Origin: Nitrospiraceae bacterium
GTDB taxonomy: Bacteria; Nitrospirota; Nitrospiria; Nitrospirales; Nitrospiraceae
Length of the DNA stretch: 57,380 nt
Direction: 5' to 3'
Assembly: GCA_035623075.1 (NCBI GenBank)
Contig: DASPUC010000009.1
Span: forward strand, 1-57,380
A model generated the notes under the pieces. It did no database searches, was not told the origin of the DNA, and saw nothing but the letters and a program-made list of their open reading frames with translations. Both the position numbers and the translations under genes were made by a program. The stretch's first letter is position 1; each line of letters opens with the position of its first letter. Below, in pieces: positions 1 through 57,380 of the stretch.

Positions 1-139
1 AGCTCACGAACTTCGCCAGCCCCTTGTCCGCGCAGACCTTGGTCAAGGCTGCCGTCAAGGTCGTCTTGCCGTGGTCCACGTGCCCGATTGTCCCGATGTT
101 CACGTGCGGCTTCCGCCGCTCAAATTTCGCCTTCGCCAT
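1..139 (-). CDS. tuf: Elongation factor Tu, N-terminal fragment (runs off the left edge)
   Basis: Reading the minus strand from the ATG at 139 gives about 46 residues starting [16 protein letters not shown] and containing the G1 P-loop GHVDHGKT at residues 19-26, which is diagnostic of the EF-Tu GTPase that delivers aminoacyl-tRNA to the ribosome. An AAGGAG ribosome binding site lies 8 bases upstream. It is the last visible member of a tRNA-Tyr/Gly/Thr/tuf transcription unit, a common bacterial order. The rest of the gene is outside the window. Confidence 0.97.
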
Positions 140-223
140 ACATCACGCTCCTTGTCAGGACACTGAAGGTTTGATCCCGGCGCGCATAACTTTCAACTCG
201 CTCCGGATCGGGCTAGCTCTGCC

Positions 224-299
224 TGGAGCCCACGACGCGGATCGAACGCGTGACCTCGTCCTTACCAAGGACGTGCTCTACCAACTGAGCTACGTGGGC
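224..299 (-). tRNA. tRNA-Thr (anticodon GGT)
   Basis: The minus strand folds as a complete cloverleaf: acceptor GCCCACG/CGTGGGC, D-arm GCTC/GAGC, anticodon stem CGTCC/GGACG with loop TTGGTAA (anticodon GGT) and T-arm with TTCGATC. The terminal CCA is encoded. It sits between tRNA-Gly and tuf on the same strand. Confidence 0.97.
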
Positions 300-409
300 G
301 TTCCTCGTTAATCGTGAATCGCTATTTGTTAACCGCAAGACAAACCTTCCAGAAAGTTTCACTGGCCCGCTGTTTCACGTTTAACGAATAACGCCTCACG
401 CTCCCCCAT
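300..409. repeat. Imperfect inverted repeat between tRNA-Thr and tRNA-Gly
   Basis: The spacer begins with CGTTAATCGTGAATCG and ends near TTTCACGTTTAACGAATAACG, two tracts of similar vocabulary in opposite orientation that could pair imperfectly in the tRNA precursor. No gene is seen. It could be a processing hairpin or a dispersed intergenic repeat. Confidence 0.4.
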
Positions 410-484
410 TGGAGCGGGCGGTGGGAATTGAACCCACGACAGCCAGCTTGGAAGGCTGGGACTCTACCACTGAGCTACGCCCGC
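410..484 (-). tRNA. tRNA-Gly (anticodon TCC)
   Basis: The minus strand gives acceptor GCGGGCG/CGCCCGC, D-arm GCTC/GAGT, anticodon stem CCAGC/GCTGG with loop CTTCCAA (anticodon TCC, reading GGA/GGG) and T-arm with TTCAATT. CCA is encoded. It is a member of the tRNA-tuf operon. Confidence 0.96.
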
Positions 485-490
485 CCATCG

Positions 491-565
491 TTGAGCGCTG
501 AGTAGTCAGTGCTGAGTTTGAACCATGATGTCCAATTCTCTCAGCACTCACTACTCGACACTCAG
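491..565. repeat. 26-bp inverted repeat between tRNA-Gly and tRNA-Tyr
   Basis: The left arm at 491-516 and right arm at 540-565 are near-perfect inverted copies (both carry CTGAG and GAGTAGT blocks, about 20 of 26 positions pair) around a 23-base loop. In the transcript this would be a long hairpin separating two tRNAs, possibly a processing signal or a dispersed element. Confidence 0.7.
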
Positions 566-585
566 ACCTTACCTGCATCCGGTTT

Positions 586-670
586 TGGTGGGCAGGCAAG
601 GATTCGAACCTTGGAAGACATAAGCCAGCAGATTTACAGTCTGCCCCCTTTGGCCACTTGGGTACCTGCC
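586..670 (-). tRNA. tRNA-Tyr (anticodon GTA)
   Basis: The minus strand encodes an 85-base class II tRNA: acceptor GGCAGGT with near-perfect 3' partner, anticodon loop CTGTAAA (anticodon GTA), long variable arm and T-arm with TTCGAAT. CCA is encoded. It is the first tRNA of the tRNA-Tyr/Gly/Thr/tuf unit. Confidence 0.97.
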
Positions 671-833
671 CAAACTTATGCGCGTGATTTCGTTGACACG
701 AAGAATCATCACGATCTGCTGCTTCTGATCCTTGCAAAACAAGAGTAGGCCTGTCCACCCACAGCTCCCCCTCTCCTTTAAAAAAGGAGATAAATAATGA
801 GCTGCGGAGACAGCTTTGTTCAGGAAACGCTCG

Positions 834-862
834 ATTCTATTGACGAAGTTGCGCGATGTCAA
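834..862 (-). promoter_or_regulatory. Strong sigma70-type promoter for the tRNA-tuf operon
   Basis: On the minus strand, a perfect -35 TTGACA (857-862) is followed after exactly 17 bases by TAGAAT (834-839). It points toward tRNA-Tyr, Gly, Thr and tuf. A short hairpin (CTCCTTT/AAAGGAG, about 774-790) lies between it and tRNA-Tyr. I see no gene in 671-1037; this promoter is its main content. Confidence 0.85.
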
Positions 863-1037
863 GCCCCGATGGCCAAATCTTCAAATTTTTTCTCTTCGGG
901 CCGTCCTGTGAGAGGATCTTCGCGCAATTTGCCTTCGCAACATTCCCTCAGACCCATCAGAGACGCAGACCGAAAATTGAATCTAAGCCTCTGGAATAAT
1001 TTCAGAATCCCGATCGCCCAGAACCGACTCACATATT

Positions 1038-1949
1038 TTATTCGCAGGTGGACTGCACTCTTGAGCGAGTCGCTGTGGAAGCAAGAACTTTCATGGCATC
1101 GCTGACAAGATTAGGAGGAAAACCAAGGGCGGTATCCATCAAGACCTTCGCTTCCTGCCGGGACAGTCGTGACGCAGGGGCGAGAAATCGTTTATGGGTG
1201 ACTCCTCGCTCCGTCGGATCCTCCGGCTCATAATATCCGCGGAGCGTTCCTTCAAAGTCTGCCTCTTTCAAACGGCGCAGCCATTCCTCGCGTTGCTTAC
1301 CTGACTTCATCACCGCACGTCCTGATCCCTTGGTAACATCGAGTTGATTCCATACCACCCACCCAATAAAAACTGCCCAGGTCTCATTGAGGGCCTCCCA
1401 TGATTCGCGGTCCGTCAAGAACCGCTCCTCGGTTTCGGTCTTTCTCTGAACGATTGGCGTAATCAGTACCGTTCCATAGTGACACTGCTGTTGTGCGCGC
1501 GCAAACCTCAGGATCGGCTGTTGCTGAGACTCTGGTGACACCGATTCGGCGGCTGTAACGAGATAGTCGATGTAGGCGTGAAAGAGCTCATGATAGAGTG
1601 TCTCGATTTCCTTATGCGTCATCTGGCCGAGCGGTCGCAAGGTAGCTCCCGCTGCATTGAAGGAAAGCGATCGGTTCAGCACCATGCGATGGTCATCGAG
1701 GTGATACTCCGCTGCAAAGGTTTGCAAATCATCGAACTGGAACCGAATAAACTCCTGCGGAATTGCTCGCAAGAACCTGGTTGGTAATCCAAGCTTATCC
1801 GCTTCTCCAAGCAATTGCGCCCACATTCGTTCATAGGAGACAGCGTGGGTGTCGGCAATCACAAGCTCGGACTGCAACGCACTCATAGACACCAGCAGAA
1901 CAACTGCCAGAAGCCTCCACCTCGCGGGAATTATCGAGCATCGTTTCAT
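1038..1949 (-). CDS. Exported HExxH-motif protein, possible zinc metalloprotease
   Basis: I start this at the ATG at 1949 rather than the in-frame upstream start at 1994, because this begins with a clear signal peptide (MKRCSIIPARWRLLAVVLLV, cleavage probably near IADTHA), giving 303 residues. Residues 120-124 read HELFH inside YHELFHAYIDY, the zinc-binding HExxH pattern of metallopeptidases, and a Glu/Trp-rich helix (LNETWAVFIGW) about 90 residues later could supply a third ligand. No named family is recognised. It probably acts in the periplasm. It lies just downstream of, and on the same strand as, the helicase gene, 77 bases away. Peptidase activity is inferred from the motif alone. Confidence 0.7.
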   Translation of the reverse strand: MKRCSIIPARWRLLAVVLLVSMSALQSELVIADTHAVSYERMWAQLLGEADKLGLPTRFLRAIPQEFIRFQFDDLQTFAAEYHLDDHRMVLNRSLSFNAAGATLRPLGQMTHKEIETLYHELFHAYIDYLVTAAESVSPESQQQPILRFARAQQQCHYGTVLITPIVQRKTETEERFLTDRESWEALNETWAVFIGWVVWNQLDVTKGSGRAVMKSGKQREEWLRRLKEADFEGTLRGYYEPEDPTERGVTHKRFLAPASRLSRQEAKVLMDTALGFPPNLVSDAMKVLASTATRSRVQSTCE

Positions 1950-2026
1950 GGGATGAGCACTGTATACTGTATAAGGACCGAGGCATCCGATCACACCAGC
2001 CTCTGATCCGCAATTGACGCTCGTAA

Positions 2027-4051
2027 CTAGTATCGGCTGTGATAGTCACCCCAGCCAGAGCGTTGGTCTTCCTCAACCAGTGTGAGCTGGTCAAACAGCG
2101 CCGGAGAGACATGGTCCAGGAATCGCGTGGGCTTCGACAGGAGCATGCCGCTACCTTTGTCGAAGACATTGATTGGATACGTCAGGTAGAGATACCGCTT
2201 GGCTCTCGTCACCGCTACGTAAAAGAGACGCCGTTCCTCCTCTAATTCTTCATCCGTGACGAACGAATAGGGGGAGGGGAACTTGCCATCGACGAGCCAG
2301 ATCACGAACACACATTGCCATTCCAAGCCTTTCGCCGAATGGATGGTGGAGAGAACAAGCTGCTCGTCATCGCGATTAGGTGCCTCGACACTAGTCACAC
2401 TTCCGTCTGGCGGTTCCAAGGCAAGATCTGAGAGAAACTCATCCACTCCCGGATAGCCTGCCGCGATGGTCTGCAAATGGTCGAGGTCCCTCGTTCTCTT
2501 GGGATAATCGTCGTACTGTTCCTTTAAGATCGGGAAATAATACTCGTAGATCTGGCTCACCTTCTCAGCTGGTCCGACATTCTGGGCCTTGGTCAAACTC
2601 TCAAGGGTGAGCGACAAACTCTTTAAGCCTGCTCCGGATCTCCCTCCGACCTCGCGAAGCACTCGGTAAGGCTCGTCTGATTTCACAAGGGCCGCGAGCA
2701 GATCCTTCACTTTCTTCGGTCCGACACCTTCGATCAGCATGAGCACGCGATGCCAACTCACCGTATCAAGAGGATTGACCACGACTCGCAGATGCGCCAA
2801 CAAATCCTTCACGTGTGCCGTCTCAATGAACTTCACCCCGCCGCGCTTGACAAAAGGCAGCCCGTGGCGTGACAGCTCGATTTCCAGATCGAACGAATGA
2901 AAGCTCGAGCGAAACAGCACCGCTACTTCATCGAGAGGCACTCCTTCCTCTCGCAACTCTAGAATGCGCTGTGCGACGAATCGAGATTGCGCGTGTTCAC
3001 CGGTCGCTTCCGCGAGTGCTGGAGGCGGCCCTTCAAGTTTTCTCGTAAATAGATGCTTGGTGTACTTCTCCGGCGCCGCATCGATGATCGCGTTGGCAAG
3101 ATGTAAGATCGGCTGCGTGCTGCGATAGTTTTCTTCGAGTTTATAAATGACCGCTCCGGGAAAGAGAGACGGGAACTCCATAATATTCCTGAACGTCGCA
3201 CCGCGGAACGCATAAATCGATTGCGAATCATCGCCAACCACCATCACGTTCTGGTGCGTGGCTGCGAGTAGGCGAATCAACTCTCCCTGCAAACGGTTTG
3301 TGTCTTGATACTCGTCGACGAGAATATACCGGTACAACGAGGCGATAGACTGTCTCGCCATATCATGCTGCATCAGCAGCTGCCGCAGCAGCACAAGTAA
3401 GTCGTCATAATCCACCAGTTGCTTCTGACGTTTGGCCGTCTGATATCCCTGCTTAAGCCGGTCCAGGTCATCAAGATGATCGGCAAAATGGCTAAACTCC
3501 TCCAGCAGGATTTCATCGAGCGGGCGCAGTGTATTTTCAGCCTTGCTAAAGATCTCGGCGATAGTCCCCTTCCGTGGAAACCGCTTGTCTTTTTCATTGA
3601 GCCCGAGCTGAGACCGGACCAGAGCGATGAGGTCCTCAGCATCACTTCGGTCGAGGATGGTAAAACCCGGCTCGAGACCGATCTGGCGACCAAATCGCCT
3701 GAGCAACGTATTGGCGACCGAGTGAAACGTGCCTCCGCAGACACGCTCGCTGCGCCCCCCGATCAGCGCTCCCACACGCTCAAGCATCTCCTGCGCGGAT
3801 TTCCGGGTAAAGGTCAGTAACAGGATGCTGGCAGGATCCACACCCGAGTCGATTAAATAGGCAACGCGGTACACCAGCGTTCGAGTTTTGCCGCTGCCAG
3901 CGCCAGCGATCACGAGCGCCGGTCCGTCGCCGGCCGTCACCGCCGCATGTTGTTGGGGGTTCAACTCCGCCGCGTAGTTGATTGAAAGCCGTCGCGGTGT
4001 CGCCTCATCCGACGAACGCTTCAGTACATAGGGAGTAATATTTCGGCTCAT
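2027..4051 (-). CDS. UvrD/PcrA/Rep-type ATP-dependent DNA helicase (superfamily 1A)
   Basis: A 674-residue protein with all SF1 helicase motifs in order: Q-motif LNPQQHAAV, Walker A AGAGSGKT, Walker B with ILVDEYQDTN, motif III GDDSQSIYAFRGA, motif IV LEENYRST, motif V STIHSAKGLEW and motif VI FYVAVTRAK. Such enzymes translocate 3'-5' on single-stranded DNA in repair and replication restart. The start at 4051 (MSRNITPYV) is preferred over the upstream in-frame start at 4165, because a good promoter at 4077-4105 lies between them. Length matches PcrA/Rep; which of uvrD, pcrA or rep it is cannot be decided here. Confidence 0.93.
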   Translation of the reverse strand: MSRNITPYVLKRSSDEATPRRLSINYAAELNPQQHAAVTAGDGPALVIAGAGSGKTRTLVYRVAYLIDSGVDPASILLLTFTRKSAQEMLERVGALIGGRSERVCGGTFHSVANTLLRRFGRQIGLEPGFTILDRSDAEDLIALVRSQLGLNEKDKRFPRKGTIAEIFSKAENTLRPLDEILLEEFSHFADHLDDLDRLKQGYQTAKRQKQLVDYDDLLVLLRQLLMQHDMARQSIASLYRYILVDEYQDTNRLQGELIRLLAATHQNVMVVGDDSQSIYAFRGATFRNIMEFPSLFPGAVIYKLEENYRSTQPILHLANAIIDAAPEKYTKHLFTRKLEGPPPALAEATGEHAQSRFVAQRILELREEGVPLDEVAVLFRSSFHSFDLEIELSRHGLPFVKRGGVKFIETAHVKDLLAHLRVVVNPLDTVSWHRVLMLIEGVGPKKVKDLLAALVKSDEPYRVLREVGGRSGAGLKSLSLTLESLTKAQNVGPAEKVSQIYEYYFPILKEQYDDYPKRTRDLDHLQTIAAGYPGVDEFLSDLALEPPDGSVTSVEAPNRDDEQLVLSTIHSAKGLEWQCVFVIWLVDGKFPSPYSFVTDEELEEERRLFYVAVTRAKRYLYLTYPINVFDKGSGMLLSKPTRFLDHVSPALFDQLTLVEEDQRSGWGDYHSRY

Positions 4052-4076
4052 GTCAATAATCAGGAAGTAGTCGCGC

Positions 4077-4105
4077 TGTATAACATACCACCCAGTGTCT
4101 TTCAA
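4077..4105 (-). promoter_or_regulatory. Predicted sigma70 promoter of the helicase gene
   Basis: On the minus strand, TTGAAA (4100-4105) and TATACA (4077-4082) are separated by 17 bases, ending 26 bases before the chosen ATG at 4051. It supports the shorter helicase start. Confidence 0.65.
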
Positions 4106-4184
4106 CGAACAGTCGATGGACAAGGAGGAGAAGGTAGCAAATGCGGTCAGCAGCTGACGCAACAATTGATCATGGGGGCGCCCC

Positions 4185-4214
4185 TTGGAGACTCAAGCGG
4201 GACTTGTATATAAT
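4185..4214 (+). promoter_or_regulatory. Predicted sigma70 promoter of the 4239 gene
   Basis: TTGGAG (4185-4190), an 18-base spacer and a perfect TATAAT (4209-4214) lie 25 bases upstream of the ATG at 4239. The possible TTG start at 4185 is the -35 element itself, which argues for the downstream ATG. Confidence 0.6.
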
Positions 4215-4238
4215 GATGACGTTTATCACGAGGGCGTA

Positions 4239-5093
4239 ATGTCAGCCACAAAAAGTGCCTACAGCCCGCAACTTCGCACGATTGCCGAATTGATGCTCGC
4301 CGTGGCGGGGGAGTCCGTAACCATGATGAAACGGAATGCACCCCAACTGGCATTGAAGCTCAAGCGTCAAACCGAATGGAAAATCTATTTGGAATTCCTC
4401 AAGGTCATGTTTAATCTGACTGATCGCTTGTCAGTCCTACATGTCCCTCTCAAAGACCAACCGGAATTCATGAACGACCTGGAAGACGCCGTCGCGCTGC
4501 AGTTAAAAACCGTCCTCGAGCCCGCGTTCGCATCCGGCGCCGACCAGACAGAAATTATGCTGACCATCAGCGGAGCCGTGGCGGAGAGCCGTCAGACCTA
4601 CGAGAAATATCGATTTCTGATCACCGAGGACAGGACCGCCAAAAACGATCTCTTGAAAGATTTTGGCGATCGTGTTGCTGATGTCATGGGCGCTGCGGGT
4701 GACGGGCAGGTCTCTTCTGCCGCAACACTCTGCGTCAGCGCTGTCATTCCAGCTCTTACGTCCATCTTGGCTGGCGACGCCCCGCCAACCCAAGACGCTT
4801 CGCAGGTGATTCAGAATCAGTCGTCAAGCCCAACTGAAAAGCCGGCGGCCTCGATTCCCAAAGGCCCCATCGGCAACGAAATCAAACTCGTCAGCGTGAT
4901 GTCCAGCGTCGCCGGAGAAGAAGTGGAAACCCGATGGGGCCTCCATCCGCGATTCCGCCAGGATTTGAAACCGGACGAAGTCCAGCAGTTGACTAAACTG
5001 ATGAACCGAGTTGCGAAAATCCTTGGCGAACGCTATGCCAGCGTGGCATTCTCCGATGAGTGGGCGTCATGGCATAAGGCCGGTCACGCCTAG
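4239..5093 (+). CDS. Conserved hypothetical protein, soluble, mostly helical
   Basis: A 284-residue protein beginning MSATKSAYSPQ with a GAGGG ribosome binding site just upstream. It has no signal peptide or membrane segment. The N-terminal two thirds is helix-rich (motifs such as LKLKRQTEWKIYLEFLKVMF), then comes a low-complexity Pro/Ser/Gln linker around residues 185-215 and a C-terminal part rich in charged residues. I do not recognise the family. It is transcribed divergently from the helicase gene and lies 61 bases upstream of glgP, so it may be co-transcribed with glycogen metabolism, but nothing in the protein shows this. Confidence 0.75.
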   Translation: MSATKSAYSPQLRTIAELMLAVAGESVTMMKRNAPQLALKLKRQTEWKIYLEFLKVMFNLTDRLSVLHVPLKDQPEFMNDLEDAVALQLKTVLEPAFASGADQTEIMLTISGAVAESRQTYEKYRFLITEDRTAKNDLLKDFGDRVADVMGAAGDGQVSSAATLCVSAVIPALTSILAGDAPPTQDASQVIQNQSSSPTEKPAASIPKGPIGNEIKLVSVMSSVAGEEVETRWGLHPRFRQDLKPDEVQQLTKLMNRVAKILGERYASVAFSDEWASWHKAGHA

Positions 5094-5154
5094 TCGTACT
5101 CACCTCTGAACGTGACGCATTTCTTGTCTCACTGACACACGACAGGGAGGTTTC

Positions 5155-7314
5155 GTGGACAGCCAACATCAGACAGTATCTCTTCCGAACGGCTTTCCGT
5201 CCGGATTGACGCGTCTGTCGGAGCTCGCACAGAACTTATGGTGGAGTTGGACTCCTGAAGCGCGGCGGCTCTTTGAAGTGATCGACCCGACCCTCTGGGT
5301 CCTTTGTCACCACAACCCCGTCAAGCTCCTAACCGAGGTGAAGCCGGAGCGTCTCACGCAGCTAGCCGAAGATCCAAGTTATGTGCGTCAGTATTCGGCC
5401 GTGCTGAAACTGTTCGACCAGTACCACCGGAACGGACGGAGTTGGTTCAAGTCGCAGCACCCCGAGTTAGCCGATGCCACGGTCGCGTATTTCTCCGCCG
5501 AATTCGGACTCCATAGTTCTATTCCGATCTACAGCGGCGGTCTGGGAATCTTGGCGGGTGACCATTGCAAGGAGGCCAGCGACCTGGGTGTCCCACTGGT
5601 CGGAATCGGGTTTATGTACCCGCAAGGCTATTTCCGACAACGAATCACCGCGGAAGGGTGGCAAGAAGCCGCCTATGCCCCGTTCGATCGAGATGACTCG
5701 CCTATCCGTCCAGCCCTCACACCATCAGGTACTCCATGTCGAATCACCGTCGAGATGGGAGATCGAATTGTCGCGGCCATTGTCTGGAAAGTGCTCGTCG
5801 GTCGAGTCGCGCTCTATCTGATCGACACGGACGTACCGGAGAATAATCCGGAAAATCGTGCGCTCTCGGCCCGCCTATACGGAGGCGATCAAGAAATCCG
5901 GCTGTGCCAGGAAATTCTCCTGGGCATCGGAGGCGTCCGCTTACTCCGCACATTGGGGATCAACCCGACCGTTTGGCACGCCAATGAAGGCCATTCGGCG
6001 TTCTTGACGCTCGAGCGAGTGCGCGAGCTCGTCCAAAAGGGTCGGTCGCACGCCGAAGCGAGCGATACGGTTCGCCAGAGTACCGTGTTTACGACTCACA
6101 CGCCGGTCCCTGCCGGCCACGATGTGTTTCCCCATCACCTGATGGATCGGTACTTCAAGGGCTATTGGGAACAGATCGGCTTGTCTCGGGATGAATTTCT
6201 CCGACTCGGGGACAGCCCGAATTCGCATCAACAAGGATTTAACATGACCGCCCTGGCAATCCGACTTTCGGCCAACGTGAACGGAGTAAGCCGTGAACAT
6301 GGGCGTGTCACCCGTGAGATGTGGCAACATTTTTGGCCCGGATTGGCGATCGATCTGGTACCGATTCGGAGCGTCACCAACGGTGTTCATGCCCCCACAT
6401 GGATTGCGGCGGAAGTCAGTCAGCTCTACGGGAAATACCTAGGCGTGGATTGGGTCGACAAATGCGACGACTCGGCGGTCTGGCAACGTGTATTGGATAT
6501 TCCGGATCACGAACTCTGGGCCGTTCGTCAAACGATGAAGCGCAAATTGATGAGCTTCATCCGGGAACGGGCTCGAAGCGGATGGATGCAGGGACACCTG
6601 CAAGCCACGCAAGTGCTGAGCCGCGGCACTTTGCTCGACCCCGAAGCCCTCACGATCGGCTTCGCGAGACGGTTTGCCACCTACAAACGCGCCACCTTAC
6701 TCTTTCGAGACCTCGAACGACTCAAACGTCTGCTGCAGAATCAGTGGCGACCCGTTCAACTCGTTTTTGCCGGCAAGGCTCATCCCGCCGATGAACCGGG
6801 ACGCTATTTTATTCATGAGGTGCTGAGCTTCTGCCATGACCACAAGTTGGGAGGCCATGTCGCATTCGTGGAAGACTACGATATGCACATGGCCAAGTTC
6901 TTGGTCCAAGGCGTGGACGTGTGGCTGAACACCCCGCGATATCCGATGGAAGCCAGCGGGACAAGCGGCCAAAAGGCAGCGCTCAACGGGGTCTTACACT
7001 TCAGCGTCTTGGACGGCTGGTGGGACGAAGGCTACAACGGCGCGAACGGCTGGGCACTCGAACCCCTCACTGGAAGTCAGGACGTGCAGGCTCAGGATTC
7101 CCACGATGCGGAACAAATGTACCGTCTCTTAGAACAGGAAACGGTACCGCTGTACTATCAGCGGGATCTGGACGGAATCCCTCGTGGATGGATTCAACTC
7201 ATCAAAGAAAGCCTCCGCACTGTCGCTCCTCGCTTCTGCACGAAACGGATGGTGAAGGAATACGTGAATACTCTCTACGCGTCCGCCATGGTACGCACTC
7301 CGTCGGCATGGTGA
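5155..7314 (+). CDS. glgP: Alpha-glucan (glycogen/maltodextrin) phosphorylase, GT35
   Basis: Starts at GTG 5155 behind a GGGAGG ribosome binding site; 719 residues. This enzyme removes glucose-1-phosphate from alpha-1,4-glucans using pyridoxal phosphate. The phosphorylase active-site block is near residues 600-615 (EASGTSGQKAALNG, followed by DGWWDEGYNG), and the glycine-rich substrate loop appears as YSGGLGILAGDHCK. The length and N-terminal DUF3417-like start (LSELAQNLWWSW) match the short Thermotoga/archaeal-type phosphorylases rather than the 800-residue E. coli type. With malQ at 23.5-25.8 kb it suggests storage-glucan turnover. The HEAT-repeat gene overlaps its end. Confidence 0.95.
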   Translation: MDSQHQTVSLPNGFPSGLTRLSELAQNLWWSWTPEARRLFEVIDPTLWVLCHHNPVKLLTEVKPERLTQLAEDPSYVRQYSAVLKLFDQYHRNGRSWFKSQHPELADATVAYFSAEFGLHSSIPIYSGGLGILAGDHCKEASDLGVPLVGIGFMYPQGYFRQRITAEGWQEAAYAPFDRDDSPIRPALTPSGTPCRITVEMGDRIVAAIVWKVLVGRVALYLIDTDVPENNPENRALSARLYGGDQEIRLCQEILLGIGGVRLLRTLGINPTVWHANEGHSAFLTLERVRELVQKGRSHAEASDTVRQSTVFTTHTPVPAGHDVFPHHLMDRYFKGYWEQIGLSRDEFLRLGDSPNSHQQGFNMTALAIRLSANVNGVSREHGRVTREMWQHFWPGLAIDLVPIRSVTNGVHAPTWIAAEVSQLYGKYLGVDWVDKCDDSAVWQRVLDIPDHELWAVRQTMKRKLMSFIRERARSGWMQGHLQATQVLSRGTLLDPEALTIGFARRFATYKRATLLFRDLERLKRLLQNQWRPVQLVFAGKAHPADEPGRYFIHEVLSFCHDHKLGGHVAFVEDYDMHMAKFLVQGVDVWLNTPRYPMEASGTSGQKAALNGVLHFSVLDGWWDEGYNGANGWALEPLTGSQDVQAQDSHDAEQMYRLLEQETVPLYYQRDLDGIPRGWIQLIKESLRTVAPRFCTKRMVKEYVNTLYASAMVRTPSAW

Positions 7315-8711
7315 GCGACAGCCAGCCGACACCTCCCTCACCGATGCGTTTGCGGGTAGTCGTATACAGCCTGCTCTGTATTGATTTCCTCGCTGCCATC
7401 GTTTCAGCTCCCGCGTTGTACGCTGCAGACCCAGCCGTCACGGCCATAGAACGTGACGCGAACAGGGCCTTCAACAATTCGGACTACGACCTGGTTCTGG
7501 AACTGTGGCGCTCCGTTCCCGCTTCGTCACAACCTTCAAAGCCGTTTCTCCGACTCGTGTTCCAGAGTTTTCTGAAACTAGGGCATCCGGAAGACGCCTT
7601 TGTGATTTACCAACGGTTAGTTCCGTCAGACCAACCAGATGATCCCGTTCTCTTGAGGGCTGTGGCCCTCAGCATGCTCACGAGCCATGTACGTGACCCC
7701 AAAGAGCATGTGCGAATCGCTGCTTTTACGACTCTTGCAGAACTTGGCCTAAAAGAAACGCGGCCCGTGCTGGAGGACGGCCTCCTCGACACGTCGGTCA
7801 TGGTACGTGCGCGTGCGGTGGAAGCCATCGGCAAAGCCGGTCTGGCCAAGACGTCCGGCCCTGTGCGCAGAGTACTTCAGGATGAGATGCCGGCCGTTCG
7901 TATTGCAGCCATGAACGCGTTGGGTGACGCAGGGGCCACGGACATCATTCCCCGTCTGATGGAAGTTGCAAGAAACGAGGACAGCCCCGAGGGTATCTTT
8001 GCCTACGCAGCGCTGTACCAACTTGGCAAACGCGATATGCTCGTGGACATCACTTCCGCTGCAACGTTACCGGACCCGGAACTCCGCATGGCGGCATTCG
8101 GGGTCCTGGGCCGGCTGAGACACCCCTCGAGTGCCGCGGTCCTGGCTCACGGGGTCTATGACCCGGAGCCGTCGGTGCGTGCCTTCGCCGCAGGCGCTCT
8201 AGGTGAATACGGAAAAGCCGATGGCGTGGCTCCTCTGACGCATGCATTAGGCGACGAAGTCGCTCGAGTGCGAGGGGTCGCCGCGGTCAGCCTAGGGCGA
8301 CTGGGTGTGCGCGATACGCGTCCCTTGCTCCAGGCACTGCTTCGAGATCCGAGCATGCACGTGCGTGCCGGCGCAGTCGAAGGACTTCTTCGGCTCGAGG
8401 ATACCTCCGTTTTCTTGATCGTCACCGATCTTGCTCGCCACCCCGATCCCTCAGTCCGCGCTGCGACCGCCCAGGCCTTAGGCGCGACGTCCGACAAACA
8501 GGGCTTGGCAATTCTCCAAACCCTCTTACAAGACCAGCAGCCGCAACCACGACTCGCGGCTGCAAAAGCGCTTGGGAAAGTATCCGGTACCGTGGTACCG
8601 TGGCTTAAGAGAGGGCTTCAGGATTCGGACGAAGCGGTTCGTCTGACGGTGGCTGGCAGTCTGATCCAACAGCTATCGCATACTCCAAAGCCGATGCCAC
8701 GTCGTTCGTAG
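7308..8711 (+). CDS. Exported HEAT-repeat protein
   Basis: The ATG at 7308 overlaps the glgP stop codon by seven bases, which suggests translational coupling; an internal ATG at 7344 (MRLRVVVYSLLC) would start right at the signal peptide. The mature part opens with a TPR-like stretch (residues about 55-105), followed by about ten HEAT/PBS-lyase-like repeats of roughly 31 residues (recurring VRAxAxxALGxLG patterns) to the C-terminus. Such solenoids are protein-binding scaffolds, probably in the periplasm or at the envelope. No catalytic motif is seen. The reading frame stays open far upstream through glgP, but that part is a shadow. Confidence 0.82.
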   Translation: MVSDSQPTPPSPMRLRVVVYSLLCIDFLAAIVSAPALYAADPAVTAIERDANRAFNNSDYDLVLELWRSVPASSQPSKPFLRLVFQSFLKLGHPEDAFVIYQRLVPSDQPDDPVLLRAVALSMLTSHVRDPKEHVRIAAFTTLAELGLKETRPVLEDGLLDTSVMVRARAVEAIGKAGLAKTSGPVRRVLQDEMPAVRIAAMNALGDAGATDIIPRLMEVARNEDSPEGIFAYAALYQLGKRDMLVDITSAATLPDPELRMAAFGVLGRLRHPSSAAVLAHGVYDPEPSVRAFAAGALGEYGKADGVAPLTHALGDEVARVRGVAAVSLGRLGVRDTRPLLQALLRDPSMHVRAGAVEGLLRLEDTSVFLIVTDLARHPDPSVRAATAQALGATSDKQGLAILQTLLQDQQPQPRLAAAKALGKVSGTVVPWLKRGLQDSDEAVRLTVAGSLIQQLSHTPKPMPRRS

Positions 8712-8722
8712 AAAGGAGCACC

Positions 8723-9178
8723 ATGCTCAAGGCCTTCGCCATCATTGCGCTGGCTATCGGCTCGTTCGGAATAGGATTTTACTTCGGACAGCGCCCGGTA
8801 GGTACCTTGCAAAATACGATCTCTGACTTACAGCAGTCCATCAAAGACCTGTCGCGGAACGTCTTCGATACCACAATGGGAATCGAGCGAGACCTTCGAC
8901 GACGCCAGGGTCTACTCGACACGAAAGCGCACATTGTCCAGGCAAAAGCGGATCTCGTTGACAAAAACCTCGGAGAAGCCGCCAAGGAACTGGCGGAGGC
9001 AGCCGACGGCCTGGAGAACGTCACAAAAGGAAGCAAGCAAGACGAGTCTGTCTTTGCGGTCAGAGCGTTGGTGGGTTCCCTCAGGGAAGTCAGACTGGAA
9101 ATTTCGATGGGTAAAACGGTGTCGATAAAAAAACTCGACGAACTCCTGCATGAAGTCGACCGGCAGTTGAACAAATGA
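8723..9178 (+). CDS. Membrane-anchored coiled-coil protein, unknown function
   Basis: A 151-residue protein with an AAAGGAG ribosome binding site. Residues 4-22 form a single glycine-rich membrane segment (AFAIIALAIGSFGIGFYFGQ) with a short cytoplasmic or signal-anchor start. The rest is heptad-like and charged (SDLQQSIKDLSRN, KADLVDKNLGEAAKELAEAADGLENV), consistent with a coiled coil projecting from the membrane. It lies 11 bases after the HEAT protein and probably ends the glgP operon. No family is recognised. Confidence 0.78.
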   Translation: MLKAFAIIALAIGSFGIGFYFGQRPVGTLQNTISDLQQSIKDLSRNVFDTTMGIERDLRRRQGLLDTKAHIVQAKADLVDKNLGEAAKELAEAADGLENVTKGSKQDESVFAVRALVGSLREVRLEISMGKTVSIKKLDELLHEVDRQLNK

Positions 9179-9185
9179 GGGAGTG

Positions 9186-9266
9186 TCGTTTATTTGGTTT
9201 ATCTCGTGGCTCTGGCTTGTCTTGTTAAACCAGAAAAGCTAAACAAACCAGAGAAACCAACCAGCC
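9186..9266. repeat. TCTGGTTT-type repeat cluster between convergent genes
   Basis: The gap between two convergent genes holds TTTGGTTTATCTCG, GGCTCTGG and, in inverted orientation, AAACCAGAAAAGC and CCAGAGAAACCAACC, so it can fold on itself. The same words recur at 26857-26904 and inside the TpsA gene at 33627-33710. It may act as a bidirectional terminator. Confidence 0.6.
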
Positions 9267-10094
9267 CTAGGCATTGGTAGGCTGTTTTTTCCACTTTGCC
9301 AAGATTCGCTCGACTCTCATCCGAACGACCAGGTCTTGATCCTTCATTAACGGCTTAATCGCATCACGCCCCCGCTCATCGCCGATCGCTTCAAGCGCAG
9401 CCGCCGCGGTCAGTCGCGTATACCAATCGCTATCGGCCAGCATCGCAATTAACGGGTCGACGGCCTCGGCCTGCTTGATTCGGCCGAGTGCCAGCACGGC
9501 TTGTTTTCGGACGTTATCGTCCTTCTCTTTGAGTGCTTCGATCAAGCGCGGAACCGCTGGTTGGCCGACTTCGACCAAGGCGTTGGTGGCATATTCCTTG
9601 AATTCTTCATTCCTGAGTTGATGCATGAGGGGATCGAGCACACGTTCGTCACGAATTTTTCCTAAAGCGATGATCGCATATTTACGGACATCCCAGTCAC
9701 GCAGCAATTTGATTAACTGCTCGACGGCCGGAGAGCCGATCTGGCCTAACGCATCGATCGCGACTTCTCGAACCTGCCAATCTCCGTCGTAGAGGGCGCG
9801 GCACAGCGGCTCTGCACACCGTTCGTCTCCCATTTCTCCCAAAGTAATGGCAGCCTCGCGACGGACAACCCAATCAGGATCCTTGAGCAGATCGATCTGA
9901 ATGTCGATCTCATCCTTCGATTTTTCCTCTTCAAGCACAGCCGGTTCACCGGACCCCGCGGCGGCCTCGGGAGATGCGGTCTGCTCCCCAGTCAATTGAG
10001 CCGCAACCTGATCGGCCAATTCATCACTGGCTGTCTCCGATGACGCGGGCGTACCGTCATCGAAAAAGTCTTTCTCTTGTTCCTTAGAGGACAT
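9267..10094 (-). CDS. HEAT-repeat (PBS-lyase-like) protein
   Basis: I start at the ATG at 10094 (MSSKEQEKDF) because an AAGGA sequence sits seven bases before it; an in-frame ATG at 10109 is also possible. About 275 residues: an acidic, Ala/Glu-rich N-terminal 80 residues containing VAAQLTG, then six to seven HEAT repeats (DWVVRREAAITLGEMGD, DWQVREVAIDALGQIG and similar). No signal peptide, so it is probably a cytosolic scaffold or regulatory solenoid. Its VAAQLTG peptide recurs in the small basic protein encoded just upstream. Confidence 0.85.
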   Translation of the reverse strand: MSSKEQEKDFFDDGTPASSETASDELADQVAAQLTGEQTASPEAAAGSGEPAVLEEEKSKDEIDIQIDLLKDPDWVVRREAAITLGEMGDERCAEPLCRALYDGDWQVREVAIDALGQIGSPAVEQLIKLLRDWDVRKYAIIALGKIRDERVLDPLMHQLRNEEFKEYATNALVEVGQPAVPRLIEALKEKDDNVRKQAVLALGRIKQAEAVDPLIAMLADSDWYTRLTAAAALEAIGDERGRDAIKPLMKDQDLVVRMRVERILAKWKKQPTNA

Positions 10095-10133
10095 GCGTTG
10101 TTCCTTCATGAGTCGAGGTGACTAACCACATCG

Positions 10134-10349
10134 TTATCCTGCCGCCGGGGCGGCTACTTCGGAGGTCTTCCCTGTCGCATGCTTCTTTCGCAAGGCACGG
10201 GCGCGTCGTTTGCGCTGAACACGCTTTAAGCGCTTGCGCAACGTTCGGAGGGCGGCATCTCCTTCCGGCGACTTGTGCCCAGTCAATTGAGCTGCTACTT
10301 TTTTCTTGAGTCGTGCCTCATCGGATTCCGCGGTCGTCTTCTTCGCCAT
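10134..10349 (-). CDS. Small, strongly basic protein with a VAAQLTG motif
   Basis: 71 residues from the ATG at 10349 (MAKKTTAESD), with AAGGAGG upstream; a GTG at 10379 is an alternative. Residues 17-25 read KKVAAQLTG, and the C-terminal half is dense in Lys/Arg (RTLRKRLKRVQRKRRARALRK), suggesting nucleic-acid or ribosome association. It is 40 bases upstream of the HEAT-repeat gene on the same strand and shares with it VAAQLTG, so the two may work together. Function unknown. Confidence 0.7.
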   Translation of the reverse strand: MAKKTTAESDEARLKKKVAAQLTGHKSPEGDAALRTLRKRLKRVQRKRRARALRKKHATGKTSEVAAPAAG

Positions 10350-10469
10350 CCGGCTTCGAGCCTCCTTTTCCTTTGTCACGAGCCCCTAATCATGCTGTCT
10401 TGGGTGCGAATCGGCAGTCTAGTAGAGAGGTCAGCGCAGTGTCAACCTGGCTCCAACACCGGCCGTCTA

Positions 10470-11162
10470 CTAGTCGATGATGAGCGCTGCAACTTCTGTA
10501 TGAGCAGTATGGTCCGCCGCGAGGATCGCAGGAACCCGACGAAGTCGCCGTTGGATGAGAACATCACCTAACGGGAGACGAAGAGGCTGGGCGACCGATG
10601 AATCGGGACGGTTTAACGGGGTTGGGCCTAACTCATTTGAATTAGCCACGGGCTCGTCAGATTGAATTAGAAGCTTCGTGTTCAATGCTTCCTGCGCATC
10701 TGATGGGAGTAGAAGGTCCGGTCGACGGTCTCCCACAACCTCGACCTGCACGACCGATAGCCCCCCCTCGACCATGCCGAGATACACAGCAGCAGCGTGG
10801 GATAAGTCAAGGATTCGACCATTCACATAAGGACCACGGTCGTTGATCCGGACATGTACGTGTTTCCCGTTCATAAGGTTCACCACACGGACCATGCTTC
10901 CCAAGGGAAGGGTCCGGTGGGCCGCGGTCAAAGCCTCCATATCGAATAACTCTCCATTCGCCGCCTGCTTCCCATGGAACTGTTCTCCATACCAGGAGGC
11001 CACCCCACGGTCTTTTAATCCCACATCCAGTTGGACTTCACCCTTTGGTATCCATGAGCAGGCTGCGGAGACCGCCAAGGCGCTTGCAACTATGCAGAAT
11101 TGGACTAACGAGACCTTTGCTGCCGCCTTCTTTCTATTTCCATTCATAGTGTTGTCCATCAT
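10470..11162 (-). CDS. rlpA: RlpA-like septal lytic transglycosylase, lipoprotein
   Basis: 230 residues. The N-terminus has a lipoprotein signal ending in a lipobox around residues 32-36 (VSAAC), so it is probably anchored to the outer membrane. Residues about 50-145 form the RlpA double-psi beta-barrel, with the family signature GVASWYGEQFHGKQAANGE, the HRTLPLGSMVRV block and NDRGPYVNGRILDLS. RlpA proteins cleave denuded peptidoglycan at division sites. There is no C-terminal SPOR domain, unlike E. coli RlpA. The start could also be the ATG at 11147. A promoter is predicted about 200 bases upstream. Confidence 0.92.
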   Translation of the reverse strand: MMDNTMNGNRKKAAAKVSLVQFCIVASALAVSAACSWIPKGEVQLDVGLKDRGVASWYGEQFHGKQAANGELFDMEALTAAHRTLPLGSMVRVVNLMNGKHVHVRINDRGPYVNGRILDLSHAAAVYLGMVEGGLSVVQVEVVGDRRPDLLLPSDAQEALNTKLLIQSDEPVANSNELGPTPLNRPDSSVAQPLRLPLGDVLIQRRLRRVPAILAADHTAHTEVAALIID

Positions 11163-11360
11163 TGGGGTTGAACCACCCTCGCGCTCAGTTCAGACTTTTG
11201 TCTGGATGCTCTCACCTTAAACGCTGAGCACCGGTCCAACAATACCGACCCGGTAGCCCCAACCCCTACCTTTGAATGAGTCGAAAATGAGCGCCTCTGT
11301 GGGAAAGATCACACAGATAAGAACCATAGGGGCGGGGTAAGATGCGTATGTAGTGCTTAC

Positions 11361-11390
11361 TATATATAGGGACGCTTATCCCTTCGTCAA
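11361..11390 (-). promoter_or_regulatory. Predicted promoter toward rlpA
   Basis: Minus strand: TTGACG (11385-11390), then TATATA after 16 bases (11363-11368), within an AT-rich TATATATAG tract. It would give a leader of about 190 bases before rlpA, for which I see no known riboswitch. With the divergent promoter at 11579-11607 it accounts for most of the 11163-11682 gap; I see no convincing gene there. Confidence 0.55.
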
Positions 11391-11578
11391 GAGGCAGGAA
11401 GAGGATGCTGAGCCAATCGCCTCACATACATACATAATGAACGACGAAGGCTCTTCTGCATTGATCGGCTGGCCGCGACACAGCGACTCCATTTGAGATC
11501 TTGCTCTGAGATGAGTGGTGATTGCTCGGAGGACTCAACCGGGAAAGGCCCGGCCTGTACGGTTTCGTGATCATTGTA

Positions 11579-11607
11579 TTGACTGATTCCGGATGACTGA
11601 GTAAGAT
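11579..11607 (+). promoter_or_regulatory. Predicted sigma70 promoter of the ABC/GldG operon
   Basis: TTGACT (11579-11584), a 17-base spacer and TAAGAT (11602-11607), 75 bases upstream of the first gene of the operon. Confidence 0.65.
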
Positions 11608-11682
11608 GCCAGCGGATTATACGTATATGAAGTCCCAACCTACCGCTAGCGGTCCTACGATCTAGTTAGTTATTACCCGCGC

Positions 11683-12684
11683 ATGATCGACGTTCAGCAG
11701 GTTACCAAACGCTACGGACAACATACCGCCCTTGATCGCGTGACCTTTCGTGTAGCAAAGGGCGAAGTGCTCGCATTTCTCGGCCCTAATGGTGCCGGGA
11801 AAACGACAACCATGCGGATCTTGACCTGTTTTATGCCAGCCACCGAAGGATCGGCTAGCGTGGCGGGCTTCGATTGCGCCGACCAACCTTTCGAGGTGAA
11901 GCGTCGAATCGGGTATCTGCCGGAAACACCGCCGGTATACCAGGAGCTGACGGTCTCGGAATACCTCACCTTTGTGGGTCGATTGCGAGGCCTTGCAGGA
12001 AAGAAGCTTTCCGCCGCGATGGATCGGGAAGTTCAGCGGTTGGGACTCGGACAGGTACGATACCGCCTCATCGGAAACCTCTCTCGTGGCTACCGCCAGC
12101 GGGTCGGGCTTGCCCAAACGCTCTTGCACGATCCCGAGGTCCTCATTCTCGACGAACCAACCGTCGGTCTCGATCCGAAGCAGATCATCGAAATCCGGGA
12201 ATTGATCAAGAGTTTGGCGGGATCCCATTCGGTCATCCTGAGCACCCATATCCTGCCCGAGGCCACAGCCGTCTGCCAGCGCGTGGTGATCATCAGCGGT
12301 GGCCGAATTGTTGCCGAGGACACGCCGGAGCAACTGTCCGCACGACTCCGTCACTCAGATAAGATCTCCATTACGCTGAAACATCCTTCCATTGATGTGG
12401 GTGAGCGATTCAAATCCGTTGCCGGGGTGCAAAATGTTTTCCCTGGCGGAAGTCCTGGAACATACCTCTTGGAATGCTCGCTTGATCAGGACGCGCGAGA
12501 AGAAGTGGCTCGACTGGCAGTCACGCAAGGATGGGGCCTGTTAGAGCTGAAATCGATCTCGATGACCTTAGAGGATGTCTTCCTCCAGCTGACCCGGCAC
12601 GAGGACGGATTGTCACAGGACGGAGAACCGTCAACCGGCCGGCACGCCACCACGTTGGTCGAATCAATGGAACAGTCCACATGA
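11683..12684 (+). CDS. ABC-2 type transporter ATPase (GldA-like)
   Basis: A 333-residue ABC ATPase: Walker A GPNGAGKTT near residue 37, Q-loop, signature LSRGYRQRVGLAQ (a variant of LSGGQ), Walker B VLILDEPTVGLDP and the switch His in LSTHIL. It powers the membrane subunit encoded next. Together with the permease, the GldG-like protein and the DUF4340 protein it forms the four-gene module related to the GldA/GldF/GldG gliding or export transporter of Bacteroidetes; the substrate is unknown. Its stop overlaps the next ATG in an ATGA arrangement. The C-terminal 90 residues are an accessory domain. Confidence 0.93.
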   Translation: MIDVQQVTKRYGQHTALDRVTFRVAKGEVLAFLGPNGAGKTTTMRILTCFMPATEGSASVAGFDCADQPFEVKRRIGYLPETPPVYQELTVSEYLTFVGRLRGLAGKKLSAAMDREVQRLGLGQVRYRLIGNLSRGYRQRVGLAQTLLHDPEVLILDEPTVGLDPKQIIEIRELIKSLAGSHSVILSTHILPEATAVCQRVVIISGGRIVAEDTPEQLSARLRHSDKISITLKHPSIDVGERFKSVAGVQNVFPGGSPGTYLLECSLDQDAREEVARLAVTQGWGLLELKSISMTLEDVFLQLTRHEDGLSQDGEPSTGRHATTLVESMEQST

Positions 12685-13451
12685 CACCGGTCGCGACCAT
12701 AGTGTCGAAAGAGTTGCGGTCCTACTTCGTATCGCCCGTGGTGTACGTGGTGGGAGCAGTCTTTCTCCTGATTATCGGGCTACTGTCATACCTCTATGTC
12801 GTCTTCGCCGGAGCGCAAGCCATTCAGCTCATGCAGATGCAGGGAGGCATGGCCCAGCTTAATTTGAACGACCTGGTGTTCCGGAACCTGTTTTCCAGCA
12901 TCAGATTCGTGCTGTTGCTCACCTTGCCGATTTTGACGATGCGCCTCTTTGCCGAAGAACGAAAGCTGCGGACCTTCGAGTTCCTCATGACCTCCCCCAT
13001 CGGCATCAACGAGGTCGTCGCGGGAAAGTTCGTGAGCGTCTTCCTCGTCTTTCTCGGCCTCCTGGGACTCACCGGTCTGATCCCGGTCGTGTTGTCGATG
13101 TTCAGCGATTTCGACTGGTACCCCATCCTGACGGGCTATCTTGGGCTGGCCTTGCTCGGAGCTCTGTTTCTCTCGGTCGGCGTCCTCGCGTCCGCCCTAA
13201 CGGAGAACCAAATCGTAGCCGCCTTCCTCAGCTTCGGCATCCTGCTCCTCTTCTGGCTCCTTGCAGGCTTGGGCTCTCTGCTCGGAGACACAGCGCTCGG
13301 CCAGACCATCTCATACCTTTCATTCATGGAACATTTCGATCATCTCGTTCGCGGCCTGATCGATACCAAGGATCTGGTGTACTTCTTCAGTGGCCTGGCT
13401 CTGATGCTGCTTCTGACCCACCGGGCAGTGGAAGCAGCGAGGTGGCGATGA
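12681..13451 (+). CDS. ABC-2 family permease (GldF-like)
   Basis: Translation starts at ATG 12681, overlapping the ATPase stop by four bases (ATGA); the longer open frame upstream is not real. About 256 residues with six hydrophobic segments, beginning with VYVVGAVFLLIIGLLSYLYV, and the ABC-2 motif RLFAEERKLRTFEFLMTSP between helices 2 and 3, typical of GldF/NosY permeases that contact the ATPase. It is translationally coupled to the next gene through another ATGA overlap at 13448. Confidence 0.92.
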   Translation: MTPVATIVSKELRSYFVSPVVYVVGAVFLLIIGLLSYLYVVFAGAQAIQLMQMQGGMAQLNLNDLVFRNLFSSIRFVLLLTLPILTMRLFAEERKLRTFEFLMTSPIGINEVVAGKFVSVFLVFLGLLGLTGLIPVVLSMFSDFDWYPILTGYLGLALLGALFLSVGVLASALTENQIVAAFLSFGILLLFWLLAGLGSLLGDTALGQTISYLSFMEHFDHLVRGLIDTKDLVYFFSGLALMLLLTHRAVEAARWR

Positions 13452-14971
13452 CCCTCAAGGACCTCCCGCTCGGCGTCGTTGGGACAGCCTTGGCTCTGGC
13501 CGGATTGGTCGCCTATAGCCTGGCACCGGACGCGCTCTGGCTCGTCACGTTGTGCGAAGGCCTGGCCCTCGTCTCTCTGATCGCTTTTGTGGTCCTCCAC
13601 TTCGAGACGCTGAAAAGCTTTTCCGCCCGTCGCTCGACACGCATGGGCGCCAACAGCCTGGTGATTATCCTCCTCGTTGTTGGGATTCTTGTCATCGGGA
13701 ATTTCCTGGCTGTTCGACATTCCCTTCGTTGGGATTTTTCAGAGAACCAGAATTTCACGCTCGCATCTCAAACGTACCGTGTCCTCCGAAACTTAGCCCA
13801 CGACGTGAAAGTGACCGTATTTACCCGGGAGAAAGACCCAGGATTTCAGTCATACAAAGAACGCCTCGATAGCTATCGGCAAGCCAGTCCGAAACTGACC
13901 GTCGAATTTGTCGATCCTGAGCGACACCCGAAGGTAGCGCAGACCTACGGCATCACTAGGACCGATACGGCCATTTTTGAGAGCGGGAGCCAGACGGTCC
14001 GCGTGACATCGCCATCGGAAGTCGAACTCACCGGCGCATTGCTGCGGGTCTCGAAGGACAGCAAGAAACGGATCCTCTTCCTCGAAGGGCATGGCGAACG
14101 CGGACTCGACGATAAGGAACGGACCGGTTTCTCTATGGCCAAAGATGCCCTCACCAAACAAGGCTACGACGTCGGAACTCTGAGCCTCCTCCAAACCGCC
14201 GCGGTTCCGGAGAACACCGCCGTTCTCGTGCTGGCAGGTCCCCGTCGTCCCGTGACCCGTGAAGAACAAGAGCGGATTCAATCCTACGTGGATACCGGCG
14301 GTCACCTGCTCGCCCTGATCGATCCAGACTCACAGGCCGATCTCGACCCGATGCTCAAACATTGGGGGTTAGGCGTCGGCCCCGGCGTGCTCGTGGACCT
14401 GCAGGATCGATTGGCGCAAGGGGACCTCACCGCTTTGTTGGTGCGGACGTTCACGGAACACGAGATCACGCAGGACCTCACCTCCGCCGTGCTCTTCCCG
14501 TTGGCGCGGCATGTGACCTTCGATGAGCAGGTTGGAAAAGACTGGGACTACGTTCCGCTCGCAAGGACATCAGCCAATAGCTGGGCAGAAACCGATATCA
14601 AAGGCCGCGTCGTGAGTCTCAACGAGAAGGAGGACGTCAAAGGCCCCCTCCCAATGGCGGCCGCCCTTGCCCCGAAAAAACAACCGGAAGAAGGAAAGCC
14701 CAGTCCCGCGATCGTTGTCATCGGGAACTCCAGCTTCGCCGTCAACGCCTTCTTGAATTTTCCCGGCAACACGGATTTTTTTCTCCATGCAGCCGGGTGG
14801 CTCGCCGAAGAACGGGACCTCATCGCGATCAGTCCCAAGGAGCAGGGATTGCATCCGTTTATTCCGAATGCGGTCCAAGAACGAGCCCTCCTCTATCTGC
14901 AAGTGTTCCTTCTTCCGGCCGCAACGTTTCTGTGCGGCATGATGGTGTGGCGCAAGCGCCGCCGCCTATAA
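13448..14971 (+). CDS. GldG-like auxiliary protein of the ABC transporter (ABC_transp_aux)
   Basis: The ATG at 13448 overlaps the permease stop (ATGA); a GTG at 13442 is also in frame. About 507 residues: two N-terminal membrane helices, then a third (SLVIILLVVGILVIGNFLAV), a large extracytoplasmic GldG/ABC_transp_aux domain (RWDFSENQNFTLASQT, ILFLEGHGERGLDD, LIDPDSQADLDPMLKHWG), and a C-terminal helix (LLYLQVFLLPAATFLCGMMVW) with a basic tail. The domain resembles a DUF4350/ThuA-like fold and probably binds the substrate outside the membrane. Confidence 0.9.
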   Translation: MTLKDLPLGVVGTALALAGLVAYSLAPDALWLVTLCEGLALVSLIAFVVLHFETLKSFSARRSTRMGANSLVIILLVVGILVIGNFLAVRHSLRWDFSENQNFTLASQTYRVLRNLAHDVKVTVFTREKDPGFQSYKERLDSYRQASPKLTVEFVDPERHPKVAQTYGITRTDTAIFESGSQTVRVTSPSEVELTGALLRVSKDSKKRILFLEGHGERGLDDKERTGFSMAKDALTKQGYDVGTLSLLQTAAVPENTAVLVLAGPRRPVTREEQERIQSYVDTGGHLLALIDPDSQADLDPMLKHWGLGVGPGVLVDLQDRLAQGDLTALLVRTFTEHEITQDLTSAVLFPLARHVTFDEQVGKDWDYVPLARTSANSWAETDIKGRVVSLNEKEDVKGPLPMAAALAPKKQPEEGKPSPAIVVIGNSSFAVNAFLNFPGNTDFFLHAAGWLAEERDLIAISPKEQGLHPFIPNAVQERALLYLQVFLLPAATFLCGMMVWRKRRRL

Positions 14972-14975
14972 CTCC

Positions 14976-16352
14976 ATGCGAAACTGGCCGACTCTGGTTC
15001 TGGCACTTGTCTTCGGAGGCTTGGGCGCCTACCTCTATTTCGTTGAATTGCCCAGCAAAGAATCTCAGGAGCGTACCGCAACCGAGAGCGCAAAGCTGCT
15101 TGCCCTGGATCAGAATGAGATCACGGGGCTGACCGTGAAGACGGCCGACCGCGAAATCATCATGGTTAAGGACGTTGAAAAGGGGTGGAATATCACTGCA
15201 CCTCTGCGTTCAGAGGCCGACCATCGGGCTGTAGACAATCTTCTGCGAGCGCTGGTCACCGGCAAAGTGATTCGAGTCATCGAGGACACCGCAACGGACC
15301 TTGCTCCGTTTGGACTCGATCATCCCGTGACGGTTGTCACAGCCTCAGCAGGAGCGAAACAAGACACCTTTTCAATCGGAGATAGCGGACCGCTCTCATC
15401 AACCCTGTATGTCTTACGACAGTCTGATCACAAAGTGCTGCTCACCGATATGGCGCCAAAGGATTTTGTGAATAAAACGTTGCTGACCTTTCGGCGAAAG
15501 GACATTCTGCGATTCTCGCAGAATGAGGTGGATCGCGTTCGTTTGACCTATCCCGCCACAGAAATCGTTCTGTACCACGTCGAGGAGAAACCCAAGGGTA
15601 AATGGAAGATTCGGTACCCGATCGAGGCCGAGGCCGATCAAACGGAAGTACGGACTCTGCTCTTTCGACTCGAAGACCTCAAAGCAATGGCCTTGATTGA
15701 CCCGGGAGCGGAGCGGGATGGACTCGCGAAGACCCTCACCGCCCCAAAAGTTAAAATCACGCTCCACACGCCTCAAGGGGACCAGACAGTAAAGCTCTAT
15801 CAGTCTGACCCGGCAAGCGGCGAAGCCATTGCGGAAACGACCGCTGAGGCCCCGCTTTATCGCATCGCTCCAACGGCCATTCGTGATCTCACCAAGGAAC
15901 TATTTGCCTTCCAAGACAAGCGGCTCTTAGGCGTGGACGCGACTGACATCGCTGTTCTCTCGGTTAAAACACGCACTGAAAAGTATGTGTTGATCAACCA
16001 AACAGGCGAATGGGTCATGGAAGATCATCCCACCGAGAAGCTCGACCAGCAGACAGCCGATCTTTTCGTCAGTCGAGTGGTCAACGTGCCGGCTGAAGAA
16101 CGTGTGACGAAACAGACTGGGCCGCTTGCCGCGTACGGACTTGTCGCACCGGCTGCCGAGTTCGTCGCCACAGGAAAAGACGGCAAGGTGGCCGGCAAAC
16201 TCTCAGTTGGTAATCAGTCCGGTGGGTTGGCTTACGCGATCGGCCAGCGGTTTCCGGGCATCTTCCAAATCCGCGCCGATTTGCTGTCGCAAATTCCGAC
16301 CGAGAACGACCTATTGGCGAAATCACCCGACAAGACCACGTCCGGTCATTGA
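14976..16352 (+). CDS. DUF4340 protein of the ABC/GldG module
   Basis: 458 residues starting MRNWPTLVLALVFGGLGAYL, a single N-terminal membrane anchor, followed by a long periplasmic region built of two or three copies of the DUF4340 fold (repeated patterns like ITGLTVKTADREIIMVKD...WNITAPL and VRLTYPATEIVLYHVEE...WKIRYPIEAEAD). DUF4340 proteins usually close GldA/F/G-like operons; their biochemical role is unknown. It follows the GldG-like gene by four bases and ends 64 bases before tRNA-Arg. Confidence 0.88.
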   Translation: MRNWPTLVLALVFGGLGAYLYFVELPSKESQERTATESAKLLALDQNEITGLTVKTADREIIMVKDVEKGWNITAPLRSEADHRAVDNLLRALVTGKVIRVIEDTATDLAPFGLDHPVTVVTASAGAKQDTFSIGDSGPLSSTLYVLRQSDHKVLLTDMAPKDFVNKTLLTFRRKDILRFSQNEVDRVRLTYPATEIVLYHVEEKPKGKWKIRYPIEAEADQTEVRTLLFRLEDLKAMALIDPGAERDGLAKTLTAPKVKITLHTPQGDQTVKLYQSDPASGEAIAETTAEAPLYRIAPTAIRDLTKELFAFQDKRLLGVDATDIAVLSVKTRTEKYVLINQTGEWVMEDHPTEKLDQQTADLFVSRVVNVPAEERVTKQTGPLAAYGLVAPAAEFVATGKDGKVAGKLSVGNQSGGLAYAIGQRFPGIFQIRADLLSQIPTENDLLAKSPDKTTSGH

Positions 16353-16416
16353 CCCCGGCCAGGAGGGTCACTGTTGCCTAGACTTTTCCAACCCCTTCCA
16401 GTATCGTAAGTTTTAT

Positions 16417-16493
16417 GCCCCCGTAGCTCAGTTGGATAGAGCAGCGGTTTCCTAAACCGCGGGTCGTACGTTCAATTCGTATCGGGGGCACCA
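16417..16493 (+). tRNA. tRNA-Arg (anticodon CCT)
   Basis: Complete cloverleaf: acceptor GCCCCCG/CGGGGGC, D-arm GCTC/GAGC, anticodon stem GCGGT/ACCGC with loop TTCCTAA (anticodon CCT, codon AGG), T-arm GTACG/CGTAT. CCA is encoded. A decayed integrase lies immediately downstream, and part of its 3' half is duplicated at 18416-18455, so it probably served as an integration site. Confidence 0.97.
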
Positions 16494-16502
16494 AACCTCC
16501 GT

Positions 16503-16690
16503 TTAGTCTATCCGCCACTTGCCCTGCTCCTCCGAGTCGATCATTCCCTGCAAGGCTTCAACTGTAACCGTCGTTGTAACCTTTTCCACCTCATAATATT
16601 CCGCAAGTTGCCGAGTCGCCGTCTGGAGGTCACATCGATCAACTCCGTCTCGCTCACGATATCGTACCGGTCAAAGACAATACGCCCACG
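16503..16690 (-). pseudogene. Decayed tyrosine recombinase (integrase), C-terminal remnant
   Basis: On the minus strand one frame reads GRIVFDRYDIVSETELIDV; RY-DIVSE with its nucleophile Tyr (codon at 16664-16666) is the hallmark C-terminus of tyrosine integrases. Near 16628-16635 the homology shifts frame and continues DLQTATRQLAEYYEVEKV to a TAA at 16503-16505. A one-base frameshift therefore breaks it, and the catalytic core upstream is missing. The stop is only ten bases from the tRNA-Arg 3' end, the classical place for an integrase. In the rest of 16691-16946 I see only broken frames. Confidence 0.75.
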
Positions 16691-16946
16691 ATCAAAACAG
16701 CCCTAACACCGTTTCCTCTCGCACACATACCACGTCTTCCTGCTCCCGGTAATTACGTACCGCGAACCGCGGCTCTCAATGAGCGGTGCGTGATTCCGCC
16801 TACCTGAGAGTGCTCCCCGTACTGATCCGACGCAGTCGTGCAGAGAAGGCTGTCAGGCCTAGCCCTTCTTTCAGGGTAGCCCCAACAGGGAACGCGCCCG
16901 GACGATGGCGCTGGCATCCTTTGTATGTAAGCCGGAGGTCGGGACA

Positions 16947-17309
16947 ATGACTGGGGAGAAGCAGGGATCGATCGAAGACCGCCAGGTGGATACAACGGGG
17001 AAGGACCGTCGAGGGCGCCGGTTGGCCCTGTCCTGCCGGCTGTTTGTCTTCGGTGAGGATGACTTTGAAACCGAAGGCACCCTGATGGATATTTCAACCA
17101 GTGGCTGTCGCGCTGTCTCAACCGTTCAGGTGCACCGTGGCATGATCGTCAAACTCTCGGTGTTCCTCCCGGATCACCGGTGGCCCCTTCGGGTGGAGGA
17201 GGCCATTGTGCGATGGACCAACGGTCCGGAATTCGGCGTGGAATTTACCAGTATTCGACTGGCACAACGGGAACGTCTGCGGGCACTGATCATGAAAGCC
17301 AAAATTTAG
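16947..17309 (+). CDS. PilZ-domain protein (putative c-di-GMP binding)
   Basis: 120 residues from ATG 16947 (MTGEKQGSIED), with GGAGG eight bases upstream; the ATG at 16905 lacks a ribosome binding site. The PilZ c-di-GMP signature is present: RRGRR near residue 21-25 at the start of the barrel, then LMDISTSGCRA (D-x-S-x-x-G) near residues 50-60, and the barrel closes with GPEFGVEFTSI. The arginine and D/SxxG motifs needed for c-di-GMP are both kept. A single-domain effector, 33 bases upstream of the next membrane protein gene. Confidence 0.88.
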   Translation: MTGEKQGSIEDRQVDTTGKDRRGRRLALSCRLFVFGEDDFETEGTLMDISTSGCRAVSTVQVHRGMIVKLSVFLPDHRWPLRVEEAIVRWTNGPEFGVEFTSIRLAQRERLRALIMKAKI

Positions 17310-17342
17310 GAGGCCCTTTACAATCAAGCAGAGAGGTTCGCG

Positions 17343-18149
17343 ATGCATATGCTGTCGACACTCACCGTCCCTGACTTTCTCCCTCACCTGGTTGGCATTT
17401 TGCTGCTGTTTTTGGTCTGGCAATACCATCAAATGCAGGTTATGGCCGGCCGCATTCAGGCGTTCGACGTTCTGGATCGATCAGGTATTCGGATGTATGT
17501 CTTTGCCACCCCGCAGCACGATCAGATCTGTGACGGCTGTCGTGCGGCCAATGGCACCGTGTTTCGGCCCACTCGGGTCGCCGAAGCGGGGTTCAGTCCG
17601 CTTGAGATCCCCTGCACTCGCTCGGGGAACTGTACGGGCGCGCTGGTCGGTCTCTACGGGGCTTGGTTAGAGGCGAGAGGTGTACTGGAACGGCTGCTCG
17701 CCGAGAAGAAGCACGGCCGAGTGAAACTCTCACTTGACGAATTGCGCGGCCTCCTCAACGGCCAGTGGGAACGCTGCGTCAGTGCGGCGACCGATCGGTT
17801 GGGGGTGCATATGTTGGAGGGCATGTGCTACGAAACGATCAATCCCGACCTGTCCATCCAAAGCTATCGGTACGTCGTCGATCAAGCCCGCGAGATTCGC
17901 CATCTCCTCCTGCTCGTCCCAGCCTACTTCCGGTTGGTCGAGGTGCTGGGTCGCGCAGCGCGGTATGAAGAGGCACTCCAGACGATCGAGCAATTTGAGA
18001 GCCGGTTCCCTCGGAATAAACGCGCGCGACACTTCCCCACCGAAGCACAACGCGGGCTCATGTCGCTGAAGAAGTCGCGCCTCAAGGTGGCCGAAGCACA
18101 GCAGGCATTGACTACTCCTTTGGCCGCCGTGCTCAATTCCAGTCGCTAA
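17343..18149 (+). CDS. Membrane-anchored protein with a cysteine-cluster domain, unknown function
   Basis: 268 residues. Residues 10-28 form a membrane helix (LPHLVGILLLFLVWQY). Residues about 48-105 hold ICDGCRAANGTVF and, later, IPCTRSGNCTG, a spaced Cys pattern reminiscent of the C-terminal part of Mu gpF-like phage head morphogenesis proteins (CxxC..DG.vf...P..H..CRC), though the His and the spacing differ. The C-terminal half is helical and TPR-like (YFRLVEVLGRAARYEEALQTIEQFE). It follows the PilZ gene by 33 bases and lies between the tRNA-Arg and its partial duplicate. Its role is unknown. Confidence 0.72.
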   Translation: MHMLSTLTVPDFLPHLVGILLLFLVWQYHQMQVMAGRIQAFDVLDRSGIRMYVFATPQHDQICDGCRAANGTVFRPTRVAEAGFSPLEIPCTRSGNCTGALVGLYGAWLEARGVLERLLAEKKHGRVKLSLDELRGLLNGQWERCVSAATDRLGVHMLEGMCYETINPDLSIQSYRYVVDQAREIRHLLLLVPAYFRLVEVLGRAARYEEALQTIEQFESRFPRNKRARHFPTEAQRGLMSLKKSRLKVAEAQQALTTPLAAVLNSSR

Positions 18150-18415
18150 TGGGTGAACCAGTACATATGCCGCTTCGCCGAAAGACTGACCGTGCACCAC
18201 ACTCTGTCCGCAGCGTGGGAGTTCCCCGTGGCTTCGTCTCCGTTCACCCACGGGATCTAGTCGGCCGATCGTGCGATGGATCCGGAGTTGATTATGCGCT
18301 TTTCCTGAGCACTACCGTAGATCGTTCCTGACTACTCTATCGCCGGGCTTCCCCTCCTCTCGACCAATCCCGCGCGGAACACCCCCCGTTCGGTTTAGCA
18401 GCACTTCGTCAGTAA

Positions 18416-18455
18416 CCCCGATACCAATTGAACGTACGACCCGCAGTTTAGAAAT
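18416..18455 (-). repeat. Inverted partial copy of the tRNA-Arg 3' half (possible att remnant)
   Basis: Read on the minus strand, this segment matches tRNA-Arg(CCT) from the anticodon loop to the acceptor stem with about five differences, including a deleted C in the anticodon loop; the blocks GGGTCGTACGTTCAATT and TATCGGGG are shared. It lacks the 5' half, so it is not a functional tRNA. It lies in the gene-poor 18150-18660 gap, in which I see no coding sequence. Confidence 0.8.
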
Positions 18456-18617
18456 TCGAGTCCGCCCAGGCTGACCAAGCCGGTGCCTGACTCCCATTGC
18501 AAATGGTGCAACTACAGCGGTCAGGGCACTAACCGCCGGTTTCTCCAACCGTCCCAACTTACGCAAAAGACCCCGCGTCTCCCTCCAATCATCCACTGCA
18601 GGCTTTCCTGTGTTTTC

Positions 18618-18646
18618 TTGCCACGTTGTAAGGGCTGGTCTAGACT
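18618..18646 (+). promoter_or_regulatory. Predicted promoter of the 18661 gene
   Basis: TTGCCA (18618-18623), 17 bases, TAGACT (18641-18646). The ATG at 18661 is only 15 bases further on, with no ribosome binding site, so the transcript could be nearly leaderless. Confidence 0.5.
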
Positions 18647-18660
18647 GCTCTTCACACCTT

Positions 18661-19974
18661 ATGGCACGCACACGATCAGCCGAACGGTCGCGATCGAAGG
18701 CCGTTGCACTGGAAGACATCGCCCGTGCAGTGGAGCAGTTCCAAGAGCTCCTCGCATTGGTAGAAGATTTCGGACGGGAGGGCTTTCCTTACCGCGACGC
18801 AGCCAGGGCCCGCGCGGAGCTTCGACTCCGTGAATGCATCCGGCGAGCCTTCGGAGACAAGTCTCCGGAATTCCAGACGCATCGCAACTACAAACTCCTT
18901 GTCGGCAACGCACAAGAAACCAAACAGAGCCTGTCCTTCATCAAGGCACTCATGGCGGCGCTGGAAGACAAGAAACTCGAATTGCAGGGGCTCAAGCCTA
19001 TCCCGCCGCCGGAACCACCGGCGCCAACACCGCCTCCAATGCCGGCTCGTCCACCGCAGATGAAGTTGGTTCCGCCGACAACTCCAACAGCCCAGGTCAC
19101 GATTACCCCAGCGGCCCCCGTTGTTCCTCCACCCATGACAGTATCCGTCGCACTGACGACCAATCTTGATATGGCGGCGGCTTCGCAGGCACCACCTCCG
19201 TCAGTACAGAGCGCGCCCGCTCCACCTGCAGCGACGAAGCCTAGTGCACCAGCGCCAACACCGCCGCCTCCTCCCGCTCCCGCGATGAAACCGGCTGTCG
19301 AGGCGAAATCGGCTCCACCTCCCCAACTGCCGGAACCTCCGGCCGTCCAACCGAGTGCCAAGCAAGCCCCTGTGGCACAAACACAGGCAGCGCCTCCTCC
19401 CGTTCAACCGCCAGTCACGCAGCCCAAGGCTGAGGCTCCGCCGGCACCGGCATCCCAACCAGCACCCTCAACCGAAGCCGCTTCGAAACCCACGCCGGCT
19501 GTCTTCCTGAGCAGCCAGGAAGCGCAGGACTTCGTCAAGCACCTCTGCAATCGATTTCACGCTGTCGCGCGTCAACTACGTCTGCGCAAGGAATACCGGG
19601 CCACGCTGGATGTCGAAGACGAATTCGACGCCCAAGATCTACTGCTTGCCATGCTCCGGCTTCAGTTCGATGACGTGGAGACGGATGAATGGACCCCGGA
19701 GTACGCTGAAGGGTCGCCGCGCAAGACGTTCCTCCTCAACCATGGCCGTCTGGCCATCATCGTCAAGAAAACGCGCCCGGGCCTCACGGCAAAAGAACTT
19801 TCCGATCAAATCAAGACTGACGCGATACGCTACAGCGGTCGCAACCGGTGTGCCGCGCTCTTGTGCTTCATCTACGATCCGGAAGGTCGCATCGGGAACC
19901 CCCGCGGCCTCGAAGCCGATCTCACGAGCGTGAGCGATCAATTCACCGTCGACGTCCTCGTCACTCCCAAATGA
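18661..19974 (+). CDS. DpnII/MboI-type PD-(D/E)XK fold protein with apparently lost catalytic acids
   Basis: 437 residues from ATG 18661 (MARTRSAERS). Residues 1-110 are a helical N-terminal domain; residues about 115-300 are a long Pro/Ala/Gln-rich linker; the C-terminal 150 residues match the DpnII/MboI-like restriction-endonuclease fold (LCNRFHAVARQLRLRKEYR, DAQDLLLAMLRLQFDDV, EWTPEYAEGS, LLCFIYDPEGRIGNP). Active members have Asp in the RxDFLL strand and Glu in the IVIEVKK strand; here these read RKTFLL and LAIIVKK (T356 and I367), so nuclease activity is probably lost while the Lys stays. It lies six bases upstream of the RAM-domain gene. A structural or binding role is inferred. Confidence 0.78.
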   Translation: MARTRSAERSRSKAVALEDIARAVEQFQELLALVEDFGREGFPYRDAARARAELRLRECIRRAFGDKSPEFQTHRNYKLLVGNAQETKQSLSFIKALMAALEDKKLELQGLKPIPPPEPPAPTPPPMPARPPQMKLVPPTTPTAQVTITPAAPVVPPPMTVSVALTTNLDMAAASQAPPPSVQSAPAPPAATKPSAPAPTPPPPPAPAMKPAVEAKSAPPPQLPEPPAVQPSAKQAPVAQTQAAPPPVQPPVTQPKAEAPPAPASQPAPSTEAASKPTPAVFLSSQEAQDFVKHLCNRFHAVARQLRLRKEYRATLDVEDEFDAQDLLLAMLRLQFDDVETDEWTPEYAEGSPRKTFLLNHGRLAIIVKKTRPGLTAKELSDQIKTDAIRYSGRNRCAALLCFIYDPEGRIGNPRGLEADLTSVSDQFTVDVLVTPK

Positions 19975-19980
19975 GGTGAT

Positions 19981-20397
19981 ATGAAAAAAGCTAGATCGGC
20001 CAATGCCGTGACTCCGCTTCCGACCTCGGACAAACCCTTGCCTTCATTGACAAGGGTATCGGGGGTCCGCTACGTTGACGGCCAACCGGTGATCTCATCC
20101 ATACCCTGTACCATTCACACGCCGGTCGACGGGGGAATTGTCATGGCGGATCGGGCCTATGTGATGATCAACGTGCAACCAGGCCAAACGAGCGCGGTCG
20201 CGCGAGCCCTCGCCGAGATCAAGCAGATCAAGACCATCGACCCCTGCTGGGGAAAGCCGGATATCATCGTCGTCGTCGAGGTCTCGGACCAGGATGCGCT
20301 CAGCCAATTGGTCTTGAGCAGGATTCACGCCATCCCCGGCGTCACACAGACGGACACTCACCTCGTCTACCGACTCAAGGAGGCCGCGGGCAAGTGA
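19981..20397 (+). CDS. Stand-alone Lrp/AsnC ligand-binding (RAM) domain protein
   Basis: 138 residues with GAGGTG just upstream of the ATG. Residues about 55-135 form the Lrp/AsnC C-terminal RAM domain (AYVMINVQPGQTSAVARALAEI, CWGKPDIIVVVEVSDQDALSQLV, IPGVTQTDTHLVY). No helix-turn-helix is present; the first 50 residues are low-complexity, Pro/Ser-rich. Such stand-alone RAM proteins bind small ligands such as amino acids and can modulate partners. The next gene starts at a GTG overlapping its stop (GTGA), indicating an operon with the nuclease-fold protein and the lipoprotein. Confidence 0.85.
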   Translation: MKKARSANAVTPLPTSDKPLPSLTRVSGVRYVDGQPVISSIPCTIHTPVDGGIVMADRAYVMINVQPGQTSAVARALAEIKQIKTIDPCWGKPDIIVVVEVSDQDALSQLVLSRIHAIPGVTQTDTHLVYRLKEAAGK

Positions 20398-20840
20398 TCC
20401 GGTCATTTCGCCTGGCAGTTCTGATATCCCTCCTCGCCTCCGCCCTGGCCTGCGCCGGTCCAGCGATGCAGCATGAACCGGACGTCATCGACGTCACACT
20501 CCCTATTCCCGCAGATCAGGTCACAACCGCGGTCGTGCAGGTGCTGACGGATGGAGGATACGACGTGGACCGGAAGGATGATCAGACGCTGACGACCGGC
20601 TATCGAGAGGAAATGCCCGGGCCGTGGGATTGGCTATTGCGTTGGCGATTCGGCACGGGACGAAGTCGCGTGGAGGCGAATGTCACACCGGCCACCGAAC
20701 AGTCGGCGAGGCTCCGGCTTTCGGTACAGTACGAAGGCAAAGACGGGTTGTTCACTCGATGGGAGGATTCTCCGACAGCGCTTCCTCAGAGTGCCGAGAA
20801 CCAGTTGCGGCTGATCAAGAACGCGTTGCACATTCTCTAG
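20394..20840 (+). CDS. Putative lipoprotein, unknown function
   Basis: GTG start at 20394 overlapping the previous stop by four bases. 148 residues with a signal ending in a lipobox (ASALAC, Cys at about residue 20), so it is probably lipid-anchored in the envelope. The mature part is a small alpha/beta domain (VIDVTLPIPADQVTTAVVQVLTDGGYDVDRKDDQTLTTGY) that resembles the fold of periplasmic NlpC/BamC-like lipoprotein domains. It ends two bases from the convergent NtrC-type regulator, with no room for a terminator. Confidence 0.72.
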   Translation: MIRSFRLAVLISLLASALACAGPAMQHEPDVIDVTLPIPADQVTTAVVQVLTDGGYDVDRKDDQTLTTGYREEMPGPWDWLLRWRFGTGRSRVEANVTPATEQSARLRLSVQYEGKDGLFTRWEDSPTALPQSAENQLRLIKNALHIL

Positions 20841-20842
20841 AG

Positions 20843-22264
20843 TCAGCTTCCTTCCTTCTCCCCTCCGTCGGGATCATCTCCCAATTCCAGGCCGAAGCGC
20901 TCAGCCATCCGATACAACGTCCGCCGGTCGATCCCCAGAATTTTAGCTGCTTTCACTTTATTCCCTTTGGTTTCTTTCAACACGCGAATCAAGTGACGCT
21001 TCTCGACCTCCTCCAACGTCAGACAAACCTCATCATGTTGATCGCTCCCGTCGCTCTTGTCGCTCGCCGGTGATTCCGCCTGATGCAGCGCAGCCGGCAA
21101 GTCGTCCGGCGTCAACAAGGGACCGTGGCTCAGCGAGACGGCGCGCTCAATGGCATTCTCCAGTTCCCTCACGTTGCCCGGCCAGCGGTATTGCCTCAGT
21201 AGCGCCATGGTTTCGGGGAGAAAACCTCGCACTGCGCGCGCCGACCCACCAGCGTATTTCTGCAAGAAATGATGAGCCAGCATCGGAATGTCTTCTTTTC
21301 TCTCCGTCAATGTCGGAAGGGTGATGCGGACGACGTTCAGCCGATAGTAGAGGTCGTCCCGGAATTTCCCTTCTTTGACGAATTGCTCCAGATCCCGATT
21401 GGTCGCCGCGATGATGCGCACATCGACCTTGAGAGAGCTCGTGCCGCCCACACGGCGGACTTCGTGATCCTGCATCACCCGGAGCAGTTTGACCTGAAGT
21501 GCCGGCCCTAAATCGCCGATTTCATCCAGGAACAAGGTTCCGCCGTTCGCCGCTTCAAACAGGCCGGCTTTGGTCCCCGCCGCGCCGGTGAACGCCCCTT
21601 TTTCGTAGCCGAACATCTCCGATTCCAGCAACGTATCCGGCAACGCTCCGCAGTTGACCGGAATAAACGGCTTCTCGCGCCGCGGGCTGTTGGCATGGAT
21701 CGCCCGCGCAATGAGCTCCTTGCCCGTTCCACTCTCACCTTGCAACAGGACGGTGCTGCGGCCTTCGGACACACGGGCCACCAGCTTGTACACTTCCAAC
21801 ATCGCAGGGCTGCTGCCCACCAAAGGAGACCAGTCTTCACGCCCTTTCAGTTCGTCACGATAGCGGGCGTTTTCACGGACGAGTTGGGAGTGATCCAAGC
21901 TCCGCCGAACGACCAGTTTGATTTCTTCTTTCTTGAACGGCTTGGCGAGATAGTCGTAGGCCCCCTGCTTGATGGCTTCGATCGCTCCTTCCAGTGAGCC
22001 GAAGGACGTGAGAAGCACGATTGACGTATCCGGACTGAATCGTTTGAACTCCCGCAGCACGGTCAATCCATCGACCGTGCCCATCTTGATGTCGGTGAGC
22101 ACCACGTCAACTCGGCTGCGACGGCCCCGTTCGATGGCCTCTTCACCGTTCGAGAAGGCTTCCACCTCATAGCCCTCTTTCTTTAGGGCATCGGCAAGAA
22201 GATCCCGTGCGACGGCATCGTCATCGACCACGAGAATCTTGGCAGTCTCCATGGTTTCCTTCAT
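20843..22264 (-). CDS. NtrC-family sigma54-dependent response regulator
   Basis: 473 residues with a receiver domain (phospho-acceptor D58 in VLTDIKMG), an AAA+ domain with Walker A GESGTGKE and the sigma54-contact GAFTGA loop, and a C-terminal Fis-type helix-turn-helix (NKVKAAKILGIDRRTLYRMAERFGL). It should activate sigma54 promoters in response to phosphorylation. Its ATG overlaps the stop of the kinase gene (ATGA at 22261-22264), so the pair is translationally coupled. The target promoters cannot be read here. Confidence 0.96.
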   Translation of the reverse strand: MKETMETAKILVVDDDAVARDLLADALKKEGYEVEAFSNGEEAIERGRRSRVDVVLTDIKMGTVDGLTVLREFKRFSPDTSIVLLTSFGSLEGAIEAIKQGAYDYLAKPFKKEEIKLVVRRSLDHSQLVRENARYRDELKGREDWSPLVGSSPAMLEVYKLVARVSEGRSTVLLQGESGTGKELIARAIHANSPRREKPFIPVNCGALPDTLLESEMFGYEKGAFTGAAGTKAGLFEAANGGTLFLDEIGDLGPALQVKLLRVMQDHEVRRVGGTSSLKVDVRIIAATNRDLEQFVKEGKFRDDLYYRLNVVRITLPTLTERKEDIPMLAHHFLQKYAGGSARAVRGFLPETMALLRQYRWPGNVRELENAIERAVSLSHGPLLTPDDLPAALHQAESPASDKSDGSDQHDEVCLTLEEVEKRHLIRVLKETKGNKVKAAKILGIDRRTLYRMAERFGLELGDDPDGGEKEGS

Positions 22265-23412
22265 GCGACAGGGACTGAATCAGAGAGTAATCCCGGCAGA
22301 GAAATAGTCACGGCGGTACCCCTGCCGATGGTGCTTTCCAGCGACAACAGGCCCCCGTGCGCGACCACGATCTCCCGGCTCAAGAATAACCCTAAGCCTG
22401 TTCCGGTGCCAACCGCCTTGGTCGTAAAAAACGGCTCGAAGGCTTTTTCCACATCCTCAGGCGGCATCCCGCAGCCCGTGTCACGCACGGTGATTGTCAC
22501 CATCGTCGTCATGGCATCGGCCATCCGCCTGCCGCTCTCAAGTTCTTCAGCGGACGGCGACCTGGTTCCTCCTCCGACAACGACCGATCCCGCCGTCGGA
22601 GTAGCCGCGAGCGCATTCGTCAGCAGATTCACCAGGACCTGATGAATCTTTTCCGCATCGGCCCACACGAGAGGCAACGATCCGGTCCGCTCAACCGTCA
22701 GGCCCACACCCTTTGCATGAAACGCCGGCTCCATCAGGGCGACCACCGGATGGATCACTTGCTCCACCGGAACCCAGGTCGCCTCCGGCTTTCGCTGTCT
22801 GGTCGAAGAGAGGAGGTCTTGGATGATACGGACGACCCGACCGAGTTGGTCCTCGATGACGGACACCCGTTTCTTCATATCCGGTGTCACGCCTGCTTCC
22901 TCACCCAATGCCTGCACATGCCAGGCAATCGAGTGAAGAGGCGTGCCCACTTCATGCGCCACAGAGGCAACCATCTGGCCGACAGCAGCCAACCGCTCGG
23001 ATCGATTCAATTGATCCTTCACCTCGACGAGTTGGGCATTCGCCCGAAGCAAATCCTCCGTCTGGTGGGCGAGCGCCGCCCGTGCCGCCTCTTCCCGCGC
23101 CTTCCGTTCTTCCCACGTCATTCCGATGTAGGCCACAACCAGGAGAACGCCCGCGACCACGGTGCGATTGATCACAGCGGCTTGGAACCGGCCCGGTTTG
23201 GTAGGTTGCATCAAGCCGAGGTATGTTGCGGCAAGACAGGCCACGACAGTCACCAACATCAGTGTGCGACTACGCAGCGTCGCGACCAGAAGAATCGGCA
23301 ACACCAGGCCGTAGGCCCCGACGATATTCGCCGGCGCCACGGCTTCCAGAACGACGATCGCGAGAAACACCGTCGCCGCAATCGCCAACACGATACGATG
23401 TTGTTTGATCAT
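22261..23412 (-). CDS. Membrane sensor histidine kinase
   Basis: 383 residues from ATG 23412 (MIKQHRIVLA); a TTG at 23427 is an alternative. Three or four N-terminal membrane helices (IVLAIAATVFLAIVVLEAV, GLVLPILLVATL, LMLVTVVACLAATYLGL, TVVAGVLLVVAYIGM) with no large periplasmic loop, a short coiled coil, the HisKA box SVAHEVGTPLHSI with the phosphorylated His, and the HATPase boxes NLLTNAL, DTGCGM and GTGLGLFLSREI. It should phosphorylate the coupled NtrC-type regulator. Sensing is probably in or near the membrane. Confidence 0.94.
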   Translation of the reverse strand: MIKQHRIVLAIAATVFLAIVVLEAVAPANIVGAYGLVLPILLVATLRSRTLMLVTVVACLAATYLGLMQPTKPGRFQAAVINRTVVAGVLLVVAYIGMTWEERKAREEAARAALAHQTEDLLRANAQLVEVKDQLNRSERLAAVGQMVASVAHEVGTPLHSIAWHVQALGEEAGVTPDMKKRVSVIEDQLGRVVRIIQDLLSSTRQRKPEATWVPVEQVIHPVVALMEPAFHAKGVGLTVERTGSLPLVWADAEKIHQVLVNLLTNALAATPTAGSVVVGGGTRSPSAEELESGRRMADAMTTMVTITVRDTGCGMPPEDVEKAFEPFFTTKAVGTGTGLGLFLSREIVVAHGGLLSLESTIGRGTAVTISLPGLLSDSVPVA

Positions 23413-23430
23413 CGTGCGAGAGAGCAAATC

Positions 23431-23539
23431 GCAGGACGCTCAAAATGCCGTCCAGCGAGGAAGCGACGCGTACTCGGTTCCGTACGTGGTGCCTCTGAGC
23501 GATGCGAGAACGAAGCCGAACGGTTTTTCAGCGTCCTGC
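23431..23539. repeat. 109-bp element with terminal inverted repeats
   Basis: GCAGGACGCTCAAAA at 23431-23445 and TTTTTCAGCGTCCTGC at 23524-23539 are inverted copies with one mismatch and bound a GC-rich core. It lies between the malQ and kinase genes. It resembles the dispersed, MITE-like intergenic repeats that I recall in Nitrospira genomes; only this copy is visible here. Confidence 0.65.
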
Positions 23540-23549
23540 TAGAAGCGTC

Positions 23550-25799
23550 TTACATGAGAGGGCGCACTGAACGCAAGGCATCTCCCAACTGGCCGAGCTG
23601 ATCGTCGCGAACCAATTCACCAACCTGAATACTGTATTTCCGCGACCAATTGGGATGGCTTTCCACGGTCCCCGGCACATTGGTTTGCGAGAGATCGCCG
23701 AATGCGTCTTCGAGATTCGCAATAACGATCCAGGACGGCGTCTTCGCAAGATACGTGTGAATCGCCCGGCAAAGCTCCGGAGTCATCATCGGAACCGTCG
23801 CACCATTCTCAGTCATCCCGTCAGGAAGCAGCCCCTCTCGCTTGAGCGCACCGAGAATTATGGTCTTTTCGCGATCACGCTCCTCCCAAGCTTTCCGGCG
23901 CGCCGCCTCATCGGCAAAGGCTCCCAGTCCCGCGCGGACTCGGAGATCCTCGCCGGACCAATAACCGGTCAACGTTGGGAGATCGTGAGTCCCCACCACC
24001 GCCAGCGCTTGAGCAGGATATTGGGCAGGGGTCTTCCAAGAACCGTCCCACGACTGCTCGAAGTAGAAGACGCAATAGGACAGAATCTTGGCGTGAGCCA
24101 GATGCTCGCGAATCCAATCGGGCACGGTGCCCAAGTCCTCACCGATCACGACGGCTTTGGCCCGGACACTTTCCAAGGCCACGATCGCCAGCAATTCCTC
24201 GAAGGGATAGTGGACATAGGCCCCGGTCCGCGCCGGCTGACCTCTCGGAATCCAGAACAGGCGGAACAACGCCATCACGTGGTCGAGACGGATCGCCCCG
24301 CCGAATCGGAGATTATTCCGTAGTATCCGGATAAACATGTCGTACCGAGTCGCACGCAAGCGATGTGGATCAATTGGCGGCAATCCCCAATTTTGCCCTT
24401 CCGGCCCCAACGCATCCGGTGGAGCCCCACAGTCGGCCCCTAAGGCAAAGATCTGTTGATACATCCAGACATCAGCTCCCGTGCGGTCGGTTCCGAGCGC
24501 CAGATCGTGATACAACCCGACCGGCATCGGAATTTGTCCCGTCTGTCGTTTCAACTCACCCAGCTGCTCGGCGGCGACCCACTGGACATATTGGTGGAAG
24601 CGGACCCGCTTCCGATGGCGGCGTCCGTACTCGCGCACCGCGACGCCGGGAGACAGCAATTGTTTCGGCCAGTCGGGCCACACGCTCGACGGCGCGCGCA
24701 GCATGCGACGTTCTTCTTCGATCGTTTGGAATGTCGCAAACAGTTCGAGCGGCTCTCCCTCGGCCTGGATGAACCGCTCCAACAACCAGGCCCGCGGGGT
24801 CTGCGGTTTAAGATCCGGCTCCTCTCCGGTATAGCCCTCCTTTAAAAATTGTCGATACGCGAGGTCCAGCATCGAGCGTTTCGCCGCCGCGATCGCTTCG
24901 TAATCAACACGTCGATCCTCGCGCCACGTCTTCAGCTTGGCTTGGAACTCCGGCGATTGGTATCGCCGTTGCGCCTCGTCGGATCCCCAAAATTCCGGCA
25001 GTCGCTCAAGGTCGATATAGAGGTCATTGAGATACAATCGGCTGACCGGGGAGTATGGGCTGATGTGATGAGGGGCCCTATTGCGCAAGGCATGGAGGGG
25101 ATTGAGCCCAATCACGCTGGCGCCGAGAGTTTCACCAGCCCACGAGATAATCTTGCCAAGGTCGGTAAAATCGCCGCACCCCCAGTTACGATCGGACGAG
25201 AGTGAATAGAGTTGCAGGGCCAGTCCCCAGACCCGAAAGTGCCCCTCGAAGATCAGGGGAAGATAACAATGGCGGGGCGCAACAATCAGACGAGCAGTGG
25301 CGAGTCCTCCTCCGACAAGCCCGTCCCCACGAACCGTCATATCATAGTAGCCAAAGGAAAGACCCTCCGGCGCCGGCACATCCACACGTATATGACGCCG
25401 CCCCTCGAGAAAACGCACGTCAACCGGCGTGAGCCCAGGACCAAGGTGACCGCTCTGAACGTCGGCACCATGCTCGTCACGCACCGTCCACTGGAGTAGA
25501 CTGATGGACTCCTTCCCATCATCAAGAGCGAGAGTGCAGACTAACTTGACTCCCGCCTGTCCCTCTCGAATGACGAGCACCGGCTCGCAAGCCTGACGCC
25601 ACTCACGCTCCTCCCACTCCCGCAGGGCCGTCGCCAACGCTTCCTCCGAATCGACACGAAATCCCATCGCGGTGAGGATGGCGCGCTTCGTCTCATCGCT
25701 CGTGACGTGCTTGACCCCGGCGATGTCGTGATAGTCCGGCTGGATGCCCACCTGTTCGGCAAGCTGGCTCAGAAGGGAATTCCCTGTCGGATCAAACAT
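23550..25799 (-). CDS. malQ: 4-alpha-glucanotransferase (amylomaltase), GH77
   Basis: 749 residues from ATG 25799 (MFDPTGNSLL). The enzyme transfers maltooligosaccharide units between alpha-glucans. GH77 signatures: SDRNWGCGDFTDL near the barrel start, NPLHALRNRAPHHISPYSPVSR, FIRILRNNLRFGGAIRLDHVMALFRLFWIPRG (contains the catalytic Asp), and VVIGEDLGTVPDWIREHL (catalytic Glu), then VVGTHDLPTL. The long form with an N-terminal extension of about 150 residues matches E. coli-type MalQ. With the glycogen phosphorylase at 5155-7314 it implies maltodextrin recycling; the two genes are unlinked here. Confidence 0.95.
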   Translation of the reverse strand: MFDPTGNSLLSQLAEQVGIQPDYHDIAGVKHVTSDETKRAILTAMGFRVDSEEALATALREWEEREWRQACEPVLVIREGQAGVKLVCTLALDDGKESISLLQWTVRDEHGADVQSGHLGPGLTPVDVRFLEGRRHIRVDVPAPEGLSFGYYDMTVRGDGLVGGGLATARLIVAPRHCYLPLIFEGHFRVWGLALQLYSLSSDRNWGCGDFTDLGKIISWAGETLGASVIGLNPLHALRNRAPHHISPYSPVSRLYLNDLYIDLERLPEFWGSDEAQRRYQSPEFQAKLKTWREDRRVDYEAIAAAKRSMLDLAYRQFLKEGYTGEEPDLKPQTPRAWLLERFIQAEGEPLELFATFQTIEEERRMLRAPSSVWPDWPKQLLSPGVAVREYGRRHRKRVRFHQYVQWVAAEQLGELKRQTGQIPMPVGLYHDLALGTDRTGADVWMYQQIFALGADCGAPPDALGPEGQNWGLPPIDPHRLRATRYDMFIRILRNNLRFGGAIRLDHVMALFRLFWIPRGQPARTGAYVHYPFEELLAIVALESVRAKAVVIGEDLGTVPDWIREHLAHAKILSYCVFYFEQSWDGSWKTPAQYPAQALAVVGTHDLPTLTGYWSGEDLRVRAGLGAFADEAARRKAWEERDREKTIILGALKREGLLPDGMTENGATVPMMTPELCRAIHTYLAKTPSWIVIANLEDAFGDLSQTNVPGTVESHPNWSRKYSIQVGELVRDDQLGQLGDALRSVRPLM

Positions 25800-25806
25800 G
25801 AAAATG

Positions 25807-25835
25807 AGTGTGAGTGAAGTAACAGGGCATGTCAA
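25807..25835 (-). promoter_or_regulatory. Predicted promoter of malQ
   Basis: Minus strand: perfect TTGACA (25830-25835), 17 bases, then CACACT (25807-25812), a weak -10. The ATG at 25799 lies about eight bases further on, so a leaderless malQ mRNA is possible. Confidence 0.45.
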
Positions 25836-25849
25836 GGCATCCTATTGTT

Positions 25850-25872
25850 CTTGCAGATAAAATTTGTACAAT
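25850..25872 (+). promoter_or_regulatory. Predicted promoter of the DUF72 gene
   Basis: TTGTTC followed after about 16 bases by TACAAT (25867-25872). The predicted start of transcription coincides with the ATG at 25879, again pointing to a leaderless transcript. It overlaps the divergent malQ promoter region. Confidence 0.45.
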
Positions 25873-25878
25873 GCCGTC

Positions 25879-26769
25879 ATGACAGTCCACCCCCGTGCGC
25901 GCTTCGGCACCAGCTCATGGGCCTATGAAGGATGGCAAGGATTGGTCTATCAACGAACCTATCCGAAAAGTCGCTTCAGCTCCGAGACGCTCGCCGAGTA
26001 TGCGAGCTACGCAGTCGAAGGCCGACCATTGTTTCAAACCGTCGGCATCGATCATTCCTTCTATCGACCGGCTGGAGCGAAGCAGCTGGCCCATTACGCC
26101 GACCAAGTCCCTAAAGACTTTCGCTTCTGTTCCAAGGTGTGGGAGCAGCTGACCGTTCCGATCTACGCAAATCTTCCCCGCTACGGCAGCAAGGCCGGGA
26201 AAGCCAATCCGAGATTTCTGGATGCCGGCGCGTTCCAGGATCTCGTACTCGCGCCGGCGCAAGAAGGTCTGGGATCGAAGCTCGGTCCCTTCATCTTTGA
26301 ATTCCAGCGATGGGGCTTGGAGCCGGCCTCGCTTCTGAAGGCGCTCGATGATTTTCTCGGGAAACTCCCATCCGGTCCGCAGTATGCGACAGAAGTTCGC
26401 AACCCCGCGCTGTTGGGGCCGCGCTATCGGGACATGCTACGAACCCATGGCGTCGCCCACGTCTATAATCATTGGACTTCGATGCCTCCCCTATCCGATC
26501 AACATCGTCTATTCGAGGACCGCTTCACGGCTCCTTTCGTTGTCATTCGGCTCCTCACGCCCCTCGGCCTTGCCTACGAAAAGGCCGTGGAGCGATATAA
26601 ACCCTACGACCGGATCGTCGCCGAACAACCTCGTATGAGACAAGACACGATCGCCCTGGTTCAGCACGCGATGGCATCAGGTACCTCGCCCTATGTCCTC
26701 GTCAACAATCGCGCAGAAGGTTGTGCCCCGCTGACCGTCCAAGCCCTCACCGCCGCACTCCAAAGATAA
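25879..26769 (+). CDS. DUF72 (YecE-like) protein
   Basis: 296 residues from ATG 25879 (MTVHPRARFGTSSW); a TTG at 25864 is in the promoter region. DUF72 features: GTSSWAYEGWQGLVYQ at the start, FQTVGIDHSFYRPAG, FRFCSKVWEQLT, then FIFEFQRWG, YATEVRNPALLGP and YVLVNNRAEGCAPLTVQAL. The family has a TIM-barrel-like fold, is widespread in bacteria and archaea, and has no agreed function. Transcribed divergently from malQ. Confidence 0.9.
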   Translation: MTVHPRARFGTSSWAYEGWQGLVYQRTYPKSRFSSETLAEYASYAVEGRPLFQTVGIDHSFYRPAGAKQLAHYADQVPKDFRFCSKVWEQLTVPIYANLPRYGSKAGKANPRFLDAGAFQDLVLAPAQEGLGSKLGPFIFEFQRWGLEPASLLKALDDFLGKLPSGPQYATEVRNPALLGPRYRDMLRTHGVAHVYNHWTSMPPLSDQHRLFEDRFTAPFVVIRLLTPLGLAYEKAVERYKPYDRIVAEQPRMRQDTIALVQHAMASGTSPYVLVNNRAEGCAPLTVQALTAALQR

Positions 26770-26994
26770 TGCTCTTCGCCTCAGAGACCCTTCGCCTTAC
26801 GACTCACGTGTCACGTTCTACACCTCTGAAACTGTCAGCTACGGCTACTCTGTTTGGTTCACTGAACAAAAATAAACCAGAAAGGCTAACCAGACAAGCC
26901 GCGTCGCGCGCCCCCCCTCGCCTCTTGCCTCTCGCCAGTCCCGCTAGTCTCGCCAGTCGCGCGCGTCTCGCCTCTAGAATCCAATCTGATTAAC
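26770..26994. repeat. Composite low-complexity repeat
   Basis: It starts with CTTACGACTCACGTGTCACG-like words, then TTGGTTCACTGAAC and AAACCAGAAAGGCTAACCAG, and closes with a C-rich CTCGCC tract (CCCTCGCCTCTTGCC, CTCGCCAGTC). The reverse complement has the same order of parts (GCGAGAGG-like, then TCTGGTTT-like) as the in-frame insertion in TpsA at 33530-33710. No gene seen. Confidence 0.65.
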
Positions 26995-27216
26995 ACGTAA
27001 TCAAAAATGATTCAGTTGAGAAAAAGGGGGTGAGAGACTGCGCCTTTCTGTCATCGGCCAGAACTCTCGAACTCACGAAAATTACACAGCTATTAAGGAT
27101 GGAGAACCGCCCAGCGAGATGATGGCCACGTGGCATATCGATTGCTGAATAGCAGGAATAGAACACGCGAAGCGGGCAAACGATCTGAACGTTCGAAGCA
27201 TAAAGGAATCGCGAGA

Positions 27217-27303
27217 ATGGACTTTGGCGTCGTGTTGATCATCGCAAACAGTCTCCTGGCCGTGTTCATCTACTTCATCTTGAACTGGCTCTGGCAAGAC
27301 TAG
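27217..27303 (+). CDS. Small single-pass membrane protein (28 residues)
   Basis: ATG at 27217 with AAGGA nine bases upstream; the product is MDFGVVLIIANSLLAVFIYF-type, one hydrophobic helix ending LNWLWQD at the membrane edge, then TAG. The ribosome binding site and the sharply hydrophobic composition make it more than chance. Function unknown. It stands alone in the 26770-28296 gap, upstream of a stem-loop at 27322-27361. Confidence 0.5.
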   Translation: MDFGVVLIIANSLLAVFIYFILNWLWQD

Positions 27304-27321
27304 TGACTGCTTCTTACCGTT

Positions 27322-27361
27322 CCTCTCCCCCGTCTCGGGGGAGAGGTGAAGGTGAGGGGGA
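27322..27361. repeat. Dispersed hairpin repeat, copy 1
   Basis: CCTCTCCCCCG, a TCT loop and CGGGGGAGAGG form a perfect 11-bp stem, followed by TGAAGGTGAGGGG. A close copy is at 27601-27637 and a related palindrome at 35680-35710. Following the 28-residue ORF it could act as a terminator, although there is no T-tract. Confidence 0.75.
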
Positions 27362-27506
27362 AATCATGACGCCAAGCAAAGTCATGCGGCGAAAGACGAG
27401 GAGTCGACCATTTTGTAATTTGGCCCACGCTTGAGAGCCCGATTACCGCCTAGTTCTGGTTCGTGCCCGTCCAGAACGCCCCGGTTGCCTCATCGTCGAC
27501 GCCACT

Positions 27507-27542
27507 GGAGCCCCGGCTCCTCCATCACAGGAGCCGCGGCTC
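27507..27542. repeat. Long GC-rich hairpin
   Basis: GGAGCCCCGGCTCCT and AGGAGCCGCGGCTCC pair over about 15 bp with one mismatch around a short loop. No T-run follows. It belongs to the repeat-rich spacer between the DUF72 and subtilase genes. Confidence 0.6.
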
Positions 27543-27600
27543 CACCGAAAGTGCGGCCCGTCGCCGTTCCTCTCAGCGACTGTCCGGTGCGCGTTACACT

Positions 27601-27637
27601 CCTCTCCCCGACTGGGGGAGAGGTGAAGGTGAGGGGG
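27601..27637. repeat. Dispersed hairpin repeat, copy 2
   Basis: CCTCTCCCCGACTGGGGGAG-type hairpin followed by AGGTGAAGGTGAGGGGG, almost identical to 27322-27361. A weak 37-residue ORF with a ribosome binding site (27658-27771, MAKRTDSIRFVF) follows but I do not call it. Confidence 0.7.
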
Positions 27638-27877
27638 TGAGGCAGAGGAAAGATCGCATGGCAAAGCGCACCGACAGCATCCGATTCGTCTTTCTGAAGC
27701 CGAGACTTCTGAAACATAGGCAACTCGAAGAACAAGACTGCAGAGCGGTGCGTTCAACCAACTCTGCGTGAGCAGAATCGACTGCTTTAGAAGGTTCGTC
27801 CTTACATCAATCGACAAGGTCAGAAGGGATGAAGATTGTCGAACACTAGCGTATGCGATTGAGGCGTGTCGGACTTG

Positions 27878-28030
27878 ATGATGAAAGTATTTTATGGCGA
27901 AGTCGAAACTTATGAATTCGGCTCATACGAGATAATACTCGAAGCAAAATTTGATTCACCACAAGATGTGCCCAACGATGATCCATTCACTGCTGAATAT
28001 AGATTAAACGATAGAGGCTTTATCCCTTAG
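27878..28030 (+). CDS. Small AT-rich ORF, unknown
   Basis: 50 residues starting MMKVFYGEVETYEFGSYEI and ending NDRGFIP. The codon usage (AGA, ATA, TTA, AAA) and about 42% G+C differ from neighbours, which suggests a horizontally acquired, possibly truncated gene. The ribosome binding site is weak. The acidic beta-strand-like pattern resembles small immunity-type proteins, but no family is recognised. Confidence 0.45.
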   Translation: MMKVFYGEVETYEFGSYEIILEAKFDSPQDVPNDDPFTAEYRLNDRGFIP

Positions 28031-28296
28031 CCGAAAGTGGTATTGCCGGTTTCTCATTAAGAAGCCTACAAGAGGGCACCATTTTGTAAGCTAACACCGC
28101 AGAAGTCCGCAATCAGATTGGCTGAACGCCGAACGGGGGGGGGCTCGAATGACATTTCAGCTGGATCATTTGACTGAACTTTGTCGTTTTGTCAATTCCC
28201 GGTGGATTGACTTCATCTCTGTGCAACAACTCGTGGGAAAACTTTCTGACAATTCATCTCTTTTTGGTTAGACCCCAACTTACCACGGAGGCGTTC

Positions 28297-29916
28297 ATGG
28301 CTACGACCCGGCCAAACCCCAAGAGCCAGCAAAATCACGGCCACGAAAAACCAACTTGGCCTGTCGGCTATACGCCGCGTATCGTTGTGAAATTTAAAGA
28401 TGAGGCGGCTCAGAAGTTTCAGATACCGTATGACGAAAGGGTAGAGCGATCTCCGGATCAATATCTGGGTCCAAATTGGAGCCAACTCGCAGCACATTTC
28501 CCAGGCATTACACTTCAGAGGCTTATCACCTCACTAACTCCAGATCGAATCCGTGGGTTGGTTGAACGGGGTCAAAGAAGAAGGCCTGATTACACGTTCC
28601 CAAATTTCTCGACCTACTTTGCATTCCAGTGTCCCTCAAACGTCGATCCCTATTCGGTCTTAGAAGCGGTGAAGTCCTGGCAAATCGTTGAGCTTGCTTA
28701 TGTCGAAAGCCCGCCCTTACCTCCTCCTAACCTCACTCTCAATCCGTTGGAAAACCCTAGTATGTCCGGACAACAGACATACCTCTGCGCGGCTCCCAGA
28801 GGGATTGACGCACAATATGCATGGACATTCACTGGAGGCGACGGGGGCGGCTCTTCCGTCGGTCTCCAATTTATCGATATGGAGCAAGGGTGGATTCTGG
28901 ACCATCAGGACTTGCCATCAGGAATTCAGATCATTTGCGGCTACAACCGGCTATTCTTTGGTCACGGGACCGGTACTCTCGGTATCGTACTTGCGGTGCC
29001 CAACAATGTGGAAACAGCTGGAACGACGTCTATAAATACCAAGGTTGGGGTCACTCCCAATGTAAGCACAAACATGGTGACGTCTATGTGGCCGGACGCG
29101 ACTAGCCAATACGTCAATAGGGTTAATGCCATTTTGGCGGCCGTCGCGGCGGCAAAGCCTGGCGATGTGATTCTGCTGGAGGACCACGTCTGGGCATATG
29201 GGTCGTATAGTGGCATCCCGAGTGGCACAGGGTGGTATCGCGTACCAATAGAAGTGGAGGATGCAAACTGGAACGCGATTAAAATGGCTACCGCAAATGA
29301 CATTATAGTTATCGAGGCAGCAGGCAATGGAGGTATTGACCTCGACCTATTCACCCCCGCTGGCACTTACTACTCGGCGCAGGAGAACTCTAATGTAACC
29401 ACTTCCAACTGGGGAAAGGATTCCGGAGCCATCATGGTTGCGGCAGCTGACTCATCTACCCATAGCCGAGGGTTAGACAGCAACTATGGAAGCAAGGTGA
29501 CCTGCTGGGCGTGGGACAACAACGTCTGGACCACTGGATATGATGATGATTACCCACCGCCGGCTGATGTTAGCACGAGCGATTTCGCTTTCTCGGGAAC
29601 GTCCGGAGCTGCCGCCATTGTTGCAGGAGCTTCGATGGCGATTCAGGGAATCGCGCAGGCACACAAAAAAGGCGATCTATCAAACTACCGCTTCTCGCCG
29701 GACGCCTTGCGTCAATTCCTCATAGATCCATCCCACATCTACAACGGGACGCCCTCCAAGCCGGGACCTTCGTCACCGGGGGGAGCTGCCGATAAGATCG
29801 GCTTGATGCCAAATTTGAGAGGAATCATTAATCAAGGATTAGGCCTTAAGCATCCTGTCTGGGATATTTCAGAGATAGTAGGGTCCCTTCCCAACGAACC
29901 TATGGCTCCCCCCTGA
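28297..29916 (+). CDS. Subtilisin-like serine protease (S8 family)
   Basis: 539 residues from ATG 28297 (MATTRPNPKS) with GGAG eight bases upstream; a TTG at 28189 is in frame but lacks support. The N-terminal 180 residues look like a propeptide-like domain. The catalytic triad is recognisable: Asp in LQFIDMEQGW (about residue 190), His in GHGTGTLGIV (about residue 228) and Ser in FSGTSGAAAIVAGA (about residue 438), with the oxyanion-hole Asn in AAGNGG. No Sec signal is evident, so it may be cytoplasmic or exported otherwise. G+C is lower than around it, suggesting acquisition. It lies upstream of the lipoprotein and TPS/CHAT operon. Confidence 0.9.
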   Translation: MATTRPNPKSQQNHGHEKPTWPVGYTPRIVVKFKDEAAQKFQIPYDERVERSPDQYLGPNWSQLAAHFPGITLQRLITSLTPDRIRGLVERGQRRRPDYTFPNFSTYFAFQCPSNVDPYSVLEAVKSWQIVELAYVESPPLPPPNLTLNPLENPSMSGQQTYLCAAPRGIDAQYAWTFTGGDGGGSSVGLQFIDMEQGWILDHQDLPSGIQIICGYNRLFFGHGTGTLGIVLAVPNNVETAGTTSINTKVGVTPNVSTNMVTSMWPDATSQYVNRVNAILAAVAAAKPGDVILLEDHVWAYGSYSGIPSGTGWYRVPIEVEDANWNAIKMATANDIIVIEAAGNGGIDLDLFTPAGTYYSAQENSNVTTSNWGKDSGAIMVAAADSSTHSRGLDSNYGSKVTCWAWDNNVWTTGYDDDYPPPADVSTSDFAFSGTSGAAAIVAGASMAIQGIAQAHKKGDLSNYRFSPDALRQFLIDPSHIYNGTPSKPGPSSPGGAADKIGLMPNLRGIINQGLGLKHPVWDISEIVGSLPNEPMAPP

Positions 29917-30072
29917 TCCAGGACCCGACGGAGTGAAACATGGGACAGGACATACACTGAAGTAGTGGCTTTCGTCGCAAACCTTGAAGTCCTTAAAGAG
30001 ATATTGTTCGAAGAACCACGAAGCTGAGTGCAATGTGTGCGAGGAAGTCAGACCAACAAAAGGAGGGCAGAG

Positions 30073-30384
30073 ATGACGGAACGAGAGGGCTTGTCGCGAG
30101 TGCGTATCCACCGACTGTTCATTGTTTTGCTTTTTGCGACCCTTGTGGGGGGGTGCATTACGGTCCAGTGCCCAAATTGTCAGGCACCTTGTCCACCATC
30201 TCAAAACGGTGGACCACCGGGATCATGCAACGGGATTTCAATTACTCAACGAACGGTGCCCGGGTGTACCAACCCCGCCGGCTCTGTTTGTCCGAAGGAA
30301 GGCCTGGGGTGTAGTGCTACCGGTCATTGCACAACAGTTCATGATCAAAATGATCCAACACTGTGTCTTTGTCGTTGTCTATGA
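30073..30384 (+). CDS. Cysteine-rich lipoprotein, unknown
   Basis: 103 residues from ATG 30073 (MTEREGLSRV) with a GGAGGG ribosome binding site. A short signal ends at a lipobox (LVGGC), and the mature part has about a dozen cysteines, including CPNCQAPCPPS and CLCRCL at the very end, so several disulfides or a metal site are likely. No family is recognised. It sits between the subtilase and the TpsA gene on the same strand and may belong to the same cell-surface unit. Confidence 0.7.
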   Translation: MTEREGLSRVRIHRLFIVLLFATLVGGCITVQCPNCQAPCPPSQNGGPPGSCNGISITQRTVPGCTNPAGSVCPKEGLGCSATGHCTTVHDQNDPTLCLCRCL

Positions 30385-30417
30385 GGACAAACGTTGCATA
30401 GCACAAGCTACCGCTCA

Positions 30418-30451
30418 ACCGAGCCGGATGTGACGCTATATCTGGCTCGGT
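30418..30451. terminator. Stem-loop after the lipoprotein gene
   Basis: ACCGAGCCGGAT and ATCTGGCTCGGT form a 12-bp stem with one mismatch around a ten-base loop, 33 bases after the lipoprotein stop. No T-tract follows, so intrinsic termination is uncertain. Confidence 0.4.
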
Positions 30452-30570
30452 ACGGTTCAACCGTCAGAACTAAACAGTTGTACTTTGGCGAGAAGTCTCG
30501 GCAGGCAGCAGGAAGAGGGAGACCAAAAGGCCTCGCGTAAAGATCCTTCATCGCAACGCAGGGAGGATTC

Positions 30571-33500
30571 ATGATGAGAGATACGATGCTGAATAAAAGA
30601 GCGCCGTTCGTCCCTCTCCTCTGTGTCGTCCTCCTACTCTTCAGTGTTGTTTTCTTATCATCTCCCAGCCTTCGAAGTGCCATTGCCGCACCCCCCCCCG
30701 TCACCACCGCTATCACTGGGAACACCGTCACGGGAAACTTCAGCACGCAGATCCTACCGCCGCCACCAGGTGGAAAAATCTATGGCATTCAGGGTGGCCA
30801 AACGGTCGGCAGCAATCTCTTTCATAGTTTCGCTCAATTCAATGTCGGTCCTGGGGATGTCGCCCAGTTTCAGACATCGAACCTTAGCCAAAATACGGTG
30901 ATCAGCAACATCCTGGGCCGAATCAATGGTCAGCAAAGTCCGTCCAGTATCTTCGGCACGATCGACAGTGCCACCTACTATCCTGCCGCGAACCTGTTCC
31001 TGATGAACCCCTACGGTTTTCTGTTTGGACCCAAAGCGACGGTGAACGTGGGCGGGATGGTGGCCTTTTCCGGTGGGGACTATCTGCGGCTGCAAGGAAA
31101 CGGCGGGAACGGGATTTTCTATGCCGACGCGGCACAGACGAGTCTATTGACGAGCGCGCCGGTTGCTGCCTTCGGCTTCCTGGGGTCGAATCCGGGAGCG
31201 ATCACCGTTCAAGGCAGTCAATTGTCCGTCGCACCGGGGCAGAGCCTCTCCCTGGTCGGCGGAAACATAACGATTCAGTCCGGCGCGCTCGACAATGGAA
31301 CGGTCCAGTCAGCGAAAGTTTCGGCAAAGGGTGGGCAGATCAATCTTGTCAGCGTTGCGTCGCCGGGAGAAGTGCTCTATCCCAGCCTTCAAACAGGACC
31401 GAATGTTAATGGGCAATCCTTTAGCAACATGGGGAACATCGCCTTATCACAAGGGTCGGTGCTCGACGTTTCCGCTGATGCCGCCGGGACAATCAGCATC
31501 CATGGGGGCCAATTGGTAATAACAGACGGAATGCTGTTGGCTGATACTGGCAATACCAACGGGGCACAAGTTGCGATTGACATCAACGTGACTGGCAATC
31601 TGTCCATCTCTGACACACGCGGGGTTCCAGCCATTACCGCACGAACATTCGGGAGTGGCGATGCGGGGGAAATAAAGATTACTTCCGGCAACCTGACGGC
31701 GACATCGAGTTTCTCAGACCCAACTTTCAATCCCTTTACCCTGATCGACTCCCATACCGAGGGCACCGGAAAAGGCGGGAACGTGACGATCACCGCGACG
31801 GGGGCTCTCCAGTCCTCCGGTCCCCAGGACCTAGGTTTCGCTTTTACGCTCATCGATAGCGGCACCGCAGGCCCCGGACACGGCGGGAACGTGACGATTA
31901 CGGCACAGAACATTCAATTGGATTCGACGAATATAAGCACAGGGGATTATGTTGCTCGTAACATCCTTCTGGACTCCAGTGGTGTCAGCGGGTCGGCAGG
32001 AAATCTGACGATCACCGCAAACAGTCTAAGATTGAACAACTCAAACTTTACTACTGAGGCATTTGCGGCTTTTCCTCAACTGACCCAGCAGGGTGGCGAT
32101 ATTACTCTCAATGTTGGTGATATCAATATGCTCAATAGCCAAATTAGTTTAGACGGCATCGCACGCAGCGGTGCACTCACCATCAACGCGAATACCCTTC
32201 ACACCGACTTTACGTTCTTTGAAACCGCCACGGTGTCTGGGCCGGGAGGAGGAATCACCGTCAACGCTCGGTCGGTCGAGTTGATCAATGGAAGCGCCTT
32301 CCTCAGTAGCACGCAGGGAGATGGCAACGCGGGGGATATTCATATTACTGCTACCGATCACATAAGCCTTCTGGGTGACGTAGGAACCAACCCTCTTGCC
32401 GTCTTTCAACCAAGCGGATTGTTTAGTAACTCGTCGGGAGATGCTGGCAGTCAAGGGAATGCAGGCAATATCTTTGTCACTACCCCGAGCTTGAACATGG
32501 TCGGTGGCCGGATCAACACGGTGACACAGACCAGCGGACACGGTGGTAATGTCACCATCACCGTACCGGGTTCAATCTCGATGTCCGGCGAATTTTTATC
32601 GAGTGCCTCGGAGGTACCTTCCATTTTTGATATCGGCCCTCTCGCCCCGAGCGGAATCGTGACTTCAACGATTGGTGGTGCGTGTTCGGGCCCCTGTGGC
32701 AACGCCGGAAATATTTCGGTCACGACCGGGTCTCTGAGTATTCAGAACGGCGGGCGTATTGACAGCGGCACCGGGAGCACGGGCCTGGGAGGTAACGTCA
32801 CCATCGCTGCAGCAAATACGATCTCATTGTCCGGAACCTTACTTGATGGGACCCCGGTCGGGATATTCAGCCGATCAATCGGCACCACCCCCGACGCAGG
32901 CACAGGCGGCAATATATCTCTTACAGCTGGGCAATCTGTGGCAATCTCGAATGGCGCGTCCGTCTCAGCCAGCAGCATCGGCCCCGGTGCCACGGGCAAC
33001 ATTCAGATCAATGCCGGCAATCAATTCACGATGATGAACAGCACGGTCACGACGGAGGCCAGCCAGTCGCGCGGCGGCACGATCAAGATATCGACGAATC
33101 CCAACGGCACGGTGCAACTCATCGATAGTAAGATCAGCGCGTCGGTCCTCGATGGCACGGGCGGGGGGGGGAGCGTAAGCATCGATCCGCAGTTCGTCCT
33201 CCTCCAGAACAGTCAGATCCTGGCCAATGCCGTCTTTGGACCGGGTGGAAATATCTTCATCACGACCAATCTCCTATTGCCGGATTCGACCAGTGTCATC
33301 TCAGCCTCGTCGCAATTTGGCGAGAACGGCACAATCACGATTCAATCGCCGATCGCGCCGGCGAGCGGCAAGATCCTGCCGTTGCCACAGAAACCGCTGA
33401 TCGCGACGACGTTGCTCAGTCAGCGCTGCGCGGCCCTCGCGGGCGGGAACTACAGCAGCTTTACCGTCGCAGGGCGGGACAGTCTCCCCGCTGAACCGGC

Positions 33501-33792
33501 TGGCTGGCTCTCGAGTCCGCTCACAGCCTTGGGGGAAGGCACGGGGCGAGGGGCGAGGGGCGAGAGGGTGGATGCGAACACGCCGGGCGCGGGCGAGGAA
33601 CCAGAGACGAGAGGCGAGGGGGAGGGTTTGTCTGGTTTAGTACGTTTGTCTGGCTCATCTGGTTCATCGGACCAGCAGCACGAAACAAACCAAACAAACG
33701 AGCATCCCGTTGTGTCGTTGCGGAGGATTGCCCCGCCGGGGTTCTTAACCCAGAGCTTCGCCGCGGACTGGTCCGCAGGCTGCGCTTCATGA
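30571..33792 (+). CDS. Two-partner secretion exoprotein (TpsA, filamentous haemagglutinin-type)
   Basis: 1073 residues with a GGGAGG ribosome binding site. After the signal peptide (cleavage near SAIAA, residue 40) comes the TPS domain (residues about 45-170): GNTVTGNFSTQI, NLFHSFAQFNV, and the conserved MNPYGFLFGPKATVNVGG (NPNG-like) motif needed for recognition by TpsB. Residues 250-940 are right-handed beta-helix repeats (GGNVTI, GNISVTTGSL patterns). The last 90 residues contain an unusual Gly/Glu/Arg- and Ser-rich insert encoded by an intergenic-type repeat. The next gene, its transporter, starts at an ATG overlapping the stop. Likely a surface or secreted adhesin/effector. Confidence 0.93.
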   Translation: MMRDTMLNKRAPFVPLLCVVLLLFSVVFLSSPSLRSAIAAPPPVTTAITGNTVTGNFSTQILPPPPGGKIYGIQGGQTVGSNLFHSFAQFNVGPGDVAQFQTSNLSQNTVISNILGRINGQQSPSSIFGTIDSATYYPAANLFLMNPYGFLFGPKATVNVGGMVAFSGGDYLRLQGNGGNGIFYADAAQTSLLTSAPVAAFGFLGSNPGAITVQGSQLSVAPGQSLSLVGGNITIQSGALDNGTVQSAKVSAKGGQINLVSVASPGEVLYPSLQTGPNVNGQSFSNMGNIALSQGSVLDVSADAAGTISIHGGQLVITDGMLLADTGNTNGAQVAIDINVTGNLSISDTRGVPAITARTFGSGDAGEIKITSGNLTATSSFSDPTFNPFTLIDSHTEGTGKGGNVTITATGALQSSGPQDLGFAFTLIDSGTAGPGHGGNVTITAQNIQLDSTNISTGDYVARNILLDSSGVSGSAGNLTITANSLRLNNSNFTTEAFAAFPQLTQQGGDITLNVGDINMLNSQISLDGIARSGALTINANTLHTDFTFFETATVSGPGGGITVNARSVELINGSAFLSSTQGDGNAGDIHITATDHISLLGDVGTNPLAVFQPSGLFSNSSGDAGSQGNAGNIFVTTPSLNMVGGRINTVTQTSGHGGNVTITVPGSISMSGEFLSSASEVPSIFDIGPLAPSGIVTSTIGGACSGPCGNAGNISVTTGSLSIQNGGRIDSGTGSTGLGGNVTIAAANTISLSGTLLDGTPVGIFSRSIGTTPDAGTGGNISLTAGQSVAISNGASVSASSIGPGATGNIQINAGNQFTMMNSTVTTEASQSRGGTIKISTNPNGTVQLIDSKISASVLDGTGGGGSVSIDPQFVLLQNSQILANAVFGPGGNIFITTNLLLPDSTSVISASSQFGENGTITIQSPIAPASGKILPLPQKPLIATTLLSQRCAALAGGNYSSFTVAGRDSLPAEPAGWLSSPLTALGEGTGRGARGERVDANTPGAGEEPETRGEGEGLSGLVRLSGSSGSSDQQHETNQTNEHPVVSLRRIAPPGFLTQSFAADWSAGCAS
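33530..33710 (+). repeat. Composite intergenic-type repeat translated in frame within TpsA
   Basis: GA-rich words (GGGCGAGGGGCGAGAGG, GACGAGAGGCGAGGGGGAG) are followed by TTTGTCTGGTTTAGTACG, TCTGGCTCATCTGGTTC and AACAAACCAAACAAACGAG. The same arrangement is seen in reverse complement in the 26770-26994 spacer. Here it encodes residues about 985-1045 of TpsA without breaking the frame. Confidence 0.7.
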
Positions 33793-35579
33793 CCCATCGC
33801 CTCGGGAGGCCCGCGCTTCTCTGTGCCACTCGGTTTACTCGCCAACTTCTGTTTTGCATCGGCCTCGCCTTCATTACCGTCCTGACAGACACTTCAGCTT
33901 TTCCGCAGACGGTGATCGATCCGACTGGACGATCCGGGCAACCGCCCGGACCCTTGAAGGAAGAGTTTCAACGGCCCCAGCCGCCTCCGAGCCCCGTGCT
34001 CCCGATCGTTCCGCTTCCTCCTGAGGGCGAAGCGGAGAAACGGCCGGGCGCCGTGCGGGTCTTCGTGCATGACATTCACGTAGTCGGCAGCACCGTGTTT
34101 ACTGATGCCGAGATCAACGAAGTCATGGCCCCGTTTAAGAACCGCGAGCTGGTGACCGAAGATCTCGAGCGGCTCCGGCTCTCCCTCACCCTACTCTATC
34201 TCAATAAAGGCTACCTGACCTCGGGCGCAATCATCCCCGATCAGGACGTCACGTTCGGCGTCATCAAGATCCAAATCATCGAAGGGAAGTTGACGCGGAT
34301 CGACATCGAAGGCAACAAGTGGTTCAATTCCTCCTACTTGCGCAATCGTTTGGAACTCGGCGTCCGCACACCGGTGACGTTTCCCCCGATCGAGGAGCAG
34401 ATGCAACTGTTACAGCAGGATCGACGCATCGAGCGCGTGACCGCGGAGCTGCGACCCGGTGATGCGCCGGGGGAGGCTACGCTGGACGTGAAGGTCGCGG
34501 ACAAAAATCCGTTTCATGCCGGGATGGAGGTCAACAACTATCAGTCGCCGCTGGTCGGCGAGATGCGCGGAATCGGCACGCTGACCCACGACAACCTGAC
34601 GGGTCATGGCGATCCGCTGAGCGTCAGCTATGGCCAATCGAGCGGCGCGTTCCCGATCGTCTACGGTTCGTATGAGCTGCCGCTCAACCGCTATGGGACG
34701 ACGTTTTCACCGTACTACAGGCGCTACGACTTCAAACTGATTGAATCGCCGTTCGATCCGTTGGGCATCAAGACCAATACCGAGATCATCGGCATGAGTC
34801 TTCGCCATCCGATCTATCGCACTGTCAACGACGAAGTTGCTCTCTCGATCATCGGCGAGCATCTGTTTACTCAAAGTTTTATCTTCGGCGATGTTCCATT
34901 TAGCTCCTTCCCGGGATTTCAGAACGGCGCAGCCACGGTGTCCGCCCTCCGTTTCGCACAGGACTGGACCCATCGGACGATTGATACAGTTGTCGCCCTG
35001 CGCTCGCGATTCAGTGTCGGCTTGAACGTACTGGGCGCGACGATCAATTCTAATTCCGACACGCCGGACGGGCAGTTCTTCTCATGGTTGGGCCAGGCGC
35101 AGGCGATTCAGCAATTTGGCGAGAAACTTCTCGGCATGCAGCTGCTCAGTCGCATGGACCTGCAGGTCACCAACTCGCCGCTGTTCCCGCTCGAGCAAGT
35201 CGCGCTCGGTGGGCGATACACGGTGCGAGGCTACCGAGAGGTGACGATCTTACGGGATAATGCGTTCATTGCCTCAGTGGAGTCGCGCTTCCCATTAATT
35301 CGCTTTGCAAGCGGCGAACCGATGATCCAGTTCGCCCCCTTTGCGGATGTCGCCCATGGGTGGAATATCGGTGCCAATCGGCCCTCCCCCGTGGCTCCCG
35401 TCACGACCTTCCCCGACACCTTGGCAAGCGTAGGTCTAGGGCTTCGATGGAATATTCTCCCGAAAGATCGCGCGAGTTTCGAAGTGTATTGGGGCCAGCA
35501 ACTCAATCACGTCACGTTCAATCAGAACACACTCCAGGATCATGGAGTTCATATCGGTTTTGTGGCCAACCTGTTCTAA
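33789..35579 (+). CDS. Two-partner secretion outer-membrane transporter (TpsB, ShlB/FhaC family)
   Basis: 596 residues; the ATG at 33789 overlaps the TpsA stop (ATGA). A signal peptide is followed by a Pro-rich linker, two POTRA domains (VRVFVHDIHVVGSTVFTDAEIN and IKIQIIEGKLTRIDIEGNKWFN) and the Omp85-type barrel, with the family VRGY motif in GGRYTVRGYREV near residue 480 and a terminal Phe (GFVANLF). It should export the TpsA product across the outer membrane. Length and order are normal for TpsB. Confidence 0.95.
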   Translation: MTHRLGRPALLCATRFTRQLLFCIGLAFITVLTDTSAFPQTVIDPTGRSGQPPGPLKEEFQRPQPPPSPVLPIVPLPPEGEAEKRPGAVRVFVHDIHVVGSTVFTDAEINEVMAPFKNRELVTEDLERLRLSLTLLYLNKGYLTSGAIIPDQDVTFGVIKIQIIEGKLTRIDIEGNKWFNSSYLRNRLELGVRTPVTFPPIEEQMQLLQQDRRIERVTAELRPGDAPGEATLDVKVADKNPFHAGMEVNNYQSPLVGEMRGIGTLTHDNLTGHGDPLSVSYGQSSGAFPIVYGSYELPLNRYGTTFSPYYRRYDFKLIESPFDPLGIKTNTEIIGMSLRHPIYRTVNDEVALSIIGEHLFTQSFIFGDVPFSSFPGFQNGAATVSALRFAQDWTHRTIDTVVALRSRFSVGLNVLGATINSNSDTPDGQFFSWLGQAQAIQQFGEKLLGMQLLSRMDLQVTNSPLFPLEQVALGGRYTVRGYREVTILRDNAFIASVESRFPLIRFASGEPMIQFAPFADVAHGWNIGANRPSPVAPVTTFPDTLASVGLGLRWNILPKDRASFEVYWGQQLNHVTFNQNTLQDHGVHIGFVANLF

Positions 35580-35679
35580 TGGAATCGGGGGGGGAGAACC
35601 TCGATTTGAAGAATTTCTTAGTTTTGGAGCGAGCATGGAAGATCGATTCAGAAAAGAGGAGCGGTCCACCTCCCCCTTT

Positions 35680-35715
35680 CCCCCTCCTTAATAAGGAGGG
35701 GTTAGGGGAAGTGGG
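35680..35715. repeat. Hairpin repeat between the TpsB and CHAT genes
   Basis: CCCCTCCTTA and TAAGGAGGGG form a perfect 10-bp stem separated by one base, flanked by CCCCCTTTCC and GTTAGGGGAAG. It belongs to the same class of dispersed hairpins as 27322-27361. It lies in the 150-base gap where the operon's spacing opens up, so it may act as an attenuator or terminator. Confidence 0.65.
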
Positions 35716-35731
35716 TCGAACAAGTTCCGTT

Positions 35732-35747
35732 TGGCACACGACATGCA
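35732..35747 (+). promoter_or_regulatory. Possible sigma54 (-24/-12) promoter before the CHAT gene
   Basis: TGGCACACGACATGCA has the GG-N10-GC spacing and matches the consensus TGGCACRNNNNTTGCW with one mismatch. The start of transcription would fall near 35758, leaving almost no leader before ATG 35761/35767, which weakens the call. Two NtrC-type regulators are encoded in this window. Confidence 0.35.
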
Positions 35748-35760
35748 CAATTCTCACCGT

Positions 35761-38076
35761 ATGATTATGACAACGAATCTAAGCCGACTCTTTCTCATAT
35801 TCATCGTGGCAGCCGGTTTGATGCTGACGAGAACGTCAGGAACGGTTGGTGCGGTCGAGCCCTCTCCCGATACGTTGATGAAGCAGGGACTTCAAGCGTA
35901 TCAGCGGGGGGCGTTTGAGCAGGCGCTTGCTGCGTGGAAACAGGCAGCCGGGCTCTACGAACAAGCCGGCAAAGTCAGGGAACAGAGCCAGGCACTGGTG
36001 CAGGCCGCTCACGCTTCCGAATCCATCGGACAGGTGAGTCAGGCGCTGCAGGAACTGGAAGTGGCATTGGCCCTTGCTCAGCAAACCCAGGATCGCGCAT
36101 GGATCGCCACCGTGCTGGAGAATCTCGGACGCACTTACCTGGCGGCCCGACAGCCGGAGGCAGCGACGCAGCATTTGACACAGGCCTTGGAGATGGCCAC
36201 CGCCGAGGGAAATCCGAGTTTGATTGCCGCAATCCAGAACGACCTCGGCCTTGCCCAGGTTTCCCGGCACCAGGACACCGAGGCATTGGCTTCGTTCACC
36301 GCCAGTGCGCAAGGCGCCATCGCAGCGGGCGAACGGCCGCTGGCCGTCCGCGCGCAAGTCAACGCGGCCCGAGTCTCGCTCAAGTTGGACCAACCGGATG
36401 CCGCACGGAACTGGCTGGATCAGGCCCTCAATGGACTGAAAGACTTCGAGCCGTCGCATGATAAGGCGACCGGTTTAATCCAGCTCGGATTGGGCTACCA
36501 ACAACTCTTGCCGGCAATGGAGACCCTCCATGCGCCTTTGCTCTTGCGCGCGGCCGGCGCCTTTGTGGAAGCAGACACGGTGGCGCGGAAGATCGGAGAC
36601 ACACGGACGCTTTCTTATGCTGAAGGGTATCTCGGCCACCTTTACGAGACCGAACATCGCAACGACGAAGCCCTGCAACTGACGAGACGAGCCGTGTTCA
36701 CCGCTCAGTCGGCCAACGCGCCGGAGTCGCTCTACCGCTGGCAGTGGCAGTTGGGGCGTTTGCTCGCCGCAACCGGGAAATTGGACGAGTCCCTCGCTGC
36801 CTACAACTACGCCATCGAGACGCTGCGTCCCATCCGGATGGAAGTCGCCTCAGCCTTGTCGACCGGCTCTCTCTCCGGAGAAGAATCGGTGCGCTCCCTC
36901 TTCTTTGAGCTGGCCGATCTGTTGCTGCACCGGGCCTCGCTCACGCCGGATGCGAAAGTGGCCGAAGACTACCTGCGCCGCGCGCGCGATGCAATCGAAT
37001 CGTACAAGGCCGCGGAGCTGCGGGATTACTTCCGCGATGAGTGTGTGGATGCGCTCCAGGCAAGGCTCACGAAACTCGACACGGTGTCGCCAACCACAGC
37101 GGTGATTTACCCCATCGTGTTTGCCGATCGGACGGAGCTGCTGGTCAGTCTCCCCACCGGCCTTCAGCGTATCTCTGTTCCCGTCACGGCGCCTGAGCTG
37201 ACAAAAGAAGTCCGCATATTTCGAAAGCTGGTAGAGAAACGGACGACCCGTGAATATCTCCCCCATGCGCAGCAACTCTATGACTGGTTGATTCACCCCC
37301 TTGAATCGGAATTGATACGGCAGAAGATCGAAACTCTCGTGTTCGTCCCCGACGGAGTGCTCCGCACAATCCCCTTCTCCGCCCTGCATAATGGGACCTC
37401 GTTCCTCATCCAGAAGTATGCGGTTACCATGACACCCGGGCTCTACCTGACCGACCCAAGACCGCTAGATCGTGAGAAAATTCGCTTCCTTGCGGGCGGT
37501 CTTACGAAATCGGTCCAGGGTTTTCCTTCCTTGCCCTACGTCGCAGAAGAGATGGATACGGTCCGCTCGCTCTATCAAGCCGACCAATTACTGAACCAGG
37601 ATTTTCGGACCCCTCTCCTGGAACAGGAATTGCGTGAGAGCCGGTATGGGATTCTCCATATCGCCACGCACGGGAAGTTTTCAACCGATGCGAATGACTC
37701 GTTCCTCCTGACGTTCGACGGGAAGCTTACGATGAGCAAACTCGATAGTTTGATTGGACTGTTCAGGTTCCGGCAAGATCCGCTCGAATTGTTGACCTTG
37801 AGCGCCTGTCAAACTGCCGTCGGGGATGATCGAGCCGCTCTGGGCTTGGCTGGCGTGGCGATCAAGGCCGGAGCACGCAGCGCGCTCGCGACGCTCTGGT
37901 TTATCAATGACGAGGCATCGGCTGCGTTGATCGGCGAGTTTTACCGGCAACTGCGCGATCCAGCCATATCGAAAGCGACCGCGCTTCAGCGCGCGCAGCA
38001 AAAACTTCTGGGCGATCGGGTCTATGAACATCCGGCCTATTGGTCGCCGTTTCTGTTGTTGAACAACTGGCTATGA
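35761..38076 (+). CDS. Exported TPR-CHAT caspase-like protease
   Basis: About 771 residues; I take the ATG at 35761 (MIMTTNLSRLFLIF) because a signal peptide follows directly, though in-frame starts at 35731 and 35743 exist. Residues about 40-400 are TPR repeats (KQGLQAYQRGAFEQALAAWK and similar). The C-terminal 300 residues are a CHAT domain with the caspase-like dyad: His in ILHIATHGKF (about residue 637) and Cys in LLTLSACQTAVGD (about residue 683), so the protease is predicted active. Its substrate is unknown; its position between a TPS pair and DUF928 suggests an envelope or secreted role. Its stop overlaps the region leading to the DUF928 gene. Confidence 0.93.
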   Translation: MIMTTNLSRLFLIFIVAAGLMLTRTSGTVGAVEPSPDTLMKQGLQAYQRGAFEQALAAWKQAAGLYEQAGKVREQSQALVQAAHASESIGQVSQALQELEVALALAQQTQDRAWIATVLENLGRTYLAARQPEAATQHLTQALEMATAEGNPSLIAAIQNDLGLAQVSRHQDTEALASFTASAQGAIAAGERPLAVRAQVNAARVSLKLDQPDAARNWLDQALNGLKDFEPSHDKATGLIQLGLGYQQLLPAMETLHAPLLLRAAGAFVEADTVARKIGDTRTLSYAEGYLGHLYETEHRNDEALQLTRRAVFTAQSANAPESLYRWQWQLGRLLAATGKLDESLAAYNYAIETLRPIRMEVASALSTGSLSGEESVRSLFFELADLLLHRASLTPDAKVAEDYLRRARDAIESYKAAELRDYFRDECVDALQARLTKLDTVSPTTAVIYPIVFADRTELLVSLPTGLQRISVPVTAPELTKEVRIFRKLVEKRTTREYLPHAQQLYDWLIHPLESELIRQKIETLVFVPDGVLRTIPFSALHNGTSFLIQKYAVTMTPGLYLTDPRPLDREKIRFLAGGLTKSVQGFPSLPYVAEEMDTVRSLYQADQLLNQDFRTPLLEQELRESRYGILHIATHGKFSTDANDSFLLTFDGKLTMSKLDSLIGLFRFRQDPLELLTLSACQTAVGDDRAALGLAGVAIKAGARSALATLWFINDEASAALIGEFYRQLRDPAISKATALQRAQQKLLGDRVYEHPAYWSPFLLLNNWL

Positions 38077-38141
38077 TTCACCGAATCACTATGCTACCGT
38101 TCGCGCGACATTCTTCGGTTGAGTCTGGCAAGGAGGGCGCC

Positions 38142-38882
38142 GTGAAAACATTCGTGGGGCTCATGCTGATGGTGGGAACCGGCTTGACATTGGTGTGGTC
38201 CGGAAGCGGTCCGATTGACGCCGTGGCAGAGCAGTCGGTCGTGTCACCGGATGATCCCTCGAAACCACTCTATGTCCCGCCTAAGAAGTATGCACCGCGC
38301 GCCCGTGTAGGCGGCGAATTGCGCGGAACGGATGAGAGCGATCCTGAGATCGCAGCCCTAGTGCCCGATCACGTGGCATTGACGGCTAAAAAAACCCCTT
38401 CGCTGAACTGGTATCTTTCAAAACCGACGAAACATCAAATTCGCTTCACGTTCGTCGACAGCCGGATCATCAAACCGATGTATGAGGCCCCTATTTCTAC
38501 GCCAGGAGATGCCGGCATTTATACGATCAACCTCAAAGATTTGGGACTGAACCTGGAGCCGGACGTGCAATACCGGTGGTACGTCTCCGTGGTGCGAGAC
38601 TCCAACTCGCACGCATCGGAGTTGGTAGCAGGTGGTGTGATCGAGCGGTGCGATTTATCCGCGTGTTTCGATCCCGTCCTGACCTGCGACAACCATCAAA
38701 ACGTATTAGACAACGCGCGCCGAGGATTTTGGTACGACGCGATGTCGTGCGTCTGCAGCCTCATCGACAAGAACCCCGGTGACCCGGGCTTGCGAAGAAT
38801 TCGCGCTCACCTGCTGAAGGAGGTTGGCCTTCATGGAGTAGCGGAGTGGGACCTTCGAATGATCCAATCCGCGCTTCACTAA
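38142..38882 (+). CDS. DUF928 protein
   Basis: 246 residues from GTG 38142, chosen because AGGAGG lies five bases upstream and a signal peptide (VKTFVGLMLMVGTGLTLVWS) follows; an ATG at 38073 overlapping the CHAT stop is also in frame. DUF928 features: LYVPPKKYAPRARVGGELRGT, the ALVPDHVALTAKKTPSLNWYL block, FTFVDSR and LEPDVQYRWYVSVVRDSN ending VIERCDL. DUF928 proteins are frequent beside CHAT proteins in cyanobacteria, function unknown. The four Cys near the C-terminus could form disulfides in the periplasm. Confidence 0.85.
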   Translation: MKTFVGLMLMVGTGLTLVWSGSGPIDAVAEQSVVSPDDPSKPLYVPPKKYAPRARVGGELRGTDESDPEIAALVPDHVALTAKKTPSLNWYLSKPTKHQIRFTFVDSRIIKPMYEAPISTPGDAGIYTINLKDLGLNLEPDVQYRWYVSVVRDSNSHASELVAGGVIERCDLSACFDPVLTCDNHQNVLDNARRGFWYDAMSCVCSLIDKNPGDPGLRRIRAHLLKEVGLHGVAEWDLRMIQSALH

Positions 38883-39246
38883 TTGCTGTGCTGACAGCAG
38901 TCAGTTGGTTTGCTGTGCTCGCTTCCCTTGATCCGCAGATCAGCCGGCCATCTTGCTGACCTGATTCATTCCTACAAACGTGGGTCCAAAGGCGCTTTGC
39001 ACGGTCCGGCCGGGGTTAATCAATTCCGATCCACCACGAATCTATTTCGATTCATCAAAACCCATCCTATCTCTCTCCATCGCAATTCCTTATCTCATAT
39101 TATTGGCGTGGGAACTTCTATTTGCGCGACGTTTTGGGCAGATGGCGGGTCGACACGAACTGGCATACGCTTTGCTGATCTCTTATGCGTGGACGCCCTC
39201 GCAATCCCGTGGGTATTCATTGGGCGTAGAGAGAGGGAGGGACCCG
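38883..39246. other. Gap without a recognised gene
   Basis: An open frame runs into the small membrane protein gene from 38980, but its first 89 codons have no ribosome binding site and no recognisable sequence. I see nothing else here. Confidence 0.5.
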
Positions 39247-39399
39247 ATGACTCAGGAGCTGATTCTTGGAGCGCTGCTCATTGGGATCATAGGGCTGATT
39301 TGGGCCTTAACGTGTGCGATCGTTGGTGAGGATCACCGTACGGACACTACTCGCGAAGACAAGCCCATGATTGCGCCTGCTGAATCCCGGCGGGTTTGA
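39247..39399 (+). CDS. Small single-pass membrane protein (50 residues)
   Basis: ATG 39247 has a strong GGGAGGG ribosome binding site. The product is one membrane helix (LILGALLIGIIGLIWALTCAIV) followed by a polar tail (GEDHRTDTTREDKPMIAPAESRRV). The helix is preceded by only three residues, so an N-out or signal-anchor orientation is possible. No family recognised. It precedes the ribbon-helix-helix gene by 64 bases. Confidence 0.6.
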   Translation: MTQELILGALLIGIIGLIWALTCAIVGEDHRTDTTREDKPMIAPAESRRV

Positions 39400-39463
39400 G
39401 GGCACCGTGCTTCTGCCGCGGGTAAGAAAACCTAACACCAAAACCTGAGTACAAAAGACTTGT

Positions 39464-39802
39464 ATGCCTGATACCATTCCATCCAACAACGGCGTTCATG
39501 GGACTGGACTTCCGCAGTCGCCACTTCCTCGCACTCAGCCTGCGAGACAACGAGTGACCGTGTCCCTTCCCACGCCATTAGTGGAGCGACTTCGCAATGC
39601 AGTGTATTGGACGGGGCACTACACCCTTGCGCAAACCATCGTGGATTCGCTTGAAGATACCCTGACCGCCATGGAGCACGCCAACGGGGGGCCTTTTCCC
39701 GGACGGCTGGCTCCTCTCAAATCAGGGAGACGTCCCCGCAAGCCCCCACCTTCCCACCTCATTGCGACCGAATCTTCCTCCGGGGCCTGCGTCGCCAGTT
39801 GA
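39464..39802 (+). CDS. Ribbon-helix-helix (Arc/CopG-like) protein
   Basis: 112 residues. Residues about 30-70 (RVTVSLPTPLVERLRNAVYW and TLAQTIVDSLEDTLTAME) match the RHH pattern: a short strand with alternating polar residues that contacts DNA, then two helices. The N-terminal 28 residues are Pro/Asn-rich and the C-terminal 35 basic and Pro-rich (LKSGRRPRKPPP). Such proteins are plasmid-type or antitoxin-type repressors, but no toxin gene is adjacent. It may regulate the sensory cluster that follows. Confidence 0.65.
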   Translation: MPDTIPSNNGVHGTGLPQSPLPRTQPARQRVTVSLPTPLVERLRNAVYWTGHYTLAQTIVDSLEDTLTAMEHANGGPFPGRLAPLKSGRRPRKPPPSHLIATESSSGACVAS

Positions 39803-39976
39803 CCGCTCGCGCACCTATCGAGCGGTCTCTGCTCGCACTCAGAGTGGAGACACTGTCTTGTATTTCGAACATTTTCACGAGTAGGCTTTTATGCGGGCGT
39901 TCATAACCAGCATATCTTTTGCAGTATTTGCGGGTGTCCTTGCCGACTCTCGGCTTCTCAGCTGTGGAGGGCACCC

Positions 39977-40498
39977 GTGGCACAACACCGACCGTCTGGA
40001 CATGCATGTCGTTCGGCCGCGTTGATTGCGGTGTTGTTCACCACTACACCACACTCGGGTCACACCGATGAATCGGTCATGCCGCCGGACCATATGCTCA
40101 GCGACGAGTTGAAGCTGCTCAAGGAAGAGCAGCCCTTCTCCCCGTCGTCTTCAGAACCCTACGTGATGACCGAGGATGACATCAGGGAGTCCGGGGCTGC
40201 GGATCTTCCGGAGTTGTTTCGGAAAATCCTTGGAGTTGACGGTCCACAGACGGGCAGAACGGACAGCGACCGCCGCACTCGTTCCGACAGTCAACGCATT
40301 GCCAACAGCTTCCTCGTTGAGGTGGATGGACACCCGACGTACGCCGATGCATCCGATTCTCTCACGTGGGTGAATATTCCCGTGACCTTGCCCGAAATCA
40401 AACGACTTGAATTGTGGAAGGAGTCGGCCTCTTCCCCTCATGGAACGATCGAGTATCGCATCGTGCTGAAGATCACGACAAAGACGCCGGGGAAGTGA
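39977..40498 (+). CDS. Secreted TonB-dependent-receptor plug-domain-only protein
   Basis: 173 residues from GTG 39977 with GGAGGG upstream and an N-terminal signal-like segment (SAALIAVLFTT). Residues about 60-170 match the plug domain of TonB-dependent receptors: VMTEDDIRESGAADLPELFRKILGVDG, then SFLVEVDGHPTYADASDSLTWVNIPVTLPEIKRLELWKESASSPHGTIEYRIVLKITTK. The stop comes at the end of the plug, so the 22-strand barrel is absent. In TonB-linked signalling the plug binds ligand; here it may be a free periplasmic sensor. It is 15 bases upstream of the REC-PAS gene. Confidence 0.75.
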   Translation: MAQHRPSGHACRSAALIAVLFTTTPHSGHTDESVMPPDHMLSDELKLLKEEQPFSPSSSEPYVMTEDDIRESGAADLPELFRKILGVDGPQTGRTDSDRRTRSDSQRIANSFLVEVDGHPTYADASDSLTWVNIPVTLPEIKRLELWKESASSPHGTIEYRIVLKITTKTPGK

Positions 40499-40513
40499 GG
40501 CCGGGAGGAAATT

Positions 40514-42838
40514 ATGGCTGTTTCAACGTCACAGCATACGGTCCTCGTGGTGGAGGATACCCAGGACATCGTGATGGGTTTAAAGGATTTCCTCGAACAT
40601 GACGGCTACGCCGTCACCGTGGCCAGCACTTGTGCGAGCGCTATCGAGCACGTCCGGACACGACACCTGAACGCCATCCTGCTGGACTTAACGTTGCCGG
40701 ATGGAGACGGAATCGAGGTCATGAAGGCGGCGCACAGTCTGGACCCCAACCTCCCTGTCATTATCGTCACTGCCAATACCTCCCCTGACAAAACCGTCGG
40801 CTCCTTGACCCGTGGGGCGTTTAATTACTTGATCAAACCCTACAATAAGGAAGAGCTCCGGCAAACCCTTCGGCGCGCCATCGGCGTCAAAGAACTTGCC
40901 GTCAAGGTAGAACGTGTGCAGCACCTCCTCACGGAGAGTGAAGATCGCTTCCGCTCGCTGGTGGAGTCGGCAACGGACGCCATCATCGTGGCTGATGGGC
41001 GCGGGAAGATTATCTCCTGGAATCGATCTGCTTCCGTACTGTTCGGGCGTACGAGCGAAGAAGCCATCGGACAGCCGCTGACCATCCTCATGCCGCAACG
41101 GTACCGGGACGCGCACGAGCGCGGCCTTGCTCGTATGGCGTCAACGGGAAAGGGTCGGGTGATGGGATCTGTCGTCGAGCTGCATGGGCTCAAACAGGAC
41201 GGAACAGAATTTCCTATCGAGCTCTCCCTGGCCACCTGGAAAAATTCGGAAAGTACATACTACAGCGGGATCATCCGAGACATCTCTGAGCGAAAGAAGG
41301 TCGAGCGCGTGTTGCAAGACAGTCAGGAGCGCTTTCGACAGCTGGCCGAACACATCGGAGAAGTTCTCTGGATGACCGACCCGACAAAGCAGCAGATGCT
41401 CTATATCAGTTCGGGGTATGAGAGGATCTGGGGACGATCCTGCGAGAGTCTGTATGCCTCGCCCCAATCGTGGCTCGACTCGATCCACCCCGAAGACCGT
41501 CCCCGTATCCTCGAAGCAGCTACCCGTAAGCAAGTGGACGGAACCTATGATGAACAGTATCGCATCATGCGACCGGATGGAACGATCCGGTGGATTTCTG
41601 ATCGGGCGTTTCCGATCCGCGATGCCTCCGGAGCCGTTTACCGCATCGTCGGGTTTGCCGAAGATATCACCGACCATAAACGCACTCAGGAATCCTTGCG
41701 CGCCAGCGAAGAACGCCTGGAGTTCGTGATTCAAGGGTCCAGCGATGGCTTCTGGGATGGAAGAATCCGTCCAAACGAACCGTGGAACTCTCCGCGCACC
41801 CCGGTGTGGTGGTCGCCTCGTGTCAAAGCCATGCTGGGCTATACCGATGAGGAGTTTCCCGACGTTTTGGAGAGCTGGAAGTCTCGGCTCCACCCTGAGG
41901 ATGTCGATCGCGTCTTTGCCGCCCTCGCAGCCCATATTCACCGTCGTGTCCCCTATGATGTGGAGTACCGGCTCCTCACCAAGGCCGGAGAGTACGAATG
42001 GTTCCGCGCCCGAGGCCAGGCCGTCTGGAACGAAACCGGCCGGCTTGTCCGCCTGTCCGGTTCTCTCCAGTGCGTGACGGATCGCAGGCTCGCCGAGGAG
42101 ACACTTCAGCGGCACCAACAACTCCTGCGGGACGTGATCGACAACACGACCGCCGTGATCTACGTGAAAGACGCCGACGGCCGGTACGTCCTCACAAATC
42201 GCCGGTTTGGGCAGCTATTCAACCTCACGACGGACCAGATCATCGGCCGTACTGATTATGATCTTTTCCCAAAAGATTTCGCCGATGCGTTCCGTGCCAA
42301 CGATGTCAAGGTGTTGGAACAGAACGCCACTGTGGAATATGAGGAATACGCGCCTCATCCGGATGGTCCTCACGCCTACATCTCAATCAAATTTCCGCTC
42401 TGTGCCCGTACCGGCAAACCCTATGCGACCTGCGGCATCTCTACCGACATTACCGAACGAAAACGCATCGAAGACCAACTGCGCTCCAATGACGCGCGAG
42501 CCCGCCTTGCTTTGGCCACTGGATCGGGAGGCATTTGGGACTGGGATCTTCACTCCGACCAGCTCTTTTGGTCGCCAGAGGTCGACACATTACTCGGGAT
42601 CACGCCCGGCTCGTTCAGTGGCACTGAGCGAGACTGGATTTCGCTCGTCCATCCGGACGATCGTCAAGCGATCCGGCTCGTCAAGCGTCGAGTATCGGAG
42701 CGACACCGCACCGAGGTGTGTTTCGACCACCGCGTCCTGTGGCCGGACGGTACCATTCATCGACTCACGTGGTCTGGCCACATTGTTCGCGATCAGAGAG
42801 GGGAACCAGTGCGCATCTTAGGAACTGTCCGTGAATAG
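40514..42838 (+). CDS. Response regulator with five PAS domains and no output domain
   Basis: 774 residues with GGGAGG upstream. Residues 1-125 are a receiver (acceptor Asp in ILLDLTLPDGDG). Five PAS/PAC units follow, starting near residues 136 (ESEDRFRSLVESATDAIIVAD), 271, 390, 530 and 655 (RARLALATGSGGIWDWDLHSD), the last four with the typical PAC ending ITERKR or DITDHKR. The protein stops at RILGTVRE, exactly where a PAC normally continues into a kinase or GGDEF domain, so it has neither kinase nor DNA-binding nor cyclase output. It may be a truncated kinase or an adapter for the histidine kinase encoded downstream. Confidence 0.9.
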   Translation: MAVSTSQHTVLVVEDTQDIVMGLKDFLEHDGYAVTVASTCASAIEHVRTRHLNAILLDLTLPDGDGIEVMKAAHSLDPNLPVIIVTANTSPDKTVGSLTRGAFNYLIKPYNKEELRQTLRRAIGVKELAVKVERVQHLLTESEDRFRSLVESATDAIIVADGRGKIISWNRSASVLFGRTSEEAIGQPLTILMPQRYRDAHERGLARMASTGKGRVMGSVVELHGLKQDGTEFPIELSLATWKNSESTYYSGIIRDISERKKVERVLQDSQERFRQLAEHIGEVLWMTDPTKQQMLYISSGYERIWGRSCESLYASPQSWLDSIHPEDRPRILEAATRKQVDGTYDEQYRIMRPDGTIRWISDRAFPIRDASGAVYRIVGFAEDITDHKRTQESLRASEERLEFVIQGSSDGFWDGRIRPNEPWNSPRTPVWWSPRVKAMLGYTDEEFPDVLESWKSRLHPEDVDRVFAALAAHIHRRVPYDVEYRLLTKAGEYEWFRARGQAVWNETGRLVRLSGSLQCVTDRRLAEETLQRHQQLLRDVIDNTTAVIYVKDADGRYVLTNRRFGQLFNLTTDQIIGRTDYDLFPKDFADAFRANDVKVLEQNATVEYEEYAPHPDGPHAYISIKFPLCARTGKPYATCGISTDITERKRIEDQLRSNDARARLALATGSGGIWDWDLHSDQLFWSPEVDTLLGITPGSFSGTERDWISLVHPDDRQAIRLVKRRVSERHRTEVCFDHRVLWPDGTIHRLTWSGHIVRDQRGEPVRILGTVRE

Positions 42839-42898
42839 ACGAAACGCAGTGGAAGACGAGTGTCACCACGACCTTGCGGTGTGACGGGTCCAACGGGC

Positions 42899-43867
42899 AT
42901 GAGAATATTTGACCACACCGGCAGAGTCTTCAACGTGCGGCTGAGGGCCATCGCCCCGTCCATCCTTGGACTGACAGCCCTGCTCTGCTCGCTGAGCCTC
43001 TGTGTTTCCTTCGCCGCTGCCGCAGACATTGCCATCCTGAAATCTTCCGAGATCGCCGCCTACGACGATGCCGTCAAGGGATTCTTGGCGACAGCTCCTA
43101 CTGGAGCGACCTATACGGAATACAATCTCCGAGGGGATTTGGACCTCGGAAAGAAACTGGCCAAGAAGATTCGCGCCTCTGATACCTCCTTGGTCGTGGC
43201 GGTCGGTCTGAAAGCGGCCCTGACGGCAAAGCAGGAAATCAGCGACATCCCTATCATCTTCATGATGGTCTTGGACCCGCAGAAGCATCAGCTGAACGGC
43301 GCCAACATGACCGGCACGTTGTTGGAGATTCCGGCCGACCGTCAGCTTAAACTGCTCCGTACTTTCCTGCCGACCAAGCATCGGCTCGGCGTCCTGTATG
43401 ACCCCAATAAAACCTCCGCCCGAATCAAGGATGCGGAGCCCCATGCCGCCGCGAACGACTTTCAACTGCAAGGTTTTCCGGTCGCGAGCGAGAAAGACGT
43501 CCCGCAACAATTGCATGCCCTTCTCGCGACGGGTGAGGCGCTCTGGCTTCTGCCCGACTCCACGGTGTTGACGGACGAGTCGATCCGCTTCATCCTCGAG
43601 TCGGCATTGGCCCAGCGCGTACCTGTGATTGGATTCTCACCGGAGTTTACGCGTCTCGGCGCCCTGCTCAGCCTCTCCGTCAACTACGGCGAGGTTGGTC
43701 GCGAGACAGGGCTGTTGGCCAAGCGCATTCTTGATGGTGAGCGGATCATGCCGCTCAAACCCGTACCGGTCGAACGGGTGAAGATCACCGTCAATCTCAA
43801 GACCGCGCGATATCTGGGCATCATGTTCCCGAAGGAGCTGAACAGCATCATTGATGAAACGTATTAA
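42899..43867 (+). CDS. ABC_sub_bind periplasmic ligand-binding protein
   Basis: 322 residues from ATG 42899 (MRIFDHTGRV) with a signal peptide ending near SFAAA; the frame is open upstream without a start signal. The PF04392-type fold shows as DIAILKSSEIAAYDDAVKGF, PIIFMMVLDPQKHQL, HRLGVLYDPNKTSARI, ALWLLPDSTVLTDESIRFIL and PVIGFSPEFTRLGALLSLSVNYGEVGRETG. Such proteins usually feed an ABC transporter, but none is encoded nearby; a histidine kinase overlaps it, so a ligand-binding role in signalling is likely. Its stop overlaps the kinase start. Confidence 0.88.
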   Translation: MRIFDHTGRVFNVRLRAIAPSILGLTALLCSLSLCVSFAAAADIAILKSSEIAAYDDAVKGFLATAPTGATYTEYNLRGDLDLGKKLAKKIRASDTSLVVAVGLKAALTAKQEISDIPIIFMMVLDPQKHQLNGANMTGTLLEIPADRQLKLLRTFLPTKHRLGVLYDPNKTSARIKDAEPHAAANDFQLQGFPVASEKDVPQQLHALLATGEALWLLPDSTVLTDESIRFILESALAQRVPVIGFSPEFTRLGALLSLSVNYGEVGRETGLLAKRILDGERIMPLKPVPVERVKITVNLKTARYLGIMFPKELNSIIDETY

Positions 43868-46193
43868 TTCCGACATGGAACGACCAGCGTCACAGCAGCC
43901 TCACGAACATCGTCCCGCCTCTGCGCCGGCACGCCGTCCGTTCATCAGTCTGCGCACAAAGTTCGTCGCCTTCTTCAGCCTGATTCTCGTCCTCACCATT
44001 TCGGCGTTGAGCTGGTACTTCGTCGAAACGCGACGCAAAGCCATGACCGACAACCTGCAAGAACTCGGGACGATCCTCCTGACCAATACCGTGAAGAATA
44101 GCCGTTTTGCGTACGGAGGCCTCGTCGCAGAAAACATTGACGCGCTTCATGAGTTCGCCGACAGCCTGATTGCCGTGGACCATGTGGTGTATGTGATCAT
44201 TACTGCCTCTGATGGGCGTATTCTGGAACGACAAAGCAAACGATCGAGGATAACGTCCGGTGATTCTGCACAAGGGACCCAGCAGTCGTTCTATCCGGAC
44301 GAGCAAATCGTCAAAGGCTTATTGACGAGGCCGCCGGAGAGTCCCCAGGTCACTCGTCTGGTCCTTTCACGAGACCAAGCCCTCATCTCACAAGTCGACA
44401 CGTCGGAATGGCTCTTACCCTTCTTAGTGTGGCATGAAACCATCTACGATTTTGCGATTCCAGTTTTTCGAGAGCAGGAAGCGAAGACTTCGTTGCCGCA
44501 TTTTTCGGTCGAGCACGAAGAACGAGTCGGTCCGAGCTCCTCCATGACCCCGTCGGTCCTAGGGGCGCTTCAAATCGGCATTACAGATGCCGAGGCGAAG
44601 CGAGCTCTCCTCATCATGATCCGCAATGTGTTGATCCTAACAGTCCTGCTGATCGGAGCCGGTATTCTCGGTGCCCACGTGCTCACGTTGCGGATCACGA
44701 CACCCCTGCGCAGCCTTGCCGGTGCAGCCCGGCAACTGGCAGAGGGCACCGAGCCCTCTGTGCCTCTCGTCGCATCGACGCATGACGAAGTCGGTCAACT
44801 GACGAATCTCTTCAATGAGATGACCCGCTCGCTCCACGAGCGAAGCCAAGCGATTACCGCCAACCTCGACACCATCAGAAAGCAGGTCGGTCAACTGACC
44901 ACGTTGCATCAGGCCAGCGCTGCCATTGCCAGCACGCTGAACATGAATCAGCTCCTCGACAGTGTGCTTCAACTTCTCGTGGACAACTTAAGTTTTTCAC
45001 GCATGGTGCTGGTGCTCCGTCATGCTGAACAAGATACGGCTTACGTTGCCCAGATTACCGGGGTCTCGCCCGTCATCGCAGAGGCGGCTCGTCACCTCGA
45101 AATTCCCATTAAAGATGACGGCGGCCTCACGGCCGATCTCATCATCCACGGCAAATCCTTGCTCATCCACGATATCGAGGCCATTACCGAGCGTCTGCAC
45201 CCACCGGTGCTCGAACTCCTTCGCCGATCGGGCGTACGGTCGTTTGTGTGTGTGCCGCTCCAAAGTCATAACCAAATACTCGGTTACTTGGCTGGCGACC
45301 GGGACTCACAGCCCTGTACGGACGAAGATCTTCATATCCTGCTGACGATCGCCAGCCACGTGGCTGCCGCAATTGACAACGCCAGAGCCTATTCCTCGTT
45401 GGCGGAGCTCACACAACACCTCGAACGGCGTATCGAGGAGCGCACTCAGGAGTTGTCTCTCGCCAACGCACAACTGCAGGAGCACGACCGGCAGCGAACA
45501 ACGTTTCTTTCCGTCGTGTCGCACGAGTTGCGGACGCCTATGACCGCCATTCGAAGCTTTGCCGAAAATATGCTCGACGGAGTCACCGGCCCTTTGAACG
45601 AACAGCAAACCACTTATCTGACTCGCATCGAGCATAATGTGGCCCGGCTCGCTCGCATCATCAGACAACTGCTCGATTGGTCCCGATTGGAGAAGGACCC
45701 GCTGCACCTCGAATCGGTCTGCATTCGTGAGATTGCCGCACTTGCAGTGGGCAGCTTGCAGCCGTTGGCCGAAGAAAGAAAGTTGTCGCTGGAAATAACA
45801 CCTGTCGATGCTCTTCCGCCGGTCCGGGGCGACCGCGACAAACTCGAACAGGTGCTCGTGAATCTGATCGGCAATGCGATTAGATTCACGCCAGCCGGTG
45901 GTCGCGTGACCATCGAGTTTTGCCCAACCTCGACCGGATTCGTTCAGACCTGTGTCGCCGATACCGGCTGCGGGATCGACCCGGAACATCTACCGAAGAT
46001 CTTCAATGAATTTTCAAAGGTTCCGTCTGCCATGCCTTCTTCACAAGGCACGCAGCTTGGGCTCTTTATTACAAGAAGCTTCATCCTTCGACATCGCGGA
46101 GATATCTGGGTTGAAAGTACGGTCGGTGCCGGCACCCGATTTTACTTCACGCTACCTGTCGCATCTCGCAACGGCGCAGAAGAGGCGGTATGA
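43854..46193 (+). CDS. Membrane histidine kinase with HAMP and GAF domains
   Basis: About 779 residues from ATG 43854, overlapping the stop of the ABC_sub_bind gene. Two membrane helices (FVAFFSLILVLTISALSWYFV and VLILTVLLIGAGILGAHVL) bracket a periplasmic domain of about 180 residues. Then come HAMP (RITTPLRSLAGAARQLAEG), GAF (QASAAIASTLNMNQLLDSVL), HisKA with the box VVSHELRTPMTAIRS (phosphorylated His) and HATPase (NLIGNAIRFT, DTGCGID, LGLFITRSFILRHRG). The periplasmic domain may contact the ABC_sub_bind protein. It should phosphorylate the NtrC-type regulator encoded 120 bases downstream. Confidence 0.93.
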   Translation: MKRINSDMERPASQQPHEHRPASAPARRPFISLRTKFVAFFSLILVLTISALSWYFVETRRKAMTDNLQELGTILLTNTVKNSRFAYGGLVAENIDALHEFADSLIAVDHVVYVIITASDGRILERQSKRSRITSGDSAQGTQQSFYPDEQIVKGLLTRPPESPQVTRLVLSRDQALISQVDTSEWLLPFLVWHETIYDFAIPVFREQEAKTSLPHFSVEHEERVGPSSSMTPSVLGALQIGITDAEAKRALLIMIRNVLILTVLLIGAGILGAHVLTLRITTPLRSLAGAARQLAEGTEPSVPLVASTHDEVGQLTNLFNEMTRSLHERSQAITANLDTIRKQVGQLTTLHQASAAIASTLNMNQLLDSVLQLLVDNLSFSRMVLVLRHAEQDTAYVAQITGVSPVIAEAARHLEIPIKDDGGLTADLIIHGKSLLIHDIEAITERLHPPVLELLRRSGVRSFVCVPLQSHNQILGYLAGDRDSQPCTDEDLHILLTIASHVAAAIDNARAYSSLAELTQHLERRIEERTQELSLANAQLQEHDRQRTTFLSVVSHELRTPMTAIRSFAENMLDGVTGPLNEQQTTYLTRIEHNVARLARIIRQLLDWSRLEKDPLHLESVCIREIAALAVGSLQPLAEERKLSLEITPVDALPPVRGDRDKLEQVLVNLIGNAIRFTPAGGRVTIEFCPTSTGFVQTCVADTGCGIDPEHLPKIFNEFSKVPSAMPSSQGTQLGLFITRSFILRHRGDIWVESTVGAGTRFYFTLPVASRNGAEEAV

Positions 46194-46312
46194 GACATTT
46201 TCTCATCCCACGCGGCTCCCGCCTTTCGGTTCCGGCTTCTCGCAGCGGAGGAGTATATTTTCCCTCGTACATGACTTACAATTTCCGCTCGTGAGCAGGA
46301 GGCTTCGGACCT

Positions 46313-47758
46313 ATGCGAGCCAAAATCCTGATCGTCGACGATAAGCAGGATATCCGGCTGGGGTTGCAGGATCGCGTTACCTGGATGGGACACGACCCCA
46401 TCACTGCCGACAATGGCAAAGAGGCGCTGCGCCTGATTGAACAGGAAGAACCCGATCTTGTGCTTTTAGACTTGGAACTTCCGCTCCTGTCAGGGCTCGA
46501 GGTCTTGCACCATGTCCGGGAGAAAATGACCAAAGAGTCCCCGCTCGAAGAAGGAGCTTCTGCCTCTTATACCACACCGCTCATCGTCATCTTGACTGCA
46601 TTCGGCACGATCGAGCGTGCCGTCCAGGCCATGCAGCTGGGCGCCTTCGACTTCCTCACAAAACCCTATACCGCCGACCATTTGACTGTGGTGATCAACA
46701 AGGCGTTATCCACCCTCACGCTGCACCGCCAAGTGGAAGTCCTTCAAAAGGAAGTCAGTCGTCATTACGATCAGATCGTGGGGACCAACCCCAAGATGGC
46801 CGCACAACTCACGGTCGCCAAACAGACTGCGCCGTCGAACGTCACCGTCCTGCTGCTCGGTGAAACCGGCACCGGCAAGGAGGTCGTGGCGCGGGCCATC
46901 CATCAATGGAGCCCACGCCGGTCAAAACCTTTCATCGCCGTGAATTGCGCCGCTCTGCCGGAAACTTTGCTCGAGAACGAGTTATTCGGCCACGAACGAG
47001 GTGCCTTCACGGGAGCGGTCAAGCGCGAGCCCGGGAAAATCGAAGTGGCGGAAGGAGGGACGGTCTTCCTCGATGAAATCGGCGACATGCCCCTCCCCAT
47101 GCAAGCCCACATGCTTCGAGTGCTGAATGACCAGACGTTCTATCGGGTCGGAGGAACCCAGGCGGTGCGGGCCAATGTGCGTTTCATCGCCGCTACAAAC
47201 CGGGACTTGCGACAGGCGGTCCGCCAAGGCACCTTCCGCGAGGATTTGTTTTACCGTCTCGCCGTGATTACGGTGATGCTCCCGCCTCTGCGTGAGCGGT
47301 TGGACGATCTTCCCGCGCTCGCCAAGCATTTCCTGACTCGCCCGGGGAAACTAGGCACTCAGAAGCACTGTTCGCTGAGCGATAGGGCCTTGCGGATGCT
47401 GCAACAATATCAGTGGCCTGGAAATATCCGAGAACTGGAAAATGTGCTGACGCGAGCTCTCATCCTTTCTCCTGACAAGACGATCGAGCCTGAGCACCTC
47501 TCCCTGTCCGCCACCGCAGAATCGACTCAGCATGTAACCCAGGTTCATATTCCTTCCGGGCATTACCATGAGTTGGTGGAAGCCTATAAAAAGAGGGTCA
47601 TCGAAGACACCTTGCGCAGGAACGGTTGGAATCAGACCAAAGCCGCTGAGGAGCTCGGCCTTCAGCGCACGTACCTCACCAAGCTCTTGCGTCAGATGAA
47701 TATTTCCGGACGCCCTCCCAAAGGACCAGACTCCGAAGGAGGAGGTCTCCTCCAGTAG
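46313..47758 (+). CDS. NtrC-family sigma54-dependent response regulator
   Basis: 481 residues with GGAGG upstream. Receiver domain with acceptor D53 in VLLDLELPLL and a Ser/Glu-rich insertion before the Thr strand, AAA+ domain with GETGTGKE and the sigma54-contact GAFTGA loop, R-finger region RFIAATNRDLRQ, and a Fis-type HTH (NGWNQTKAAEELGLQRTYLTKLLRQM). It is the natural partner of the preceding kinase and probably controls this cluster and/or the TPS/CHAT operon; no targets can be proved from sequence. Confidence 0.95.
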   Translation: MRAKILIVDDKQDIRLGLQDRVTWMGHDPITADNGKEALRLIEQEEPDLVLLDLELPLLSGLEVLHHVREKMTKESPLEEGASASYTTPLIVILTAFGTIERAVQAMQLGAFDFLTKPYTADHLTVVINKALSTLTLHRQVEVLQKEVSRHYDQIVGTNPKMAAQLTVAKQTAPSNVTVLLLGETGTGKEVVARAIHQWSPRRSKPFIAVNCAALPETLLENELFGHERGAFTGAVKREPGKIEVAEGGTVFLDEIGDMPLPMQAHMLRVLNDQTFYRVGGTQAVRANVRFIAATNRDLRQAVRQGTFREDLFYRLAVITVMLPPLRERLDDLPALAKHFLTRPGKLGTQKHCSLSDRALRMLQQYQWPGNIRELENVLTRALILSPDKTIEPEHLSLSATAESTQHVTQVHIPSGHYHELVEAYKKRVIEDTLRRNGWNQTKAAEELGLQRTYLTKLLRQMNISGRPPKGPDSEGGGLLQ

Positions 47759-47950
47759 CCCCATTCGGTTACAAAATCGCCTTGGTGACCGGTCGGCCGT
47801 CATCACTCCGTCGTTCACGCTCGTGGAGATACCGTACGAAGCGGTCCGGGGGAAGGTCACACCGGCTCTCTCAGGAGATTCACGCACTGTGGAGGGAGAA
47901 CCATGTCCGATCGGGGAAGGCGTGATGAAAACGATTCGTGGACACAACGT

Positions 47951-48352
47951 TCAGAATATGCCGGCCTGCTTCTGGAGCCAGCGAATATATTTCACAATCT
48001 GATCGACGTCCTCGGGAGTTACGCCCTCGATTTTCGGCATATTGCCAAATTCCCAATGGTGAGCGCGAACGCCGTTTGCCGCGGCCAGTTGAAAGGCCGC
48101 ATCGCCATGATGGCTCGGCTCATAGATTTTGTGGACCAGCGGCGGGCCATGATCAGTCCCGGAAGCTCGTTGGCCGTGACACACCGAGCAACTGACGTTG
48201 AACTTCGCTTCACCACTCTGAAACTCAGCGGGAACAGGTCCCTCATTCATCGCCTGTTTCGACGAGGAGGCATCGCACGCCGATAGAAGACCGGCCACCA
48301 AGAGGACCATAAGCGGGATTGGTCGCGTCATCATGGAAGCCCGGTACGTCAT
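47951..48352 (-). CDS. Lipoprotein-type monohaem cytochrome c
   Basis: 133 residues from ATG 48352 (MTYRASMMTR), which overlaps the stop of the upstream small gene (ATGA). A signal ending in a lipobox (LLSAC) precedes a class I cytochrome c: haem site CSVCH in NVSCSVCHGQRASG and a distal Met in the GNMPKIEGVTPEDVDQIVKYIRWLQ block. It should carry electrons in the periplasm, anchored to a membrane. The longer frame upstream of 48352 is not used. Confidence 0.9.
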   Translation of the reverse strand: MTYRASMMTRPIPLMVLLVAGLLSACDASSSKQAMNEGPVPAEFQSGEAKFNVSCSVCHGQRASGTDHGPPLVHKIYEPSHHGDAAFQLAAANGVRAHHWEFGNMPKIEGVTPEDVDQIVKYIRWLQKQAGIF

Positions 48353-48516
48353 GCGCGGGGATTCGGTTCGTTTTTGTTTCCGACCGAATTCCCAAACTGC
48401 TGCCGTAACATCTTCTGTGTCTGCCGAAGGGTCATTCGACGGTAGATACGGGCCCCGATCGGCGCAAGAACGATCAACCCAATCGTCAGGTACATGAAGA
48501 ATTCTTCGGGAGACAT
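48349..48516 (-). CDS. Small membrane protein coupled to the cytochrome c
   Basis: 55 residues from ATG 48516 (MSPEEFFMYL); a start at 48537 is possible. One membrane helix (FFMYLTIGLIVLAPIGARIY) followed by a basic tail (RRMTLRQTQKMLRQQFGN). Its TGA overlaps the ATG of the cytochrome c, so the two are translationally coupled. It could anchor or assist the cytochrome, as an inference. Confidence 0.75.
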   Translation of the reverse strand: MSPEEFFMYLTIGLIVLAPIGARIYRRMTLRQTQKMLRQQFGNSVGNKNEPNPRA

Positions 48517-48562
48517 GGTTCGCTCTGCACCTCGCACGCTCGGGAGCCCGGTTGGTCCTCAT

Positions 48563-48662
48563 CCGCGAGCGAGCCGTGCGCGACGGGCTGGACTCGCGCG
48601 AACGGCAACTGCGACCCTTCTCGCCTTTCTCGCGAGTCTCGCGAGTCTTGCTGCTTAGTTCG
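48563..48662. repeat. GCGAG-rich low-complexity tract
   Basis: CTCGCGCGAACGGCAAC, TTCTCGCCTTTCTCGCGAG and TCTCGCGAGTC repeat with internal palindromes. It resembles the C-rich part of the 26770-26994 spacer. No gene seen. Confidence 0.55.
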
Positions 48663-49367
48663 CTACCCTACCGCATAGGCGATGGGATCGGCAACTCCGG
48701 CCTTCGCAAACCCTTCCCGACGAATGAGGCAGCTGTCGCATCGCCCGCAAGCCAGCACACCAACCGGATCGTAACAACTATGCGTCAGCTCAAAGGGGAC
48801 GCCTAATTCGATACCCTGGCGGATGATGTCGGCTTTGGTGCACATTAACAGCGGCGCCCTGACTTGAAACATCCTCCCCTCTGTTCCCGCCTTGGTCCCT
48901 TCATTGACCGCCGCTTCGAACGCACGAATGAATCCAGGCCGGCAGTCGGGATAGCCGGAATAGTCGAGAATGTTCGCACCGAAGTAAATGACTGACGCCC
49001 CCACCACCTCTGCATGGCCCGCTGCGAGCGAGAGAAAGATAAGATTGCGTCCCGGAACATAGGTTGCGGGAATTCCGCCGGTTCGATCCTTGGTCGCCCG
49101 ATCTTTCGGCACCTCAGCTCCCGTCGTCAAGGCCGACCCTCCAATGGCACGCAGGTCAAGGTCCAGCACGAGATGATTTGCCGCGTGTAAGGCCTTTGCC
49201 ACTTGACGAGCCCGTTCGATTTCCACTCCATGTCGCTGCCCATAGGCTATTGTGAGGAGGAACAGCTCATAGCCGTCGCTCCGCGCTAATGCCGCGACGA
49301 CTGTGGAGTCCAATCCTCCACTGGCCAGCACAACCGCTCGACTGCTTGAAGGAGACACTGTCGGCAT
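48663..49367 (-). CDS. queC: 7-cyano-7-deazaguanine synthase
   Basis: 234 residues. The enzyme makes preQ0 from 7-carboxy-7-deazaguanine, ammonia and ATP in queuosine synthesis. The PP-loop SGGLDSTV is at residues 17-24, and the zinc-binding Cys cluster CGRCDSCLIRREGF (with an upstream Cys in HSCYDPVG) lies near the C-terminus. Length is typical. No other queuosine gene is in the window. Confidence 0.95.
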   Translation of the reverse strand: MPTVSPSSSRAVVLASGGLDSTVVAALARSDGYELFLLTIAYGQRHGVEIERARQVAKALHAANHLVLDLDLRAIGGSALTTGAEVPKDRATKDRTGGIPATYVPGRNLIFLSLAAGHAEVVGASVIYFGANILDYSGYPDCRPGFIRAFEAAVNEGTKAGTEGRMFQVRAPLLMCTKADIIRQGIELGVPFELTHSCYDPVGVLACGRCDSCLIRREGFAKAGVADPIAYAVG

Positions 49368-49505
49368 GACGCGGCAAGCTTACCAGGAGCGAACGAGCAA
49401 ATCCAAACGCCTGGCCGCCAGACCTGGGACCCCTGAATACCGACAGCATAATGTCACATGATCGAGAAACGCACTGGGGAAGGAGCGGGGGTGGTGGCGC
49501 GACAA

Positions 49506-50063
49506 CTACTCGCGTTCTTCTTCTTTCTCAATCTTCTCAAGCAATTCCTGCCGAGACTGGCATTCGACGCAGAGCTTCGCGAACGGAACGGCCTCTAACC
49601 GTTTCTCGCTGATCTCCACGCCGCATTCCGCACAAATTCCGTAGGTCCCTTCGGACAATCTGGTCAGTGCCTCATCGATTGCCTGTCGTCGGCGGTTACG
49701 CATCTCCATCAACGAGATGCCCAGTTCTCGATCGAGATCCATGAGGGCTTGATCCCCGACGTCGCGAGCCGACTCAAGCCGCCGTTGCTGATCTTCTGTC
49801 AGAGACTGTCCGAGGCTCCCCTCGATCTCTTTCAAAATTTCTTGCCGTTTCCGAAGCAACATCCGATGCAAGGCTTCGCGACGGCGCTCCCGTGCCTCGC
49901 GTTCCTTCGCCGTTTCTTTCGGTTTCGCGGCAAGCGGAGAGATCGCTACGGATACGGGTGTTTCCAACACAGCGGCCGCGGTCGCTCGGGCTTTGCCAAC
50001 GCTCTTTGACGGCGTCTTTGTTTTTGCGACTGGTTTCTTTTTCGCTTGTGCTTTCGTCGCCAT
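49506..50063 (-). CDS. DksA/TraR-type zinc-finger protein with a long basic N-terminus
   Basis: 185 residues from ATG 50063 (MATKAQAKKKPVAKTK). The first 50 residues are Lys/Ala/Pro-rich, followed by a coiled coil and the DksA/TraR zinc finger with CAECGVEI and CVECQSRQ near residues 145-175. Such proteins bind RNA polymerase through the secondary channel. The basic tail is longer than in E. coli DksA and may contact DNA or RNA. The residues of the DksA coiled-coil tip (DxxDxA) are not obvious, so it may be a DksA-like rather than DksA protein. Confidence 0.85.
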   Translation of the reverse strand: MATKAQAKKKPVAKTKTPSKSVGKARATAAAVLETPVSVAISPLAAKPKETAKEREARERRREALHRMLLRKRQEILKEIEGSLGQSLTEDQQRRLESARDVGDQALMDLDRELGISLMEMRNRRRQAIDEALTRLSEGTYGICAECGVEISEKRLEAVPFAKLCVECQSRQELLEKIEKEEERE

Positions 50064-50172
50064 GACGACTCGTTCTCCATGGGTGAACGGCGTGCGGCCA
50101 AAAAAAGTTCGGCATTCATAACACGGAGGCCGTTCGTTTGACAAGGGGTTGGGGGGAGAAAAAACAAGCCCT

Positions 50173-50697
50173 CTACGGGTAGAGGACCGTCGAATGCACG
50201 GCGTACCCAACCAGCTTTTCACGCCCCTGGAGGCCCTTCAGCTCCACCAGGAAATCCAACCCGACGATTTCACCTCCGAGCTGCCTCACGAGCATCACGG
50301 TTGCGGCTGCGGTTCCCCCGGTCGCGAGCAGATCGTCCACGATCAAGACCCGTTCGCCTTGCTCAATTGCATCGCGGTGAATGGCGAGCGAATTCGCGCC
50401 ATACTCAAGGCTGTACTTGACCTCGAAGCAATCGGCAGGAAGCTTCCCCGGCTTCCGAACCGGGACAAATCCTGCGCAAAGCCGATAAGCGAGCACTCCG
50501 CCGAAAATGAACCCGCGCGATTCAATGCCCACCACCTTCGTGATGTGCTGGCCGCGATAATAGGCCGTCAATTCATCGGCAATGGCGGTCGTCGCCTGCG
50601 GATTCTTCAGCAATGTCGTGATGTCGTAGAAGAGAATGCCGGGCTTGGGAAAATCAGAAACTTCGCGAATGAGCGATTTATAATTGATGGCGGCCAT
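50173..50697 (-). CDS. apt: Adenine phosphoribosyltransferase
   Basis: 174 residues. It salvages adenine with PRPP to AMP. Recognisable: ISIREVSDFPKPGILFYDIT-like start, VGIESRGFIFG, and the PRPP-binding loop VLIVDDLLATGGTAAA. The gene starts four bases after the sigma-factor gene on the same strand, and 110 bases separate it from the DksA-like gene downstream. Confidence 0.95.
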   Translation of the reverse strand: MAAINYKSLIREVSDFPKPGILFYDITTLLKNPQATTAIADELTAYYRGQHITKVVGIESRGFIFGGVLAYRLCAGFVPVRKPGKLPADCFEVKYSLEYGANSLAIHRDAIEQGERVLIVDDLLATGGTAAATVMLVRQLGGEIVGLDFLVELKGLQGREKLVGYAVHSTVLYP

Positions 50698-50701
50698 GCA
50701 C

Positions 50702-51670
50702 TCAGAGCAAATCTGACTGGGTCATCGTTTTGCGCTCGATGGTATGCCGAAGGCGACTCAGGGCGGCCATTTCGATCTGCCTGACCCGTTCTCGGGTCAG
50801 TCCCATCTCGCGGCCGATTTCCTCCAGGGTTCTCGCCTCACCACCATCGAGTCCAAACCGCGACACAATAACAGTTTGCTCCTTCTCAGGCAACTCCCTC
50901 ACCCACCCCATCATTTCCGTACGTCGCAACACTCCTTCCGTGGCATCAGCCGGTGAGAGACAGGACGGATCTTCAATGACGTCGCGCAAACAGGTATCGG
51001 CCCCGTCATTGATCGGGCTGTCCAACGAGCAGGTGGTCCTGACCAGCTGCTTCAGATCCAAGACTTCTTCCTCTGCCGTCTTCATCTTTTTCGCGACCTC
51101 GAGTGCGGTTGGTTCTCGCCCGAGTTCCTGAACCAGTTGTTCGACTTTCCCGAGGTATCGGTTGAGTCGTTCGACAACGTGCACCGGTAGACGGACCAGT
51201 TTTCCTTGATTGATGATCGCCCGCTCGATGTATTGCCGAATCCACCACGACGCATACGTACTGAAGCGAAACCCTCGCTTGTAGTTGAATTTCTCGACTG
51301 CCTTGATGAGGCCCAGATTCCCTTCCTCGACGATATCGGAGAATGGAAACCCCCGATGCATATACCGTTTACCGATACTGATCACGAGTCGAAGGTTGGA
51401 CTCGATCATCTGCTGGCGGGCCTGCTCATCGCCCGCCATGACCCGCTTACCGAGCTGCTGTTCTTGCTTGAAATTCAGAAGAGTGGACCGGCGGATTTCG
51501 CGCAGATAGCTTTTGAGGGTATCGAGTCCCTCCGACCGTCGACTTTCCTTTTCCTCTCCGGCAGAGCCGCCGTCCGCTTCGGCTGACTCACCGACTTCGT
51601 CGTCGTCCTGGTCCTCGACGTGTCGACGCGCCTCGTTCAGCTCTTCGTGCTCGTCACTCTGACGTGCCAT
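50702..51670 (-). CDS. Group 2 sigma70-family factor (RpoS-like)
   Basis: 322 residues. Regions 1.2, 2, 3 and 4 are in order: [17 protein letters not shown], the 2.1-2.4 core ([55 protein letters not shown]), and a 4.2 HTH ([29 protein letters not shown]). It lacks region 1.1, as RpoS-like and other group 2 sigma factors do. The acidic N-terminus (residues 1-40) is low-complexity. A general stress or stationary-phase sigma is likely. It follows the acylphosphatase gene by 27 bases. Confidence 0.9.
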
Positions 51671-51697
51671 CTGACCTCAACGCCAACGTTCGCCCGC

Positions 51698-51994
51698 TTA
51701 GTACCACACCAGAAAATCCTCAAACCGTCCCGTTGCTTCACTCCATTCCACATCAACCGTCGTCACACGAGCTGCCGGAGGACCGATTTTAAGGTCTCCG
51801 ATGAGCGCAAGAATGAGATCGCGTCTTCCTTCCACTTCGAGCTCCACCCGGCCATCATCAAGGTTCTTCACTCCTCCGGAGAGTCGTCGTTGTGTTGCGA
51901 CCCGGACACAAAACGCTCGATACCCCACACCTTGCACTCGTCCCGCCACGACGATTCGTGCTCGAACGGGGGTGTGTGCAGTTGACTCACTCAT
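51698..51994 (-). CDS. acyP: Acylphosphatase
   Basis: 98 residues. It hydrolyses acyl phosphates such as carbamoyl phosphate. The signature VAGRVQGVGYRAF carries the phosphate-binding Arg (GVGYR), and the second conserved segment KNLDDGRVELEVEG carries the catalytic Asn (GGVKNLDDG). It is the first gene of the acyP, sigma factor, apt unit. Confidence 0.93.
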   Translation of the reverse strand: MSESTAHTPVRARIVVAGRVQGVGYRAFCVRVATQRRLSGGVKNLDDGRVELEVEGRRDLILALIGDLKIGPPAARVTTVDVEWSEATGRFEDFLVWY

Positions 51995-52211
51995 GAGATC
52001 AGCTGCTTAAGAGCACGCCAGCTCGCTCTACGAACGGATACTCTCATACCTCAACAGAACCGTCACGCGTTTTGCAAATTGGCGCTGGAGAAATGTCCTC
52101 GATGGCCGGAGAACATAAATGAACGTAACAGAAGGAACCACTTCTGAGTCGGTCGGGATGTCCTTCCCGTCGCCTCAATAGAAGAGGAGGCTCCGGGTCG
52201 AGCAAGCTTGG

Positions 52212-52290
<79 letters not shown>

Positions 52291-52329
52291 ACATGATCAG
52301 CAGGAACAAGAAACGAGGGTGGGATTGTC

Positions 52330-53433
52330 TTACAACAGAGGGTCGAAACGCAAGCCGTGTGCTTCGGCCACCGCGCGACAGGTGACTTTCCCTTCCGTAA
52401 GATTCACACCTTTGGCGAGGCCGGCGTCAGAACGGAAAGCTTGTTGGACACCGGCAGCAGCCAAACGGGAGAGGAACGGAAAGGTAGCATTCGTCAGCGA
52501 GACAGTGGATGTGCGCGGCACGATTCCAGGAATATTTGCCACACCATAGTGCAATACGCCACCGACCAGATAGACCGGATCTGAGTGTGTCGTCGCCTTC
52601 GTCGTTTCGAAACACCCGCCTTGGTCCACGGCGACATCCACGACAACCGATCCCGGCTTCATTTGTCCGACTAGAGCGCGCGACACGAGCCTGGGAGTGC
52701 GTGCGCCAGGTATCAACACCGCCCCGATCACCAGATCGGCGTCACGAACGGATTGTTCGATGGCGCCAGGGGTGGAGGCACGCGTGACGATCCGACCTTG
52801 GTACAAATCATCCAGATAGCGAAGCCGGTCGAGATCGAGATTGATGACGGTCACTCGAGCGCCCATCCCCACCGCAATCCTGGTCGCCGCACTGCCGACG
52901 ACGCCGGCACCCAATACGACCACGTGCGCCGGCTCGACACCCGGCACTCCTCCTAAGAGGACTCCGCGCCCTCCTTGAGTTTTCTCCAAGCACCGCGCGC
53001 CGATCTGCACCGACATCCGGCCGGCGATCTCGCTCATCGGTTTCAACATCGGAAGACTCCCGTCTCGTCCTTCCGTCGTCTCATAGGCGATCGCAGTGAC
53101 CTTGGCCTCCAGCAGAGCTTTCGTCAGATCCGGCAGCGACGCGAGGTGGAGATACGTAAACAGGATTTGTCCAGGCCGAAAGAGAGGACACTCGGACAGC
53201 AGCGGCTCTTTCACTTTCACAATAAGCTCGGCCTTTCGAAAGAGCTCCTCCTTCGATCCGGCGATCACGGCACCGACCCGTCTATACTCGTCGTCTGAAT
53301 AGCCGCTGCCGAGACCGGCTGACGGCTCGACCCAAACTTGATGCCCTCCGTGCGTCAACGCCTCCACTCCGTCCGGCGTCACACTCACACGATATTCGTG
53401 ATCTTTGACTTCCTTTGGGACCCCGATAATCAC
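52330..53433 (-). CDS. ald: Alanine dehydrogenase
   Basis: 367 residues from GTG 53433, preceded by GGGAGG; the open frame extends to 54033 but the family starts here with [20 protein letters not shown]. It interconverts L-alanine and pyruvate with NADH and ammonia. Recognisable: [15 protein letters not shown], the Rossmann motif [31 protein letters not shown] and [24 protein letters not shown]. Length is normal. It is likely a soluble hexamer. Confidence 0.95.
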
Positions 53434-53472
53434 CGCCCGCCTCCCGCTGAGTGATTGCGTATCTCTACTTGC

Positions 53473-53501
53473 ATTATATACGCTCACAACAAACCTGTCC
53501 T
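53473..53501 (-). promoter_or_regulatory. Predicted promoter of ald
   Basis: Minus strand: AGGACA (53496-53501), 17 bases, then a perfect TATAAT (53473-53478), 39 bases before the GTG start. It supports the short ald start. Confidence 0.6.
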
Positions 53502-53522
53502 TATCTTCCGCATTCCGCCTTG

Positions 53523-53552
53523 TGGACAGTGCGTAAAGCCCTGGTGTAAGAT
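53523..53552 (+). promoter_or_regulatory. Predicted promoter of the redox cluster
   Basis: TGGACA (53523-53528), 18 bases, TAAGAT (53547-53552), 43 bases upstream of ATG 53596. Divergent from the ald promoter. Confidence 0.6.
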
Positions 53553-53595
53553 TCGCTCGTCTCACACACCATTGTATGACTCTGGAGGACGGCCC

Positions 53596-53979
53596 ATGGA
53601 CGCAACGGCTGGTTCCTGCAATGCCTGCGGTGCTACCGGCACGGCACTGATGAAATTTTCTCTCGGCCGGGATTTCTTCGGTCGATCGTACGATCGCCTT
53701 TCCCCATCCGCCGATCAAAGCCCCAAATGGTACTGTGAGAGCTGTTCGATGCAGAAGAACCTGCAACGAGACTTTCGCGATATCCGCGCCGAATACGACA
53801 AGTTGAGTGCCGGTCAAGGCTCTGCTCTCTCGAATACCGACGAGTTCCGACGCGCCTCGCTGCGACTGCGCGAGATTGTGACCATCCTTGACGCTGCCTC
53901 GAGTCCGTCGCCCCTGATTGCAACAGCAGACGTTAAGCTTCTCCTGGATCGGCTCAGCACCGCAACCATGCCGGTCTAA
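53596..53979 (+). CDS. Small protein with two CxxC pairs, probable zinc ribbon
   Basis: 127 residues from ATG 53596 (MDATAGSCNACG) with GGAGG upstream; the open frame before it is a shadow. CNACG at residues 8-12 and CESC at residues about 50-53 are spaced as in a zinc ribbon or a redox-active site. The C-terminal 65 residues are helical (LRLREIVTILDAASSPS). Function unknown. It starts a compact run of four genes of similar redox flavour. Confidence 0.75.
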   Translation: MDATAGSCNACGATGTALMKFSLGRDFFGRSYDRLSPSADQSPKWYCESCSMQKNLQRDFRDIRAEYDKLSAGQGSALSNTDEFRRASLRLREIVTILDAASSPSPLIATADVKLLLDRLSTATMPV

Positions 53980-53991
53980 CGCTATTGCTTT

Positions 53992-54345
53992 ATGCCTCCG
54001 TTCCAGCGTCATATTTTCGTCTGTATCAATCAACGACCAAAAGACGATCCGCGAGGCTGCTGTGCAAACCTCGGCTCAGAACGGCTGCACGCTCATTTTA
54101 AGAGTGAGACGAAACGTCTCAACCTCAAGGGGTTGGTCCGAGCCAATAAGGCCGGGTGCCTCGACCATTGTTCGATGGGACCCAGTGTGGTCATCTATCC
54201 CGAAGGTGTCTGGTACTGGGTCGGCAATGAAGCCGATGTCACTGAGATCATGGAACGACACATTCTGAAAGGCGAGATCGTGACTCGATTGCTGATGCCG
54301 GATCATCCTGTGCCGGCGAAGCTCGCGCCGCTGAAGATAGACTAG
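53992..54345 (+). CDS. Thioredoxin-like [2Fe-2S] ferredoxin
   Basis: 117 residues, beginning 13 bases after the previous gene. Matches thioredoxin-like [2Fe-2S] proteins: HIFVCINQRPKDDPRGCC and AGCLDHCSMGPSVVIYPEGVWY, with four Cys that can ligate the cluster (C11, C22 or C23, C55, C59 by order). These proteins donate or store electrons, often in NuoE-like contexts. It is likely soluble. Confidence 0.88.
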   Translation: MPPFQRHIFVCINQRPKDDPRGCCANLGSERLHAHFKSETKRLNLKGLVRANKAGCLDHCSMGPSVVIYPEGVWYWVGNEADVTEIMERHILKGEIVTRLLMPDHPVPAKLAPLKID

Positions 54346-54368
54346 CTTCTTCAGCGATCACCTTCACC

Positions 54369-54782
54369 ATGCCAATCGAAGACAAATGGAAGGCCAACAT
54401 GGAAAAGGTGGCCTTCATGAAACGGTTTCCCGGTCTGCTGAATTCGTGGGACTCCCTGACTGGAAAATCCGTCGAGGCCGTCATCGAATTAAAGAGTAAA
54501 TCCGGGTCAGCTGTCGTCGTTTTTACCGACGGATCCTTTATCATCGTCCCTCCTCCGTCCGCAGAGGCCTACGAACTGGGTGAGGCCTTGACGGCCGCTC
54601 GCCAGTATCTTGAACTGAAGCATCCTGAGGCCTATGCGGAGCATGATCGCCTCGTGAAGAAGGACAAAGAGGCGCAGAAATCGGCTCGACTCAGCAACAT
54701 TCTGGGTGCCATTCGGAATAACGTGGATCAGATTCCGGAACTCAAAGACAAGCTGAAAGCGCTTGTAAAGGAGTGGAAGTGA
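54369..54782 (+). CDS. Conserved hypothetical protein
   Basis: 137 residues starting MPIEDKWKANMEKV, soluble. The middle has a beta-rich stretch (SVEAVIELKSKSGSAVVVFTDGSFIIVPPP), then helices with many charges. No family recognised. Its stop overlaps the next gene's GTG start by four bases (GTGA), so it is translated together with the ferredoxin-like protein. Confidence 0.75.
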   Translation: MPIEDKWKANMEKVAFMKRFPGLLNSWDSLTGKSVEAVIELKSKSGSAVVVFTDGSFIIVPPPSAEAYELGEALTAARQYLELKHPEAYAEHDRLVKKDKEAQKSARLSNILGAIRNNVDQIPELKDKLKALVKEWK

Positions 54783-55078
54783 GTAACCAGCCCGAAAAAA
54801 ACATGTTTGAGATCTTTTCTCAAGGTCTCTTCGAAGGAGTCAAACCCATGATGGTCATTCGCGATCACCTTGTCCGGCATCCCGATCGTTGTACGCATCA
54901 AGCCATCTGCGTCCCCATCTGCCCAACGGGAGCCTGGCTGTCGACGCCGCCGTTCAAGTTCGACGCCTCCCGTTGTTTGGAGAGTTGCCGCCTCTGCTTG
55001 GATGCCTGCCCGTCACAAGCGATCTATGGGGTCTTCAAGAAGGGGGAAAAGCTGCTGGAGCCGCAGAAGAAGAAGTAG
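54779..55078 (+). CDS. Ferredoxin-like protein with one atypical [4Fe-4S] motif
   Basis: 99 residues from GTG 54779, preceded by AAAGGAG. The first motif reads C-x5-C-x3-CP (CTHQAICVPICP), lacking the second Cys of a standard C-x2-C-x2-C-x3-CP (the place is Gln). The second motif is C-x3-C-x2-C-x3-CP (CLESCRLCLDACP), with one extra residue. It may hold one [4Fe-4S] and one [3Fe-4S] or degenerate cluster. It closes the redox cluster. Confidence 0.8.
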   Translation: MSNQPEKNMFEIFSQGLFEGVKPMMVIRDHLVRHPDRCTHQAICVPICPTGAWLSTPPFKFDASRCLESCRLCLDACPSQAIYGVFKKGEKLLEPQKKK

Positions 55079-55565
55079 CGAGCGCAGTCTCGTCAATCGC
55101 CTGTGCTCGCCGACCGCGCACACAAGAATTCGATCGGATTTGAAACTGCGGGCGGTGCTCGGTCCATGCGCGCAGTTGGCGACTGACGAGACTACTCTAG
55201 AAGGAACCGCTCACAGGGTTTAGTCATTTCCCAAAGTATCTTTTCAAACATACCTCGCCTGTTCCGCACCTCCGGCGAAAGTCAGCGCCAAGACCCCGAC
55301 ACACTCCATCCAGCCCACGAGACGGCCGCGGCTGACAGCAATGGCGAAAGGGGCGATGTGAAAAGCCTAAACCGACAGCAGTAACACACTGATCTATGTC
55401 AAATTGGCAAGGAGTGTAATGAACAGAAGTCGGATTGCAAAATTTCGAGACCAGCCACAAATGCCTGTCGCTCAGTACTTTGATTCTTGGGCACTCCTAA
55501 CATTCGAAGCAAGACATGCCCTAGGTTTCCAAGAGAATGACCGATCACGATGTGGCTCCGTGACT
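55079..55565. other. Gap with a long inverted repeat
   Basis: AGTCTCGTCAATCGCC at 55086-55101 and GGCGACTGACGAGACT at 55178-55193 are inverted copies with one mismatch, around a 76-base loop; this may terminate the redox operon. An ORF from 55419 (97 residues, AAGGAG upstream) runs into the convergent synthase gene; I do not call it. Confidence 0.5.
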
Positions 55566-56750
55566 CTATATAATCTGTTTTCGCAAATGTCCCCAGTAAG
55601 CCGCGCCAATATAACCGCAGGCGCCGGTCAAGATGGTCAAGGCCATCACTTGATAGACACGGTAACGGGGCACCTTGATGTTGACAGCGGGGTCAAGAAT
55701 GTCCGGTGAGATTGCTACACGTTTGAGGGTTTCGCCGGCGAGCAAAATCGGCCACATACAGGAGAGTCGGAGTCGAGTTTCCCTTCTCGGAATCTGCATG
55801 GTATAGGCCCAACCCTGGTCGAGGTGATCGACGGCAATTTTGAGCAGCCATGATAGCACTTGTCGATAGCGAATGACATTCTCTTTTTGAAGAAGATCCG
55901 CTGGGGTCAAGCCGGCTTCCCTTAAGATGACTTCAGGAATGTAGCAGCGTCCTCGCCGCAGGTCTCGAGGCAGGTCTTTCAGAATATTCGTGAGCTGGAG
56001 GCCCTTCCCAAATCGGACGCCGATGGCGGACATGTGAGCAATATCCCAATGGGACAGCGACGGCATGTGGGCACACATCATTCCGGTCCAAAATTCACCG
56101 ACACAACCGGCGACGTAATAGATATACCGGTCCATGTCATCCGTCGTCTGAAGAGCGGTGAGTGTGGCTGCTGACTCGCCAGGGAACTTCGTGAGATCCA
56201 TCTCCATTCCATTTGGCAGTGTGGACATGAGAGTACGAATCCGCTGGCGGTCTTCGACTGTGTATTCCTGATAGAGACGGAAGCAGTCTTCAAGCCGCGT
56301 CAACAGAACACGTTCCGACGAATGTGTCTGATGTGGGAGCAACGACGTCTGGATGGACCGGACCTCATCCCAGTGAATGGCATCTTCTGAAAACTGATGG
56401 CGAAATTGCTGGAGGTAGAATAGTCGCCGACTACGGTCGATCAAGTCCGTATCAGCGATCGTATCAACGGCACGGGCGAACAGGTAAGACAGGCCAACCT
56501 GACCACGTACGTTGGAGGGCAACACCGTAAGCGTGAGATAAAATGAGCGGGAGACCTGTTTGAGAACATCGCGGAGGAGTTCGTGCCTGGAGGAATGAGT
56601 AGCCGTGGGACGATCCTTATCTGACTTCCAACTTTCCTTCCATGCCCTTGTCTCGATGGCTTGGCAGCGGCCAGAGGCGTTTATCGCAGTAGATGGGGAA
56701 TGTCCCAGCGTGAGTGGGCGTGAATTTGACGATGACTGTCTTGCCCGCAC
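55566..56750 (-). CDS. Squalene/phytoene synthase family enzyme with C-terminal membrane segment
   Basis: 394 residues from GTG 56750, the first start available in this frame. Trans-isoprenyl diphosphate synthase (head-to-head) motifs: SRSFYLTLTVLP, the first Asp-rich FARAVDTIADTDLI, RTLMSTLPNGMEMDL, and the second LTNILKDLPRDLRRGRCYIP. A hydrophobic C-terminus (VYQVMALTILTGACGYIGAAYWG) looks like a membrane anchor, as in squalene synthases. The GTG overlaps the cupredoxin gene by 134 bases, which is unusual; no shorter start keeps the SRSFYL motif. It probably makes squalene for hopanoids or sterol-like lipids. Confidence 0.85.
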   Translation of the reverse strand: MRARQSSSNSRPLTLGHSPSTAINASGRCQAIETRAWKESWKSDKDRPTATHSSRHELLRDVLKQVSRSFYLTLTVLPSNVRGQVGLSYLFARAVDTIADTDLIDRSRRLFYLQQFRHQFSEDAIHWDEVRSIQTSLLPHQTHSSERVLLTRLEDCFRLYQEYTVEDRQRIRTLMSTLPNGMEMDLTKFPGESAATLTALQTTDDMDRYIYYVAGCVGEFWTGMMCAHMPSLSHWDIAHMSAIGVRFGKGLQLTNILKDLPRDLRRGRCYIPEVILREAGLTPADLLQKENVIRYRQVLSWLLKIAVDHLDQGWAYTMQIPRRETRLRLSCMWPILLAGETLKRVAISPDILDPAVNIKVPRYRVYQVMALTILTGACGYIGAAYWGHLRKQII

Positions 56751-57051
56751 TCACATCCTGCTCAACGGAGAGGCTCCCTGCTGGATCTTTGATGATGAAA
56801 TTGTGCGGAGTGATAGTCGTGACACTGGTCAGGGTCAACTCGACCGGCTTCCCTGCCTCGACAATCAGATGATTCGGGGTGTAAGAATAACTGTCGAGGA
56901 TCACCGTTGTCCGTTGGACTCCGTCGGCAGACAGGGGAACGACAACCGGTTCGCTGGGCTCTGCTGCATAAACAGCTAGTTGCAAACCAATAGTCCCGCT
57001 GATCAGCACAAGCACTCTCACAACCGTGAAGAAAGCGACGCTCCGGTTCAT
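56617..57051 (-). CDS. Exported cupredoxin-domain protein
   Basis: 144 residues with a signal peptide ending near VYAAE. The mature cupredoxin domain has type-1 copper ligand candidates: His in TPHNFIIKD, Cys in PIYCDKR, His in SHRDKGM and the following Met. It likely carries electrons in the periplasm, like other small copper proteins of nitrite oxidisers. The synthase downstream begins within its 3' end. Confidence 0.85.
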   Translation of the reverse strand: MNRSVAFFTVVRVLVLISGTIGLQLAVYAAEPSEPVVVPLSADGVQRTTVILDSYSYTPNHLIVEAGKPVELTLTSVTTITPHNFIIKDPAGSLSVEQDVSAGKTVIVKFTPTHAGTFPIYCDKRLWPLPSHRDKGMEGKLEVR

Positions 57052-57215
57052 CGCGGTGACTTTCTAACAGAAGGTGGACATCCGGTCAACTTTCACCGTT
57101 CAGATCAAGTACTTGGGCGGACTTGACCGCACCGTGAAAGGCCTTATCTTATCGCTCACAGGAGAGGGAGACCAGCAATTGGTTTTTCTCCCGCCCATTT
57201 TCAGTTTGTAGTTTG

Positions 57216-57221
57216 TATAAT
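57216..57221 (+). promoter_or_regulatory. Perfect -10 box upstream of htpX
   Basis: TATAAT at 57216-57221 is 42 bases before the htpX start, but no good -35 lies 16-18 bases upstream, so a regulated or extended promoter is possible. Confidence 0.35.
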
Positions 57222-57263
57222 GTACAAGTTGCGGATTCACAGCCCCCGCTAAGGAGGAAATCA

Positions 57264-57380
57264 ATGAAGTGGATTAAGGGTATTGGGTTGTTCCTGATCG
57301 CGAACATTCTCATTTATCTCACCCTCTCAATTACCGCCAACATCTTGATCAATATCATTCTTCCGATGTTTGGCATTGAT
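57264..57380 (+). CDS. htpX: HtpX-type membrane metalloprotease, N-terminal fragment
   Basis: ATG 57264 with a perfect AAGGAGG ribosome binding site. The visible 39 residues, from MKWIKGIGLFLIANILIYLT on, match the HtpX N-terminus, which is a membrane-anchoring first helix pair. The HExxH catalytic part lies beyond the right edge. HtpX degrades misfolded membrane proteins. Confidence 0.75.
   Translation, partial: MKWIKGIGLFLIANILIYLTLSITANILINIILPMFGID

Follow-up and report, generated by a model that had tools for sequence, protein, structure and literature searches.

Among described systems, bAgaN is an active PD-(D/E)XK DNase that has a long-B Argonaute as its partner (PMC10620215). Inactive domains of related fold are also on record: RecC carries an inactivated nuclease-like domain with a binding role (PMC1185551), and for the inactive REases of BrxHII/RapA-type immune helicases a role as nucleic-acid sensors has been proposed (PMC12839542). 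Stand-alone RAM proteins assemble into oligomers and hetero-oligomers under ligand control (PMC2995911).

Here, we analysed a stretch of 57,380 nucleotides from a Nitrospiraceae bacterium (contig DASPUC010000009.1, hereafter the window), in which a gene for a pseudo-nuclease occupies positions 18661–19974 of the forward strand, upstream of a RAM gene. The product is probably a domesticated pseudo-nuclease of the PF18742/bAgaN clade that would serve as a non-enzymatic binding protein with tethered domains.

Domain architecture and predicted fold

The gene runs from the ATG at 18661 to the stop codon at 19972–19974 and encodes 437 aa, as the preliminary description had it, comprising an N-terminal helical domain, a Pro/Ala linker and an inactivated PF18742 domain. 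A promoter-like match just upstream (18618–18646) was weak, at about chance level.

PF18742 (DpnII-MboI) was the single Pfam family matched in the protein, at residues 292–437 (E 1.6e-49, 167.8 bits versus a curated cut-off of 27). Pfam, AlphaFold2 and VIA-align assign the catalytically incomplete REase-fold domain to 19516–19971 (+). The AlphaFold2 model, for which the input was an alignment of 46 orthologues, reached pLDDT > 90 over most of both domains (helical, 9–108; alpha/beta, 285–435), and the stretch between them was modelled at low confidence. VIA-align matched the C-domain to BamHI (Z 8.0), BstYI (7.8), BglII (7.1) and a CdiA-CT nuclease domain (8.1), with moderate Z values and about 125–130 residues spanned in the three restriction enzymes. 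Foldseek alone gave no match under E 0.001. The REase fold is therefore claimed on the VIA-align Z of 7–8 together with the Pfam match and the order of helices and strands in the modelled core, which fits the REase (PD-(D/E)XK) fold. This agrees with the well-preserved REase fold reported previously; identity as a DpnII/MboI restriction enzyme was replaced by that of an inactivated homologue of a defence-type nuclease.

The N-terminal four-helix domain (residues 9–110; 18685–18990, +) was modelled with pLDDT mostly 83–97, with helices at 9–37, 45–64, 69–74 and 84–108, and is conserved among orthologues. Its many helical-bundle matches in VIA were treated as uninformative, and its fold has no clear known relative. 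No HTH was matched by Pfam in either the pseudo-nuclease or the RAM protein.

Loss of the catalytic acids and continued selection

In site-keeping homologues the active site reads R-x-D-F-L-(L/I)-K ... E-x-K, whereas the window protein has RKTFLL ... AIIVKK. By alignment, Thr356 (codon 19726–19728, +) stands at the catalytic Asp, corresponding to EcbAgaN D298, and Ile367 (19759–19761, +) at the catalytic Glu, corresponding to E309, while Lys369 (19765–19767, +) retains the Lys of ExK, corresponding to K311. The positions of T356 and I367 are occupied by D and E in 15/15 aligned site-keeping homologues. Furthermore, the profile of these D-E-K homologues aligns to EcbAgaN (PDB 23wq, E 0.00077) such that D falls on residue 298, E on 309 and K on 311, and the EcbAgaN mutants D298A and E309A-K311A do not cleave DNA (PMC10620215). 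We trust the register because this anchor is independent and falls on residues with published dead mutants. The Asp-to-Thr and Glu-to-Ile changes proposed in the preliminary description were thus confirmed, and the outcome it had named against itself, an alignment placing the acids elsewhere in the domain, was not what we found. Measured against active PD-(D/E)XK enzymes, the window protein has the Lys of ExK and neither the Asp nor the Glu, and it is predicted to lack cleavage activity.

The loss is selective. Of 50 columns that are conserved in other homologues, those rarely kept in orthologues included E367 (3%), R340 (6%), K360 (6%) and D356 (13%), and both catalytic acids ranked among the five least kept. 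Given this rank and the recurrence of the pattern in 134 distinct sequences, the acid loss is more than chance. The basic residues R340 and K360, invariant in active-site-bearing homologues, were lost along with the acids, while H300, R309, R313, D320, D323, D326, F403, Y405, D406 and P407 were fully kept. Judged from these columns, erosion within the domain is confined to the metal-binding part of the site and two basic residues.

An orthologue was found in 127/147 Nitrospiraceae genomes, a near-fixed presence, and almost no PF18742 was found in other families of the same order. Several near-complete relatives, many of which have small genomes, lack the gene, so some members of the family do without it. 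The homologue comparison suggested earlier gave a clear result: both acids together occur in 0/134 distinct orthologous domains (Asp only in 10, Glu only in 2), versus D-E-K in 23/24 other homologues, including mobile, plasmid and phage copies. The count of 134 leaves out one D-E-K sequence (L254), which was rejected as an orthologue with both acids since it is a separate bAgaN-like paralogue in genome G104.

A tree computed after removal of the three site columns separated 79 orthologues from 16 other homologues at 100/99 support. Single-acid copies sit in the early-branching group, and a Glu-only copy (L111) and an Asp-only copy (L106) are sisters at 95/87; with an alignment of only 145 columns, the deep order among early copies is not firm. 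Counting losses as irreversible gave 3 Asp losses (bootstrap 3-3) and 5 Glu losses (bootstraps about 5–7), which indicates repeated inactivation. The simplest account would be that cutting was already dispensable in the common ancestor and that the acids then decayed in parallel, the alternative being re-gain. Living relatives would accordingly represent intermediate stages, with Asp only, Glu only or neither.

Median pairwise dN/dS was 0.116 in the C-domain, 0.093 in the N-domain and 0.49 in the linker. A C-domain value of 0.12 marks purifying selection and so not decay, and it supports retention of the fold under continued selection despite acid loss.

The linker (19003–19515, +) has about 171 residues, near the 180 claimed previously, and consists of 33% Pro and 20% Ala (54% P+A); as described, it joins the REase-fold domain to the helical domain. 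Its median length is 93 residues in single-acid copies and 205 in copies that lost both acids. A conserved linear motif block, LVPP...PPMTVSVALTTNL, lies at 19060–19170 (+), identified by motif counts against shuffles. An SVAxTTN-like motif occurred in 23/64 double-loss orthologues (shuffled mean 0.015) and in 0/11 single-acid copies, and an LVPP-like element in 45/64 and 0/11, respectively, counts that are inflated by relatedness among the copies. A short motif within a loosely conserved tether suggests docking.

Neighbouring genes, active relatives and alternative readings

The pseudo-nuclease gene is followed on the same strand, after a 6-nt gap, by a gene for a stand-alone RAM (Lrp/AsnC ligand-binding) protein of 138 aa (19981–20397, +; PF01037, E 1.6e-14), and then by one for a predicted lipoprotein of 148 aa without a Pfam family (20394–20840, +), the first 4 nt of which overlap the end of the RAM gene. 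This arrangement is as previously described, and its spacing points to co-transcription of the three genes. By Pfam, the genes between 16905 and 22264 comprise PilZ, TPR-like, RAM, lipoprotein and NtrC-type regulator genes, with no Argonaute partner among them. The order pseudo-nuclease/RAM/lipoprotein, facing an NtrC/HK (histidine-kinase)/MalQ block, was kept in most loci examined.

Such synteny favours a reading in which the dead REase domain acts in gene regulation by binding either DNA or a RAM oligomer loaded with a metabolite: the RAM gene lies immediately downstream in most syntenic orthologues, and the oligomeric behaviour of stand-alone RAM proteins cited above would suit such a partner. 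However, the RAM-lipoprotein-NtrC order remains in genomes without the pseudo-nuclease gene, and no RAM gene was present in the stretches fetched around the second copies in genomes G021 and G031 or the copies in G003, G008 and G026. Obligate pairing of the two genes was consequently rejected; functional coupling is plausible, and not obligate. With no HTH by Pfam and with R340 and K360 lost in addition, we regard a RAM-coupled regulator as unlikely. Of the DNA- or ligand-binding regulator proposed in the preliminary description, binding stands as the best remaining reading, favoured by acid loss, fold and selection, whereas a regulatory role tied to the RAM gene is no more than possible.

Two side observations concern this neighbourhood. 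The RAM N-terminus (19981–20142) is extended by about 55 (50–60) residues that include a conserved TIHxP element, an extension found in part of the Nitrospiraceae only. Displaced pseudo-nuclease copies (L108:2512-3222 and L119:1924-3114) lie near formylglycine-generating-enzyme-like genes (PF03781) and not near RAM.

Catalytic residues migrate within the PD-(D/E)XK superfamily, and the protein retains K369 and a conserved acidic helix start (D320-D323-D326), so that it might still be a nuclease whose metal site has been relocated or substituted. However, the replacements are many and mostly non-coordinating at both positions (T, S, A, M, G, V and R for Asp; V, I, L, T, M and A for Glu), and D-E-K homologues have the retained acids to the same extent. 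Acids newly frequent in double-loss copies, at 311 and 431, fall outside the two catalytic strands, and Glu at 431 is already present in single-acid sequences; in the alignment, they do not point to relocation of the site. Retained cleavage is in our judgement very unlikely.

The C-domain was also matched by the PADLOC model Aga_Helical-REase (E 1.1e-23), and by sequence it groups with the abortive-infection DNase bAgaN in one nuclease clade. Conjugative plasmids and viral contigs carry D-E-K homologues, as does a filamentous-phage-like region of a Klebsiella plasmid; in Hydrogenophaga one lies beside a helicase gene. The N-domain of these homologues matches the candidate defence family PDC-S35 (PADLOC). 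Compared with the N-domain of the window protein, it gave hhalign E values of 0.0046 to 0.017 in single comparisons, which were not accepted as sequence proof of shared descent; the predicted helix order is similar, and an FG..S turn lies at the same place. The two N-domains are probably related, with weak support.

Several observations were made on these relatives in their own right. Two Nitrospiraceae genomes carry an extra short-linker D-E-K PF18742 protein (L121:5804-6598 in G029; L122:1418-2212 in G085), one of them with a phage integrase and a deoxyribosyltransferase-like gene nearby; these are probably mobile defence genes. As an accessory gene, a D-E-K PF18742 nuclease occurs on Klebsiella plasmid NZ_CP132684 (L125:5004-5798) and on viral contigs (L168-L169), in a phage-like region with a zot-type protein and replication protein II/X, and is a candidate phage-carried defence. 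In several plasmid records (E. coli IncX1 and other plasmids) a PF18742 protein is labelled 'malate dehydrogenase', which looks like a propagated misannotation. The N-domain of D-E-K PF18742 proteins also matches REase-less proteins of about 300 aa in other Nitrospirota (G162, G168, G171, G151 and G349), which suggests a shared module (compare the PDC-S35 match).

The presence of active relatives on mobile elements, including one close to an integrase in a Nitrospiraceae genome where the dead copy occurs as well, would fit a decoy or dominant-negative protector acting on such nucleases through mixed oligomers. However, mixed oligomers have no support, and the dead copy is near-universal while solo-type D-E-K copies were found in only two genomes of the family here, which makes a protector highly improbable. 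A decaying pseudogene, for which only the loss of catalytic residues speaks, is already contradicted by the selection data, given frames open in nearly all 127 genomes with a match, the dN/dS of 0.12 and invariant non-catalytic residues, and we give it next to no credence.

Proposed function and relation to known systems

We return to the domesticated, non-enzymatic binding protein as the preferred explanation. A PD-(D/E)XK nuclease of the PF18742/bAgaN clade would have become fixed in the Nitrospiraceae ancestor and gained a housekeeping role independent of cleavage, after which the acids decayed in parallel lineages. The REase-fold domain would now persist as a module that binds a ligand or partner, joined by the flexible Pro/Ala tether to the N-terminal helical domain, and in many derived lineages the tether would contribute its short, docking-like motif. 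Binding as the mode of action and flexible tethering are what we infer from these features. The bound partner may be nucleic acid or protein, with about equal likelihood. With R340 and K360 lost, DNA binding in the old cleft is less likely; a check for a net-charge shift unfavourable to DNA binding was negative, the median being −2 in both groups. A functional tie to the RAM protein and lipoprotein may exist. More tentatively, a defence nuclease could have turned into a near-core gene, with the change of function preceding the acid loss, and could now act as a sensor or scaffold in a family-specific pathway.

The literature search found no description of the pseudo-nuclease protein. Binding by inactive nuclease domains is of a known kind; as far as we searched, a near-core pseudo-nuclease with half-inactivated stages is apparently undescribed. 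It offers a natural series from full through half-inactivated to fully inactivated site, in which the order 'new function first, catalysis lost later' is directly testable. It also adds a near-core gene without described function in a family holding many nitrite oxidisers, and a further case of a defence-type nuclease turned cellular component.

Compared with known systems, the window protein shares with bAgaN (EcbAgaN) the C-terminal REase clade, alignable D-ExK positions and the order of N-terminal region then REase. It differs in lacking both acids, in its long Pro/Ala linker and in having no Argonaute among the neighbours tested. The solo D-E-K proteins of PF18742 (about 260 aa; plasmids, phages and mobile islands) are about 45–55% identical over the REase domain. 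However, they have a short linker, keep the site and are mobile, not at a fixed locus. The RAM protein resembles DM1 of Pyrococcus horikoshii (PMC2995911) in having a stand-alone RAM domain, with no HTH matched by Pfam, and differs in the N-terminus, which is extended in part of the Nitrospiraceae family. RecC and the BrxHII/RapA-type proteins likewise have a REase fold without catalytic residues, but there the fold belongs to domains of helicase machines, whereas here it forms part of a separate protein with a partial-loss series in living relatives.
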